From Rhizobacter sp. Root1238 (lineage in GTDB: Bacteria; Pseudomonadota; Gammaproteobacteria; Burkholderiales; Burkholderiaceae_C), in contig NZ_LMDM01000025.1 in the NCBI RefSeq assembly GCF_001425825.1, forward strand, positions 5,162 to 59,742: 54,581 bases of DNA, in the 5' to 3' direction. This document shows, piece after piece, positions 1 to 54,581 of this stretch; position 1 is the first letter of the stretch; each line of letters starts with the position of its first letter. A program made the translations under genes and the position numbers. Under the pieces are notes generated by a model, which had not been told where the DNA came from, did not search any database, and saw only the letters and a program-made list of their open reading frames with translations.

Positions 1-13
1 AGCGAGCGGTGCC

Positions 14-268
14 GGCAAAGGCGCGGGTGGGGAGGCTGTGGCGCGCCAATAAGGAGGGGGCGCCGGAGCTGGCTGGCTTCGTGGCCCCGCGCGCAGCGCG
101 TTCGTGAACTGACTGTCGCCGACTGTTTGACCACAGCGAACGAAGTGAGCGGAGGGAGTTTCGGCGACGGGCCGTGAAGCCAGCCAGCGGAGGGAAGTCC
201 TCGGCCCCCCAGGGGGCCGAGGACCGCCCCCGACGGCGCGCCACAGCCTCCCCACCCGCGCCTTTGCC
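14..268 (+). repeat. Structured repeat with 34-bp terminal inverted repeats, left copy
   Basis: Positions 14-47 and 235-268 are perfect 34-bp inverted repeats that begin GGCAAAGGCG. Inside are further nested complementary arms: 56-62 with 225-231, 68-87 with 169-188 (two G-T pairs), hairpin 88-92/96-100, 115-122 with 161-168, and hairpin 197-209/212-224. Together they fold on paper into a branched, cloverleaf-like form using most of the bases. A near-identical copy in reverse orientation starts at 54345. No credible coding sequence or target-site duplication is visible. The element starts 23 bp beyond the stop codon of the minus-strand polysaccharide operon. It resembles MITE or Correia-type elements in design, but I do not recognise the family; a role as terminator or RNA stabiliser is inference. 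Confidence 0.9.
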
Positions 269-291
269 ACAAGCAAGAACAACAACGCAAC

Positions 292-1452
292 TCACGCCAA
301 AACCTCCGCCCGCATCGAAGAAGCCTTCACCGGCTCGTTCTTGCACAGCCGCTCGATCTGCTGGTACATCTCCCAGGCCGTCACGTAGTGCAGCGAGAAC
401 CCCGGCCGGTCGCGAAAGCGCTTCGCAAGCTCGGTCCACATGCGCTGCATGCCGCCGTCGAGCAGCGCGCCCGCGGTGCGCTCCTCGGCGCCGTGCGTGT
501 GCACCTTGATGAACAGGTGGTTCTCGGCACCTTCGATGCCGATGGCGGCCCGCTCCCACAGCGCAATGCGCGCCGCGGTCGGCAGCGCGTCGGCCGAGAT
601 CTCGCTCGACTCGATGCGCGGCATGATGCCGGCCTTGCGGTCGCTCCAGTTCAGCGCCAGCGGGCCCTGCACCATCAGCAGCTCCTTGCGCTGCAGCCAG
701 TCGCCGACGCGCGCATCGCGGCCGTGGTCGTGCGACTTGCAGCAACCCGCTTCGCCGTGCGCGAAGTAGATCGAGTTGATCTTGCTCGTCTGCGTGTCGC
801 TCGGCGCCGACGGCAGCGTCATGTCCATGCGGCAACCGGTCTCGTGCAGCACGTCCAGCTCGTTGTCCACGCCGCACCAGCGGCCGTCGGGCCGCGAGTT
901 GTCGAGCGCCCAGTTGCCGTGGATGAAGGCGTACAGCACCTGGCCCGTCACCGGGTCCTTGCGCAGCAGGCCATGCCGCTCGTGCAGCAGCGTCGTGAAG
1001 CCGGTCAGCGTCTTGCGCAGGTTCTCCGCCGTGTCGTTGTCGTGGTGCAGGTGCACCTCCACGTCGCCGAAGCCGCGCCGGCACAGGTCGGCCAGCTGGT
1101 CGAGGATCACCTCGTCGTACTCCTCCTCGGGGTAGAAGAACGAATGCTGCGGATGGCGCCCGTTGCTGTCGGTGTGCTCGGCCGCGATCGTCGGGTAGCG
1201 GTCCATCCAGCGATCGACGCGCGCGCGCGCGGTCGCGAGGTCGGGCTTGTGCCAGAACGGCTCGTAGTGGTCGGCGAAGCAGAAGTGCACATGCGTGTGC
1301 GCTGCGTTGCGCCCACGCAGCCGGCGCGGCCATTGCCGCAGGTAGCTCGCGATCCACTGGTCCATGTGGCGCGAGCGCAGCAGGCGCCAGACCACGCCGG
1401 CCCCCGCGGCGATGACGACGACGGCTACGAGCAACACGAGCGCGACCATCAT
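292..1452 (-). CDS. Unrecognised His-rich membrane-anchored protein of polysaccharide operon
   Basis: This 386-aa protein has one N-terminal membrane segment (about residues 2-22) and then a soluble domain. Conspicuous motifs are HTHVHF (52-57), ADHYEPFW (60-67), HSFFYPEEEY (103-112) and VEVHLHHDND (131-140). Such His/Asp/Glu clusters suggest a metal-dependent hydrolase or carbohydrate esterase, but I do not recognise a named family, so the function is open. The start at 1452 is chosen because its ATG overlaps the stop codon of the glycosyltransferase upstream in an ATGA arrangement, so translation is probably coupled. It is the last gene of the seven-gene minus-strand operon, and its stop lies 23 bp before the structured repeat. 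A role in modifying or releasing the polysaccharide is inferred from context only. Confidence 0.85.
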   Translation of the reverse strand: MMVALVLLVAVVVIAAGAGVVWRLLRSRHMDQWIASYLRQWPRRLRGRNAAHTHVHFCFADHYEPFWHKPDLATARARVDRWMDRYPTIAAEHTDSNGRHPQHSFFYPEEEYDEVILDQLADLCRRGFGDVEVHLHHDNDTAENLRKTLTGFTTLLHERHGLLRKDPVTGQVLYAFIHGNWALDNSRPDGRWCGVDNELDVLHETGCRMDMTLPSAPSDTQTSKINSIYFAHGEAGCCKSHDHGRDARVGDWLQRKELLMVQGPLALNWSDRKAGIMPRIESSEISADALPTAARIALWERAAIGIEGAENHLFIKVHTHGAEERTAGALLDGGMQRMWTELAKRFRDRPGFSLHYVTAWEMYQQIERLCKNEPVKASSMRAEVLA

Positions 1453-2612
1453 CGCTGCGCCTTTCGCCAGCTCGTGCCCTGCTTGCCGGTCACGAAGCGC
1501 ACGAAGCCGAGCAGCGCGGCCAGGTTCATCGTGCAGAAATAGAAAGGCACGTACAGCGCCGTCGGCAGCGGCCCGCGCCGCAGCCTGAGCCAGCCGGCCC
1601 AGGCGGTGCCGTAGAACAGCAGCTGCAGCACCACCAGCACCTGGTAGGCCGCCTCGCCGGTCGCGGCCAGCCACAGCGAGCCGATCGCGATCGCCACCAG
1701 GAACAGCGGCACCAGGTAGCGCAGCACCTTGTGCGACACGTACGCGAGCGCGAACCACGACAGCGGCGGCAGCAGCCGGCGCCATTGCTGCGCGATGGTC
1801 TGGAAGCCGCCCGCCACCATGCGCACCTTGACGAAGAAGTCGTCCTCGATGCGGATCGACGCGTACTCGGTGGAACGCGCCGCCGGCTCGTAGAGGATGC
1901 GCTTGTGCTGGTCGACGATGTCGAAGGTGATCTGCGCGTCGTCGTTGATGATGTGCTCGGCAATCGGCCGCCACAGCCCGCGGCGCATCGCGAAGATCTC
2001 GCCGTCGGCATTGGTGATCGAGCCGATCTGCCCCTCGGCCAGCTTGATCGCCGATTCGTAGCGCCAGTACAGCCCGTCGCCGACGCTGCTCTCGCGGTCG
2101 CCGGCCTCGCGGATCTGCTTGACGCCGCAGACGCCGCCCACCGCCGGGTCGGCGAAGTGCTGCACCAGCGCCTTCAGCGCGTCGCGGTTGAAGTCGTTGT
2201 TGGCATCGGAGAACACCACGATCTCGCCGGTGGCCGCCGCGACGCCGCGGTTCAGTGCGGCCGTCTTGCCGCGCCGCGGCGCCTGGTGCATCGACACCAC
2301 GCCGCGGTCGGCATGGCGCGACACGATCTGCGGCGTGCTGTCGCTCGACCCGTCGGAGACGACGATCAGCTCGATCGGGTGCGGGTAGTCGAGCGCCAGC
2401 GAGTTGAGGATCTTGCCCTCGATCACGCGCTCTTCGTTGTACGCGGCGATCAGCAACGTGACACGCGGCCATTGCGCGGCACCTTCGGGCGTCGCGGGAT
2501 AACGCGCCGCGGCGCCCCGGCCGCGCCAGCGCGCGATCAGCAGCACCAGCACCGGGTAGACCGCATAGTGGTACAGCACCGCGGCAATGCTCAGCAGGAC
2601 GATCGGTTTCAT
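1449..2612 (-). CDS. Family 2 glycosyltransferase, membrane-bound
   Basis: The 387-aa protein has an N-terminal membrane helix, a GT-A catalytic domain and about three C-terminal membrane helices. Visible GT2 features are LIAAYNEE, the VVSDGSSDST nucleotide-binding strand, the acidic FSDANN motif (DXD equivalent), an NADGE acceptor-side motif and a late QQWRR motif of processive-type enzymes. Such enzymes transfer sugars from nucleotide donors to a lipid-linked or growing glycan at the inner membrane. I took the start at 2612 (MKPIVLL), which begins directly at the first membrane helix; upstream in-frame codons give a Cys/Arg-rich tail typical of frame shadow. Its stop overlaps the start of the next gene. 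The sugar specificity cannot be read from sequence. Confidence 0.92.
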   Translation of the reverse strand: MKPIVLLSIAAVLYHYAVYPVLVLLIARWRGRGAAARYPATPEGAAQWPRVTLLIAAYNEERVIEGKILNSLALDYPHPIELIVVSDGSSDSTPQIVSRHADRGVVSMHQAPRRGKTAALNRGVAAATGEIVVFSDANNDFNRDALKALVQHFADPAVGGVCGVKQIREAGDRESSVGDGLYWRYESAIKLAEGQIGSITNADGEIFAMRRGLWRPIAEHIINDDAQITFDIVDQHKRILYEPAARSTEYASIRIEDDFFVKVRMVAGGFQTIAQQWRRLLPPLSWFALAYVSHKVLRYLVPLFLVAIAIGSLWLAATGEAAYQVLVVLQLLFYGTAWAGWLRLRRGPLPTALYVPFYFCTMNLAALLGFVRFVTGKQGTSWRKAQR

Positions 2613-2640
2613 CTCGGGGTCGTTCTCGTCATTCGTTTCA

Positions 2641-4389
2641 TCAGCCCAACGGGTGCGCCGCCGCGCGCGCCGCCGGCGCACCGGGCAGCACGCTGGCCAG
2701 CGCCGCCGGCATCGGCGAGCGCAGCAGCAGTTCGACACAGCTCTCGATCAGCGCATTCAGCTCGGCACTCGCCTGCGTGGACCACTGGCCGTGCCAGCGG
2801 CAGCCGATGTGGTGCACGACGACCAGCGTCCGCAGCACCGGCACCAGCCGCTCCGGCAGCCGCGTCGCGCGCCAGTACTCGGCCTCGACCGCCAGCTCGT
2901 TCGGGCTCACCCGGCCCGTCAACAGCGCGCGCGCCGCCTGCAGCCAGCTCTCGCCGCCCAGCATGCGGTTGTACGTCAGCAGGTAGGCCATGTCGATGTA
3001 CGGCAGGCCGCACAGCATCGCATGCTCCCAGTCGATCACGCCGGTGATCTCGCAGGTCTGCGGGTCGTACATCACGTTCTCGATCTTGAAATCGCCGTGG
3101 CTGCAGACATCCAGCCACACATGGCCGAGCACGTGCTCGCGCATGTGCTGCGCGAGCCGCTGCAGCGCTGCAGCGGACTGCGGGTTGCGCAGCAGGGCCG
3201 AGTCGAAGATCGGTTGCAGGCTGGTCTCCCAGGCCTCGTCGTCCATCACGCGCTTCACGCAGGTCACCTCGTGCAGCGCCAGCAGGAAACGCTGCGCAGT
3301 GCGCGTCACGCGATCGAGCCCCGGCACCGGCGCATCGGCGGTCACGCCGCGCATGTGCTGCAGCACGAAGCAGTCGTTGCCGTCGAGCTTGAAGCGGTCG
3401 AGCACGCGCGGCAGCAGCACGCCCAGGTGCGCCGGCAGCATCGCATGCAGGCGGCGCAGGCTCTCGGCCTCCTGCACGCGGCGCGCCACCGCCAGCGGGT
3501 CGCGCGTGACGACGACCACGCGCGAGGTCTCGCGGTCGGAATCGGGCCGGAAGGTCGCGATCACCTTGCCGCTCAGCAGCACCAGGTACTGCACCCACTG
3601 GAACTGGCTGCCGCCGGCCTGCAGCGTCAGGGCGACCGCATCGATCAGCCCCGGCTGCGGGTCGCCGATCCAGCCCACCGCCGCCAGCGCCGGCGCGAAC
3701 CAGCGCGCGGCGCGCGGGCCCCACAGCCATTGCTTGATGCGCTCGCGCGTCAGGCCCTGGTTCTTGGTCGGCAGGTAGCCGGTGGGTGCGATGGCCTCGC
3801 TGATGCCGGCGTATTCGTTCAGCAGCAGCGGGTGCACGCGCGGCGCGCGCACGCCCAGGCGGCGCAGCTGCGACGCGAGCGTGAACCACGGCCAGGCGCT
3901 CGTGCCGCGCCGCAGGCCGCTGGCCAGGCGCTCGCGGCTCAGGCCGAAGCGGTTCGGCGTGGCCAGCAGCACGAAGGCACCGTCGCGCAGCAGCGGGCGC
4001 GCATGCGCCAGCAGCCGGCCCAGGCCGCCGCGCACCTTGGCCAGCGCGCGGCCGCTCAGGTCGCTGACGACCAGGCCGTCGAACGCGATCGGCGCGGCCC
4101 GCTGCAGGTCGTCGAGCGCGATCACCTCCACATGCGACCAGCCGTGCGCCCGCACGCGCTGCGCGAGTTCGTCGGCGCTGCGGCCGTCGGCGGCCAGCAC
4201 GCGCACGCGCGCGCAGCGCTGCGCCAGCGCGGTGACCGCCGGGCCGCCGTCGTCGAGGCAGACGACCGAGCGGCCGCCCAGCGGCCCGACCAGCAGCTCC
4301 CAGCCCTCTTGCCAGGGCGGGGCGTTGTGCAGGTCGGCCGGCTGCGAGATCGACGGCGACGTCAGGGGCGGGATCGCGAGCTCGGCCAT
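2641..4389 (-). CDS. Methyltransferase-like / phosphotransferase (APH-like) fusion protein
   Basis: This 582-aa protein shows two parts. The N-terminal ~200 residues have a degenerate class I SAM-methyltransferase pattern (VVCLDDGG, then FDGLVVSDL and an LLATPN strand). The C-terminal half is an aminoglycoside/choline kinase-like fold with HGDFKIEN (Brenner-type catalytic loop) and GVIDWEHA (metal-binding Asp). The family phosphorylates small hydroxylated substrates using ATP. In a polysaccharide operon the likely substrate is a sugar, lipid carrier or glycan end, but this is inference; the methyltransferase part may be inactive because the glycine-rich loop is weak. The ATG at 4389 overlaps the stop of the deacetylase upstream (ATGA). 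It ends 28 bp before the glycosyltransferase start. Confidence 0.85.
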   Translation of the reverse strand: MAELAIPPLTSPSISQPADLHNAPPWQEGWELLVGPLGGRSVVCLDDGGPAVTALAQRCARVRVLAADGRSADELAQRVRAHGWSHVEVIALDDLQRAAPIAFDGLVVSDLSGRALAKVRGGLGRLLAHARPLLRDGAFVLLATPNRFGLSRERLASGLRRGTSAWPWFTLASQLRRLGVRAPRVHPLLLNEYAGISEAIAPTGYLPTKNQGLTRERIKQWLWGPRAARWFAPALAAVGWIGDPQPGLIDAVALTLQAGGSQFQWVQYLVLLSGKVIATFRPDSDRETSRVVVVTRDPLAVARRVQEAESLRRLHAMLPAHLGVLLPRVLDRFKLDGNDCFVLQHMRGVTADAPVPGLDRVTRTAQRFLLALHEVTCVKRVMDDEAWETSLQPIFDSALLRNPQSAAALQRLAQHMREHVLGHVWLDVCSHGDFKIENVMYDPQTCEITGVIDWEHAMLCGLPYIDMAYLLTYNRMLGGESWLQAARALLTGRVSPNELAVEAEYWRATRLPERLVPVLRTLVVVHHIGCRWHGQWSTQASAELNALIESCVELLLRSPMPAALASVLPGAPAARAAAHPLG

Positions 4390-5405
4390 CAGACGAAGAT
4401 TCCGGGAAAGGTCATGCGGGCCATGAACAGGGGGTGCGGGATGTAGCGCTCGACCGCGATGCGCTTCAGCGCGAAACGGTCGGCGCAGCTCGGGTCGTTG
4501 ACGCCGTCGATGTAGGCCAGCGCGGCACGGTAGCCGCATTCCTTCGCGATCGCGACGACGCGGTCGTTGAAGGTGTAGGTCTTGCCGACCGGATACGCCA
4601 GCAGGTCGGCGCTCTGGCCGGTCTCGCGGCGGATGGTCTCGCGCGACTGCGACAGCTCGAAGCGCACGCGCTCCTCGGTCTGCATCGACAGCACCGGGTG
4701 GGTGACGGTGTGCGAGCCGAACTCGATGCCGTGCCGGGTCATCTCGCGCACCTGGTCCCAGTTCAGCGCCGACGCGGGCGCCGCATCGGCCGGCGCGGCA
4801 TGGTGGCCGAGCAGCGCCTCCAGCTCCTGCAGCGCGTCGCGGCGGCGGTCGTCGGCCAGGCGCTTCAGCACCGACAGCAGCCGGTCGGAGGCGGCACGGC
4901 GCGACGCCACGTCGGACAGCTGCAGCGTCACGTCGGCCAGCGGCAGCCGGAGCAGGCCGGCGGGTGCGCAGAACAGCAGCGTCGACACCCGGTCGAACCA
5001 GAACGGGTCGCGGCTGCCGATGTACAGCGTCGACAGGAAGATGGTCGCCGGCACGTTCATCTCGCGCAGCAGCGGGAAGGCGTGGGTGTAGTTGTCGAGG
5101 TGGCCGTCGTCGAAGGTGATCGCGACACTGCGCGGCGGCAGCGCCCGGCCGCGCTCGATCGCGTCCATCGCGTTCGACAGCCCGATCGGGTTCCAGTGCT
5201 CGCGCAGGAAGCTGAGCTGGCGGCGGAATTCGGCCACGCTCGCGCTGATGAGCTCGGGGTCGGCCGCGAAGCGGGATTCGTCGGCCAGGTCCTGGATGCG
5301 GTGGTACGCGAGGATGGTCAGCCCGCGCGGCCCGCTGCGCAGGCGCGCACGGGTCACCCCGGCCCTCTCCAGCCATCTCGCCAGCATTGCCTGCTTGCCG
5401 CCCAT
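4389..5405 (-). CDS. Polysaccharide deacetylase (NodB family)
   Basis: The 338-aa protein carries the NodB homology domain: an ILAYHRI strand near residue 30, the AITFDDGHLDNY metal/catalytic motif, SHTVTHPVLS with the His-x3-His metal ligands, and LAYPVGKTYTFND. The family removes N- or O-acetyl groups from glycans using a divalent metal. No signal peptide is seen, which suggests action on the cytoplasmic side or on lipid-linked intermediates. The start at 5405 is backed by a GAGGGGA ribosome binding site a few bases upstream. It is followed with a 1-base overlap by the methyltransferase/kinase fusion and preceded by the O-antigen ligase-like gene 23 bp away. Confidence 0.93.
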   Translation of the reverse strand: MGGKQAMLARWLERAGVTRARLRSGPRGLTILAYHRIQDLADESRFAADPELISASVAEFRRQLSFLREHWNPIGLSNAMDAIERGRALPPRSVAITFDDGHLDNYTHAFPLLREMNVPATIFLSTLYIGSRDPFWFDRVSTLLFCAPAGLLRLPLADVTLQLSDVASRRAASDRLLSVLKRLADDRRRDALQELEALLGHHAAPADAAPASALNWDQVREMTRHGIEFGSHTVTHPVLSMQTEERVRFELSQSRETIRRETGQSADLLAYPVGKTYTFNDRVVAIAKECGYRAALAYIDGVNDPSCADRFALKRIAVERYIPHPLFMARMTFPGIFV

Positions 5406-5428
5406 GGTGTCCCCTCGCTCCGTGACTG

Positions 5429-6700
5429 CTAGTAGTACCCCATGATGAACACCTTGAAGGCCATGTAGTACGCGACCTGGAAGGCCACGATGATCATGAA
5501 GTCCTTGCGGGTGAATCCCACGGGTTGTGTGGTGAAGCGGCCCACCGCGGCCGTCATTCCCAGGAGGAAATACATGATCTCCGTCTCGAGCGAGACGAAG
5601 AGCGAACTGATCAGGTAGCCGGACAGGCTCATCAGCACCGCGAGCAGCGCCTGCCGCTCGGTCGGGTCGGTGGCTTCCCTGAGCCGCACGACGATGTGCT
5701 TGATGCCCATGTAGATGACCGCGATCCACAGGAACATGCCGGGGAAGCCGGTCTCGCCCATCGCCTCCAGCGCCGAGTTGTGCGCGACCAGCTTGCGGGT
5801 GTAGATGGCGAAGTTGCCCTTGCCGACGCCGAACAGCGGGCTCTCCTGCACCATCTGCAGCCCCATCGCCCACATCTCGACGCGGCCCTGGGCCGAGTTG
5901 TTCGAATCCTTGGTCTCGGTCAGGTACGACGGCGCCGCGGCCAGCGCGATGCCGCCGCAGGCCGCCGCGAGCACCAGCTTGCCCAGGCTGATCTTGAAGC
6001 GCGACACGATGAACATGCCGACCATCGCCGCGGTGGCCAGGATGCCGCCGCGCGAGCCGGTGTAGAAGGCCGCCAGCAGCAGCGGGAAGGTCAGCCCGAC
6101 GGCGGCGACCAAGCGCAGCCACAGCGCATACGGGCTCACCATGTACTGGAACGCGAACGGCGCGGCGGCGGTGAACATCACGCAGAACACGCCCGGGCCG
6201 TCGAAGATGCCGATCCAGCGGATGCGCGACTTCAGCCCGATCGACGATGCCGAGCCGTCGATCCACGCGAAGCTCTGTCCGGCCCAGCCGAGGCCCTCGG
6301 GGTTGTTCATGTGCTGGATGCCTTCGATCGCGATCAGCAGCGCGAGCGCGATCAGCGCATAGCCGGTGCGCTTCAGGTCGGTCACGTCGCTGATGGTCGC
6401 GCTGACGAGGCGGTACACCAGGAACAGCTTCGCGTAGTAGACGAGGTAGAACTGGCCGATGTCGGTCAGGCCGGCGACCATCACGCTGAGGAAGATCCAG
6501 ACGTACATCAGCAGGAAGAAGTAGTCCTGCGTGCGGAAGCGGAACACCTCGCCGAAGCGGCCGCGCGACGCCAGCACGATGACCCACATCGGGTAGACGA
6601 TGTAGTCGACGCGCAGCCCGAGCAGCGGCGACCACCACAGCTGCGGCGCGACCAGCAGGCTGCCGAGGAACAGCCAGATCGGGAGGACCGCGAAGCTCAT
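5429..6700 (-). CDS. O-antigen ligase / Wzy-type polysaccharide polymerase
   Basis: The 423-aa protein is almost entirely hydrophobic, with about ten to twelve membrane helices and a periplasmic loop (about residues 150-185 and 270-320). The FYTGSRGGIL segment followed by the GRVEMWAMGLQMV and LFGVGKGNF motifs matches the Wzy_C (O-antigen ligase/polymerase) superfamily, including the HNSALEAMGETG loop. Such proteins join lipid-linked repeat units or ligate glycan to an acceptor on the periplasmic face. Ligase and polymerase cannot be separated by sequence alone. Its start codon directly abuts an 82-bp repeat (6701-6782) that supplies the GAGGGG ribosome binding site inside a hairpin, so its translation may be structurally controlled. 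Confidence 0.9.
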   Translation of the reverse strand: MSFAVLPIWLFLGSLLVAPQLWWSPLLGLRVDYIVYPMWVIVLASRGRFGEVFRFRTQDYFFLLMYVWIFLSVMVAGLTDIGQFYLVYYAKLFLVYRLVSATISDVTDLKRTGYALIALALLIAIEGIQHMNNPEGLGWAGQSFAWIDGSASSIGLKSRIRWIGIFDGPGVFCVMFTAAAPFAFQYMVSPYALWLRLVAAVGLTFPLLLAAFYTGSRGGILATAAMVGMFIVSRFKISLGKLVLAAACGGIALAAAPSYLTETKDSNNSAQGRVEMWAMGLQMVQESPLFGVGKGNFAIYTRKLVAHNSALEAMGETGFPGMFLWIAVIYMGIKHIVVRLREATDPTERQALLAVLMSLSGYLISSLFVSLETEIMYFLLGMTAAVGRFTTQPVGFTRKDFMIIVAFQVAYYMAFKVFIMGYY

Positions 6701-6782
6701 GACAGCCCCTCGCCCGATGGGTACATCGGTCGATCCCCCGAGGGGATGCGGGCCGGCTTGGGAGCGGCCCGGCGCTCGGCCC
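6701..6782 (-). repeat. Intercistronic 82-bp repeat carrying a hairpin-sequestered RBS, copy A
   Basis: This stretch matches 12921-13002 with only about four or five differences over 82 bp; the identity continues through the adjacent ATG and second codon (6695-6700). It lies between the flippase stop and the start of the polymerase gene. On the minus strand it contains a nested hairpin: arms 6706-6712 and 6739-6745 (CCCCTCG type) enclosing arms 6714-6719 and 6724-6729 (CCGATG). The GAGGGG in the outer arm is five bases upstream of the start codon, so the ribosome binding site is paired in the folded form. A regulatory role is inference. Confidence 0.85.
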
Positions 6783-6785
6783 GCC

Positions 6786-8279
6786 TCATGCTGCCGCTCC
6801 GCTCGGCCGGCCCAGGCGCTGCATCAGCTTCGCGCGCGCCGCGGCCAGCTCGGCCGGCTCGATCACGCGCGTCGCGACGATGCCGACCAGGAACGCGGCG
6901 CCGAGCACGAAGCGCAGCGGCAGGCTCCACAGCAGCGGCAGCTGGTCGGCGAGCTGGCCGGCGACCGCGACGGCGACCACCAGCGCGAGCAGCGTCGCGA
7001 GCTTGCGCCATTCGTAGTGCACCGGGAAGAAGCGCTGGCTGATGCGGTCGGTCATCACCACCGAGACGATCGAGACGCCGAGCACCGACAGGCAGGCGCC
7101 GAGGATGCCGAAGGCCCAGATCAGCGGCACGCCCAGCACCAGGCCGGCGATGCAGGCGGCGAGCGCGATGTGGAAGATGCTGCTGGATTGCTTCTGGTAG
7201 TAGATGCCGGTCTGCAGCGGGTAGGTCAGCACCTGCAGCACCGCGGCGCCGACCAGCCACGGCAGGTAGCGTGCGGCTTCCCAGTAGGCCGGCGCGGCGA
7301 TCAGGCGCAGCGCGTCGCCGGCGAACAGCACGATGGCTAGCCCGATCAGCGACAGGATCACCGCCAGGTAGCGCACCACCTGGGCCTGGATGGTGCCGGC
7401 GTCGTCGCGCTCCATGATCGTGAAGCGGAACGCGCCATAGGCCCGGTTGATCGGCTCGCCGACCAGGTCGGACGCGAGCTTCGACAGCTTCAGCGCCAGC
7501 GCATAGATGCCCAGCGCCTCCAGCGACACCATCGATTGCAGCAGGAAGCGGTCGGCGGTGCTCGCGACGATGCCGACCATCGTGGTCCACAGCAGCGGCA
7601 GGCTGTAGCGCAGCACCGGCATCAGCTTGGCCCATTCGAAGCGCAGCCCGCAGTCGCGCAACGTCACCCACGACAGCACCGCGAAGCCGAGCGCGACGGT
7701 CAGGCAGTTGCCGGCCATCACGCCTTCGACGCCGGCGTTGAAGTGCATCAGCGCGACCGAGTTGGCGATCACCTGCACCACCAGCTTCACGAACGAGACG
7801 ACGATGAACAGCATCGAGCGCTCGACCGCGCGCACATAGGCCAGGCCGACCTGCGACGCGAGCTCGAACACGATGGTGGCGAGCATCCAGTGCATCGCGC
7901 CGCCGAGGTTCGACAGGCCCTGGCCCTTGAACAGCCAGCCGGCCAGCGGCGTCGAGAACAGCGCGACGATGAGCACGCCGATGGTGGAGATCGCGATCGA
8001 CGCCAGCAGGTTGGTGCTGACCACCGAGCGGCGGTCGGCGGCGTCCTTGTAGTCGAAGTAGAAGCGCAGCGTCGCATGCGCGATGCCGACGCCGAGCACG
8101 CCGGACACCACCGACGAGACCAGGTACAGCGTCTCGAGCGTGCCGTACTCGGCCGGCGTCAGCAGCCGGGTGTAGATCGGCAGCAGCAGGAATGCGCCGA
8201 CGCGGTTCAGCGCATTCCCGATGGCATAGATGCCCGAGTGCTTGAAGAAGCGGCCGACTTCCTTGGAGGTGGAGGACAT
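6786..8279 (-). CDS. Polysaccharide flippase, Wzx/MATE-like (MOP superfamily)
   Basis: The 497-aa protein has about 12-14 membrane helices and the N-terminal pattern GIYAIGNALNRVGAFLLLPIYTRLLTPAEYG, typical in character of the oligosaccharide flippase family (quoted here by its key residues N-R-G-F-LLP and T-EYG). Members move undecaprenyl-linked repeat units across the inner membrane. The start at 8279 (MSSTSKE) is preferred; an in-frame ATG at 8312 would add 11 residues and overlap the acyltransferase stop, and neither has a clear ribosome binding site. It lies 13 bp after the acyltransferase and is followed by the intercistronic repeat. With the polymerase next door it suggests a Wzx/Wzy-type export pathway. 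Confidence 0.9.
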   Translation of the reverse strand: MSSTSKEVGRFFKHSGIYAIGNALNRVGAFLLLPIYTRLLTPAEYGTLETLYLVSSVVSGVLGVGIAHATLRFYFDYKDAADRRSVVSTNLLASIAISTIGVLIVALFSTPLAGWLFKGQGLSNLGGAMHWMLATIVFELASQVGLAYVRAVERSMLFIVVSFVKLVVQVIANSVALMHFNAGVEGVMAGNCLTVALGFAVLSWVTLRDCGLRFEWAKLMPVLRYSLPLLWTTMVGIVASTADRFLLQSMVSLEALGIYALALKLSKLASDLVGEPINRAYGAFRFTIMERDDAGTIQAQVVRYLAVILSLIGLAIVLFAGDALRLIAAPAYWEAARYLPWLVGAAVLQVLTYPLQTGIYYQKQSSSIFHIALAACIAGLVLGVPLIWAFGILGACLSVLGVSIVSVVMTDRISQRFFPVHYEWRKLATLLALVVAVAVAGQLADQLPLLWSLPLRFVLGAAFLVGIVATRVIEPAELAAARAKLMQRLGRPSGAAA

Positions 8280-8292
8280 GGGAAGGGCAGGG

Positions 8293-9417
8293 TCAGGTCG
8301 CGACGGCGGCATGCACCGCGGGGGCGGCGGCGCGCGGCATCGGCACCTTCTTGCTCCAGCGGATGGCCGGCAGTTCGACGGCGCGGTACAGGATCCACGC
8401 GGCGACGATGCTGGTCGCGATGCCGCAGGCCATGTACAGCAGGCCGAGCGGCACGGAAGGGTGGTCGCCGAACAGCTTCTTCAGCACCGAGATCGTGCTC
8501 CAGCCGACGATCGGGTGCATCAGGTACAGGCTGTACGACAGCTTGCCGAGGAACTGGTGCACCGCGCCGTCGAGCCAGCCGCGCGCGGCCACCCAGCGGC
8601 TGGACAGCACCAGCACCAGCGCGGCCAGCACCGGCGCCAGGTGGGGCAGCGACGGCGCGCTGCCGAACACCACCGCGAGCTCCACGCCGACCAGCGCCCA
8701 CCACCAGCGCCACGACAGGTCGCCGAACACGCACCAGCAGGTCAGCGCGCCCAGCGCGAACATGTGCCAGTAGCGCACGAACAGGCCGTCGACCGGCAGC
8801 TTGATCTGGCCGACCGCGAGCACCAGCGACAACGCGGCGAGCGCGGCGATCGCGAGGATCGGGCGGCTGCGCGGCTGGGCGGGATCGTGCGCGGCGGTCA
8901 GCACCAGCACCAGCACGAGGTAGAACTGCAGCTCGATGCACAGCGTCCAGAACACCGCCGAGATGTCGCCGTAGCCGAGGATGTCCTGCAGGTAGAACAG
9001 GTGCGAGACGATCTGCGCGGCGGAGAACTGGCCGCGGCCGGCGAGCTCGCTGAACAGCAGCGCCGACAGCTTGGCCATCCCGATGCACAGGATGATGGTG
9101 GCCCAGTACGGCGGGTCGAGCCGCACCGAGCGGCGCAGCGCGAACATCGCGACGTAGCGGCCCGACAGCGGCGCGTCGCGCAGGCTCATCGAGATCACGA
9201 AGCCGCTCAGCACGAAGAACACGTTGACGCCGGTGGCGCCGAAGCTGCCGATCAGCGCGTGCAGCCAGTCGGGCGTGAAGGGCCGCAGCAGCGTTTCGGT
9301 GTTGAGGTAGAGGTGGTACAGCACGACCAGCATCGCCGCGATGCCGCGCAGGCCGTCGACCGTCAGGTTGCGCGAGGGCAACGAGGCGGTGGCGGTGGGG
9401 GTGGCGGGTCGGGTCAT
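8293..9417 (-). CDS. Acyltransferase family 3 membrane protein
   Basis: The 374-aa protein has about ten membrane helices and hallmarks of the acyltransferase 3 family (OafA/NolL type): VDGLRGIAAMLVVLYH near the N-terminus, with the catalytic-type His, the VFFVLSGFVIS helix, and the FWTLCIELQFYL motif. These enzymes acetylate or succinylate sugars of surface glycans at the inner membrane. The start at 9417 is the ATG that places the conserved first helix about 20 residues in. It is the first gene of the minus-strand polysaccharide operon, so the operon promoter should lie in the 184-bp divergent region 9418-9601, where I could not identify a convincing -10/-35 pair. Confidence 0.9.
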   Translation of the reverse strand: MTRPATPTATASLPSRNLTVDGLRGIAAMLVVLYHLYLNTETLLRPFTPDWLHALIGSFGATGVNVFFVLSGFVISMSLRDAPLSGRYVAMFALRRSVRLDPPYWATIILCIGMAKLSALLFSELAGRGQFSAAQIVSHLFYLQDILGYGDISAVFWTLCIELQFYLVLVLVLTAAHDPAQPRSRPILAIAALAALSLVLAVGQIKLPVDGLFVRYWHMFALGALTCWCVFGDLSWRWWWALVGVELAVVFGSAPSLPHLAPVLAALVLVLSSRWVAARGWLDGAVHQFLGKLSYSLYLMHPIVGWSTISVLKKLFGDHPSVPLGLLYMACGIATSIVAAWILYRAVELPAIRWSKKVPMPRAAAPAVHAAVAT

Positions 9418-9601
9418 GCGGGTCGGTGTGCGGGCAGGTCGGCGGGGTCTGGAAGCGTCCTGCCGGGGGGAAAGGCGTCGCATTGCACCATAGGGACCTG
9501 GCAGAAAACACCACCCGGGCAGGGGGTCGTCCCTCGGGCAGGGGGGACGGCGGCAGAGGGGAAAAACACGCACGGAATGTGACTTTGTCCATAATCTGCC
9601 G

Positions 9602-10762
9602 ATGTCCTCCCGCCCGGCACACCGTCCGCCCCGCGCCTCGCCGGCGCGCCGCGAACTGCTGTGGCGGCTGGCGTCGATCGCCGCGATCTCGGCCGCCCCG
9701 GCCGGAACCCGTGCGGCCACCGACCCGTTCGTCACCTGGATGCAGATGCTGCACGACCAGTGGGCGGTGCCGGCCTACGAGACGCTGGACCGCAGCGCGG
9801 CCGGGCTGGTGACGGTGCTCGAGGCGGCGATGGCGGCCGGCGGCAAGCCGACGCCGGGCCAGCTGAAGGAAGGCCAGGCGCTGTGGCTGCAGGCGATGCT
9901 GAGCTGGCGTCGGCTGGAGGCGCTGCAGATGGGGCCGACGCTCGCGCGGCGCAGCTCGAAGGCGATCGACTTCTGGCCGACCCGGCCGAAGGTGATCCAG
10001 CAGGCCGCCACGATCACCGCGACGGCGCCGATGAGCGGTCCGGCCGCCAACGACGCGATGGAGCGCTGGGGCACCGCGGTGAAGGGGCTGCCGGCGCTCG
10101 AATGGCTGCTGTTCCCGGCCGGCGCCGAGCCCGACGCGCCGGTGCTGCGCAGCCCGGCGCTGTGTCGCTACACGCTGCGCATCGCGATGTCGCTGAAGGA
10201 AGAGGTGGGCCTGCTGCTGGCCGGCTGGCGCACCGAGGCCGACCGTTGGCGTTCGGCGACGCCGCCCGACGTGCCGGCGGCGAAGAAGCTGATCCTGAAC
10301 CTGCTGGTGGGCAGCGTCGAGCTGCTGCGCGGCAAGAAGCTCGAGAAGGCGGCCCGCGCGCAGGCGCTGCAGGTGCCGGGGCAGCGCGATGCGCTGGAGA
10401 ACTTCGACAGCATGCGCACGAAGCACACGCGGGAGTTCCTGCTGGCGCATGTGGATGGCGTCGCACAGCTGCTGCTCGGGCAGACGCCCGGCCTGGCCTA
10501 CACGCAGGGCGGGCCGCGCTGGGGGCTGGACGACGTGCTGGCCGAACAGGGCCTTGGAAAGCCGCACGGGCCGGCGCTGCGGCGCGCGGTGGCGGCGGTG
10601 CGGCAATCGATCGCCGCGCTGCCGGTCGATGCGGCCACCTGGACGCCGGCACGCATCGCGCCGCCGCTGAAGGCGCTGGTCGCGCTGCGCGCGGTGATCG
10701 ACCCGCCGATCGCGACCGCATGGAAGGTGACGATCGAATTCACCGATGCCGATGGAGATTGA
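9602..10762 (+). CDS. Imelysin-like periplasmic protein with Tat-type signal
   Basis: The 386-aa product has an RRELLWRLASIAAISA N-terminus, consistent with a twin-arginine signal, then a helical domain. The segment GLPALEWLLFPAG matches the imelysin (M75-like, EfeO-related) signature in which the G-x-H-x-x-E region is conserved; here the His is replaced, as in many family members that lack peptidase function. Imelysin-family proteins are iron-linked surface or periplasmic proteins. It is usually found with a partner imelysin and a DUF1513 gene, which are absent here. A TATAAT-like CATAAT hexamer lies only 6 bp upstream of the ATG, too close for a normal leader, so the promoter is unresolved. 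Confidence 0.85.
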   Translation: MSSRPAHRPPRASPARRELLWRLASIAAISAAPAGTRAATDPFVTWMQMLHDQWAVPAYETLDRSAAGLVTVLEAAMAAGGKPTPGQLKEGQALWLQAMLSWRRLEALQMGPTLARRSSKAIDFWPTRPKVIQQAATITATAPMSGPAANDAMERWGTAVKGLPALEWLLFPAGAEPDAPVLRSPALCRYTLRIAMSLKEEVGLLLAGWRTEADRWRSATPPDVPAAKKLILNLLVGSVELLRGKKLEKAARAQALQVPGQRDALENFDSMRTKHTREFLLAHVDGVAQLLLGQTPGLAYTQGGPRWGLDDVLAEQGLGKPHGPALRRAVAAVRQSIAALPVDAATWTPARIAPPLKALVALRAVIDPPIATAWKVTIEFTDADGD

Positions 10763-10787
10763 CCCACCCTGCAGAAAGGAGCCTCGC

Positions 10788-11294
10788 ATGACGACCCTGA
10801 CGACCCCGCGCTTCGAGCAGCGCACCGAGCAGCCCTGCATGTTCATCCGCACCGAGGTGTCGATGGGCGAGATCGGAACGAAGGTGGTGCCGCTGATCCC
10901 GCAGCTGTTCGAGTGGCTTCAGGCGCACGACGTGCCGCCGGTCGGCCCGCTGTTCTTCCGCTACAACGTGATCGACATGGCCGGGATGATGGAGATCGAC
11001 GTCGGCACCATCGTCCGCAAGCCGGCCGCGGGAGACGCCCGGGTGCAGTCGGGCAGCGTCCCCGCCGGCAGCTACGTGACGATGCGCCACACCGGCCACC
11101 CCGAGGAGCTGATGCCGGCCACCGCCTACCTGCTCGCCTGGGGCCAGCAGCAGAACGTGGCATGGCGCAAGCAGCCGCGCGGCAGCGCGGAGGTGTGGGC
11201 CGGCCGCTACGAGTTCTACCTCGACGGGCCCGACACCGAACCCGACATGTCGAAGTGGCGCACCGACCTGGTGTTCGCCGCCGAGCCGCGCTGA
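10788..11294 (+). CDS. GyrI-like small-molecule-binding domain protein
   Basis: The 168-aa protein resembles the stand-alone effector-binding domain of AraC/MerR activators (GyrI/SBMC fold). It starts with paired beta strands (CMFIRTEVSMGEIGTKV), contains GPLFFRYNVID and ends with a WAGRYEFYLDGPDTEP strand. The domain binds hydrophobic or cationic small molecules, and stand-alone copies may buffer or hydrolyse them. I chose ATG 10788 because a strong AAAGGAG ribosome binding site lies 7 bp upstream; the longer frame from 10746 overlaps the imelysin gene. It lies 25 bp after the imelysin-like gene and meets the MurA-like gene tail to tail with one base between. Confidence 0.85.
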   Translation: MTTLTTPRFEQRTEQPCMFIRTEVSMGEIGTKVVPLIPQLFEWLQAHDVPPVGPLFFRYNVIDMAGMMEIDVGTIVRKPAAGDARVQSGSVPAGSYVTMRHTGHPEELMPATAYLLAWGQQQNVAWRKQPRGSAEVWAGRYEFYLDGPDTEPDMSKWRTDLVFAAEPR

Positions 11295-11295
11295 C

Positions 11296-12597
11296 TCAGT
11301 CGCCCGCCTCCCATTCGATCCTGGCCCCGAGCGCACACAGGTTCTCGACGAACTGCGGGTGCGCGCGCCGGATCGGCCCGGCGTTGCGGATCACCGAGCG
11401 GCCGGGGATGCTCGCGGCCAGCATCAGCAGCGCGATCGCGACGCGGATGATGTACGGGCTCTCGACCTCGGCCGGCGACAGCGGCTTGCCGCCGAAGGTG
11501 ACGATGCGGTGCGGATCCGACTGGAAGGCATGCGCGCCGAACTTCGACAGCTCCGAGGTCCAGCCGAGCGCGCCGTCGTAGACCTTGTTCCAGAACATCA
11601 CGCTGCCGTGCGCCCGCGTGCCGAGTGCGATGAAGATCGGCAGCAGGTCCACCGGCAGGTAGGGCCAGGGCGCGGCCTCGATCTTCGGCAGCATGTTCTG
11701 CGTGAACGGCTCGGCCACGCGCAGCGGGCCGTCGACGACGGTGCGCGACCAGCCGCCCTCGTGGACGACCTGCACGCCGAGCTTCGCGAACGTGCGGTCG
11801 ATCAGCGGGAACTGGTGCGACGCGGTGTTGCGCACCCGCACGTCACCTCCGGTGATCGCGCCGAGCGCGAGGAAGGTGACCACCTCGTGGAAATCGTCGG
11901 CGAAGCTGTAGTCGGCGCCGCCGAGCGCGTCGACGCCGTGGATCGTCAGCCGCGAGGTGCCGCAGCCCTCGATGCGCGCGCCGAGCTGGCGCATGAACTC
12001 GCAGAACTCCTGCACGTGCGGCTCGGAGGCGGCGTTCATCAGCGTCGCGCTGCCTTCGGCCAGCGCGGCGCACAGCACGAAATTCTCGGTGGTGGTGACC
12101 GACGCGTAGTCGAGCCAGTGGTCGGCCGCGCGCAGCGGCCCGTCGCTGCGCACCACCAGCGCATCGAGCCGGCGCTCGACGCGCGCGCCGAAGCGCTGCA
12201 GCACCTCGACGTGCGGATCGATCTCGCGCACGCCCAGCGTGCAGCCCTGCACATCGTTCTCGATGCGGGCGACGCCGAAGCGCGCCAGCAGCGGCGGCAC
12301 CAGCATGATCGACGAGCGCATCTCCTGCGGCAGTCGGTGCACCGTCTCGTCGAAGTTCGTGTGGCGGTGGTGCAGGTCGAGCAGGCCGGTCCTGAAGTCG
12401 ACCTCGACCCGGCTGCCGAGCGCGCGGAAGACCTCGAGGATCTTGCGCACGTCGGTGATGTCGGGCACGCGGCGCAGGCGCACCGGCTGGCGTGTCAGCA
12501 GCGTGGCGCACAGGATCGGCAGCACCGCGTTCTTGTTGGCCGACGGGACGATGCGGCCCGACAGGGGCTGGCCGCCGTGAACGATGAGGTGGGACAT
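11296..12597 (-). CDS. MurA-family enolpyruvyl transferase (UDP-GlcNAc 1-carboxyvinyltransferase-like)
   Basis: The 433-aa protein aligns by eye with MurA along its length. Lys22 and Asn23 are present in SANKNAVLPIL, the PEP-binding Cys in VQGCTLGVREIDPH is residue 119, and an Asp equivalent to MurA Asp305 is in PYLPVDLLPIF; a late YIIRVAIALLMLA segment holds the Arg397 equivalent. MurA catalyses the first committed step of peptidoglycan synthesis. The sequence is divergent in the loop around Cys and in motif spacing, so it may be a paralogue acting on another sugar nucleotide. It stands away from the usual murA neighbours. The start at 12597 follows a perfect leader hairpin and has no obvious ribosome binding site. 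Confidence 0.85.
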   Translation of the reverse strand: MSHLIVHGGQPLSGRIVPSANKNAVLPILCATLLTRQPVRLRRVPDITDVRKILEVFRALGSRVEVDFRTGLLDLHHRHTNFDETVHRLPQEMRSSIMLVPPLLARFGVARIENDVQGCTLGVREIDPHVEVLQRFGARVERRLDALVVRSDGPLRAADHWLDYASVTTTENFVLCAALAEGSATLMNAASEPHVQEFCEFMRQLGARIEGCGTSRLTIHGVDALGGADYSFADDFHEVVTFLALGAITGGDVRVRNTASHQFPLIDRTFAKLGVQVVHEGGWSRTVVDGPLRVAEPFTQNMLPKIEAAPWPYLPVDLLPIFIALGTRAHGSVMFWNKVYDGALGWTSELSKFGAHAFQSDPHRIVTFGGKPLSPAEVESPYIIRVAIALLMLAASIPGRSVIRNAGPIRRAHPQFVENLCALGARIEWEAGD

Positions 12598-12598
12598 G

Positions 12599-12643
12599 GG
12601 ACAGTGCGCGAGGCGCGCGGTGGTGGGCACCGGCGCACTGTCC
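12599..12643 (-). promoter_or_regulatory. Leader hairpin or operator directly before the MurA-like start
   Basis: Positions 12599-12609 (GGACAGTGCGC) and 12633-12643 are a perfect 11-bp inverted repeat separated by 23 bp. The 3' arm on the minus strand ends one base before the ATG of the MurA-like gene, so a folded leader would block initiation; alternatively the dyad is a protein operator. No Shine-Dalgarno sequence is visible between the arm and the ATG. Function is inferred. Confidence 0.55.
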
Positions 12644-12686
12644 GCGGCGTCGTCGAACGCCGGATGAAGTCCGTGTGAAGTGGCGG

Positions 12687-12920
12687 CTAGCCTTCGTAGC
12701 CTTCGACTGTCTTTTCGTCGCGCACTCGCGCGCCCGACGGGTCTTCACCGAACTCCCGTTTGGCCCGGCGCTGCCGCAGCAGGTCCCAGCACTGGTCGAG
12801 CTGGTGCTCGATGTGGCGGATGCGCTCGGCGTTCTGGCCGGGCGCCTTGGCGCCGTCGCGCAGGTGCTGCTCCTCGTCGACGAGGGCGCTGATGTGGTCG
12901 AGGATCGATTTGTCGCTCAT
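12687..12920 (-). CDS. DUF2630 family small protein
   Basis: This 77-aa acidic, helical protein begins MSDKSILDHISALVDEE and continues with HIEHQLDQCWDLLRQRRAKRE and FGEDP, which is the DUF2630 pattern. The family is short, of unknown function, and best known from Actinobacteria, with scattered proteobacterial members. The start codon abuts the second copy of the intercistronic repeat, which supplies its GAGGGG ribosome binding site. The gene stands alone between GspB and the MurA-like gene on the same strand, 89 bp before the MurA-like start. Possible transfer is suggested by family distribution only. Confidence 0.85.
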   Translation of the reverse strand: MSDKSILDHISALVDEEQHLRDGAKAPGQNAERIRHIEHQLDQCWDLLRQRRAKREFGEDPSGARVRDEKTVEGYEG

Positions 12921-13002
12921 GACAGCCCCTCGTCCGATGAGTACATCGGCCGATCCCCCGAGGGGATGCCGGCCGGCTTGGGAGCGGCCCGGCGCTCGGC
13001 CG
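12921..13002 (-). repeat. Intercistronic 82-bp repeat carrying a hairpin-sequestered RBS, copy B
   Basis: This is the second copy of the repeat at 6701-6782, with about four or five substitutions. Arms 12926-12932/12959-12965 (outer) and 12934-12939/12944-12949 (inner) are intact, while differences fall in the loop and between the arms. As in copy A, the start codon follows immediately and the next codon is also Ser (AGC), so the shared block includes ATGAGC. The gene served is DUF2630, unrelated to the polymerase gene of copy A. Confidence 0.85.
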
Positions 13003-13076
13003 GCTTCGCGTCGAACAGTAGCGGTCTCACGGTGCGTTCTCCTGCAGTGGCGGATGGGCCGCAGCGTACGCCGGAA

Positions 13077-13757
13077 TCAGTAGCCGACGCTGTAGCGGTA
13101 GTTCTTGTAGCGCAGCACCGCCGACTTGAGCTGGATCTGCTCCAGATGCAGGTTGGGCGCGACGATGTCGCCCTCGTGATACAGCTGGCCGTTGACGATC
13201 AGCATGCGGTTCGCGCGGCTCGCGGAGTAGGTGGCGCCGCTGATCGCGAGCGTCGGCAACTGGCGGCGCACGTCCTCGGGCAGCTCGCTCAGCGGCACGG
13301 CCTTCGGCTCGTCCGGCGGCGGGGCGCTGCGCACCGGCTCTCGCCTGGCCGGGGCCGGCGGCTTGCGCTGCGGCTTGTCGACGGCTGCGGCGACGCGCTC
13401 TGGCGCGGGTGTCGCCGGCGCGGCGGCAGCGATCGGCTCCTGCACCGGCGCCGGCGTCGGCAGCGCGGTTGCCACCGGCGCCGGCGCGACCGGCGGCGGC
13501 GCCGGCTGCACCAGCGGCGGCGGTGCCGACACGATCACCTCGATCGGCTTGTCGCGCCCGAACGCCATCCATGCGAACACGACGACCAGCGCCAGCCCCA
13601 GCAGCGACGCGACGAAGCCCCAGCGCATGCCGCCGCGGCCGTCCGGCAGGTCGTCGTCATCGGCTGCGGCGCTGCCCGGCTGGGCATGCAGCCCGGGCAC
13701 GCGGCCCCGTTCGCGTTCGGAATCGGCGCGCCGCAGGGCATCGAGGATGTAGGACAT
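13077..13757 (-). CDS. gspB: GspB-type type II secretion accessory protein
   Basis: The 226-aa protein begins with the characteristic MSYILDALRRADSERERG, has one membrane helix (about residues 45-66), a Pro/Ala-rich periplasmic linker and a C-terminal GspB domain with DVRRQLPTLAISGATYS and RMLIVNGQLYHEGD. GspB (ExeB) pairs with the ATPase GspA (ExeA) to assemble the secretin through the peptidoglycan in type II secretion. It follows gspA by 11 bp on the same strand, consistent with an operon. No other type II secretion gene is in the window, so the system must be encoded elsewhere. Confidence 0.92.
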   Translation of the reverse strand: MSYILDALRRADSERERGRVPGLHAQPGSAAADDDDLPDGRGGMRWGFVASLLGLALVVVFAWMAFGRDKPIEVIVSAPPPLVQPAPPPVAPAPVATALPTPAPVQEPIAAAAPATPAPERVAAAVDKPQRKPPAPARREPVRSAPPPDEPKAVPLSELPEDVRRQLPTLAISGATYSASRANRMLIVNGQLYHEGDIVAPNLHLEQIQLKSAVLRYKNYRYSVGY

Positions 13758-13768
13758 CGCAATGCCTT

Positions 13769-15472
13769 TCAGTGGACCAGGCCGGCATCGGCCTGCAGGC
13801 GCGGCTCGTCGACGCCGGCGGCGCGGTTGAGCTGCATGAAGGTGGTCGGACCGGCGACACCGTCGGCAGCGAGGCCCCAGGCGACCTGGAAGCTGGCGAG
13901 GCGCGATTTCAGCGCGGCATTGAACGTCGAGGCGCCGCTCGGTGCGCTCGCGCCTTCGGCCCGCGCGACCAGCGCGGCCAGTGCGTCGACCACCGGCCCG
14001 CCGCTGCCTTCGTTGACCGCCGACTGGTAGCCCTCGGGCGCACGCCAGAAGGTCGCGAAATCGCCGCGCCACACCTTGGCCAGCGACAGCAGCGACACCG
14101 TCTGCGAGACGCCGCCGGCGCGCAGCGTCGCGGTCTGCGGCGTCAGCGCGGTCAGCAGCACGAACACCGACTGCCCGGCGTCGTCGCGCAGCAGCAGGAT
14201 GCCGGGCCGGCTCAGCTGGCGGATCAGCGCCAGCGTCGCCACGGTGCGGAAGCACAGCAGGTTCTCGCGCTGTGCGCTGGCGCAGGGGTCGGGCAGGTCG
14301 GCGGCCAGCTTCCAGGCCGGGGCCAGTTCGCGCCAGGCTTCCTTCTCGGTGCGCCAGGCGGTCTTCAGGCCGTCGCGCAGGTCGAGCGACACCGCGCTCG
14401 CCGGCGGCGCGGCGGGCGTGGCGGCCGATGCGGCCGCGACCGCAGGCCGCGCCTTGTCGGGCGAACTGGCGGCCGACGCCGGGAACTGCGAGGCCTGCGC
14501 ATCGGGGGTGCCATTGGACGGCCGCCCGAGCCGGCCGTCGACCGCCCAGGCCACCATGCCCAGCAGCGCCGCGGCACCGGCCGCGCCGAGCCCCCAGCGC
14601 GCCACATGCGGGAAGCGCGAGCCGGCCGGCAGCGTCGCGTCGTCGTCATGCGCCGAGCCGAACACCTCGGCCGCCGCCTTGTCGACGATGGCCTCGTCGA
14701 CGCGCGGCTGGCCCTGCCCGTAGGCGCCCAGCAGCGCGCGGTCGCACAGCAGGTTGATGCGCCGCGGCACGCCGCGCGAGAGCTGGTAGATGCGGTGGCG
14801 CGCCGGCCGGTCGAAGGGCAGTGCGGTGCGCATGCCGGCGACCGCCATGCGGTGGCGGATGTACTGCGAGGTTTCCTTCTCGCTCAGCGCCTTCAGGTGG
14901 TAGCGGGCGATCACGCGCTGCGCGAGCTGCTCCAGCTGCGGCCGCGCCAGCATGTCGCGCAGCTCCGGCTGGCCGATCAGGATGATCTGCAGCAGCTTGC
15001 GTTCGGTGGTCTCGAGGTTGGTCAGCAGGCGCAGCTGCTCCAGCACGTCGGGCGACAGGTTCTGAGCCTCGTCGATGATCAGCACGTTGTTCAGGCCGAT
15101 CGCATGCGTGCGCAGCAGGAAATCGTTCAGCGGGTCGAGGTAGTCCTTCACCGTCGGCGCGCCGGGGCCCTGGTGCTGGTACGGGATGCGGAATTCCTCG
15201 CAGACCGTCTTCAGCAGCTCGAACACCGTCAGCTTCGGGTTGAAGATGTAGGCGACGTTGCAGCGCTTCGGGATCTGCTCGAGGAAGCAGCGACAGACGG
15301 TGGTCTTGCCGGCGCCGATCTCGCCGGTCAGCAGCACGAAGCCGCCGCCGCCGCGCACGCCGTACAGCAGGTGGGCGAGCGCCTCGCGGTGCCGCTCGCT
15401 CATGAACAGGTAGCGCGGATCCGGGGCGATCGAGAAGGGCTCCTGCTTGAGCCCGAAGAATGGCGCGTACAT
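13769..15472 (-). CDS. gspA: GspA/ExeA-type AAA ATPase with peptidoglycan-binding domain
   Basis: The 567-aa protein starts with MYAPFFGLKQEPFSIAPDPR and the AAA domain: Walker A GEIGAGKTT (about residues 50-58), Walker B NVLIIDEAQ, and a sensor region LIGQPELRDML. A membrane helix follows near residue 295, then a Pro/Ala linker, a region like an inactive C39 peptidase (RPGILLLRDDAGQSVFVLL) and a C-terminal peptidoglycan-binding domain (LASFQVAWGLAADGVAGP). In Aeromonas ExeA uses ATP to place the ExeD secretin through the cell wall. It is the first gene of a gspA-gspB pair. Confidence 0.93.
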   Translation of the reverse strand: MYAPFFGLKQEPFSIAPDPRYLFMSERHREALAHLLYGVRGGGGFVLLTGEIGAGKTTVCRCFLEQIPKRCNVAYIFNPKLTVFELLKTVCEEFRIPYQHQGPGAPTVKDYLDPLNDFLLRTHAIGLNNVLIIDEAQNLSPDVLEQLRLLTNLETTERKLLQIILIGQPELRDMLARPQLEQLAQRVIARYHLKALSEKETSQYIRHRMAVAGMRTALPFDRPARHRIYQLSRGVPRRINLLCDRALLGAYGQGQPRVDEAIVDKAAAEVFGSAHDDDATLPAGSRFPHVARWGLGAAGAAALLGMVAWAVDGRLGRPSNGTPDAQASQFPASAASSPDKARPAVAAASAATPAAPPASAVSLDLRDGLKTAWRTEKEAWRELAPAWKLAADLPDPCASAQRENLLCFRTVATLALIRQLSRPGILLLRDDAGQSVFVLLTALTPQTATLRAGGVSQTVSLLSLAKVWRGDFATFWRAPEGYQSAVNEGSGGPVVDALAALVARAEGASAPSGASTFNAALKSRLASFQVAWGLAADGVAGPTTFMQLNRAAGVDEPRLQADAGLVH

Positions 15473-15584
15473 GGGGGCGGGGTGACGGTGCGAGCGGCCG
15501 GTGCGGCCTCGCGCAGTCTATCGCCGCCCGGCGCCTTCACGGCGCCGGAGATGCACGCGATCGATCAGCGGGGAAGAGGACCGC

Positions 15585-15707
15585 TCAGACGAACGAATGG
15601 GCGAAGCCGACGAGGGCCATCGCGCCGGTCGCGAGCACCACCAGCACCCAGTTCGGCAGGAAGCCGTGGGGGACGGGGCGGGCGCGGTGACGTTGTTTGT
15701 CAATCAT
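15585..15707 (-). CDS. Small single-span membrane protein (40 aa)
   Basis: A 40-codon frame begins MIDKQRHRARPVPHG, basic and hydrophilic, followed by one clean membrane helix (about residues 20-39, NWVLVVLATGAMALVGFAHS). A GGAG ribosome binding site lies about 8 bp before the ATG. The positive-inside charge pattern predicts an N-in, C-out protein. I do not recognise a family. It lies between the pilin gene and gspA on the same strand. The size is below usual annotation limits, and expression is unproven. Confidence 0.5.
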   Translation of the reverse strand: MIDKQRHRARPVPHGFLPNWVLVVLATGAMALVGFAHSFV

Positions 15708-15833
15708 GTGAACTCCGTGTGTCCGGATCGCCCCGAAACCGCCGGAACGACCGCCCGGCGCGGGATTTCCGGCCAGGCGAGTCTCTTCAAGCGATCTTCG
15801 TGCCAGCCTTTCGGCGGCCGCGGAGCGCCGAAT

Positions 15834-16325
15834 TCAGCGGCAGTTCACCGGCAGGAAATTGGCCGGCACATCGGTCTTGTTCAGGCCCTTGGCCGTCATC
15901 TGGGCCGGCACCGCCGAATTGCCGCAGACCCACGACACCGGCACGACCTGCGCGTCTTCGACCACCGCCGGGCGCAGCGTCAGCGTCTTGCCGCGGATCG
16001 CGCCGTTGGCCTGGTTGCCGAAGGTGATCTGGATCGCGCCCGACTCGACCGCCACCGCGCTGACCAGCGTGCTGACGATCTTGTCGCTGGCCGGCAGCCC
16101 GGCGGCGGCGTTGTCCACCGGCAGGGTCTTGGTGGTGGCCCAGGCGGCGGCCACCGGCGCCTTCGCGATGTCGGCCAGCTTGACCGCCTCGACCAGCTGC
16201 CCGCGCACCAGGCGGCCCTGCATGCTGGGCACCGCCAGCGTGGCCAGCACGGCAATGACGGCCACGACCACCATCAGTTCGATCAGCGTGAATCCGCGCG
16301 AAGGGCGGTGGGAGCGTGCGTGCAT
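15834..16325 (-). CDS. Type IV pilin-like protein
   Basis: The 163-aa product begins MHARSHRPSRGFTLIELMVVVAVIAVLATLAVP (shown by its key features: Gly before FTLIE, a Glu at mature position 5, and a long hydrophobic helix), the class III signal processed by prepilin peptidase. A C-terminal Cys pair (VCGNS and NCR) would form the D-loop disulfide of PilA-type pilins. The ATG at 16325 has a GAGG ribosome binding site; an in-frame ATG at 16349 would lengthen the leader by eight residues. It could be a major pilin, a minor pilin or a type II pseudopilin. No pil genes flank it. Confidence 0.88.
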   Translation of the reverse strand: MHARSHRPSRGFTLIELMVVVAVIAVLATLAVPSMQGRLVRGQLVEAVKLADIAKAPVAAAWATTKTLPVDNAAAGLPASDKIVSTLVSAVAVESGAIQITFGNQANGAIRGKTLTLRPAVVEDAQVVPVSWVCGNSAVPAQMTAKGLNKTDVPANFLPVNCR

Positions 16326-16471
16326 GCGGGCCTCGTAGCGATGGCGCATTCTGCCGTGGCGCGGCGGTTGCACCGGTTTCGATCGGTGACCTGCGCCGGC
16401 TTGCCCTGCGGCGGTGGCCGGGTTAGAAACCAGCCCATCCGGCACCCCTGCGCCGGCACCGCGGAGACCGC

Positions 16472-17338
16472 ATGGCCCGATTCGACCCCGACCGCCTCGA
16501 CCAGCAATACAACAACCGGGCGCGCATTCCGGAGCACCCGGAGATCTTCGAGCGCTGGGCGCGGGCATCGGCGCTGTCGCGCGACAGCATGTCGCGCCGG
16601 CTCGACGTACCCTATGGCGACGGCCCGAACGAGACGCTGGACATCTTCCCGTCGCCGCGCGCCGGCGCCCCGGTGCTGGTGTTCATCCACGGCGGCTGGT
16701 GGCGCTCGCTCGACAAGTCCGAGCATTCCTTCGTCGCGCCGACCTTCGTGCATGCCGGCGCGATGGTGGTGGTGCCGAACTACGCGCTGTGCCCGGGCAC
16801 GCCCGACGCGCCGGTCGGCATCGACACGATCGCGCTGCAGATGGCCGGGGCGCTGGCCTGGGTGTGGCGCCACGCGGCGCTGTACGGTGGCGATCCGCTG
16901 CGCATCATCGTGGCCGGGCATTCGGCCGGCGGCCACCTGGCCGCGATGCTGCTGAACTGCGAATGGCGCCAGCTGGGGGCCGACCTGCCGCCGAACCTGG
17001 TGCGCGGTGCGCTGGCGATCAGCGGCGTGTTCGACCTGGAGCCGGTGCGCCGCACGCCCTTCCTGGCGGCCGACCTGCGGCTCACGCCGGCGCTGGCCGC
17101 GAAGCTGAGCCCGGTGGCGATGCCGGCGCCGAACGGCGTGCTGTGCGCCGCGGTCGGCGCCGACGAGAGCGAGGAGTTCCTGCTGCAGAACGACGCCATC
17201 CGCACCGCCTGGGGCGAGCGCGCGGTGCCGGTCTGCGAGCGCATCGCCGACGCCCATCACCTGACCGTGCTGCACGACCTGGCGTCGCCCGACGGGCGGC
17301 TCAACCACCTGACCCGCCAGTTGCTGGGGCTGGGCTGA
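16472..17338 (+). CDS. Alpha/beta hydrolase, kynurenine formamidase-like
   Basis: The 288-aa protein has the alpha/beta hydrolase fold with FIHGGWWRSLD (oxyanion motif HGGWW), the nucleophile elbow GHSAGGH, and a terminal catalytic His in DAHHLTVLHD. The HGGWW/GHSAGGH pairing and the N-terminal QYNNRARIPEH segment are typical of arylformamidase-like esterases that hydrolyse N-formylkynurenine, but many members act on other esters. It is divergent to the pilin gene and stands alone; the next gene is rubrerythrin, with a 126-bp gap containing a likely promoter. Substrate is uncertain. Confidence 0.85.
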   Translation: MARFDPDRLDQQYNNRARIPEHPEIFERWARASALSRDSMSRRLDVPYGDGPNETLDIFPSPRAGAPVLVFIHGGWWRSLDKSEHSFVAPTFVHAGAMVVVPNYALCPGTPDAPVGIDTIALQMAGALAWVWRHAALYGGDPLRIIVAGHSAGGHLAAMLLNCEWRQLGADLPPNLVRGALAISGVFDLEPVRRTPFLAADLRLTPALAAKLSPVAMPAPNGVLCAAVGADESEEFLLQNDAIRTAWGERAVPVCERIADAHHLTVLHDLASPDGRLNHLTRQLLGLG

Positions 17339-17361
17339 CAGGCTCGTTTACCCGCAGAAAA

Positions 17362-17428
17362 CATAGCCGCCTGCTATGCACCGCATTGAAGCTTTGTATT
17401 TGCCGGCGAACGGCGGTCGCGCTAGGGT
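17362..17428 (+). promoter_or_regulatory. Putative promoter and dyad upstream of the rubrerythrin operon
   Basis: The region is less GC-rich than its surroundings. TTGCCG at 17400-17405 and TAGGGT at 17423-17428, with a 17-bp spacer, form a plausible sigma-70 promoter. Upstream, CATAGC (17362-17367) and GCTATG (17373-17378) form a perfect dyad with 5-bp spacing that could bind a regulator. Both are pattern matches only. Confidence 0.4.
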
Positions 17429-17464
17429 TCGCGGGTTCATTTCATCCACCAGCAGGAGAGCGCC

Positions 17465-17884
17465 ATGGGATTGAAAGGATCGAAGACCGAGCAGAACCTG
17501 AAGGACGCGTTCGCCGGCGAGTCGCAGGCCAACCGCCGCTACCTCTACTTCGCGAACAAGGCCGACATCGAAGGGCAGAACGACGTGGCGGCGCTGTTCC
17601 GCTCCACCGCCGAGGGCGAGACCGGCCATGCGCACGGCCACCTGGAGTTCCTTGAAGCCGTGGGCGACCCGGCCACCGGGCTGCCGATCGGCTCGAGCCG
17701 GCAGAACCTGCTGGCCGCGGTGGCCGGCGAGACGCACGAGTACACCGACATGTACCCGGGCATGGCGCGACAGGCGCGCACCGAAGGCTTCGACGAGATC
17801 GCCGACTGGTTCGAGACGCTGGCCAAGGCCGAGCGATCGCACGCGAACCGCTACCAGAAGGCCCTGGACGCGCTGGTCGATTGA
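17465..17884 (+). CDS. Rubrerythrin (diiron domain only)
   Basis: The 139-aa protein is a ferritin-like diiron protein with GESQANRRYLYFANKA, EGETGHAHGHLEF and AGETHEYTDMYPGMARQA, giving the paired E-x2-H ligands; the tail ETLAKAERSHANRYQ supplies the last set. It lacks the C-terminal rubredoxin domain of classical rubrerythrins, so an external electron donor is needed. The family reduces hydrogen peroxide. A ribosome binding site, GCAGGAGAG, precedes the ATG. It is followed after 4 bp by an Fe-S oxidoreductase and then DUF3501, a recurring three-gene set, so the Fe-S protein may supply electrons. Confidence 0.92.
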   Translation: MGLKGSKTEQNLKDAFAGESQANRRYLYFANKADIEGQNDVAALFRSTAEGETGHAHGHLEFLEAVGDPATGLPIGSSRQNLLAAVAGETHEYTDMYPGMARQARTEGFDEIADWFETLAKAERSHANRYQKALDALVD

Positions 17885-17888
17885 CGGC

Positions 17889-19235
17889 ATGACCCGCGAA
17901 GGGAACCTCGAAGCGCCGACACGCCATCCGGTCGACTGGAAGAACCCCTCGTTCCACGACGAGGGGGCCTGCCTCCACGAGATGGAGCGCGTCTTCGACA
18001 TCTGCCATGGCTGCCGGCGCTGCGTGAGCCTGTGCCAGTCGTTCCCGACGCTGTTCGACCTGATCGACAACAGCTCGACCGGCGAGGTCGACGGCGTCGC
18101 GAAGGCCGACTACGCGAAGGTGGTCGACCAGTGCTACCTGTGCGACCTCTGCTACATGACGAAGTGCCCGTACGTGCCGCCGCACCCGTGGAACCTCGAC
18201 TTCCCGCACACGATGCTGCGCGCCAAGGCCATCAAGTTCAAGCGTGGCGGGGTCGGGGCGGGCGAACGCTTCCTCGCGTCGACCGACGTGCACGGCCAGT
18301 TCGCCGGCATCCCGGTGGTGGTGCAGGTGGCGAATGCGCTGAACCGCACGAAGCCGATGCGCCGGCTGCTCGACACCACGCTGCACGTGCACCCCGAGGC
18401 CTGGCTGCCGGACCTGGCGGCGAGCCGCTTTCGCTGGAGCGCGGACAAGCGCGGCGCGGCGACCCGGGTCACGAATGGCGAGCGCACGCCGGGCAAGGTG
18501 GCGATCTTCTCGACCTGCTACGTCAACTACAACGAACCCGGCATCGGGCATGACCTGCTGAAGGTGCTGGCGCACAACGACATCCCGTACGAGATCGTCG
18601 ACAAGGAGTCGTGCTGCGGCATGCCGAAGCTGGAGCTCGGCGACCTCGACGCGGTGGCGCGGCACAAGGAAGCCAACGTGCCGGTGCTGGCGCGCTACGC
18701 GAAGGACGGCTTCGCGATCCTGAGCGCGATCCCGAGCTGCACGCTGATGTTCAAGCAGGAGCTGCCGCTGCTGTTTCCCGACGACGCGGACGTGACGCTG
18801 GTGCAGCAGGCGATGTTCGACCCGTTCGAATACCTGGTGGCCCGTCACAAGGACGGCCTGCTGAAGACCGACTTCAAGCAGCCGCTCGGCAAGGTCAGCT
18901 ACCACGTGCCCTGCCACGGCCGGGTGCAGAAGATCGGCCGCAAGACCGAGGAGCTGCTGAAGCTGATCGGCCAGGCGGTGACGGTGCAGCTGAACACGGT
19001 GGAGCGCTGTTCGGGGCATGCCGGCACCTATGGCGTGAAGACGCCGACCCACCCGGTCGCGATGAAGATCGGCAGGCCGGTGTTCAAGGCGATGGCGGCC
19101 AACGGGCCGGACTACATCAGCTCCGACTGCGCGCTGGCGGGGCACCACATCGCGCAGGGCATGGCGCAGCAGGGCGCGCCGGCGGCGACGCTGGCGCATC
19201 CGCTGAGCCTGGTGCGCATCGCGTACGGCCTGTGA
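17889..19235 (+). CDS. Fe-S oxidoreductase, heterodisulfide reductase-type (GlpC-like)
   Basis: The 448-aa protein has two 4Fe-4S ligand sets near the N-terminus, CHGCRRCVSLC and CYLCDLCYMTKCPY, then two CCG-type domains (DKESCCGMPKLE and CHGRVQKIG/ERCSGHAGTYG). This is the layout of HdrD/GlpC-type electron-transfer subunits. No membrane helix is evident. It begins 4 bp after the rubrerythrin stop and ends near the DUF3501 start, so the three are likely cotranscribed. Family knowledge suggests electron transfer to a partner, here probably rubrerythrin; this is inference. Confidence 0.88.
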   Translation: MTREGNLEAPTRHPVDWKNPSFHDEGACLHEMERVFDICHGCRRCVSLCQSFPTLFDLIDNSSTGEVDGVAKADYAKVVDQCYLCDLCYMTKCPYVPPHPWNLDFPHTMLRAKAIKFKRGGVGAGERFLASTDVHGQFAGIPVVVQVANALNRTKPMRRLLDTTLHVHPEAWLPDLAASRFRWSADKRGAATRVTNGERTPGKVAIFSTCYVNYNEPGIGHDLLKVLAHNDIPYEIVDKESCCGMPKLELGDLDAVARHKEANVPVLARYAKDGFAILSAIPSCTLMFKQELPLLFPDDADVTLVQQAMFDPFEYLVARHKDGLLKTDFKQPLGKVSYHVPCHGRVQKIGRKTEELLKLIGQAVTVQLNTVERCSGHAGTYGVKTPTHPVAMKIGRPVFKAMAANGPDYISSDCALAGHHIAQGMAQQGAPAATLAHPLSLVRIAYGL

Positions 19236-19249
19236 AGGGGGGCGTCGAG

Positions 19250-19825
19250 ATGATCACGAAAGACAGCCTGCTGACGCTGGAGGCCTACGCGAGGATCCGC
19301 CAGGCGCAGCGGCCGGCGTTCATCGCGCACCGCCGGCTGCGCTCGGTGGCGCTGGGCGAGCACGTCACCGTGCAGTTCGAGGACGAGCAGACGATCCGGC
19401 GCCAGATCCAGGAGATGCTGCACATCGAGAAGATCTTCGACGAGGACGGCATCCGCGGCGAGATCGAGGCCTACGCGCCGCTGCTGCCCGACGGCGGCAA
19501 CTGGAAGGCGACGATGCTGATCGAGTACCCCGACGTGCACGAGCGCCGCCGCGAGCTGGCGCGGCTGATCGGCATCGAGGACCGCATGTTCGTCGAGGTC
19601 GAGGGCCATGCGCGCGTCTACGCGATCGCCGACGAAGACCTGGATCGCGAGACCGACGAGAAGACCTCGGCGGTGCATTTCCTGCGCTTCGAATTTCCGC
19701 CCGCTGCACGTGAAGCGCTGCGCGCCGGGGCGGCCTGCAAGCTGGGCTGCGACCACACGCACTACCCGGCGCATGTGGCGATCAGCGCGGAGACGCTGGC
19801 GTCGCTGGCCGGGGACCTGCGGTAG
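19250..19825 (+). CDS. DUF3501 family protein
   Basis: The 191-aa protein begins MITKDSLLTLEAYARIR and has a conserved basic, acidic helical pattern (FEDEQTIRRQIQEMLHIEKIF) followed by beta-rich sequence with a CKLGCDHTHYP motif of possible metal ligands. It matches DUF3501 as I know it from rubrerythrin/Fe-S clusters; the biochemical role is unknown. The ATG at 19250 has a GAAGGGGGG ribosome binding site; a GTG at 19232 overlapping the upstream stop is a weaker alternative. It meets the LRR-like gene tail to tail. Confidence 0.85.
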   Translation: MITKDSLLTLEAYARIRQAQRPAFIAHRRLRSVALGEHVTVQFEDEQTIRRQIQEMLHIEKIFDEDGIRGEIEAYAPLLPDGGNWKATMLIEYPDVHERRRELARLIGIEDRMFVEVEGHARVYAIADEDLDRETDEKTSAVHFLRFEFPPAAREALRAGAACKLGCDHTHYPAHVAISAETLASLAGDLR

Positions 19826-19835
19826 GCCGAAAGGG

Positions 19836-21323
19836 TCACTGCCGGGCGGACGGTTCGTCGATCCAGCGGCTGTGCCGTTCGCACAATTGCAGCATTTCGT
19901 CGGCCGTGAGGATGTCGAACTTTCGGCCCAGCTTCACGAGGTGCAGCATGTGCGGCCCGGTCCTCTGGGTGGAGGGCTCCTGCAGCAAGGCCAGCATGGC
20001 GTGCCGGCGCGCGGCGCGTGCGGCTGCCCAGACGGTCTTCGACACCCGGATCACGCCTTGGCAGTCCCGCATGTCGGGCGCGGCTTTCCGACCCACCAGG
20101 AACTCGGCCACCACGGGGCCGATGTCCGACACGGGCCCGAGCTGGTGTTGCGCCATGGCGGCATTGAGGAAGCTGCTGCAGGCAGGGGCCATCATCTCGA
20201 CCGGCGCGACGGCGAAGCGGTCCCTGTTGGTGGCCAGCGCGGCGGACAACTCGGCGGGGAGTTCGCGCGGCAGATCGTCGCCATGGACATCGAGGAGCGT
20301 GAGGGCGCTGAAGGCGCCGTTCCGCCGGACCGCACCGATCCAGGCCTGCAGGCCCATCGCCTCGAACACATGACACGACACGGTCAGCGACGTCAGTCGC
20401 AGCAGACTGGCAATCGCCTGCGTGAGCGCCGCGGCGGTGTTGCGGGTCGCGACTTTGGGAGCGCGGTCGATGTCCACCGTCAGCGATGCCAACGGCAAGG
20501 ATGAGCCGGCCCTCGACATCGTCTGGAACAGTCGCGAGAGATCGCAACCCGCCGCAAGCCTGAGCCTCAGATCCTGCAAGGCCGGCATTCGCATCAGGGG
20601 GACCGCGATCTGGTCGAAGTGATCGGCGGTCCAGGATTCGTCGATGCACAATTCCAGGCATTGCAGGTCTTGCAGGCTGGACAGGGTCTCTGACAGCACG
20701 GCGGCGATGGCGTCCGGCTGGTCGTCGGTCCAATGGCGCCACGATGAGAGGTGGTGGTGGGATCGCAATCCACGCGCGATGCTCAGGCCGACGCCGGGGT
20801 CCATGTCTTCCGGCGTGATGTGGAAGCTGCGCAGGTGGTGCGTGCTCGACAGCGCTACTTCCAGCACGGCGATGTCCTGGACTTCGGCGCTGAAGTTCTC
20901 GAGCTTCATGTCGACGATCTGCGGGCAGGCGTGGAGCAGGTGAGCGATCAACTCGGGGCTGGGGCTGATGATGTCGTGGGTCAGCGCGCCTGCGCAGAAC
21001 AGCGTGGCGATGTGCGCAAAATTGTCCACCCAGTCCTCGCCGTTGCAGGTCTGAAGCAGCTTGGTGTGGTCGGGGCCATTCCATGTCGACGCAAAGCTTG
21101 CGGACGGCAACTGGGTGGCCAGGCGCCAGATGGCTTGATGGGTGTCGAGGTTCGGGTTGAACTTGCCTCCTTGCATCAGTTCGGCCATGAGCACGACGCC
21201 TGTGCAGGAAGGCTTCTGTTCGTTGGAGGCCGATGAAGATCGCAGGCGTTTCATGGTGGGCAGGCGACGAAGCGAAGTGGAAAGCCTGTGAGTGGCGATT
21301 CGCCGCATCCGGTTTCCAGACAT
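19836..21323 (-). CDS. Leucine-rich-repeat-like orphan protein
   Basis: A frame of 495 aa whose central part (about residues 190-340) shows repeated L-x-x-L-x-L units, for example LQDLQCLELCIDESW, MPALQDLRLRLAAG, LPLASLTVDIDRAP and FSALTLLDVHGDD, consistent with degenerate RNase-inhibitor-type leucine-rich repeats. The base composition looks lower in GC than neighbouring genes, and codon choice is less biased, suggesting transfer. There is no signal peptide. The start is uncertain: 21323, 21308, 21254 and 21188 all begin with ATG and none has a good ribosome binding site. It resembles secreted LRR effectors in overall design, but a host-directed role is speculation. Confidence 0.7.
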   Translation of the reverse strand: MSGNRMRRIATHRLSTSLRRLPTMKRLRSSSASNEQKPSCTGVVLMAELMQGGKFNPNLDTHQAIWRLATQLPSASFASTWNGPDHTKLLQTCNGEDWVDNFAHIATLFCAGALTHDIISPSPELIAHLLHACPQIVDMKLENFSAEVQDIAVLEVALSSTHHLRSFHITPEDMDPGVGLSIARGLRSHHHLSSWRHWTDDQPDAIAAVLSETLSSLQDLQCLELCIDESWTADHFDQIAVPLMRMPALQDLRLRLAAGCDLSRLFQTMSRAGSSLPLASLTVDIDRAPKVATRNTAAALTQAIASLLRLTSLTVSCHVFEAMGLQAWIGAVRRNGAFSALTLLDVHGDDLPRELPAELSAALATNRDRFAVAPVEMMAPACSSFLNAAMAQHQLGPVSDIGPVVAEFLVGRKAAPDMRDCQGVIRVSKTVWAAARAARRHAMLALLQEPSTQRTGPHMLHLVKLGRKFDILTADEMLQLCERHSRWIDEPSARQ

Positions 21324-21332
21324 GTGTCTGTG

Positions 21333-22217
21333 TCAGGGGGGCGATCGCCCGACGCCGAACAGCTCGGCCACCGCTTCCCGGTACTGCGGCTGCCCCAGGT
21401 CGTTGGTGCTGTGGTGCGATGCGCCTTCGATCAGCACGAAGCGCTTCGGCTCTCGGGCCCGCTCGAACAGCGCGCGGCCGAGCGCCGGCCGGATCAGGGT
21501 GTCGTCGCTGCCGTGCACCACCAGCACCGGCGAGCCGACGTCGGCGATGCGCGATGCGGCGTCGAAACGCTGCGTGATCAGCGGGCCGACCGGCAACCAG
21601 CCCCAGCGGAAGGTGGACACCACGTCGGGAATCGACGTGAAGCTGCCTTCGACGATCAGGCCGGCCTCGTCGGGCACCTCGGCCGCGAGCTGCACCGCGA
21701 TCGCGCCGCCGAGCGAGTGGCCGAAGATGAAGCGGCGGGACTGCGGGCGCTTGTGCGCGAGCCAGTCCCAGGCGGCATGGGCGTCTTCATCGGCCAGCGC
21801 CTGCGACGGCAGCCCGGCGCTGCTGCGGCCGAAGCCGCGGTAGTCGATCGCGAGCACCGAGAACCCCAGTTCGTGCATGCGCCGCATGCGGGTCGCGCTG
21901 GTGCGCACGTCGAAGCGGGCGCCGTGCAGGTAAAGCAGCACCGGGGCCGTCGGGTCGTCTTGCGCCAGCCACAGGCCGTGCAGGCGGACCGCCTGGTCGC
22001 GCGATTCGGCGAGGGTCGAACGGTAGTCGATCCAGGCGTCGTCCATGCCCTTGGCGGCCGCGGCCCCGCCGGACCAGACGCGGTCGCCGGGCTGGAAGAT
22101 CCACGCGCGCTGGCGTTCGTCGAGCGACGCGCAGCCGATCTGCAGGCCGAGCAGCAGGGCCAGGCCGGCCGCGAGGGCGGCCGGGCGGTGCCATCGGCGG
22201 AGGGACAACGGGCGCAT
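21333..22217 (-). CDS. Alpha/beta hydrolase lipoprotein
   Basis: The 294-aa protein has a lipoprotein signal peptide ending in LQIGCASL (lipid-attached Cys near residue 29). The mature domain is an alpha/beta hydrolase: LLYLHGARFDVR (oxyanion region), IDYRGFGRS, FGHSLGGA (Ser nucleophile), HGSDDTLIRP (Asp) and ASHHSTND (His). It looks like BEM46-type serine hydrolases with unknown substrate, located in the periplasm or at the membrane. It lies downstream of the chitosanase gene on the same strand, with a short hairpin between, and 9 bp before the LRR-like gene. Confidence 0.88.
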   Translation of the reverse strand: MRPLSLRRWHRPAALAAGLALLLGLQIGCASLDERQRAWIFQPGDRVWSGGAAAAKGMDDAWIDYRSTLAESRDQAVRLHGLWLAQDDPTAPVLLYLHGARFDVRTSATRMRRMHELGFSVLAIDYRGFGRSSAGLPSQALADEDAHAAWDWLAHKRPQSRRFIFGHSLGGAIAVQLAAEVPDEAGLIVEGSFTSIPDVVSTFRWGWLPVGPLITQRFDAASRIADVGSPVLVVHGSDDTLIRPALGRALFERAREPKRFVLIEGASHHSTNDLGQPQYREAVAELFGVGRSPP

Positions 22218-22235
22218 CGGGCAAGGATGTTGCCA

Positions 22236-22257
22236 CGCCGTCGAACAGGCGACGGCG
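22236..22257 (-). terminator. Hairpin between chitosanase and hydrolase genes, possible weak terminator
   Basis: CGCCGTCG (22236-22243) and CGACGGCG (22250-22257) form a perfect 8-bp stem with a 6-base loop. On the transcribed minus strand no T-run follows, so intrinsic termination would be weak; it may instead stabilise the chitosanase transcript. Confidence 0.3.
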
Positions 22258-22286
22258 CCGCTCGGGCTTTCCGGCCGCGCCGGGCG

Positions 22287-23186
22287 CTACTTGATGCTGA
22301 AGCTGTCGCCGTAGACCTTCCAGTTCAGCGGCGTGTTCAGGTCGAAGTTGCCGGCCTTCAGCCAGACGCGCTGCGCGGTGTCGACGCGCGTGGTGTCGCT
22401 GTGCGCCTCTTCGGTCTTCATCGCGGCCACGCGGGCATCGAGGAAGGCGTTCAGGTAGGCCGTCTCGTCGCCGCCTTGTGCGGGCGTCCTGGCCTTCGCC
22501 ATCGCCGCCTTGCGGATGCCGCCGAAGCTGACGCCGTCGTTGCCCGGGCCGTGCATCACGATCGCGTCGTAGTAGGCGAACTGGCCGAGCGCGCGCAGCC
22601 CGTCGGTCTTCGCCTGGCTGACGGCCGGGTTGAAGTAGGTGTCGTCGCGCACGCTGTCCTGCGACTGCTGGAAGACCACGTCGGCCGCGGCGATCTTCCA
22701 GTCGCCGGTGTAGTTCGGATCGAGCCCGGCGTGCGAGTCGCTGCCGTTCACCTTCTTCAGCGCCGCCAGGTATTTGGCCAGCACGTTGTTCGGCGAGCGC
22801 TGGGTGTAGTCCTGGACGACCTCCAGCATGTCGCTGGTGCCGGAGCAGAAGCCGATGATGCCGCCGGTGTAGCCGCGGCCGTCGCCGATGTCCTGGATGT
22901 AGGCGTACTGCGCCTTCCAGTTCAGCGACGAGTTCTCGGCGCTGGACACGATCTGCATCGCGATGTCTTTCTTGCGGGCATCGGTCAGGTCGGCCGACGA
23001 TGGCGCCGGAGCCGGAGCCGGGGCAGGGGCAGGGGCAGGGGCTGGAGCGGGTGCCGGTGAAGGCGCGGGTGCGGGTGCCGGCGGAGCGCCCGACACCGGC
23101 GGGGACGATTCGTCGTCCGAGCCCCCGCCGCAAGCGGAGAGGGCCATGCTCAACGACAGCAGCGCAACGCGGGTTCGACGGTTCAT
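22287..23186 (-). CDS. Chitosanase, glycoside hydrolase family 46, lipoprotein form
   Basis: The 299-aa protein has a lipoprotein signal (LSMALSAC, Cys19), a ~30-residue Pro/Ala linker, and a GH46 chitosanase domain from about residue 64. The domain matches the Streptomyces N174 enzyme closely: MQIVSSAENSSLNWKAQY contains the general acid Glu84, IGDGRGYTGG contains Asp102 (18 residues apart, as Glu22 and Asp40 in N174), and TPAQGGDETAYLNAFLDAR follows. It hydrolyses beta-1,4 bonds of chitosan. Lipid anchoring with a flexible linker would display it at the cell envelope. GH46 is mainly actinobacterial and Bacillus, so transfer is possible. The start at 23186 gives a typical signal; 23216 adds ten residues. 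Confidence 0.95.
   Translation of the reverse strand: MNRRTRVALLSLSMALSACGGGSDDESSPPVSGAPPAPAPAPSPAPAPAPAPAPAPAPAPAPSSADLTDARKKDIAMQIVSSAENSSLNWKAQYAYIQDIGDGRGYTGGIIGFCSGTSDMLEVVQDYTQRSPNNVLAKYLAALKKVNGSDSHAGLDPNYTGDWKIAAADVVFQQSQDSVRDDTYFNPAVSQAKTDGLRALGQFAYYDAIVMHGPGNDGVSFGGIRKAAMAKARTPAQGGDETAYLNAFLDARVAAMKTEEAHSDTTRVDTAQRVWLKAGNFDLNTPLNWKVYGDSFSIK
23001..23093 (-). repeat. Hexanucleotide-type tandem repeat encoding the Pro-Ala linker
   Basis: Within the chitosanase gene, this ~90-bp stretch is a run of six-base units of the form CCGGAG or GGGGCA type that encode alternating Pro and Ala. Such tracts change length by replication slippage, so linker length may vary between strains. Confidence 0.7.
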
Positions 23187-23283
23187 GATGGAAAAGTCCG
23201 GTGGAATCGTTTCCATTCTGAACGCGCGATGCCACCGCGGCGGTGCCGGGTTGTGACCAGCTGCAACCCCGCTGTCGGCGGCT

Positions 23284-24159
23284 TCAGGCGCGGGTGCGCC
23301 GCGCGGCCCGCCAGCCTTCCACGCTGTACACCGCCAGCGCCAGCCAGATCAACCCGAAGCCCGCCAGCCGCGCGCCGCCGAACGGCTCGCCGAACAGCCA
23401 CACGCCGAGCCCGAACTGGATCGTCGGGCCGATGTACTGCATCAGCCCGAGCGTCGTCATCGAGATGCGGCGCGCGCCGGCGGCGAACAGCAGCAGCGGC
23501 ACCGCGGTGATCGGCCCGGCCGCCAGCAGCCACAGGTTGGTCGCGGTGTCGGGCAGCGGGAAGAGCCCGGTGCCCTGCGCCTGCCAGAACAGCAGCGCGG
23601 CGACGGCCAGCGGTGCGAGCAGCATCGCCTCCAGCGCCAGGCCCTCCAGCGGCCCGAGCACCGCCACCTTGCGCAACAGCCCGTAGCTGCCGAAGCTCGC
23701 GGCCAGCACCAGCGCGATCCACGGCAGCTGGCCGGCCTGCACCGTCAGCCAGACCACGCCGGCGCTCGCCAGTGCGAGCGCGACCCACTGGCCGCGCCGC
23801 GGCCGCTCGTGCAGTACGGTGTAGCCGAGCAGCACATTGACGAGCGGCGTGATGAAGTAGCCGAGGCTCGCGTCGATCACATGGCCGTTGTTGACCGACC
23901 AGATGTAGGTCAGCCAGTTCACCGCCAGCAGCAGCGCGCTGGCGGCGAACGCGCCGAGCACGCGCGGCTGGCGCAGCAGCGGCCGCAGCCAGCTCCACTG
24001 GCGGCGCACGCCCAGCACCATCAGCACGAAGACCAGCGACCACACGATGCGGTGTGCCAGCACCTCGCCGGCCGGCAGCATGGCGAGCCGGCGGAAGAAC
24101 AGCGGGAAGACGCCCCACAGCGCGAAGGCGAAGGCAGCGTAGAAGAGTCCGTAATTCAT
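23284..24159 (-). CDS. rarD: RarD-type EamA family transporter
   Basis: The 291-aa membrane protein has about ten helices and begins MNYGLFYAAFAFALWGVFPLFFRRL, followed by a short AHRIVWSL loop, LLAVNWLTYIWSVNNGHVIDASLGYFITPL and ISMTTLGLMQYIGPTIQF. These motifs are specific to the RarD branch of the drug/metabolite transporter superfamily (linked to chloramphenicol sensitivity in E. coli; the natural substrate is unknown). It is divergent to the MoaD-like gene, with 44 bp between the start codons. Confidence 0.9.
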   Translation of the reverse strand: MNYGLFYAAFAFALWGVFPLFFRRLAMLPAGEVLAHRIVWSLVFVLMVLGVRRQWSWLRPLLRQPRVLGAFAASALLLAVNWLTYIWSVNNGHVIDASLGYFITPLVNVLLGYTVLHERPRRGQWVALALASAGVVWLTVQAGQLPWIALVLAASFGSYGLLRKVAVLGPLEGLALEAMLLAPLAVAALLFWQAQGTGLFPLPDTATNLWLLAAGPITAVPLLLFAAGARRISMTTLGLMQYIGPTIQFGLGVWLFGEPFGGARLAGFGLIWLALAVYSVEGWRAARRTRA

Positions 24160-24203
24160 CCGGTGGATTGTCGCGGCTGGCCGCGGCGGGCATCATCGCG
24201 CCC

Positions 24204-24473
24204 ATGGCCCACGTCGTGTTCACGCAGCAGCTGCGCCGCTTCATCGAGACGCCCGAGCTCGATGTCGACGCCGTCAGCCTGCGCGGCGCGCTCGACGCGG
24301 TGTTCGCCACGCACCCGCGGTTGCGCGGCTACGTGCTCGACGAGCAGGGCCACCTGCGGCCGAACGTGGTGGCCTTTGTCGACGGCGTGCGCAGCGACGA
24401 CCGCGTGGCACTGGCCGATGCATTGCGGCCGGACAGCCGGATCCACGTGATGCAGGCGCTGTCCGGCGGTTGA
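24204..24473 (+). CDS. MoaD/ThiS-like ubiquitin-fold protein
   Basis: The 89-aa protein begins MAHVVFTQQLRRFIETPELDVDA and ends IHVMQALSGG. The terminal Gly-Gly and the beta-grasp pattern are the hallmarks of MoaD/ThiS sulfur carriers, which are adenylated and thiocarboxylated at the C-terminus by an E1-like enzyme. No E1-like gene is nearby. It lies 17 bp before a BNR-repeat propeller gene, a pairing I recall as recurrent, with unknown function. The start at 24204 is the first ATG that yields the complete beta-grasp fold. Confidence 0.85.
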   Translation: MAHVVFTQQLRRFIETPELDVDAVSLRGALDAVFATHPRLRGYVLDEQGHLRPNVVAFVDGVRSDDRVALADALRPDSRIHVMQALSGG

Positions 24474-24490
24474 TCTTCAAGGAGTTGCCG

Positions 24491-25567
24491 ATGTCTGACC
24501 GTGCCTGGGTCGCCACCCGCAAGGGCCTGTTCGAACTGACACGCGGTCGCGGCGGCGCCTGGGAGATCGCCCGCACCAGCTTCCTTGGCGAGCCGGTGTC
24601 GATGCTGCTGCCGCCCGGTGCCGACGGCCGCCTGCTGGCGGCGCTGAACCTCGGCCACTTCGGCGTCAAGCTGCATGCATCCGACGACCAGGGCGTCACG
24701 TGGCACGAGGTGGCGGCACCGGCTTTTCCGGCGCAGCCGGAAGGCGCGACCGGCGTGCCGTGGAAGGTGGTGCAGGTGTGGTCGCTGGAGCGCGACCACG
24801 GCACGCTGTGGCTGGGCACCTTGCCGGGCGGGCTGTTCCGCAGCGGCGACGGCGGCGATTCGTGGCAGCTGGTCGATTCGCTGTGGCAGCGGCCGGAGCG
24901 CGCCGAATGGTTCGGCGGCGGCTACGACGTGCCCGGCATCCATTCGATCTGCCCGCATCCCGCACGCGCCGGCGATCTCGTGCTGGGCATCAGCTGCGGC
25001 GGCGCCTGGGTCACGCACGACAACGGCGCGAACTGGCTGCTGCAGGCCGACGGCATGCGCGCCGCCTACATGCCGCCGGAGCAGGCCGGCTCGCCGAACA
25101 CGCAGGATCCGCACCGCATCGTGCGCTGCGCCGCGCAACCGGACGTGCTGTGGACCCAGCACCACAACGGCATCTGGCGCTCGACCGATGCGTCGGCCTC
25201 GTGGCAGCAGGTGACGAGCGCGCCGCTGTCGGACTTCGGCTTCGCGGTCGCGGTGCACCCCGGCGACGCGCAGACGGCCTGGTTCGTGCCGGGCGTCGCC
25301 GACCAGCAGCGCGTGCCGGTCGGCGGGGCGCTGGCAGTCAACCGCACGCGCGACGGTGGCGCGAGCTTCGAGACGCTGCGCAGCGGCCTGCCGCAGCAGC
25401 ACTGCTACGACCTGCTGTACCGCCACGGGCTCGACGTGTCGCCCGACGGCCGCAGCCTGCTGATGGGCAGCACGACCGGCCATGTGTGGGGCAGCGACGA
25501 TGGCGGCGACACCTGGGCCGCGCTGCCGGCGCAGTTGCCGCCGGTGTATGCGCTGCGCTTCGGTTGA
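24491..25567 (+). CDS. BNR/Asp-box beta-propeller protein (sialidase-like fold)
   Basis: The 358-aa protein carries six Asp-box motifs (S/T-x-D-x-G-x-T/S-W): SDDQGVTW, SGDGGDSW, THDNGANW, STDASASW, TRDGGASF and SDDGGDTW, giving a predicted six- or seven-blade propeller. There is no signal peptide, so it is probably cytosolic, unlike true sialidases, and the catalytic Arg triad of sialidases is not evident. An AAGGAG ribosome binding site precedes ATG 24491. It follows the MoaD-like gene in a short operon. Its biochemical role is unknown. Confidence 0.88.
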   Translation: MSDRAWVATRKGLFELTRGRGGAWEIARTSFLGEPVSMLLPPGADGRLLAALNLGHFGVKLHASDDQGVTWHEVAAPAFPAQPEGATGVPWKVVQVWSLERDHGTLWLGTLPGGLFRSGDGGDSWQLVDSLWQRPERAEWFGGGYDVPGIHSICPHPARAGDLVLGISCGGAWVTHDNGANWLLQADGMRAAYMPPEQAGSPNTQDPHRIVRCAAQPDVLWTQHHNGIWRSTDASASWQQVTSAPLSDFGFAVAVHPGDAQTAWFVPGVADQQRVPVGGALAVNRTRDGGASFETLRSGLPQQHCYDLLYRHGLDVSPDGRSLLMGSTTGHVWGSDDGGDTWAALPAQLPPVYALRFG

Positions 25568-25732
25568 TGCCGCGCCCGATTCACGCACACCGGTTGATAC
25601 ATCGACTGACACCTTGTGGCGCCATGTGCACACCCGGCGCGCTACCGTCCCCTTGATCTCGGGGGGACGCGTGTTGCAGCGCATGACAAGCCCACCCGCG
25701 CTCCGGACAATCGGAGCTGTCGAGGAAGCGCC

Positions 25733-26263
25733 GTGCCCACCACCATCACCGTCGGAGCCCGTTCCATTTTCGTCACCGCGACGGCATGGGTGTTCATGCT
25801 GCTCGGCGCACTGGCCTGTGCGTCGGCGCTGCTGCAGAACGCGATGCTGGTGTCGGGCGGGTTCCGCAGCGAAAGCCTGCAGGTCAGCGGCCTGTTCGGG
25901 CTGCTGATCGCCCACCTGCCGTGGGTGGTCAACGCCGGGCTCGTGATGTCGCTGGCCACGCTGGTGTCGGCGGTCGGCCTGCTGCTGCGGCTCAACTGGG
26001 CGCGCCGCACCTTCATCGCGCTGCTGCTGCTGGCGATCGTCGCGAACCTGCTCGGGCTGTGGCTGCAGCAGGAGGTGATGCAGTCGGTGGCCGACAGCAC
26101 GCTGAGCACCGCGACGCTGCCGCCGCGGGCGCTCGGCGTGTTCGGCGGTTTCGTGACCGCGGCGCGCGTGATGGCGGTGCTGGTGACGCTCGGTGCCTGC
26201 GGGTTGCTCGGGTGGATCATCCGCCGGCTGATGTCGGCCAGCGTGCGTCAAGAATTCGCCTGA
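25733..26263 (+). CDS. Four-helix membrane protein of unknown function
   Basis: The 176-aa protein has four predicted membrane helices (about residues 13-38, 55-80, 90-110 and 138-162) and short loops. I do not recognise a family. A GTG start at 25733 is chosen because the AGGAAG ribosome binding site sits 6 bp upstream and the codons before it give no hydrophobic start; an upstream ATG at 25616 would add a Pro/Arg-rich tail of frame-shadow type. Its stop touches the tail of the YchJ gene on the other strand. Confidence 0.7.
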   Translation: MPTTITVGARSIFVTATAWVFMLLGALACASALLQNAMLVSGGFRSESLQVSGLFGLLIAHLPWVVNAGLVMSLATLVSAVGLLLRLNWARRTFIALLLLAIVANLLGLWLQQEVMQSVADSTLSTATLPPRALGVFGGFVTAARVMAVLVTLGACGLLGWIIRRLMSASVRQEFA

Positions 26264-26638
26264 TCAGAATTCCCCGTCGACGTAGAACCAGCGGCCTGCG
26301 TCGCGCACGAACCGGCTGATCTCGTGCAGCCGCTGCGCGCGGCCGCCGAGCTTGCTGCGGGCGACGAACTCCACCGTTGAGTGATCGGCATCCTGCGATG
26401 CATGCCGGCGCACCTCCAGCCCCAGCCAGCGCAGGCCCGGCGGATCGGGTTCCAACATGGCGGGCCGCGTGCTCGCGTGCCAGGTCGCCAGCAGGTAGTC
26501 CGGCAGGCCGTTGACGAAGGCGCTGTAGCGCGAGCGCATCAGCGCTTCGGCATCGGGCGCCTGCAGGTGCAGCGGGCCGGCGTGGTAGCGGCCGCAGCAG
26601 TCGGGGTAAGCGCGAGGCAGGCCGCAAGGGCAAGTCAT
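26264..26638 (-). CDS. ychJ: YchJ family (UPF0225) protein with SEC-C motif
   Basis: The 124-aa protein starts MTCPCGLPRAYPDCCGRYHAG, a SEC-C-type zinc motif, followed by the AEALMRSRYSAFVNGLPDYLLATWH segment characteristic of YchJ and a C-terminal beta-rich region (VEFVARSKL, WFYVDGEF). The family is widespread but functionally uncharacterised. It is downstream of the MarR-GNAT gene on the minus strand, 7 bp apart, probably in one transcript. Confidence 0.9.
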   Translation of the reverse strand: MTCPCGLPRAYPDCCGRYHAGPLHLQAPDAEALMRSRYSAFVNGLPDYLLATWHASTRPAMLEPDPPGLRWLGLEVRRHASQDADHSTVEFVARSKLGGRAQRLHEISRFVRDAGRWFYVDGEF

Positions 26639-26645
26639 GTCGGGG

Positions 26646-27620
26646 TCAGTCCAGGTCGAGGGTCCAGGTTTCTCCGACCAGATCGTGCCCGAAACTGTGG
26701 TGCGGCTCGCTCGCGACCAGCTGGTAGCCTGCTGCCGCGTAGATGCCGCGCGCGGCCAGCAGGTTGCCGTTGGTCCACAGCGTGATGCGCCGGTAGCCGG
26801 CGTGGCGTGCGAAGCGCTCGCACTCTTCGACCAGCCGGCGCCCCAGCCCCAGCCCGCGGGCCGACGGTTCGACCAGCAGCATGCGCAGCTGGGCCACGCC
26901 CTGTTGCACGGCCTGTGTGGCCTCGTCGCGCGCCTGCACCAGGAACACGCAGCCGACGTTCGCGCCGTCGCGCTCGGCGATCCAGCAGGCCTCGCGCGCC
27001 GGCTCGAAGCGCTCGATGAAGCCGGCCGCGATGCGCGCCACCAGCGCCTCGAAGGCGATGTCCCAGCGGTACTCCTGCGCATACAGCGCGCCGTGGCGCG
27101 CGATCACCCAGCCGATGTCGCCCGGGCGGTGCGGCCGCAGCAGGTAAGGCTCGCGCGAGCGGCGCACCGGGTCGTCGTCGAGCAGGCGCTGCAGCGTGCC
27201 CATCGCCTGCAGCAACTGCTGCTGCGACGGCTCGTCGAGCGCCGCGAGCAATGCCTGCACCTGCTGCTGCGAGCCGCTGTCCAGCGGCGCGAAGGCGGCC
27301 CGGCCGGCGTCGGTGAGCGACAGGTGCGATTGCCGCGCATCGCTGGCCGACGGCGTCGCCTCGATCAGCCCGCGCTCGCGCAGGCCGCGCAGCAGCCGGC
27401 TCAGGTAGCCGGGGTCGAGCTCCAATGAGCGCGCGAGCGCGCCGGCCGTCGGCTGCGCCTGGTGCGCGAACTCCCACAGCAGCCGCGATTCGGTCAGCGT
27501 GAAGCCGCTGTCGACCAGGCCCTCGCGCAGCACGCCGATGCGGCGCGTGTAGAAGCGGTTGAAGGCGCGCACCGCGTCCACGCGGGCGTTCGGATCGACG
27601 GGAGGAAGGGCGTCAGGCAT
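26646..27620 (-). CDS. MarR regulator - GNAT acetyltransferase fusion
   Basis: The 324-aa protein has an N-terminal MarR winged-helix domain (about residues 15-150; ESRLLWEFAHQ, ALARSLELDPGYLSRLLRGLRERGLIE by its key residues) and a C-terminal GNAT domain (about 155-324) with the acetyl-CoA loop VEPSARGLGLGRRLV. Such fusions form a known family in which the acetyltransferase may sense or modify a ligand. It lies divergent to the imuA-imuB operon, with the LexA box between them. The start at 27620 is the first Met that precedes the MarR domain with sensible spacing; the longer frame from 27662 is disfavoured. Confidence 0.9.
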   Translation of the reverse strand: MPDALPPVDPNARVDAVRAFNRFYTRRIGVLREGLVDSGFTLTESRLLWEFAHQAQPTAGALARSLELDPGYLSRLLRGLRERGLIEATPSASDARQSHLSLTDAGRAAFAPLDSGSQQQVQALLAALDEPSQQQLLQAMGTLQRLLDDDPVRRSREPYLLRPHRPGDIGWVIARHGALYAQEYRWDIAFEALVARIAAGFIERFEPAREACWIAERDGANVGCVFLVQARDEATQAVQQGVAQLRMLLVEPSARGLGLGRRLVEECERFARHAGYRRITLWTNGNLLAARGIYAAAGYQLVASEPHHSFGHDLVGETWTLDLD

Positions 27621-27725
27621 CGGGACATCGTGCCGCAGATGATTGCCAAAAGCAATGATCAATGTGCCGAAGGCTTCTTCCAGGGGACTTGTAACGGCAT
27701 GACCCCGTTTTCAGGTGGATCGATA

Positions 27726-27745
27726 TACTGGATGTTCATACAGTA
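27726..27745 (+). promoter_or_regulatory. LexA box (SOS operator) before imuA
   Basis: TACTG at 27726-27730 and CAGTA at 27741-27745 frame an AT-rich 10-bp centre, matching the CTG-N10-CAG LexA consensus almost perfectly. A possible -10 TATACT overlaps it (27724-27729), and the imuA ATG is 6 bp beyond the box, so LexA binding would occlude the promoter. This is the expected control for an imuA-imuB mutagenesis operon. Confidence 0.85.
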
Positions 27746-27751
27746 GTCGCC

Positions 27752-28558
27752 ATGCCTTCCATCGCCTCCTTCGCCGCCGCCCCCGCCCGCCTGCCGCTGC
27801 CCGAGCGGCTGCACACCAGCGTCTGGCGGGGCCACCAGATGGGGCGCAGCGTCGAACGCGCGCTGCCCAGCGGCTTTGCGGCGCTCGATGCCGAGTTGCC
27901 CGGTGGCGGCTGGCCGCGCCGTGCGCTCAGCGAGCTGCTGCTGCCGCATCCCGGCCTCGGCGAGATCCGCCTGCTGGCCCCGAGCCTCGCCGCCACGCAG
28001 CGGGCCGGTCGGCTGGTGATGCTGTTCGATCCGCCGGCCGCGCTGTCGGCCTGGGCACTGATGCAGATGGGGCTGGACGCCGAGCAGCTGCTGGTGATCG
28101 ACACCGGCACGCAGGGCATTCCCGGCGTCGACGGCCGGCCGCACGAGGCCGGCGTCGATGCGCGGCTGTGGGCGCTGGAGCAGGCGCTGCACAGCGGCCA
28201 TGTCGGCGCGGTGCTGGCCTGGTTGCCGCCGCGCCTGCGCGCCGAGCGGCTGCGCCGCCTGCAGGTGGCGGCCCATGCGCACGACGGCCCGGCCTTCGTG
28301 CTGCGCGAGATGGCGGTACAGCAGCAGGCGAGCCCGGCGCCGCTGCGGCTGGCACTGCGGGCCGGCGGGGCCGATGCCCTGAGCGTGCGGGTGCTGAAGC
28401 GCCGGGGGCCGCCGCTGGCGCACGAGCTGCTGCTCGAGCTGCCGCCGGTGCTGTCCGCCAGCGCCACGCGCAAGGCGCGCGAACTGGCGGCGCAGGCGGT
28501 CGAGGCCACCGGCGCGGCGCCACCGCTGCGCGCCGCGACCTTCGTCAACCTGGCCTGA
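27752..28558 (+). CDS. imuA: ImuA, RecA-like DNA damage response protein
   Basis: The 268-aa protein has the RecA-like pattern of ImuA/SulA2: an N-terminal LHTSVWRGHQM region, GFAALDAELPGGGWPRRALSELL (the degenerate Walker A area), and LVMLFDPPAALSAWALMQMGLD. ImuA works with ImuB and normally DnaE2 in error-prone translesion synthesis after DNA damage. It starts 6 bp after the LexA box; no strong ribosome binding site is seen. It is followed by imuB after 27 bp. Confidence 0.9.
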   Translation: MPSIASFAAAPARLPLPERLHTSVWRGHQMGRSVERALPSGFAALDAELPGGGWPRRALSELLLPHPGLGEIRLLAPSLAATQRAGRLVMLFDPPAALSAWALMQMGLDAEQLLVIDTGTQGIPGVDGRPHEAGVDARLWALEQALHSGHVGAVLAWLPPRLRAERLRRLQVAAHAHDGPAFVLREMAVQQQASPAPLRLALRAGGADALSVRVLKRRGPPLAHELLLELPPVLSASATRKARELAAQAVEATGAAPPLRAATFVNLA

Positions 28559-28585
28559 TCCGGCACCTGCTGCAATGGGCGCGCG

Positions 28586-30115
28586 ATGCTCTGGATCGGT
28601 CTTCACCTGCCGCTGCTGCCGCTGGAATCCTTCCTGGCGACGCTCCCGGCGGGCCACGGCGGCAGCGAGCCGGCCGTCGCGCTGGTCGAGGCGCACCGCA
28701 TCGTCCACGCCAACGCGGCCGCGCAGGCGCTGGGCGTCAAGCCGGGGCTGAAGCGCGCGACCGCGCTGGCGCTCGCACCGCAGTTGCTGATCGGCCAGGC
28801 CGATGCGTTGCGCGACCGGCAGGCGCTGACCAGCGTCGCGCATGCGGCGCTGGCGTTCACGCCGGCGGTCAGTTTCGCGCTGCCGCAGGGCGTGCTGCTC
28901 GAGGTCGAGGCGAGCCTGCGCTACTTCGGCGGACGCGACGCGCTGCTGCAGCGGCTGCGCGACGCGCTGCGGCCGCTCGGCCATGCGCTGCACTGCGTCA
29001 GCACGCCGACGGCGCAGGGCGCGGCGCTGCTGTCGCGCAGCACCGACGGCCTGCATTGCGCCGATGCCGCCGCGCTGCAGCGCGCACTCGATGCCGCGCC
29101 GGTCTGGCTGCTCGGCCCGGGCCGCGAGCACTGGGAGGCGTTGCAGGGCATGGGCCTGAACACGCTGGGCGACCTGCGCAGCCTGCCGCGCGCCGGGCTG
29201 ACGCGCCGCTTCGGCGAGGCGCTGCTGGTCGAGCTCGACAGCGCGCTCGGCCGCCGCCCCGACCCGCGCGTGTCGATCGAGCTGCCGGCCAGTTTCGACA
29301 GCGCGCTCGAGCTGTTCGCGCGGGCCGACACCACCGAGCAGGTGCTGCACGGCGCGCAGGTGCTGCTGGCGCGGCTGGTGGCATGGCTTGCGGCGCAGCA
29401 TGCCTTCGTGCGCCGCTTCAGCCTGCAGATGAAGCACGAGCCGCGCTGGCGGCGCGACGCCGGCACGCCGCTGCACACCACGCTGGAGATCGCGCTGGCC
29501 GAGCCGTCGCGCGACCCGAAGCACTTGATGGCGCTGCTGCGCGAACGGCTGTCGCAGGTGGCCCTGCCGGCGCCGACGCTGGAACTCGCGCTGCGCGCCA
29601 GCGACATCGCACGCCAGCCGCCGCCGAATACCGAGCTGTTCCCGACGCCACGCAGCGAGCGCGAAGGGCTGACGCGCCTGCTGGAGCGGCTGCAGGCGCG
29701 GCTCGGCCGCGAGCGGGTGCAGCGGCTGGTGCCGGTGCAGGACCACCGGCCCGAATGCGCCGGCCGCATGGAAGCCGCCGCGCTGGACGGCAGCCCACCT
29801 GCCCGCACCGGGCCGCCGTTGCGCCGGGCCGAGGTGCTGGCGCGCTGCGCGGTGGCACGCCCGGTGTGGCTGCTGCCGCAGGCGCTGCCGCTGGCGCAGC
29901 GGCAGTCGAGGCCGCTGCTCGACGGCGACGCGCTGCAGCTGCTGGCAGGCCCGGAGCGCATCGAGGCCGGCTGGTGGGACGGCGATGCGGTGGAGCGCGA
30001 CTATTTCATCGCGCAGCAGCCGGATGGGGCGCTGGTGTGGATCTACCGGGCGCGCATGCCGCTGTCGGCGCAGTCGGAGGGGGAGGGGTGGTTCCTGCAG
30101 GGGCGGTTCGGGTAG
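28586..30115 (+). CDS. imuB: ImuB, non-catalytic Y-family polymerase homologue
   Basis: The 509-aa protein begins MLWIGLHLPLLPLE and aligns with DinB-like polymerases, but the usual catalytic acidic residues (the N-terminal DMD-type motif and the SIDE motif) are replaced here by the LHLPLL and VEASLRY sequences, as in ImuB. ImuB is an adaptor that binds the sliding clamp and recruits DnaE2. The clamp-binding motif is not resolved here. It is the second gene of the LexA-controlled operon, and no dnaE2 follows: the next gene is a subtilase. Confidence 0.9.
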   Translation: MLWIGLHLPLLPLESFLATLPAGHGGSEPAVALVEAHRIVHANAAAQALGVKPGLKRATALALAPQLLIGQADALRDRQALTSVAHAALAFTPAVSFALPQGVLLEVEASLRYFGGRDALLQRLRDALRPLGHALHCVSTPTAQGAALLSRSTDGLHCADAAALQRALDAAPVWLLGPGREHWEALQGMGLNTLGDLRSLPRAGLTRRFGEALLVELDSALGRRPDPRVSIELPASFDSALELFARADTTEQVLHGAQVLLARLVAWLAAQHAFVRRFSLQMKHEPRWRRDAGTPLHTTLEIALAEPSRDPKHLMALLRERLSQVALPAPTLELALRASDIARQPPPNTELFPTPRSEREGLTRLLERLQARLGRERVQRLVPVQDHRPECAGRMEAAALDGSPPARTGPPLRRAEVLARCAVARPVWLLPQALPLAQRQSRPLLDGDALQLLAGPERIEAGWWDGDAVERDYFIAQQPDGALVWIYRARMPLSAQSEGEGWFLQGRFG

Positions 30116-30140
30116 CCCGTGTTTCGAAGGGAAGGACGAG

Positions 30141-31631
30141 ATGGATCGGACCAGGATCAGGCGACAGGTGGAGCGCCTGCTCGACGAGCAGGCCCAGCAG
30201 ACGCTCAGCATCATCGTGCAGGGTCGGCATGAAGGCCTGCGCCAGGCCATCGTCGAGGCGGCGGAGCGTGCGATCGAGCGGCGCGCGGTGACCAATGCGG
30301 CCGACCTGCTGCCGCCGCCGGCGCAGGAGCGGCTCGCCGGCGACAAGGCCGTGGCGCGCCATGCCGCCGACGTTCACGCGTTGCGCAAGACCGGCATCAA
30401 GGCCATCGAGCCGATGCAGGAGGCGGCCTTCGTGCGGTTCTCGCGCAAGGCGAGGCGGGCGGACGAAGGCGGCCGCATGCGCGCCTTGCCGCTGGCCGGT
30501 GCGGCGGCGATGGAGATCGATCGCGACGACCTGGCACAGCTGCCCGAGGCGCTGCCGCAAGCGCTGGCCGTGTTCGCGAACCGGCGTGTTCCGGTCCCGC
30601 CGCGCATGCGTGCCACCGCCTTGCCGCCGGAAGTCGCGCAGCGTGCCACCCACGCCTGGGGCATCGAGGCCTCGGGCGCCCTGGCCAGCTGGGGTGCCTT
30701 CGAGGCCCGTGGGCAGGGTGCTCGCGTGGCGGTGCTGGACACCGGGGTGGAACCGTCCCATCCGGATCTCGCCGGCAAGGTGGCGGGGTTCGCCGAGTTC
30801 GATGCGCGAGGGCGCCTGGTCGCGCAGGGGGTCGATGCAGCCTGGGACGCCGACGGGCACGGCACCCACGTCTGCGGCACGATCGCCGGCGGCCGCGCCA
30901 GCGGGCGATGGATCGGCATGGCCCCGGAGTGCAAGCTGCTGGTGGCCAAGGTCCTCGGCAAGGCCGGGGGCACCGACGAGCAGATCCTGAAGGGCATGGA
31001 GTGGGCGGTCGCCGAAGGGGCCGACGTGATCAACATGAGCCTGGGCGGCCTGTCCTTCGAGCCTTCGGTGCTGGACACCTACACCTCGGCGCTGATCGCC
31101 GCTCGCCAGGCCGGCATTCCGTGCGTGGTGAGCGTCGGCAACGAGGGCGCCCAGACCTCGGGCTCGCCGGGCAACGATTACTTCGCGCTGGCCGTGGGTG
31201 CGATGGACGTGAACGACCGGGTCGCCGCCTTCAGTGCCGGCCGCACGCAGATCGTCGAGGAATCGGAGGCCATCGCCCCGCGCAACCTGCCGCTCGTCTA
31301 CTCGAAGCCCGACCTGGGCGCGCCCGGCGTGCAGGTGTATTCCTGCATCGGCAGGCAGCGCTGGGAGCACCTGAACGGCACGTCGATGGCGGCGCCGCAC
31401 GTTGCCGGGGCCATCGCGGTGCTGCTCAGCCGCACGCCGCAGGCGAAGAAGGGGGCGGCGCTGCTGAAGCTGGCCGGGTGGGACCGCTCCGACACGTTGA
31501 TCCAGCTGATCGTCGGCAGCGTGGTCGACCGGGGCGAGAACGGCCCGGACCACCGGTTCGGGCATGGAAAGCTGGCGCTTCTGCCGGCTTTCGGACACGC
31601 GATCGATCGCGGGTACCTGCCCAAGGGTTGA
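30141..31631 (+). CDS. Subtilisin-like serine protease (S8), no signal peptide
   Basis: The 496-aa protein is a peptidase S8 domain with VAVLDTGVEPSHPD (catalytic Asp200), DADGHGTHVCG (His240), SVGNEG (oxyanion Asn334) and LNGTSMAAPHVAG (Ser415). The N-terminal ~185 residues, which lack a signal peptide, contain a prodomain-like end (AAMEIDRDDLAQLPEALPQ, then AVFANRRV) similar to inhibitor I9 domains. It is therefore likely cytosolic. A GGAAGGA ribosome binding site precedes ATG 30141, 25 bp after imuB. The next gene encodes a small protein with a similar prodomain-like pattern. Confidence 0.92.
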   Translation: MDRTRIRRQVERLLDEQAQQTLSIIVQGRHEGLRQAIVEAAERAIERRAVTNAADLLPPPAQERLAGDKAVARHAADVHALRKTGIKAIEPMQEAAFVRFSRKARRADEGGRMRALPLAGAAAMEIDRDDLAQLPEALPQALAVFANRRVPVPPRMRATALPPEVAQRATHAWGIEASGALASWGAFEARGQGARVAVLDTGVEPSHPDLAGKVAGFAEFDARGRLVAQGVDAAWDADGHGTHVCGTIAGGRASGRWIGMAPECKLLVAKVLGKAGGTDEQILKGMEWAVAEGADVINMSLGGLSFEPSVLDTYTSALIAARQAGIPCVVSVGNEGAQTSGSPGNDYFALAVGAMDVNDRVAAFSAGRTQIVEESEAIAPRNLPLVYSKPDLGAPGVQVYSCIGRQRWEHLNGTSMAAPHVAGAIAVLLSRTPQAKKGAALLKLAGWDRSDTLIQLIVGSVVDRGENGPDHRFGHGKLALLPAFGHAIDRGYLPKG

Positions 31632-31725
31632 AACCGGGCGCCGCTCGGGGTACCCTGGGTGTCCAGGCCAGATGCACGCGCGCCGCCGCGGTGGCCGATC
31701 TGGCATCCAGTCTTGGCAGTCCCGC

Positions 31726-32052
31726 ATGACCACAACGCACAGCGCACTGAAACACGATGACCTGGTGGAATTCGCCAGCCAGTCCGGATCGCGGCGTGCG
31801 TCGGTGATCATCGAGGCCCGGCGTCCGGCGACACCGGTCGGCGGGCGGCGCGCCCCTCCCCGGATCGTGGCGCAGATGAGCGAGCTTCAGTGCGATCTGG
31901 AGCGCCTGGGGCTGGCAGCACGTGCTCGCCGCAATGACCTGGCCGGCGCGTTCGTCGTCGAGGTCACCCCGCGCCAGCTGCGTGAACTGGCGGCCACGCC
32001 GTCGGTCCAGGCCATCCGGCCGAACCAGTTCCACGGGCGGGTGGCGGCGTAG
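31726..32052 (+). CDS. Small prodomain-like (inhibitor I9-type) partner of the subtilase
   Basis: The 108-aa protein has a beta-strand (RRASVIIEARR), a helix (MSELQCDLERLGLAAR) and a C-terminal AGAFVVEVTPRQLRELAAT-type strand-helix-strand unit ending SVQAIRPN, the pattern of inhibitor I9 prodomains. It has no signal peptide. It follows the subtilase by 94 bp on the same strand. The likely role is a folding helper or inhibitor of the protease acting in trans; this is inference from pattern and position. It ends 36 bp from the tail of ppx. Confidence 0.7.
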   Translation: MTTTHSALKHDDLVEFASQSGSRRASVIIEARRPATPVGGRRAPPRIVAQMSELQCDLERLGLAARARRNDLAGAFVVEVTPRQLRELAATPSVQAIRPNQFHGRVAA

Positions 32053-32088
32053 AACCGCTGCGGGGCCTGCCTCGGTTCCTGGCGAGGC

Positions 32089-33591
32089 TCAGCGCGGCGC
32101 CAGCGCCAGCTTCAATGCACCGCTGCGCTGCCACGCCTCCACTTCCTCGTTCAGCAGGAACAGCGTGCGCGGATGCGTCAGCACCCAGGCCTCGCTGAAG
32201 CCGAGCGTCGCCTGCCGGCCGCTCAGTTCCAGGCGCAGCGCGGTCGCATCGACCGGCCCGCGCGCATGGCACTTCAGGATCGCCAGCCGCAGGCACATCA
32301 CCTGCACCGCGAAATCGGCGTTCGCGAGCTGCGGCTCGACCTTGCGCAGCCCGCCGCGCTGCGCCAGCACCAGCTCCGCCAGCCGGCGCTGCTGCGACTG
32401 CGAGAACCCCGCCGCGTCGACATTGCCCAGCACGTAGGCGCTGTGCCGGTGGTGGTCGTGGTGCGAGATCATCATGCCCATCTCGTGCAGCGCGCAGGCC
32501 CAGCGCAGCTCGCGCGCCTGGATCGGGCTGCGCTGCGGCGCGGCGCTGGCATGCAGCGCGTCGGCGACGCCCGCCACCCGCCACGCCTGCGTGGTGTCGA
32601 CCTCGAAGCGCCGCTGCATCTCGACCACCGAGGCATCGCGCATGTCGTGCCCCTCGCGGTCGCGCGATTCGGCATGCAGCCGCTCGTCGAGGTCGAAGAT
32701 CACGCCCTGGCGCAACGCACCGCGCGCCGGCTGCAGCAGCTGGATGCCGAAGTGCGTCGCGAGCGTGTACAGGATCGCGAGGCCGCCGGCGATCACCGCG
32801 CGGCGGTCTTCCTTCAGCCCGGGCAGGTTCAGCTTGTCGATGCGGCCGGCCTTCAGGCACTGCTCGATGCACCAGCGCAGCCCGTCGGGCGTGATCGCGC
32901 CGTCGGTGATGCCGCTCGCCTGCAGCAGCTGCGACACCGCACCGGCGGTGCCCGACGAGCCCAGCGCCTCGCGCCAGTGCTGCGGCGCGAACGGGGTCAG
33001 CGCTTCTTCGAGCTCGGCACCGGCGGCCACCTGCGCGGCGCGGAACGCGGCCTCGGTGAAACGGCCGTCGGCGAAGTAGCGCATCGACAGGCTGACGCTG
33101 CCGACCTGGAACGACTCGGCGCGCAGCGGCGTGCGGCCCTGCCCGAGGATCATCTCGGTCGAGCGCCCGCCGATGTCGATCACCAGCCGCGGGTCTTCCG
33201 ACGGCTGCAGCCGCGCCACGCCGGCATAGATCAGCCGCGCTTCCTCGCGGCCCGAGATCACCTCGATCGGATGCCCCAGCACTTCTTGCGCGCGCAGCAG
33301 GAAGGCGTCGCGGTTGCGCGCCTCGCGCAGCGTCTGTGTCGCGACCGCGCGCACCTGGGCGGGCTCGTAGCCGCGCAGCCGCTGTGCGAAGCGGCCCAGG
33401 CAGGCCAGGCCGCGCAGCGTCGCGTCTTCCGTCAGCAGGCCCGACTTGTCGAGGCCGGCGCCCAGGCGCACGGTCTCCTTCAGGTAGTCGATGCGCTTGT
33501 AGCGGCCCGGGCTCAGTTCGCCGATCTCCAGGCGGAAGCTGTTGGAGCCCATGTCGATGGCCGCAAGGTGGTCGGGGAATCGGCTGGTCAT
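32089..33591 (-). CDS. ppx: Exopolyphosphatase / guanosine pentaphosphatase (Ppx/GppA)
   Basis: The 500-aa protein has the Ppx/GppA signature: AAIDMGSNSFRLEI at the N-terminus (phosphate 1 loop), GREEARLIYAGV (catalytic Glu), VIDIGGRSTEM (phosphate 2 loop) and a C-terminal HD-like region with CALHEMGMMISHHDHHRHS. Ppx releases phosphate from polyphosphate ends, and GppA converts pppGpp to ppGpp. The length fits Ppx of beta-proteobacteria. The start at 33591 puts the phosphate loop at residue 13. No ppk is adjacent. It is divergent to the dienelactone hydrolase gene. Confidence 0.93.
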   Translation of the reverse strand: MTSRFPDHLAAIDMGSNSFRLEIGELSPGRYKRIDYLKETVRLGAGLDKSGLLTEDATLRGLACLGRFAQRLRGYEPAQVRAVATQTLREARNRDAFLLRAQEVLGHPIEVISGREEARLIYAGVARLQPSEDPRLVIDIGGRSTEMILGQGRTPLRAESFQVGSVSLSMRYFADGRFTEAAFRAAQVAAGAELEEALTPFAPQHWREALGSSGTAGAVSQLLQASGITDGAITPDGLRWCIEQCLKAGRIDKLNLPGLKEDRRAVIAGGLAILYTLATHFGIQLLQPARGALRQGVIFDLDERLHAESRDREGHDMRDASVVEMQRRFEVDTTQAWRVAGVADALHASAAPQRSPIQARELRWACALHEMGMMISHHDHHRHSAYVLGNVDAAGFSQSQQRRLAELVLAQRGGLRKVEPQLANADFAVQVMCLRLAILKCHARGPVDATALRLELSGRQATLGFSEAWVLTHPRTLFLLNEEVEAWQRSGALKLALAPR

Positions 33592-33691
33592 CGCGCGATT
33601 CTCACTTGGTTTGCCGGCAGACCTCGTCGCGGCCAGGGCCGGCGCGCTGAAAATAGAATCGCGCCCACTCAGTCCAGACAGGGAGACCGCC

Positions 33692-34504
33692 ATGCTCGTC
33701 ACCGCAGGCCAGGGCTATGCCGCATCGGTGCAGCCGGTCACCGCGCAGGCCATCGTCACCGATGCGCACGGCCTGGCCGCCGGGCCGGTCACGATCCCGG
33801 TCGGCGATTTCGCGATGCCGGCCTACCGCGCGATGCCGGCCGGCGGCACGAAGCTGCCGGTGATCGTCGTCGTCAGCGAGATCTTCGGCGTGCACGAGCA
33901 CATCGCCGACGTCGCGCGGCGCTTCGCGAAGCAGGGCTACCTCGCGATCGCGCCCGAGCTGTTCGTGCGCCAGGGCGATGCGAAGGCCTACACCGACATG
34001 ACGCTGCTGGTCTCCGAGCTGATCAGCCAGGTGCCCGACGCGCAGGTGCTGAACGACCTGGATGCGACCGTCAGCTGGGCTTCGACGCAGGGCGGCGACG
34101 TGTCGCGGCTGGGCGTCACCGGCTTCTGCTGGGGTGGGCGCATCACCTGGCTGTTCGATGCGCACAACGCCGCGGTGAAGGCCGGCGTGGCCTGGTACGG
34201 CAAGCTCGCGACGCCAGCCACCGAACTGCAGCCGCGCCGCCCGGTCGACATCGCCGGCCGGCTGCACGGCCCGGTGCTCGGGCTGTACGGCGCGGCCGAC
34301 ACCAGCATCCCGCTTGACACGGTTGATAAGATGAAATCAGCCTTGGCCGCGGGTGCCGCTGCGTCGAAGGCTTCCGAGATCGTGCTCTACCCCGACGCGC
34401 CGCACGCCTTCCATGCCGACTACCGGCCGAGTTATCGGCCCGAGGCGGCCCAGGACGGCTGGCGGCGTTGCCTCGACTGGTTCAAGGCGCACGGCGTCGC
34501 CTGA
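33692..34504 (+). CDS. Dienelactone hydrolase family protein
   Basis: The 270-aa protein contains the DLH triad: Cys in GVTGFCWGGR, Asp in YGAADTSIPLD and His in YPDAPHAFHADY. Family members hydrolyse dienelactones in chloroaromatic degradation, though many have other ester substrates. The start at 33692 follows an AGGGAG ribosome binding site. A TAGAAT hexamer at 33654-33659 could be its -10 box. It ends with an intrinsic terminator at 34524-34550. Confidence 0.9.
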   Translation: MLVTAGQGYAASVQPVTAQAIVTDAHGLAAGPVTIPVGDFAMPAYRAMPAGGTKLPVIVVVSEIFGVHEHIADVARRFAKQGYLAIAPELFVRQGDAKAYTDMTLLVSELISQVPDAQVLNDLDATVSWASTQGGDVSRLGVTGFCWGGRITWLFDAHNAAVKAGVAWYGKLATPATELQPRRPVDIAGRLHGPVLGLYGAADTSIPLDTVDKMKSALAAGAAASKASEIVLYPDAPHAFHADYRPSYRPEAAQDGWRRCLDWFKAHGVA

Positions 34505-34523
34505 GCAGCCCTGGCTTGTCCCG

Positions 34524-34550
34524 AGCCGCGCACCGCGCGGCTTTTTGTTT
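34524..34550 (+). terminator. Intrinsic terminator after dienelactone hydrolase gene
   Basis: An 8-bp stem, AGCCGCGC (34524-34531) with GCGCGGCT (34535-34542), has a 3-base loop and is followed by a T-rich stretch (34542-34550). It stands between the DLH stop and the ZIP gene start, both on the plus strand, so the ZIP gene probably has its own promoter or relies on read-through. Confidence 0.85.
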
Positions 34551-34561
34551 GATCGAGTCCC

Positions 34562-35338
34562 ATGACCCTCTTCTACATCGTGCTCGCGACCTTTGCCGGC
34601 GGGCTGCTGTCGGTGCTGCTGGCCGCCAGCCTGACGGTCAATGTGCTGGGCCGCATCGTGCACCACCTGGTGAGCCTGTCGGCTGGCGTGCTGCTGGGCA
34701 CCGCGCTGCTCAACATCCTGCCGGAGGCCTTCGAGAGCAAGGCCAGCCCGCAGAGCCTGTTCATGACGCTGCTGATCGGGCTGCTGTTCTTCTTCCTGCT
34801 CGAGAAGGCCGAGCTGTACCGCCACGGCCATCACCATGAAGGCGACGAGCACCACCACCACCACGGCTTCGACAAGCACCAGGCCGGCCGCGGCGGCTGG
34901 ACCGTGCTGCTGGGCGACAGCATCCACAACTTCTGCGACGGCATCATCATCGCGGCCGCCTTCCTGACCGACACGCGGCTGGGCATGTTCACCGCGCTCG
35001 CAATCATCGCGCACGAGATCCCGCAGGAGGTGGGCGACTACATCGTGCTGCTGAACGCCGGGCTGTCACGCCGCAAGGCGCTGCTCTACAACGCGATGTC
35101 GGGCATGGCCGCGGTGGTCGGCGGCGTGGTGGGGTACGTGGTGGTCGGGCCGTGGGAGGCCCTGTTCCCGTACCTGCTCGTGATCGCGTCGAGCAGCTTC
35201 ATCTACGTGGCGGTGGCCGACCTGATCCCGCAACTGCAGCACCGGCTGTCGGCGAAGGACACGGCGGCCCAGCTCGGCTGGCTGGGCGTGGGCCTGGCGA
35301 TCGTGATCTTCGTCGCCAGCCACGCCCACCACCACTGA
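34562..35338 (+). CDS. ZIP family metal transporter
   Basis: The 258-aa membrane protein has about eight helices, a long His-rich loop (HGHHHEGDEHHHHHHGF region, about residues 88-102) and the ZIP signature in helices IV and V: GDSIHNFCDGIIIAAAF and AIIAHEIPQEVGDY. ZIP proteins import zinc, iron or other divalent metals into the cytoplasm, and the His loop binds metal. It faces the universal stress gene tail to tail, 4 bp apart. Confidence 0.93.
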   Translation: MTLFYIVLATFAGGLLSVLLAASLTVNVLGRIVHHLVSLSAGVLLGTALLNILPEAFESKASPQSLFMTLLIGLLFFFLLEKAELYRHGHHHEGDEHHHHHGFDKHQAGRGGWTVLLGDSIHNFCDGIIIAAAFLTDTRLGMFTALAIIAHEIPQEVGDYIVLLNAGLSRRKALLYNAMSGMAAVVGGVVGYVVVGPWEALFPYLLVIASSSFIYVAVADLIPQLQHRLSAKDTAAQLGWLGVGLAIVIFVASHAHHH

Positions 35339-35342
35339 GGGC

Positions 35343-35777
35343 CTACCTGACGACCAGCACCGGCACCTTGCTGTGCGTCAGCACCTTCTGCGTCTCGCTG
35401 CCCAGCAGCAGCGCGCTGACGCCACGCCGGCCGTGCGAGGCCATCACGATCAGGTCGCACTCCTGTCGGCGGGCATGATCGATGATCGCCTCCCACGGGT
35501 GCAAGGCTTCCAGCGTGTGGGCCTCGCAAGGCACGCCGAGCGCGACACAGTCGTCGCGCACCGCCTTCACGCGGGTCGACGCGATGCGCTCCTGCGCGTC
35601 GAAGAACTCCTGCGGCGGCGTCGGCTGCATCTCCGAGATCGCGCTGTACGGGAACGGCTCCTTGACGCTCAGCGTGTAGACCCGCGCGTTGACCGACTTG
35701 GCCAGCGCGATGGCCGTGTCGGTCGCCTTCTTCGTGATGTCCGAACCGTCGGTCGGAACCAGGATGCGGTGGAACAT
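35343..35777 (-). CDS. Universal stress protein (UspA family)
   Basis: The 144-aa protein begins MFHRILVPTDGSDITKKA and has the ATP-binding motif of UspA-type proteins in MASHGRRGVSALLLGSETQKVL. The ATG at 35777 lies 5 bp after an AGGAGG ribosome binding site; a GTG 6 bp upstream is less likely. Such proteins accumulate under stress and starvation. It is transcribed away from the SseA gene by 88 bp on the same strand. Confidence 0.92.
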   Translation of the reverse strand: MFHRILVPTDGSDITKKATDTAIALAKSVNARVYTLSVKEPFPYSAISEMQPTPPQEFFDAQERIASTRVKAVRDDCVALGVPCEAHTLEALHPWEAIIDHARRQECDLIVMASHGRRGVSALLLGSETQKVLTHSKVPVLVVR

Positions 35778-35865
35778 GGTCACCTCCTGAGAGTGGGAAC
35801 AGGATGGACTTCACCCGGAAGTCCAGTGTTCCCCAGAAGGCGTCGGCCGGGGCCGCTATCCCGCG

Positions 35866-36720
35866 TCAGAGACGAGGAGATTTCTCCATCGGACGGGCGC
35901 TGTCGGATGACCATTCACTCCAGGACCCCGGGTACAGCACGGCGCCGCCCAGCCCGGCCACTTCCATCGCCAGCAGGTTGTGGCAGGCGGTGACACCCGA
36001 GCCGCACTGGTTCACCACCGATTCCGGCGCGCGGCCGTCGAGCGCCGCGAGGAACTCCGAGCGCAGCTGCTCCGCCGGCTTGAAGCGGCCGTCGGGCTGC
36101 AGGTTGTCCTTGAAGAAGCGGTTCTTCGCGCCGGGGATGTGGCCGGCCACCGCATCAATCGGCTCGACCTCGCCGCGGAAGCGCTCCGGTGCGCGGGCGT
36201 CCAGCACCAGCACGTCGCCGAGGCGCTGCTGGAGCTGCACGGCGTCGATCGTCGGCCGCTGCGGGGCGGTGTCGGGGTAGCGCGCGGCCGGCACCGGCTG
36301 CGCGATGTCCTGCGACAGCGCGCCACCGGCGGCCTGCCACGCGGCGAGGCCGCCGTCGAGCACGCGCACCGTCGGATGGCCCATCCACAGCAGCACCCAC
36401 CAGGCCCGCACCGCGTACATCGCGGCCTGCCGGTCGTAGACGACGATCTCGCGTCCCGGCACGAGGCCGATGTCGCCCATCCAGCGCGCATAGTCGTCGC
36501 GCCCGGCCAGCGGGTGGCGGCCGTTGCGGCCGGTCTTCGGGCCGGACAGGTCCTCGTTCAGGTTCACGTACAGCGCGCCGGGGATGTGGCCTTCGCGGTA
36601 GCTGCGCTCGCCGGCCGCGGCATCGGCGAGGTCGAAGCTGCAGTCGAGCACCAGTGGCGGCTGCGGTTGTGCAAGCGCCTGTTGCAGCTCGGCGGCAGAG
36701 ATCAGCGGCGGTCGGATCAT
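35866..36720 (-). CDS. sseA: 3-mercaptopyruvate sulfurtransferase (SseA)
   Basis: The 284-aa protein has two rhodanese domains. The second carries the active-site loop QCGSGVTACHN, where CGSGVT distinguishes mercaptopyruvate sulfurtransferase from thiosulfate rhodanese (CRxGxT). The first domain has a non-catalytic loop with YDRQAAMYAVRAWWVL. It transfers sulfur from 3-mercaptopyruvate to thiol acceptors. It lies 11 bp downstream of an EamA transporter gene on the same strand, likely one transcript. Confidence 0.93.
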   Translation of the reverse strand: MIRPPLISAAELQQALAQPQPPLVLDCSFDLADAAAGERSYREGHIPGALYVNLNEDLSGPKTGRNGRHPLAGRDDYARWMGDIGLVPGREIVVYDRQAAMYAVRAWWVLLWMGHPTVRVLDGGLAAWQAAGGALSQDIAQPVPAARYPDTAPQRPTIDAVQLQQRLGDVLVLDARAPERFRGEVEPIDAVAGHIPGAKNRFFKDNLQPDGRFKPAEQLRSEFLAALDGRAPESVVNQCGSGVTACHNLLAMEVAGLGGAVLYPGSWSEWSSDSARPMEKSPRL

Positions 36721-36731
36721 CGGGAGGCCTT

Positions 36732-37625
36732 TCAGCTTTCGGGCAGGACGGAAATGTCGCGTTGCGGCGGAGACTCCTGGCGCAGCCGGGTCGCGGCGAG
36801 GCCAGCCCCGACGATCAGCACCATGCCGGCCAGCGCCATCCAGGTGACCGGATCGCTGAACACCAGCACGCCGTACGCGAACGAGAACGCGATGCCCAGG
36901 TACTGCAGGCTCGCATTGACCAGCGTCCTGCCGGTGCTGTACGCCCGCGTCATCAGCAATTGCGCGGTGGTCGCCAGCAGGCCGACGGCCAGCAGCAGCG
37001 CCGCGCCGGTCCAGGTGTGGGCGTGCATGCCGGTCCACAGCATGCTGAGCGCGCCGGCCAGCACGCCGCCGAGCGAGAAGTAGAAGACGATGCGCGATTC
37101 GGGTTCGCCGGCCCGGCCGAGCGCCGAGACCTGCAGGTAGGCGGTGGCCGAGACCACGCCCGACAGCAGCCCGATCAGGCCGTGCCACAGCTGGTTCTCG
37201 GCGATCGTCGGGCGCAGGATCAGCCCGACGCCGATGAAGCCGGTGAGCACCGTCGCGATCAGCCGGCCGTCGACGCGGGCGGTGCCCAGCACCGCGGCGC
37301 CGCCGATCAGGAACAGCGTCATCCACACCGACGACATGTAGTTCAGCGTCATCGACGTGGCCAGCGGCAGGTTGCCGATCGAGTAGAACCACAGGCACAG
37401 CGCCGAGACGCCGGTCAGGCTGCGCCAGAAGTGCATGGACGGCACGTTGGTGCGCAGCGTGCCGCCGCGCCAGCGGGTGAGCCCGGCCAGCAGCAGCGTG
37501 CCGGTCAGGCCGCGGTAGAAGACGATCTCGCCGGCCGGGTAGTACGCGGAAGCGAGCTTCACGCACACGCCCATGCTGGCGAACAGGAACGACGCGAGGA
37601 TCATCAGGACGGGAGCGGAACGCAT
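36732..37625 (-). CDS. EamA family transporter
   Basis: The 297-aa membrane protein has ten helices arranged as two EamA repeats (FLFASMGVCVKLASAYYPAGEIVFYRG in the first, SATAYLQVSALGRAGEPE in the second, named by key residues). Substrate is unknown; members export amino acids, purines or drugs. ATG 37625 is used; a GTG at 37643 would add six residues. It precedes sseA and follows the Rieske oxygenase gene by 48 bp on the same strand. Confidence 0.88.
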   Translation of the reverse strand: MRSAPVLMILASFLFASMGVCVKLASAYYPAGEIVFYRGLTGTLLLAGLTRWRGGTLRTNVPSMHFWRSLTGVSALCLWFYSIGNLPLATSMTLNYMSSVWMTLFLIGGAAVLGTARVDGRLIATVLTGFIGVGLILRPTIAENQLWHGLIGLLSGVVSATAYLQVSALGRAGEPESRIVFYFSLGGVLAGALSMLWTGMHAHTWTGAALLLAVGLLATTAQLLMTRAYSTGRTLVNASLQYLGIAFSFAYGVLVFSDPVTWMALAGMVLIVGAGLAATRLRQESPPQRDISVLPES

Positions 37626-37673
37626 CGGGTGATTTTCACTCACCGCGAGTGTCAGCCGCCGCCGGGCCGCCCT

Positions 37674-38828
37674 TCAGACGGCCAATTTCATCGCCTTGCG
37701 GTACCACGCATGGAACTGCTCCATGCCGTCTTCCATCGGCGTCTGGTATGGGCCGACCTCGTTGTCGCCGCGCTCGTGCAGCGCCTTGCGGCCGGCGTCC
37801 ATGCGCAGCGCGATCTCGTCGTCTTCGACGCAGGTCTCGAGGTAGGCCGCCTGGTTCGCGTCGACGAACTCGCGCTCGAAGGCCGCGATCTCTTCCGGGT
37901 AGAAGAACTCGACGACGTTCAGCGTCTTCTGCGGCCCCTTCGGGTACAGCGTCGACACCACCAGCACGTGCGGGTACCACTCGACCATCACGTTCGGGTA
38001 ATAGGTGAGCCAGATCGCACCGTGCTCCGGCACCGGGTTGTCGAAGCGGCCGCTTCGGAAGGCCAGCACCGCGTCGTGCCACTTGCGGTAGGTGTCGGAG
38101 CCGGCCTTCGCGAGCGCGTTCTTCGGGCCGACCGTCTGCACCGAATGGTGCCGACCGAATTCCCAGCGCAGGTCGTCGCAGCTGACGAACTGGCTCAGCC
38201 CCGGGTGGAACGGCCCGACGTGGTAGTCCTCCAGGTAGACCTCGATGAAGGTCTTCCAGTTGTAGTCGCATTCGTGCATGTGCACGCGGTCGAGCACGTA
38301 GCCGCTGAAGTCCAGGTCGGCGCGCGGGCCGAGGCCCGCCAGGTCGGCGGCCACGTCGCGGCCGTTGGCCTCGAAGACCAGGCCGTTCCAGGTCTGGGTC
38401 TTGTAGCGGTTCAGGTGCAGGCAGGGGTCGGCCGGGAAGTGCGGCGCGCCGATCAGCTGCCCCTTCAGGTCGTAGGTCCAGCGGTGCAGCGGGCACACGA
38501 TGTGGCTGCCGGTGTTGCCGCGCCCGCGCAGCATCACCGCCTGCCGGTGCCGGCAGACGTTGGAGATCAGCTCGATCCCCTGCGCGGTGCGCACCAGCGC
38601 GCGGCCCTCGCCCTCCTGCGGCAGGGCGTAGTGGTCGCCGATGTCGGGAACCGCGAGTTCGTGCCCCAGGTAGCGGGGCCCGTGCTGGAAGATGAGCTCC
38701 ATCTCGCGGCGATGGAGGTCGTCGTCGAAGTACGCGGAGACGGGGAGTTGCGTGTTGTGGGGGCCGGTGTGGCTGGGGGGGCTGCTTTGGCGCTCGAGCG
38801 CTGGAAGAGCGAGGCTCAGGTCGGACAT
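37674..38828 (-). CDS. Rieske-type ring-hydroxylating oxygenase alpha subunit-like
   Basis: The 384-aa protein has the Rieske 2Fe-2S ligands CRHRQ (Cys92, His94) and CPLHRW (Cys112, His115) and a catalytic domain with the mononuclear iron triad in EDYHVGPFHPG. It belongs to the alpha-subunit/choline monooxygenase-like family of Rieske oxygenases, including glycine betaine monooxygenase. No reductase gene is nearby, so the electron donor is encoded elsewhere and the substrate is unknown. It is divergent to the xseB promoter region. Confidence 0.92.
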   Translation of the reverse strand: MSDLSLALPALERQSSPPSHTGPHNTQLPVSAYFDDDLHRREMELIFQHGPRYLGHELAVPDIGDHYALPQEGEGRALVRTAQGIELISNVCRHRQAVMLRGRGNTGSHIVCPLHRWTYDLKGQLIGAPHFPADPCLHLNRYKTQTWNGLVFEANGRDVAADLAGLGPRADLDFSGYVLDRVHMHECDYNWKTFIEVYLEDYHVGPFHPGLSQFVSCDDLRWEFGRHHSVQTVGPKNALAKAGSDTYRKWHDAVLAFRSGRFDNPVPEHGAIWLTYYPNVMVEWYPHVLVVSTLYPKGPQKTLNVVEFFYPEEIAAFEREFVDANQAAYLETCVEDDEIALRMDAGRKALHERGDNEVGPYQTPMEDGMEQFHAWYRKAMKLAV

Positions 38829-38999
38829 GATCCCGAGGGTCTCCTATAACCGATGTGAACGTGCCACCACGGGCGCTGCCGGGGGTGGGAGGTCTCGCTG
38901 CGCACGGCGCGTTGGAACCAGCGAGGGCGGGATTGTAGCTGCGGCGCCGCACCTCGACCCTCTTTGGGGGGATGGAGAGATGAAGCGGCGGCCGGTTCG

Positions 39000-39028
39000 T
39001 GGATCGCGGGATGGTCGCTGACTACAAT
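39000..39028 (+). promoter_or_regulatory. Putative sigma-70 promoter of the xseB-ispA-dxs operon
   Basis: TACAAT at 39023-39028 is a good -10 box, 17 bp after a weak -35 TGGATC at 39000-39005. The xseB ATG is at 39049, giving a short leader. Confidence 0.5.
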
Positions 39029-39048
39029 GCTTGTTTTTGTGTCACGAC

Positions 39049-39303
39049 ATGCCAAAGCCTTCTGCCACCCCTGCGCCGACCGAGGTGTCCCACCCGGCGC
39101 CCGCCAGCTACGAGGACGCGTTGTCCGAGCTCGAGCGGCTGGTCGTGGCGATGGAAGGCGGGCAGCTTCCGCTGGAGAAGCTGCTCGAAAGCTACAAGAG
39201 AGGGGCAGATCTGCTCAATTACTGCCGCGAGCGCCTGAGCGCCGTCGAGCAGCAGGTGCAGGTGCTCGAAGATGGCCAACTGAAGCCGTGGTCCGGGGGA
39301 TGA
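39049..39303 (+). CDS. xseB: Exodeoxyribonuclease VII small subunit
   Basis: The 84-aa protein contains SYEDALSELERLVVAMEGGQLPLEKLLESYKRG, the XseB helical signature (key residues L-E-x-I/L-V-x-x-M-E-G-x-x-P-L-E), and ends ALEDGQ-like. XseB multimerises on XseA to degrade single-stranded DNA. It is the first gene of an operon whose next genes, ispA and dxs, make isoprenoids, a linkage conserved in proteobacteria. Its stop overlaps the ispA start by ATGA. Confidence 0.95.
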   Translation: MPKPSATPAPTEVSHPAPASYEDALSELERLVVAMEGGQLPLEKLLESYKRGADLLNYCRERLSAVEQQVQVLEDGQLKPWSGG

Positions 39304-40187
39304 GTTTGATCGAATTCGATGAATGGGCCCGCACCGAGCTGGAGTCGGTCGAAGCCGCGCTGTCGCGCTGGGTGCCGGTCGAGGCGCCGGCCGGGCTCGG
39401 CCAGACCATGCGCTACGGCGTGCTCGACGGCGGCAAGCGGCTGCGTCCGCTGCTGGTGCTGGCGGCGGCCCGCGCGGTCGACGGCCAGTGCGAGGCGGCG
39501 CTGCGCGCGGCCTGCGCGGTCGAACTGATCCACGCCTACTCGCTGATCCACGACGACATGCCCTGCATGGACAACGACGTGCTGCGCCGCGGCAAGCCGA
39601 CGGTGCACGTCCAGTACGGCGAAGCGCAGGCAATGCTGGCGGGCGACGCGATGCAGGCGCTGGCCTTCGAGGTGCTGACGCCCGACGAAGGTGTCGAGCC
39701 GGTGCTGCAGGCCCGCTTGTGCTCGCTGCTGGCGCGCTCGGCCGGCCATGCCGGCATGGCCGGCGGCCAGGCGATCGACCTTGCGAGCATCGGCGCCACG
39801 CTCGACGAGCGCACGCTGCGCGACATGCACCACCGCAAGACCGGTGCGCTGCTGCAGGCCAGCGTGCTGATGGGCGCGGCCTGCGGGCGCACGAATCCGG
39901 TGGCCTGGCAGGCGCTGGCGGAGTATGGTGACGCCCTGGGCCTCGCGTTCCAGGTGGTCGACGACATCCTCGACGTGACGCAGGCCTCCGAAACCCTCGG
40001 CAAGACCGCCGGCAAGGACATGGACAACAACAAGCCGACCTACGTCAGCGTGCTGGGCCTGGAGCCTGCGCGCCGGCATGCCGCGCAGCTGCGCGACCAG
40101 GCGCATGCGGCGCTGCGGCGCAGCGGCCTCCCGAGCACCCGCCTGCTGGGCATGCTGGCCGACAAAGTGGTCGAACGTGACTCCTGA
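39300..40187 (+). CDS. ispA: Geranyl/farnesyl diphosphate synthase
   Basis: The 295-aa protein is a short-chain trans-prenyltransferase. The first Asp-rich motif is DDMPCMDND and the second is DDILDVT, both needed for magnesium-diphosphate binding, with GGKRLRP at the isopentenyl site. It condenses DMAPP with IPP to make FPP for quinones, dolichol-type carriers and other isoprenoids. Coupling to dxs supports its identity as IspA. It overlaps xseB by 4 bases. Confidence 0.95.
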
Positions 40188-40194
40188 ACCGCCG

Positions 40195-42084
40195 ATGAAC
40201 CACCCCCTGCTGCACACCATCCAGAGTCCGGCCGACATCCGCCGGCTGTCGCGCGTCGAGCTCAAGCAGCTGTCGAGCGAGCTGCGCGACTTCCTGCTGC
40301 ACAGCGTTGCCGAGACCGGTGGGCACCTGTCATCCAACCTCGGCACGGTGGAGCTGACGGTCGCGCTGCACCATGTCTTCAACACGCCGCACGACCGGCT
40401 GGTGTGGGACGTGGGCCACCAGACCTACCCGCACAAGATCGTCACCGGCCGCCGCGAGCGCATGGCCACGCTGCGGCAACTCGGCGGGCTGTCGGGCTTC
40501 CCGCGGCGCGACGAGAGCGAGTACGACACCTTCGGCACCGCGCATTCGTCGACCTCGATCTCGGCCGCGCTCGGCATGGCGGTGGCCGCCAAGCTGAAGG
40601 GCGAGGAGCGCCGCTCGGTCGCGATCATCGGCGACGGCGCGATGACCGCCGGCATGGCCTTCGAGGCGCTGAACAACGGCGGCGTGTCGCAGGCCAACAT
40701 GCTGGTGGTGCTGAACGACAACGACATGTCGATCTCGCCGCCGGTCGGTGCGCTGAACCGCTACCTGGCCCGCCTGATGAGCGGCAAGTTCTACGCCGCC
40801 GCGCGCGAAGGCGCCAAGCAGGTGCTGAAGAACGCGCCGCCGCTGTTCGAGCTGGCGCGCCGTTTCGAGGAGCATGCGAAGGGCATGGTCGTGCCCGGCA
40901 CGATCTTCGAGGAATTCGGCTTCAACTACGTCGGCCCGATCGACGGGCACGACCTCGATTCGCTGATCCCGACGCTCGAGAACCTGCGCGACCGCCCGGG
41001 CCCGCAGTTCCTGCACGTCGTCACGAAGAAGGGCTACGGCTACCAGCTGGCCGAGGCCGATCCGGTCAAGTACCACGCCGCCTCCGGCAAGTTCGACCCG
41101 GCCGAGGGTTTTCCGAAAGCCAAGCCGAGCAAGCCCACCTTCACCGCCATCTTCGGCCAGTGGCTGTGCGACATGGCCGAGAAGGACAAGCGCCTGATCG
41201 GCATCACGCCGGCGATGCGCGAAGGCTCGGGCATGGTCGAGTTCGAGAAGCGCTTCCCCGATCGCTACCACGATGTCGGCATCGCCGAACAGCACGCGGT
41301 CACCTTCGCCGCCGGCCTCGCCTGCGAAGGCCTGAAGCCGGTGGTCGCGATCTACTCCACCTTCCTGCAGCGCGCCTACGACCAGCTGCTGCACGACGTC
41401 GCGATCCAGAACCTGCCGGTGGTGTTCGCGCTCGACCGCGCGGGCCTGGTCGGTGGCGACGGCGCGACGCATGCCGGTGCCTACGACATCGCGTTCCTGC
41501 GCTGCGTGCCGAACATGAGCGTGCTTGCACCGGCCGACGAGCGCGAGTGCCGCCAGCTGCTGACCACCGCGTTCGAGCAGGACCATCCGGTGGCGGTGCG
41601 CTACCCGCGCGGCGCCGGTGCCGGTGTCGCGATCGACCCCGAACTGACGTCGCTGCCCTGGGGCAAGGGCGAGGTGCGCCGCCGCGGCGAGCGCATCGCG
41701 ATCCTGGCCTTCGGCACGCTGCTGTACCCGGCGCTCGCTGCCGGCGAGGCACTCGGCGCGACGGTGGCCAACATGCGCTACGTGAAGCCGCTCGACGCCG
41801 ACCTGGTGGCCGAGCTCGCGCGCACGCACGATGCGATCGTCACGGTCGAAGAAGGCTGCGTGATGGGCGGTGCCGGCAGCGCAGTGCTCGAAGCCCTGCA
41901 GGCCGCGCGGCTCGAGATCCCGGTGCTGCAGCTCGGCCTGCCCGACGTGTTCGTCGAGCATGGCGATCCGGCCAAGCTGCTGGCTGCCTGCGGGCTCGAT
42001 GCGGCGGGCATCGAGCAATCGATCCTGAAGCGCTTCGGCGCGCGCCCGGCGCTGGTGAGGCCGGTCGCCGGCCAAAGGGTTTGA
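40195..42084 (+). CDS. dxs: 1-deoxy-D-xylulose-5-phosphate synthase
   Basis: The 629-aa protein is a thiamine-diphosphate-dependent transketolase-type enzyme: [18 protein letters not shown], the [14 protein letters not shown] and NDND metal/ThDP motif, and a second-half [18 protein letters not shown]-type region (here [18 protein letters not shown]). It makes DXP from pyruvate and glyceraldehyde 3-phosphate, the first MEP-pathway step. It starts 7 bp after ispA and ends the isoprenoid operon; folE2 follows after 80 bp. Confidence 0.97.
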
Positions 42085-42164
42085 ACGGCGTCGTCAAGTC
42101 CTTTCGCGCCGTGGGCGCACTGATTCCTGTCATCCTTGCGGCTGTTGACAGATAGAAGTCCGAC

Positions 42165-42965
42165 ATGAATCACATGACGAATTTGAAAGACGCGCTGCAC
42201 ATTCCCGACACGCAGAGCGAGCGCGACGAGCGCCACCTGGCGATCCAGCGCGTCGGCGTGAAGGACGTGCGCTACCCGCTGCAGCTGAAGTTCGGCAAGA
42301 CGGTGCAGCCGACGATCGGCCAGTGGGAGCTCGACGTGGCGCTGCCGGCCGAGCAGAAGGGCACGCACATGTCGCGCTTCGTCGCGTGGCTCGATGCGCT
42401 CGGCGAGCCGCTCGATGCCGACGGCCTGAAGCTGCGTTTCGCCGAGATGCTCGAGAAGCTGCACGCGACGCACGGCCGCGTCGAGGTGAAGTTCCCGTTC
42501 TTCATCCGCAAGCGCGCGCCGGTGTCCGGCGTCGAGAGCCTGCTCGACTACCAGGGCAGCTGGGTCGCCGAGATGCGCGACGGCAAGCCGGTCGTGTGGT
42601 CGCAGGTGCTGGTGCCGGTGAAGTCGCTGTGCCCGTGCTCGAAGGAGATCTCCGACTACGGCGCGCACAACCAGCGTTCGCACGTGACGATCCGGGCCGA
42701 GCTGCTGCAGGACGTGCCGTGGGGCGAGCTGGTGCGCTTTGCGGAGAACGCGGCGTCGAGCGAGATCTGGCCGATGCTGAAGCGCGCCGACGAGAAGTGG
42801 GTCACCGAGCATGCCTACGAGAACCCGAAGTTCGTCGAAGACCTGGTGCGCGATGTCGCGCTGGGCTTGAATGCCGACCCGCGCATCGGCCGCTACACGG
42901 TCGACGTCGAGAACTTCGAGTCGATCCACAACCACAGCGCGTTCGCCCGCATCGAACGCCTGTGA
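42165..42965 (+). CDS. folE2: GTP cyclohydrolase, type IB (FolE2)
   Basis: The 266-aa protein matches FolE2/GCYH-IB: an N-terminal [24 protein letters not shown], the metal site with the [21 protein letters not shown] motif, and [16 protein letters not shown] near the C-terminus. It converts GTP to dihydroneopterin triphosphate for folate synthesis. It works with metals other than zinc and is often made under zinc limitation; no Zur-type box was seen upstream. The start at 42165 is preferred over 42174. Confidence 0.95.
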
Positions 42966-43008
42966 CCGGTGCGATGCGGAGGGCAATCCGGGTAGCATCC
43001 CGGCACCT

Positions 43009-44265
43009 ATGAACTGGCCCTACGAATTACAAATAGGCGTGCGCTACACGCGCGCCGGTCGCACCGGCCGTCGCAACGGCTTCATCTCCTTCATCTCCGG
43101 CGTCTCGATGCTCGGCATCGCGCTCGGCGTCGCGGCGCTGATCATCGTGCTGTCGGTGATGAACGGCTTCCAGAAGGAAGTGCGCGACCGCATGCTGTCG
43201 GTCGTCGCCCACGTCGAGGTGATGGACGGCCAGGGCCAGGCGCTGCCCGACTGGCACCTGACCGCGAAGCAGGCGCGCGAGAACCCGCAGGTGACCGGCG
43301 CCGCGCCGTTCATCGCGGCGCAGGCGCTGATCGCGCGCGGCGACGACATGCGCGGCGCGATCGTCCGCGGCATCTCGCCCGATGACGAGGCCACCGTCAC
43401 CGACCTCGCCGCGAGCATCAAGGACTCGACCTTGTCGAAGCTCGTGCCCGGCGAATGGGGCATCGTGCTCGGCATCGAGCTGGCCCGTTCGCTCGGGGTG
43501 CACGAGGGCGACAAGATCACGATCGTCGCGCCCGGCGGGCAGGTCACGCCGGCCGGCGTGGTGCCGCGGTTGAAGCAGATGACGGTGGTCGGCACCTTCA
43601 ACGCCGGCCACTACGAATACGACAGCGGCCTCGCGATGATCCACGTCGACGATGCCGCCAAGCTGTTCCGCACCGACGGCCCGACCGGCGTGCAGCTGCG
43701 CCTGAAAGACCTGTTCCAGGCGCGCGACGTCGCCGAGCAGCTGTCGCAGGCCTTCGGTCCGCAGTTCATCGTCAGCGACTGGACGCGGACCAACCGAAAC
43801 TGGTTCTCCGCGGTGCAGCTCGAGAAGCGCCTGATGTTCATCATCCTGACGCTGATCGTCGCGGTGGCCGCCTTCAACCTCGTCTCGACCCTCGTGATGA
43901 CCGTCACCGACAAGCAGGCCGACATCGCGATCCTGCGCACGCTGGGCGCGAGCCCGCGCTCGATCATGGGCATCTTCATGGTGCAGGGCGCGGCGTCCGG
44001 CATCATCGGCACGCTGTCGGGCGTCGGCTTCGGGCTGTTGATCGCGCTGAACATCGACGTGATCGTGCCGTTCATCGAGCACCTGCTGCGCACCAGCTTC
44101 CTGCCGTCGAGCATCTACCTGATCAGCCGCATGCCGAGCGACCCGCAGGCCGCCGACATCGTGCCGATCACGCTGATCTCGCTCGTGCTGTCGTTCGTCG
44201 CGACGCTCTACCCGAGCTGGCGCGCGAGCCGCGTGCAACCGGCGGAGGCGCTGCGCTATGAGTGA
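43009..44265 (+). CDS. lolC: Lipoprotein-releasing system membrane subunit (LolC/LolE)
   Basis: The 418-aa membrane protein has a first helix after [14 protein letters not shown] (the typical LolC N-terminus), a large periplasmic loop (about residues 50-270) and three C-terminal helices with [25 protein letters not shown]. LolC/E with LolD moves lipoproteins from the inner membrane to LolA. A single LolC-type gene with LolD suggests a homodimeric form. Its end overlaps the lolD start by 8 bases. Confidence 0.93.
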
Positions 44266-44944
44266 CCCGCGCGAACTGGTGATCGATGCGCAGGCGCTGC
44301 ACAAGCGCTTCAGCGAAGGCGGGCTCGACGTGCACGTGCTGCAGGGCGTGGCGCTCCACGTGCACGCCGGCGAGACGGTGGCGGTGGTCGGCGCCTCGGG
44401 CTCGGGCAAGAGCACGCTGCTGCACCTGATGGGCGGCTTGGAGGCCCCGAACAGCGGCGCGGTGCAACTGAAGGGCCGCGATTTCTCGCACATGAGCGCG
44501 ACGGAGCAGGGCGCCTGGCGCAACCGGCACCTGGGCTTCGTCTACCAGTTCCACCATCTGCTGCCGGAGTTCACCGCGCTCGACAACGTCGCGATGCCGC
44601 TGCGCATTCGCCGGCTGACGCAGCCCGAGGCGCGCGAGCAGGCGCAGGCGGTGCTGGCGCAGGTGGGCCTGGCGGCGCGCGTGCACCACCGGCCGTCGGA
44701 GCTGTCGGGCGGCGAGCGCCAGCGCGTCGCGATCGCCCGCGCGCTGGCCGGCAAGCCGGCCTGCGTGCTGGCCGACGAGCCGACCGGCAACCTCGACCGC
44801 GAGACTGCCGATGGGGTGTTCGCACTGATGCTGGAGTTGGCCCGCAACCAGGGCACGGCCTTCGTGATGGTCACGCACGACGAAGGGCTGGCGAAGCGCT
44901 GCGACCGGGTGCTGCGTTTGAAGCAGGGGCGGCTGGTCGACTGA
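44258..44944 (+). CDS. lolD: Lipoprotein-releasing system ATP-binding protein
   Basis: The 228-aa protein is an ABC ATPase with [11 protein letters not shown] (Walker A), [17 protein letters not shown] (signature), [11 protein letters not shown] (Walker B) and HDEGLAKRC (H-loop). The FYQF-like [22 protein letters not shown]-loop matches LolD. It energises lipoprotein release by LolC. Translation is coupled to lolC by the 8-base overlap. Confidence 0.95.
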
Positions 44945-45125
44945 GCGGTCGGTGGAACCGAATCCGCGAAGTCGATCACTCATGAGGCGTCCAGACCGGA
45001 CACCTGCGACGGGTGGCCCTGGTGCTGGCTTCCATGGTGCGAGTGCCGCCACGCGTACCGCGTGGGGCGACTGACGCCGATGCTGGCCGAGGCGGCCGGG
45101 AAAGCGTTGCGCAAGAAGCGCAGCT

Positions 45126-45605
45126 CTATTCGAGACCGCCTCGCAACATCCCGGCATAGATTCCGGGCGACGACCCCTCGATCACCACCGCACCCACCGT
45201 CTTCTCGTAGAACGCCTTCGGCCCGGCGCTGCCGATGACCGCGTATGCGTAGCCCAGTTCTCGCTGCGCATGCAACGCGGCCAGCAGCAGTGCCCGCCCG
45301 ACGCCTTGGCCTTGCACCGCATCGAGCACGCCCTCCGGGCCGAAGAAGTTCTTGCAGGTCGCGTCATGGCACGCGAAGCCGACGATCTGCTGGTCGCGGA
45401 CCGCGATGAAGCAGGCGACCGGCAGCCGCCCGATCGCGACGTCGATCTCGGCCACCCAGCCGGGGAAGTGTTCGGCCGCCCACGCCAGGATGCGCGGCTT
45501 CTCGGGGGCGAGGGCACGGCGCACCGTGATGCCATGGCGGCGGACTGCTGCCAGTGCGTCGTCGAGTGGGGGCAGCTTGTAAAGCGTGACGAGCATGTCG
45601 GACAT
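45126..45605 (-). CDS. GNAT family N-acetyltransferase
   Basis: The 159-aa protein has the GNAT fold with the acetyl-CoA loop VQGQGVGRALLLAAL and a C-terminal FYEKTVGAVVIEGSSPG strand. It starts 2 bp after the stop of the PIN toxin gene, so it is probably the third gene of the HTH-PIN operon. GNAT proteins acetylate many small molecules or proteins, and some are toxins that acetylate aminoacyl-tRNA; the substrate here is unknown. The start could also be at 45596. Confidence 0.88.
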   Translation of the reverse strand: MSDMLVTLYKLPPLDDALAAVRRHGITVRRALAPEKPRILAWAAEHFPGWVAEIDVAIGRLPVACFIAVRDQQIVGFACHDATCKNFFGPEGVLDAVQGQGVGRALLLAALHAQRELGYAYAVIGSAGPKAFYEKTVGAVVIEGSSPGIYAGMLRGGLE

Positions 45606-45607
45606 GG

Positions 45608-46183
45608 CTACAGGATGGCCCGGTAAGGGGTCAGCAGTTTGGTGGTCTGGACGAGGCCTTGGCGCAGCAGGATTTCGAGATAGAGGTCCACGTCGATCGG
45701 CGGTGCCTTCAACTGCGCACGTTGGCGTTGCGCGGCGCCAATCACGACGGCAGGGTCGAGATCGAACAGGTTGTCGATGAACACGTCAGGATGCTGCGCC
45801 TCGATGCCGAGCTGGAACAGGGCCTCGTGTGGAAAATCCTTCTCGTTGAATGTCACGATGACGCTGGCGTGGCAACGGATAGCCGCAGCGAGCACGTGGC
45901 GATCGTCAGGATCCGGCAAGTGCAGGCCTGCAACGAGATGCTCGTGGCCGCTCACCAGCGCATCCGGTATCGCGCGGTCCATCAGGCCCGAGGTGCGTTC
46001 GACCTGCATGGAAGTGAGGTCGGGGCGATTGCGGAGCAGGTTGCGTCGCCACTCGTCATGAATCTGCGCACTCCAGCGCGCCCTGAAGCACCCTGACAAG
46101 CCAAGTCGCACCAGCAGGTCCCGCAACGGGGCCGGGTAGAGGACGCAGGCGTCGTACACCACCGTGAACGGCGAGTGCCTCAC
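45608..46183 (-). CDS. PIN domain ribonuclease toxin
   Basis: The 191-aa protein has PIN-domain acidic residues: VVYDACVLYPAPLRDLL (Asp11), a DEWRRNL segment, PDPDDRHVLAAAI and VTFNEKDFP. The order (Asp, Glu, Asp, Asp) matches the four-acid metal site of PIN RNases, which cleave RNA. Its ATG overlaps the HTH antitoxin stop by ATGA. It is followed by the GNAT gene. Toxin function is inferred from pairing. Confidence 0.88.
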   Translation of the reverse strand: MRHSPFTVVYDACVLYPAPLRDLLVRLGLSGCFRARWSAQIHDEWRRNLLRNRPDLTSMQVERTSGLMDRAIPDALVSGHEHLVAGLHLPDPDDRHVLAAAIRCHASVIVTFNEKDFPHEALFQLGIEAQHPDVFIDNLFDLDPAVVIGAAQRQRAQLKAPPIDVDLYLEILLRQGLVQTTKLLTPYRAIL

Positions 46184-46641
46184 TCGTAGCCCATTCCCAG
46201 GTTCTGCGCCTGGCGCGCCAACTCATCGAGTGCTTCTTCGCTGTCGCGATCACGCAATTCCTTGAATGCCATCAGGTCGGCAAAGCGGATTCGTCGATGC
46301 TTGCCCGTCCGGTGGAACGGCAGCGATCCGCCTTCGAGGAGTTTTACGAGATGAGGACGCGACACATTGAGCAGGTCGGCGGCCTCCTGGGTCGTCAACT
46401 CCGCGTGGACCGGCACCACTTGCACGGCGTTCCCATCGGCGAGCTCACTGAGGATGTCAACCAGCAGGCGCAGCGCGGAGGTCGGCAACTCAACCTGATG
46501 GGCCCGGTTCTGGTCATCGAAGATCTGGATGCGCTGCGTCTCGAACTGCGTCGCCAGATACGCAGCCAATGCACGCTGCCCTTGTGCGGCAGCTTGCACC
46601 TCCCGTTCGACGGGCAACATCACTTTGGGCGCGGGCGCCAT
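46180..46641 (-). CDS. Helix-turn-helix (excisionase-like) antitoxin
   Basis: The 153-aa protein has a C-terminal MerR/excisionase-type DNA-binding domain, TTQEAADLLNVSRPHLVKLLEGGSLPFHR, after a helical N-terminal part. The RFADLMAFKE tail follows. It fits antitoxins that pair with PIN toxins and repress their own promoter. An AGGAG ribosome binding site precedes the ATG. A -10/-35 pair and direct repeats lie upstream at 46668-46702. Confidence 0.85.
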   Translation of the reverse strand: MAPAPKVMLPVEREVQAAAQGQRALAAYLATQFETQRIQIFDDQNRAHQVELPTSALRLLVDILSELADGNAVQVVPVHAELTTQEAADLLNVSRPHLVKLLEGGSLPFHRTGKHRRIRFADLMAFKELRDRDSEEALDELARQAQNLGMGYE

Positions 46642-46667
46642 CGCGTACTCCTGATCAGCGGAGCACG

Positions 46668-46702
46668 ACTCTATGCGAGGCGGTCGATAAACGCAATAAA
46701 CG
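46668..46702 (-). promoter_or_regulatory. Putative promoter and operator of the HTH-PIN-GNAT operon
   Basis: On the minus strand TTGCGT (46696-46691) and TAGAGT (46673-46668) are spaced by 17 bp. Overlapping the -35 are two direct repeats of ATAAACG (46687-46693 and 46696-46702 on the plus strand) with a 9-bp period, a likely operator for the HTH antitoxin. Confidence 0.5.
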
Positions 46703-46721
46703 AAATGTCGGCCGTGCCGAC
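46695..46721 (-). terminator. Intrinsic terminator of the OmpA-like gene
   Basis: GTCGGC (46707-46712) and GCCGAC (46716-46721) form a 6-bp stem with a 3-base loop. In the direction of transcription (minus strand) the stem is followed by ATTTCGTTT, a T-rich tail. It lies directly after the OmpA-like stop and overlaps the operator region of the HTH-PIN operon. Confidence 0.65.
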
Positions 46722-46725
46722 CGCG

Positions 46726-47316
46726 CTACTTCGCGTTCGTCACGATCGTCACCCGCCGGTTTTCCGGCGCGGCCGGCACCGCGCGGTTCAGCAGGTCGTG
46801 GTCGCCCTTGCCCTCGGCCTTCAGCCGGTCGGCGGCGATGCTGTGGGTCGTCACCAGGTAGTCGCGCACGCTCTCGGCGCGCTGCTGCGACAGCAGCATG
46901 TTCGCGTCGGGGTTGCCGCGCGGGTCGGCATGGCCTTCGACGTTGAAGCTGTAGTCGGCCAGCCGGTCGTTCTTCAGCGCGCCGGCCACCACGTCGAGCT
47001 GCTGCTTCGCCGATTCGGTCAGCTCCGACGAATTGGTCAGGAACGTGATCAGCAGCGATGCGCTCGCCTTGCGTTCCGGCGCCGACACGCCGGCGCCGTC
47101 GCGGCTCACCTTCAGGCTGCGCGTGACGACCGGCTCCGGTGGCGGCGTCAGCGCGTCCAGCAGGTTGCTCTCGGTGACGTTCTTGCCCTTCAGCACCCGC
47201 GTGTCGCCCATGTCCTGGGCCCACAGCGGCGTCGCCACAGGAGCCGCCAGCAGCGTGGCGAGGACCAGACCGGCGACCCGGCGCAGCGAAGACGAATTGA
47301 AGCTCAGCGTGTCCAT
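46726..47316 (-). CDS. OmpA family peptidoglycan-binding protein
   Basis: The 196-aa protein has a signal peptide (cleavage near PLWAQD, about residue 34) and a C-terminal OmpA domain: LTNSSELTESAKQQLD, YSFNVEGHADPRGNPDANMLLSQQRAESVRDYL (key Asp/Arg pair) and RLKAEGKGD. The domain binds diaminopimelate in peptidoglycan. It has a strong GGAGG ribosome binding site. It lies downstream of the PP2C gene, possibly as part of a T6SS-associated group, since OmpA-type (TagL-like) proteins accompany FHA/PP2C genes. Confidence 0.9.
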   Translation of the reverse strand: MDTLSFNSSSLRRVAGLVLATLLAAPVATPLWAQDMGDTRVLKGKNVTESNLLDALTPPPEPVVTRSLKVSRDGAGVSAPERKASASLLITFLTNSSELTESAKQQLDVVAGALKNDRLADYSFNVEGHADPRGNPDANMLLSQQRAESVRDYLVTTHSIAADRLKAEGKGDHDLLNRAVPAAPENRRVTIVTNAK

Positions 47317-47405
47317 CAGGGACCTCCGTACAGATGCTGGAATGATGCCTGCGTCACGGACATCGGGAAGCGACCAAGGTCACGCCGGGTCACGGCACCC
47401 CGCGA

Positions 47406-48224
47406 TCAAGGGGCCTTGCCCGCGCCGCCACCGATCGTGTCGTCGTCCCACAGCCCCGACATGCGCGTGGTTTCCGACGGATCGCCGATCCACACCGCGA
47501 CCGCGCTGTAGTTGTCCTGCTTCGGCCTGGCGGCCGCACGGATCGCTTCGCCCATGCGGTCCAGCCAGTCCTCGGCCGAATCGGCAGCGGCGAACGCGGC
47601 CTCGATCGCCCGCTTCGAGAACAGGTCCCACCAGCCGTCGGAACACAGCAGGAAGGCGTCGCCGTCTTCGATCGGCATGTGGGTTTCGAGCGTGCTCGGC
47701 TCGACCGGGCCTTCGGTGCCCATCGCGCTGAGCAGCTGGTTCTTGTGCGGGTGGCCGACCGCTTCTTCCGGCGTCAGGTAGCCGGCATCGACCATGCGCT
47801 GCACGACGCTGTCGTCGCGCGTCACGTGGCACACGCGGCCGTGGCGCAGCATGTACAGCCGCGAATCGCCGACGTGCGTCCACAGCGCTTCCTCGCGCCG
47901 CGTGTCGATCCACAGCGCGACCAGCGTGGCATGCATGCGCTCGGCACTGCGCTTGCCCTGCTGCTGTTCGTTGATCGCCGCATGCGTGTCGCACACCAGC
48001 TGCGTCAGGTACTCGGGCGTGGCCTGCGTGGCCGACTGCAGGCCGAGCGCGGTCATCCGCACGACCATGTCGGACGCGACGTTGCCGCCACGGTGCCCGC
48101 CGGCGCCGTCGGCCAGCACGGCATAGCAGAACGGCCCGCTGACGCCGTGGCGCAGGTCGTCCTCGTTGCGGCTTCGCCCACCCACCTCGCTGCGGGCGGC
48201 GATCTCGACTTGCAGCATGGCCAT
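47406..48224 (-). CDS. PP2C-type Ser/Thr phosphatase (PppA/Stp1-like)
   Basis: The 272-aa protein is a PPM phosphatase with SRNEDDLRHG, AVLADGAGGHRGGNVAS, THVGDSRLYMLRHG, and the metal-binding LLCSDGWWDLF and KQDNYSAVAV. It is the PppA type that reverses PpkA phosphorylation of the FHA protein in T6SS control. The start at 48224 has an AGGA ribosome binding site. It lies 35 bp downstream of the TagH-like gene on the same strand. Confidence 0.93.
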   Translation of the reverse strand: MAMLQVEIAARSEVGGRSRNEDDLRHGVSGPFCYAVLADGAGGHRGGNVASDMVVRMTALGLQSATQATPEYLTQLVCDTHAAINEQQQGKRSAERMHATLVALWIDTRREEALWTHVGDSRLYMLRHGRVCHVTRDDSVVQRMVDAGYLTPEEAVGHPHKNQLLSAMGTEGPVEPSTLETHMPIEDGDAFLLCSDGWWDLFSKRAIEAAFAAADSAEDWLDRMGEAIRAAARPKQDNYSAVAVWIGDPSETTRMSGLWDDDTIGGGAGKAP

Positions 48225-48259
48225 GCGTCCTGTGCGGCGGCTTTGGAAACGGCGATGGA

Positions 48260-50389
48260 TCAGGTGCCGCCGGGGTGACGCTCGGCGTCCAGGCGGTCGA
48301 GCTGGTCTTCGTAGGCCTTGATGAAGGCCTTGCCGAACAGCTCGTGGAAATCCTCCTGGGCGTCGTCGTGGATGCGCTGGTAGTGCTGCAGGTACAGCTC
48401 CCACAGCTTCGCGCGGCGGTTCATCGGCAGCACGCTGTCGAGCACGCTGTTGCCCGAGAGCTTGCCCTCGAGCTGCGACGGCTCGAAGCGCTTCAGCACG
48501 CCTTCGAGCGCGGCGCGCATGCCGACCATCGTGCCGATCGCATGGCCGACCAGGTCGTCCATCGCGTCGTGCACTGCGGCCGGGCCCACCATGAAGCCGC
48601 GCATCGGCGGCTGCAGCAGCTGCTCGATCGCGGTGCCGGCGTCCGGCGAGAACTTCAGCGGGTTGTTGTTGCGCGCCTGGATCATCGTCACGTCGGCGCG
48701 CAGCTCCTGCTTCGCGGCGGCACGCGTGGCGACCAGCTTCAGCGTGCCGTCGACCGAATGGCGAAGCACCTCGCCGATGACGCGCATCAGCGCCGGGTTC
48801 AGGCCCTGCGGCGGCTGCAGGTGGATGCCGGCGCCTTCGCAGAACGCCGCCCACAGTGCCTCGGGCGATGTGTCGCCGGCGGCATGGGCAGGCGCTGCCA
48901 CGGGCGGGCGCGCAGCGACCGGCGGTGCCACCGGCGCGGGCGGCATCGGCGTCAGCGGCATCGGGGCCGAGGTCATCAGCGACGGCCGGGCCGGGCGCAC
49001 GCCGGGCATCGTGGTCGTCGGGGTCAGGTCCTCGCCGCGGATTCGCGCGGCCGGCGGCGCGGCGCGCGGCGGTGCCGGCGGGCGCGGCGAGCTGACCTGC
49101 GTCATGTTGGGATCGAACGGCGGCGGCGCCACCGGGGCCGGCGGGAGGGGGCGTGCCGGCGGCGCGGCCGGCGGCGGGCTTTGCACCGCCGGCGGCACGT
49201 AGGCGCCGCGCAGCTCGGGCGTGTGGTCGAAATCGGCCGGGATCGCGGCGGCCGGCGCTGCCGGCGCGGTGCCGCCGAACATCGCCAGCGGATCGGTGTT
49301 GGCCGACGCACCGCCCGGCGCGGGCGCGGCCAGGAAGGCGGCCAGCGGATCGCCGCCGCTGCCGGCAGCCGGCGCCTGGCCCAGCCCGAACATCGCATCG
49401 AGGCTCGACGACGGCGCGGCGGTGGGCGTGCCCAGCAGGTCGCCGAGGCTGAAATCCACCGGCAGCGAGCCGCCGGACGGCGCCGGCGGCGGCGCGGAGG
49501 CCGAGCTGCCCATGAAGCCGGCCAGCGGATCGGCCGCTGCCGATCCGGACGATGGCGACGGCAAATCGGCGAACGGGTCGAAATCGTCCGGCAGCCGGCT
49601 GGCGGTGGCGGGCGGCGGCGGCGCGAAAGCCGCGGACGCGCGCGTGGCCGGCGGAGGTGGCGCGAAAGGCGGCGGCGCAAGAGGCGGTGGCGCGAACGGA
49701 GGCGGCGGAGCCACCATCGGCGCGGCGGCCGGCCGGAACGACGGCATTGTGCCGGTCGGACTCGACTCGCGGGCGCCGCCCATCAGGTCGGCGAACGGAT
49801 CGCTGGCGCCCGGGCCGCTCGGGCCGCCCAGCAGGTCGCCGAACGGGTTGGCCGAATCGATCGGCGCGGGCGTGGCGCGTGGCGGCGTCGGCTGCGCGGG
49901 CGGCGGCATGGCTGCCGTCGTGCCGCCGAGCGGGCGGGGCGTCGGCGGGGCCGGCGGCATCGGCGGGCTCAGCTGCAGGCGCGGGTTGGTGCGCGATTCG
50001 ACCGCCGAAGCCTTGATCACCGTGCGCGAATCGATCGGCGCCCGCTCGTCGGTGCGCGGCGTGGTCTCGGGCGCGGCCAGCGTCGCCCGCATCACATAGC
50101 CGCCGATCACCAGTTCGTCGGCATGGCCGAGCGTGCTGCCTTCGCCGGCGTTGATCGGCCGGCCGTTGACGACGATCGCATTGGCGCTGCCGACGTTGCG
50201 GATCGAGAACGAGCCGTTGCTGAACCAGACCTCGGCCTGCAGGCGCGAGATGTGGCGCTCCGGATCGGGCAGGGCCAGCGTGTTCGTGTCGGAACGGCCG
50301 ATCGTGCCACCGCGTTCGTCGAAGTGGCCCGTGATCGACTGAGACAGGGTCTCGTTCTTCAGGGTATGGGCGCGTATCACCAGGATCAT
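48260..50389 (-). CDS. tagH: FHA domain protein, type VI secretion-associated (TagH-like)
   Basis: The 709-aa protein has an N-terminal FHA domain (about residues 20-100; GGTIGRSDTNTLALPDPERHISR with phosphothreonine-binding Arg and Ser), a long Pro/Ala-rich linker, and a C-terminal domain (about 540-709) with EALWAAFCEGAG, LNPALMRVIGEVLRHSVDG and KLWELYLQHYQRIHDDAQEDFHELFGKAF-type T6SS FHA features. In Pseudomonas the homologue Fha1 is phosphorylated by PpkA and triggers T6SS assembly. The start at 50389 follows a GGAG ribosome binding site; an in-frame ATG at 50482 is less likely. Confidence 0.92.
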   Translation of the reverse strand: MILVIRAHTLKNETLSQSITGHFDERGGTIGRSDTNTLALPDPERHISRLQAEVWFSNGSFSIRNVGSANAIVVNGRPINAGEGSTLGHADELVIGGYVMRATLAAPETTPRTDERAPIDSRTVIKASAVESRTNPRLQLSPPMPPAPPTPRPLGGTTAAMPPPAQPTPPRATPAPIDSANPFGDLLGGPSGPGASDPFADLMGGARESSPTGTMPSFRPAAAPMVAPPPPFAPPPLAPPPFAPPPPATRASAAFAPPPPATASRLPDDFDPFADLPSPSSGSAAADPLAGFMGSSASAPPPAPSGGSLPVDFSLGDLLGTPTAAPSSSLDAMFGLGQAPAAGSGGDPLAAFLAAPAPGGASANTDPLAMFGGTAPAAPAAAIPADFDHTPELRGAYVPPAVQSPPPAAPPARPLPPAPVAPPPFDPNMTQVSSPRPPAPPRAAPPAARIRGEDLTPTTTMPGVRPARPSLMTSAPMPLTPMPPAPVAPPVAARPPVAAPAHAAGDTSPEALWAAFCEGAGIHLQPPQGLNPALMRVIGEVLRHSVDGTLKLVATRAAAKQELRADVTMIQARNNNPLKFSPDAGTAIEQLLQPPMRGFMVGPAAVHDAMDDLVGHAIGTMVGMRAALEGVLKRFEPSQLEGKLSGNSVLDSVLPMNRRAKLWELYLQHYQRIHDDAQEDFHELFGKAFIKAYEDQLDRLDAERHPGGT

Positions 50390-50480
50390 GAGGGCTCCGA
50401 CAGCGAGGCAGGCACGCCCGCCGTGCGGGGCCGGCGCGCCTGAAGCCGGTTTATCCGCCGCGCGATCCGGATTGGCAATC

Positions 50481-50563
50481 AACGAAAGTCATGCGCTTGT
50501 CGCACGAGCCGTCGGAAACGTTTGCCCGCCGGGGGGAGGGACGGTGGCGAGATGACTTTCGTT
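50481..50563. promoter_or_regulatory. Inverted 12-bp pair in the divergent tagH/kinase promoter region
   Basis: AACGAAAGTCAT at 50481-50492 recurs as its exact reverse complement at 50552-50563, 59 bp apart, between the divergent FHA and kinase genes. Flanking AAT and GAA-type bases extend the match to 15 of 16. The symmetry is typical of operator sites for one regulator acting on both genes. No known factor is recognised. Confidence 0.6.
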
Positions 50564-50602
50564 CATTGAGAGTTTTGCTCCCAGCAGGCACTGTGCCGTG
50601 CC

Positions 50603-52483
<1,881 letters not shown>

Positions 52484-52494
52484 GGGAGCCGTCG

Positions 52495-53541
52495 ATGCAA
52501 GCACTTCAGCGCCGCGCGCTGACCCTGGTGGCGAGCGTGGCCTGCGTGCTGGCGCTGGCCGCCTGCCAGACCCCGCCGCGCGGCGATGGCGGCACGGCCA
52601 CCGTCGCCCCGAGCAGCGCCGACAAGGACGGCGTGCTCGCGCGCAGCGACCGCCTGTTGATCTACGTGCCGCAGGGCGACGACAGCTATGCGTCGATCGC
52701 GCAGCGCTTCCTCGGCAGCGCGGCGCGCGAGTGGGAGGTGGCCGATGCCAATCCCGGCATGCCGCAGGCGCGCAGCGGCCAGCCGGTGGTCGTGCCGCTG
52801 AAGCCGCTGAACCCGATGGGCGTGCGCAGCGGCCAGTACCAGACGATCCCGATCCTCTGCTACCACCGGGTGGGCCAGGGCAGCGGCAAGATGACGGTGT
52901 CGGCGTCGGGTTTCGAGCAGCAGCTCGACTGGCTGGCGGCCAACAACTTCAAGGTGATCCGCCTGAAGGACCTGATCGGTTTCCTCGAAGGCCGGCAGCC
53001 GCTGCCGAAGCGGTCGGTGGTGCTGACCTTCGACGACGGCTATGCGTCGTACTACCGCCATGCCTACCCGCTGCTGAAGAAGCATGGCTTCCCGGCGACG
53101 GTGTTCCTGTACACCGATTTCGTCGGTGCCGGCGATGCGCTCACGTGGCCGCAGATGCAGGAGATGACCGCGTCGGGGCTGATCGACATCCAGTCGCACT
53201 CGAAGACCCACTCCAACCTGATCGAGCGGGCCGCTGGTGAAAACGATGCCGCGTATGCGAAGCGGATGGATGCCGAGGCGAAGGTGCCGCGCGACGTGAT
53301 CGAGAAGCGCTTGTCGAACGAGGTGCTGACGTATGCCTACCCGTTCGGCGACGTCAACGAGGTGGTGCTGGAGGCGCTGGCGCGCAACCGCTACCGGCTG
53401 GCCGGCACCGTGACGCCTGGCGGCAACCCGGCCTGGGCGCAGCCGCTGATGCTGCGCCGGACGATGATCTACGGCAGCCATGACCTGGAGGCCTTCAAGT
53501 CCAAGTTGCAGACCGTTCGCAGCTTCACGCCTTCGTCATGA
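52495..53541 (+). CDS. Lipoprotein with LysM-like and polysaccharide deacetylase (NodB) domains
   Basis: The 348-aa protein has a lipoprotein signal (ALAACQT, Cys near residue 24), a LysM-like segment (about 60-105; DDSYASIAQRFLG, then REWEVADANPGMP), and a NodB domain: PILCYHRVG, VVLTFDDGYASYYRHAYP, QSHSKTHSNL (His ligands) and YAYPFGDVN. It should deacetylate peptidoglycan or another glycan at the envelope, positioned by LysM. A GAGGGAG ribosome binding site precedes the ATG, 11 bp after the kinase. It overlaps the TPR gene by ATGA. Confidence 0.92.
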   Translation: MQALQRRALTLVASVACVLALAACQTPPRGDGGTATVAPSSADKDGVLARSDRLLIYVPQGDDSYASIAQRFLGSAAREWEVADANPGMPQARSGQPVVVPLKPLNPMGVRSGQYQTIPILCYHRVGQGSGKMTVSASGFEQQLDWLAANNFKVIRLKDLIGFLEGRQPLPKRSVVLTFDDGYASYYRHAYPLLKKHGFPATVFLYTDFVGAGDALTWPQMQEMTASGLIDIQSHSKTHSNLIERAAGENDAAYAKRMDAEAKVPRDVIEKRLSNEVLTYAYPFGDVNEVVLEALARNRYRLAGTVTPGGNPAWAQPLMLRRTMIYGSHDLEAFKSKLQTVRSFTPSS

Positions 53542-54314
53542 CGCACGCTTTCGTTTTTCGATTCACGGCGCTGGCCGCTGTCACGCTGCTGCTGGCTGCC
53601 TGTGCGGGCGTGCCCACCGGCAACCCGGGCGGCACGACCGACGCGGGTACCGGTGCGCGCAATGACCCGGTGTCCGAGTTCGAGTCGCGCCAGCGCGACC
53701 AGGCGGTGGCGCTGGAGCGCCAGGGCCAGTGGGGCGAGGCGGTGCAGGCCTGGGAGGTGCTCGCAACGCTGCGGCCTGCGCAGTACCGCGAACGGCTGGC
53801 CGAGGCGCGGCACCGCGCCGACGTGCTGGCGACCGAGCGGCTGCAGCGGGCGCGAGCCGAGTGGAAGAAGGGCGATCTGGACGCTGCGGAGCAGTCGTAC
53901 CTGGGCGTGCTGGCCTTGCAGCCGGAGCAGGCCGAGGCGGCGGACGGATTGCGCGGCATCGAGCGCGCGCGCAACAAGCGCGACTACCTGGGCCAGCCGT
54001 CGCGGCTGACGTTGACGCGCAAACCGGGTGCGCGGATCGCGCCGAGCGAGCAGTCGATCGAGCTGGAGCATGCGGTGATGCTGTCCGGCCAGGGCGAATA
54101 CGACGAGGCGATCGGCATGCTGCAGAAGCGGGTCGATGCCGCGCCGCGCGATGCCGCGGCACGCCGGGCGTTGGCCGACACGTTGCTGAAGAAGGCGCAG
54201 GCGCTGCAGGCGAGCGATCCGAAGGCGGCGCGGGAGGCGCTGCAGCGGTGCCTGAAGCTGGAGCCGAAGAATGCTGGGGCGTTGGCGCTGCTGAAGAAAC
54301 TGCCTGTGGGATGA
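53538..54314 (+). CDS. TPR-repeat lipoprotein
   Basis: The 258-aa protein has a lipoprotein signal ending in LLAACAG (Cys near residue 22), then TPR-like helical repeats: QGQWGEAVQAWEVLATLRP, KKGDLDAAEQSYLGVLALQPEQAEA, LSGQGEYDEAIGMLQKRVDAAPRDAAARR, and a last ASDPKAAREALQRCLKLEPKNAGAL unit. TPR lipoproteins act as assembly scaffolds at the outer membrane. The start overlaps the deacetylase stop. It is the last gene before the structured repeat, 30 bp on, where a short GAGCTGAGC tandem tract lies. Confidence 0.88.
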   Translation: MTHAFVFRFTALAAVTLLLAACAGVPTGNPGGTTDAGTGARNDPVSEFESRQRDQAVALERQGQWGEAVQAWEVLATLRPAQYRERLAEARHRADVLATERLQRARAEWKKGDLDAAEQSYLGVLALQPEQAEAADGLRGIERARNKRDYLGQPSRLTLTRKPGARIAPSEQSIELEHAVMLSGQGEYDEAIGMLQKRVDAAPRDAAARRALADTLLKKAQALQASDPKAAREALQRCLKLEPKNAGALALLKKLPVG

Positions 54315-54344
54315 GTTTGGAGCTGAGCTTGAGCTGAGCTGAGC

Positions 54345-54581
54345 GGCAAAGGCGCGGGTGGGGAGGCTGTGGCGCGCCGTCGGGGGCGGTCCTCGGCCCC
54401 CCGGGGGGGCCGAGGACTTCCCTCCGCTGGCTGGCTTCATGGCCCGTCGCCGAAACTCCCGCCGCTCACTTTGTTCGCTGTGGTCAAACAGTCGGCGACA
54501 GTCAGTCCACGAAGCGTGCTGCGCACGCGGGCCACGAAGCCAGCCAGCTCCGGCGCCCCCTCCTTATTGGCGCGCCACAGC
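54345..54581 (-). repeat. Structured repeat with terminal inverted repeats, right copy, cut by window end
   Basis: This is the reverse-oriented copy of the element at 14-268. Its first 34 bp (54345-54378) equal the terminal repeat, and the distal one starts at 54569 with 13 of 34 bases visible; the full element would end at about 54602. It starts 30 bp after the TPR lipoprotein stop. Differences from the left copy preserve pairing: in the small hairpin an added G-C pair and a C-G to T-A double change, and in the long stem a G-T pair becomes A-T. The last hairpin gains one more G-C pair. Confidence 0.9.

Follow-up and report, generated by a model that had tools for sequence, protein, structure and literature searches.

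What is the 255-bp repeat that opens this stretch of Rhizobacter sp. Root1238 DNA, and what has kept it folded? The stretch, called the window below, comprises 54,581 nucleotides of contig NZ_LMDM01000025.1 and carries the repeat at positions 14-268 and once more, inverted, at its far end. An earlier note, made from these letters, described 34-nt terminal arms enclosing nested arms and hairpins, saw pairing-preserving changes between the two copies, and suggested selection on a folded RNA or DNA form. Copies from the same genome and from many other genera indicate that the repeat is one module of a larger interspersed element.

The architecture described for 14-268 was borne out: the 34-nt arms are perfectly complementary, and the nested inner arms and the small, core and side hairpins are all present. 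The features of the window are as follows.

1-290, plus strand: right-hand part of a composite element, its right edge taken from the relative SG703 (G005), in which the match resumes at window position 291.
14-47, plus strand: left outer arm, 34 nt, pairing with 235-268.
235-268, plus strand: right outer arm, 34 nt, pairing with 14-47.
88-100, plus strand: small hairpin with a 5-bp stem and a GCA loop (GNA class), from folding and covariation.
109-114, plus strand: CTGACT, a conserved unpaired motif in alignments A1 and A3 (described below).
115-168, plus strand: core hairpin, stem 115-121 with 162-168 and an asymmetric internal loop; 7 of 7 stem pairs are changed on both sides.
131/155, plus strand: covarying pair in the core hairpin, beside tandem G-A, from a motif-spacing check.
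136-150, plus strand: tip hairpin GC-GA-AC-GAA-GT-GA-GC with tandem G-A mismatches and pairs 136/150, 137/149, 140/146 and 141/145.
142-144, plus strand: GNA loop of the tip hairpin, from loop counts.
197-224, plus strand: side hairpin GTCCTCGGCCCC/GGGGCCGAGGAC, whose letters differ between the copies shown while complementarity is kept.
54345-54581, minus strand: second copy, a module cut by the contig end, from its match to the 14-268 repeat.

As single-stranded DNA, the module folds at -116.6 kcal/mol, against a mean of -63.8 kcal/mol for dinucleotide shuffles (z -14.7); as RNA, the values are -203.8 and -126.2 kcal/mol (z -15.6). None of 200 shuffles folded as well as the module, as DNA or as RNA. 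Between the two copies in the window, the small hairpin changes from CGCGC-GCA-GCGCG to GCGTGC-GCA-GCACGC, and at pair 82/174 T-G gives way to T-A, so both of the compensatory changes read in the earlier note are real. The second copy starts about 30 bp past the stop of the open frame at 53538-54314. No tRNA was found in the window, and 14-268 has no match in a plasmid collection.

Covariation was assessed in two alignments of the core. The first, A1, contains 36 rows from the window's genome: 56 core rows were reduced to 46 by dropping five with more than one N and five that were truncated or artefact-joined, and 10 of these 46, which are 96-99% like rows that were kept and include the window's second copy, were removed by hand. 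Under a 35-pair structure, 99.2% of the cells in A1 are paired and 27 pairs are changed on both sides; the cells so changed number 275, against a mean of 78 in shuffled controls and 10-43 in slid controls. In all 36 rows, the four pairs of the tip, GCGAACGAAGTGAGC, are intact across two tandem G-A mismatches. The second alignment, A3, contains 138 cores (135 of the rows distinct) from 88 loci across genera. Here 94.8% of cells pair, 33 of the 35 pairs are changed on both sides, and both-side changed cells number 1143, compared with 322 on average after shuffling and 160-214 after sliding; these figures are biased in the structure's favor because the rows were fitted to the model's structure, and they lean to well-kept copies because the 88 loci were picked among the best covariance-model matches. 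Across genera, the unpaired motifs are fixed while the arms vary.

Positions 131 and 155 form a pair outside the model. Located purely from the spacing of motifs (one base flanked by GA and C, the other by G and GA), they were found in 160 of 174 rows, as C-G in 66, G-C in 52, A-T in 39, G-T in two and A-C in one. A less clean candidate, 122/161, probably extends the stem of the core hairpin, to judge from the bases in these rows: A-T in 96, G-C in 40, C-G in five, T-A in two, G-T in one and other combinations in 16. A third candidate pair, within the internal loop, is not borne out by the cross-genus rows. With covariation beyond shuffled and slid controls within the genome and across genera, together with pair 131/155, the proposal of selection on a folded RNA or DNA form is upheld.

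The earlier note treated 14-268 as the whole unit. It is a real module, but only one of the two modules of a larger composite. The window opens inside this composite, which starts about 540 bp upstream on the same contig (near C25:4620; locus L031), and the contig beyond the window's edge shows the partner module. The order in L031 is an inverted partner module, an imperfect hairpin with 43-nt arms, and then the window's module; the two modules have different arms and a common core (61 nt, 89% complementary). Overall, the composite measures about 0.5-0.75 kb, with two modules around a central hairpin, and is normally gene-free. Repeat units are about 520 bp long in most copies of genome G130, 530-620 bp in G232 and about 735 bp in G001. 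The G001 unit at L226 is bounded perfectly by CACTGCGTGGCGG on both sides, and that at L225 nearly so; unit ends in the window's genome are unlike these.

The orientation of the modules is regular. Among the 90 clusters at the 88 cross-genus loci, all 48 close module pairs point apart, with core gaps of 100-265 nt, an inverted pairing of palindromic modules like that of REPINs and BIMEs; 42 of the 90 clusters show a single module, the second being undetected, and these include all 10 fetched loci of G232. Minus-strand cores lie to the left of plus-strand cores in all 22 two-strand clusters of the window's genome. In that genome, 18 of 40 clusters have cores on one strand only and 13 have an extra same-strand core, owing partly to contig ends and N-gaps. 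Like MITEs, the units are gene-free, interspersed and bounded by inverted repeats, with the exception of two wider inverted pairs. One, in G015 (L059:2005-2709), encloses an open frame of 234 aa for which no Pfam match exceeds the cut-off, and the other, in G152 (L070:794-1159), encloses a 121-aa frame that is lipoprotein-like by eye. Both were considered as an autonomous version with a gene between the modules and were rejected, as they look like unrelated cargo.

Two other repeats were encountered along the way. A separate repeat of about 70 nt lies in the spacer of a G001 composite (L225:1126-1193) and recurs at many other places in G001. Another, of the form CTTCGACAGGCTCAG...GAACGG, occurs inside one element and beside another (L146 of G008; L059:1300-1400).

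A 79-nt core query against 52 loci of the window's genome (6.52 Mb in 50 contigs) yielded 76 core matches in 40 clusters. In L031, N positions at 740-936 and 1042-1239 lie between exact duplications of 98 and 99 bp, leading from the upstream contig into the window, which we read as a scaffolding artefact. The extra core in L031 adjoins an N with the exact 98-bp duplication, and we take the other extra same-strand cores to be mostly of this kind. Raw core counts are therefore too high, because similar doubling is likely elsewhere in the assembly. The element is present at no fewer than 15 contig ends in this draft assembly.

Beyond this genome, a DNA search of 60 relatives gave a match in 16, and an exact core pattern recovered 53 stretches, from Rhizobacter sp. 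OV335 and SG703, Pelomonas sp. Root1444 and a Burkholderiales MAG. R1, a covariance model built on the core, matched 97 of the 250 genomes of a family sample, scored on at most 14 candidates per genome, and 59 of its 141 genera; it also matched 10 of the 300 genomes of an order sample, five of them outside the family. The window's genome is counted in both samples.

The changes within helices also bear on which strand, and which nucleic acid, is kept folded. Counted as cluster-by-pair events by single-linkage groups, not by phylogeny, G-T exceeds A-C by 23 to 3 in the inner helices and by 43 to 25 in the outer third arm, where the alignment is poorer. This excess points to one strand as the form whose fold is kept, either as RNA or as single-stranded DNA. 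The G-T share of paired cells is only 1-2%. Tip loops are of the GNA class in 36 of 36 rows from the window's genome and in 116 of 138 cross-genus rows, and in the small hairpin, 35 of 36 and 102 of 138 loops, respectively, belong to the GNA or GNNA class. Most GNNA loops are not GNRA, because the third base is a pyrimidine in 27 of the 34 cross-genus examples. GNA and GNNA loops on G-C stems are described in PMC4686876 as unusually stable DNA minihairpins. By analogy with such minihairpins, the loops would favor DNA, and we infer that folded single-stranded DNA is the best-supported working form.

Corresponding sites in related genomes differ in whether they carry the element. G002 shares the L226 unit of G001, and G009 carries a version whose left half differs; in G003, G006 and G010 the site is without the unit, with 21, 3 and 10 bp, respectively, between the flank matches. 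From these alignments, the simplest reading is that the unit was gained between species. The window's composite is present in OV335 (G008) and absent from SG703, in which the flanks match at 96-97% and meet directly, with a short stretch like the element's end remaining. Loss in SG703 is the simplest reading because the more distant OV335 has the composite; both gain and loss are deduced from site comparisons, not from a species tree. For 22 of the 40 clusters, the flanking DNA matches, over 270 bp or more, loci in OV335 or SG703 that carry the element, so that many of the copies may have been inherited in place. At two sites compared base by base, arm differences are mostly pairing-preserving, and at one of these the SG703 copy is without the second module. 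Whole side hairpins differ between orthologous copies. No target-site duplication is visible at the sites examined, where the relatives with empty sites have diverged or possibly carry deletions. One further site was rejected as an empty-site pair: the element that SG703 has at L125:4200-4800 corresponds, in the window's genome and in OV335, to about 690 bp containing two small open frames, so the comparison is not clean. In the window's genome, this stretch (L258:394-1049) has two small open frames that appear toxin-antitoxin-like by eye.

We read the element as a non-autonomous, MITE/BIME-like interspersed repeat, of which the repeat in the window is one module, and which would move as a folded single strand by means of a trans-acting mover. 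Our confidence in this reading is evenly balanced. It builds on copies in many genera, divergent modules, covariation, fixed unpaired motifs and the presence or absence of units at corresponding sites. The working form would be a single strand in its folded state, with DNA more likely than RNA. A trans-acting protein would recognize the two inverted modules, and the recognized composite would be excised or copied into intergenic spacers. Several points count against this reading: no transposition was observed, a search for a mover among Y1 transposases gave none, the sites examined show no target duplication, an excess of G-T is also expected of RNA and is weaker in the outer third arm, templated repair can keep the arms of long palindromes complementary, many copies may have been inherited in place, and some clusters show a single module (42 of 90 across genera), one strand (18 of 40 in the window's genome) or an extra same-strand core (13 of 40).

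The leading rival is that the composite is a structured RNA at the 3' ends of genes, in which it protects the mRNA end or aids termination, replacing ordinary terminators. We consider this possible, though unlikely. Gene context is part of the evidence for it. Where both neighbors were called, 12 of 26 clusters in the window's genome lie between convergent genes, 13 between tandem genes and one between divergent genes; the cross-genus figures are 19, 56 and 4 of 79. The adjacent gene pairs of the window, taken as background, comprise 8 convergent, 22 tandem and 9 divergent pairs of 39. Divergent settings are thus depleted (Fisher p 0.04 in the window's genome and 0.009 across genera), in a comparison that depends on a crude codon-score gene caller and on a background that takes in pairs with little room between them; convergent settings are enriched only in the window's genome. 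On sides called as facing a gene's 3' end in the window's genome, the distance between stop and core edge is 89-146 nt in 43 of 50 cases, and the arm accounts for about 75-100 nt of it. At the site C15:82522, the element is present in G000 and G008 and a remnant in G005. In G003, a terminator scan reported a terminator-like hairpin there; hairpins with T tails are visible by eye in G009 and G010 but escape the scan. This pattern fits insertion near terminators as well as replacement of their function by other means. The preference for G-T over A-C is also as RNA would have it.

Other observations argue against a role as RNA at gene ends. The terminator scan reported no terminator-like site in the composites L011 and L031, although the scan is not sensitive, because it missed the hairpins of G009 and G010. 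Between convergent genes, the first module to be met is antisense. The L226 unit, judged by eye, sits between two genes of the same direction, with a start codon about 20 bp away. The small share of G-T among paired cells and the prevalence of non-GNRA forms among the GNNA loops also speak against RNA, as does the Rfam search: at the gathering score, no family matched the window or any of 20 element loci, and the best lax match (window 1-300; E 0.041) scored 20.9 bits against a gathering score of 47.7. On the mobile-repeat reading, insertions that hit promoters would have been lost, which is the simplest account of why so few clusters lie between divergent genes.

Long palindromes can keep their arms complementary by templated repair. 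The element might be a classical MITE of an insertion sequence with a DDE transposase, its fold a by-product of long inverted repeats and hairpin-templated repair. The CACTGCGTGGCGG ends on both sides of the L226 unit, and nearly so at L225, are in keeping with such a MITE, as are the interspersed and mostly gene-free units; whole side hairpins that differ between orthologous copies are what conversion would produce. However, unpaired motifs are fixed across genera while the arms vary, an excess of G-T over A-C is not expected from templated repair, tandem G-A mismatches and GNA loops recur, and the sites examined show no duplication. We regard this origin as improbable.

Least probable is a REPIN/BIME system whose spread depends on a RAYT (Y1) transposase, which is suggested by the inverted hairpin pairs in intergenic space and by the one Y1 domain in the window's genome. 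Presence and absence speak against it: in the same 250-genome sample, Y1 occurs in 69 of the 97 genomes with the element and in 118 of the 153 without it (Fisher p 0.30), and at E 0.001 it was not found in nine of 32 other element-rich genomes (those with at least 11 matches, a set that excludes the window's genome). So does neighborhood, as the 31 Y1 loci fetched with flanks of about 1.5 kb, of which 16 come from element-bearing genomes, contain no module, and hence no RAYT gene flanked by repeats. The mover of the proposed mobile repeat would thus probably be something other than a Y1 (RAYT-type) transposase.

How does the element compare with known families? REPs are tens of bases long, and Correia elements and similar short palindromic repeats have terminal inverted repeats and many intergenic copies. 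The modules studied here are much larger than REPs, do not track with Y1, and have a three-way-junction core with a conserved internal loop; a nested architecture with paired modules sets the element apart from Correia elements as characterized above. REP/BIME repeats with RAYT, as presented in PMC2817692, resemble it in their inverted pairs of palindromic modules, their intergenic location and the retention of palindromy while letters change. Bacterial MITEs, according to PMC10969869, are likewise small, mostly gene-free and interspersed, with inverted repeats and a very stable fold. They are typically AT-rich and 50-500 bp long, whereas the element is GC-rich, spans 0.5-0.75 kb, and has two structured modules with fixed unpaired motifs and no duplication seen. 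The earlier note's view that the repeat is unlike MITEs, Correia elements and REPINs thus stands for architecture, for the failure of Y1 to track with it and for the lack of a visible target duplication at the sites examined, but not for behavior, which is of the MITE/BIME kind.

Among the matches listed in a literature search of open-licence papers, no description of the repeat was found; this argues only weakly that none exists. The repeat may have been described before, for example as Burkholderiales-1, a candidate structured RNA motif from the same order that appears without an Rfam number in a 2010 survey (PMC2864571). By behavior, the element is a variant of the MITE/BIME kind whose architecture we did not find described. 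Tentatively, it could instead represent a new mobile class, in which folded single-stranded DNA with divergent three-way-junction modules, bearing GNA/GNNA minihairpins and tandem G-A, would be moved by a non-Y1 enzyme in many genera of Burkholderiales.

The folds of such palindromes are often argued from few copies; here, the covariation is strong across genera. The element also breaks genome assemblies. Covariation, strand asymmetry, non-canonical motifs and variable presence at sites together make the choice between a role as RNA and a role as DNA directly testable.
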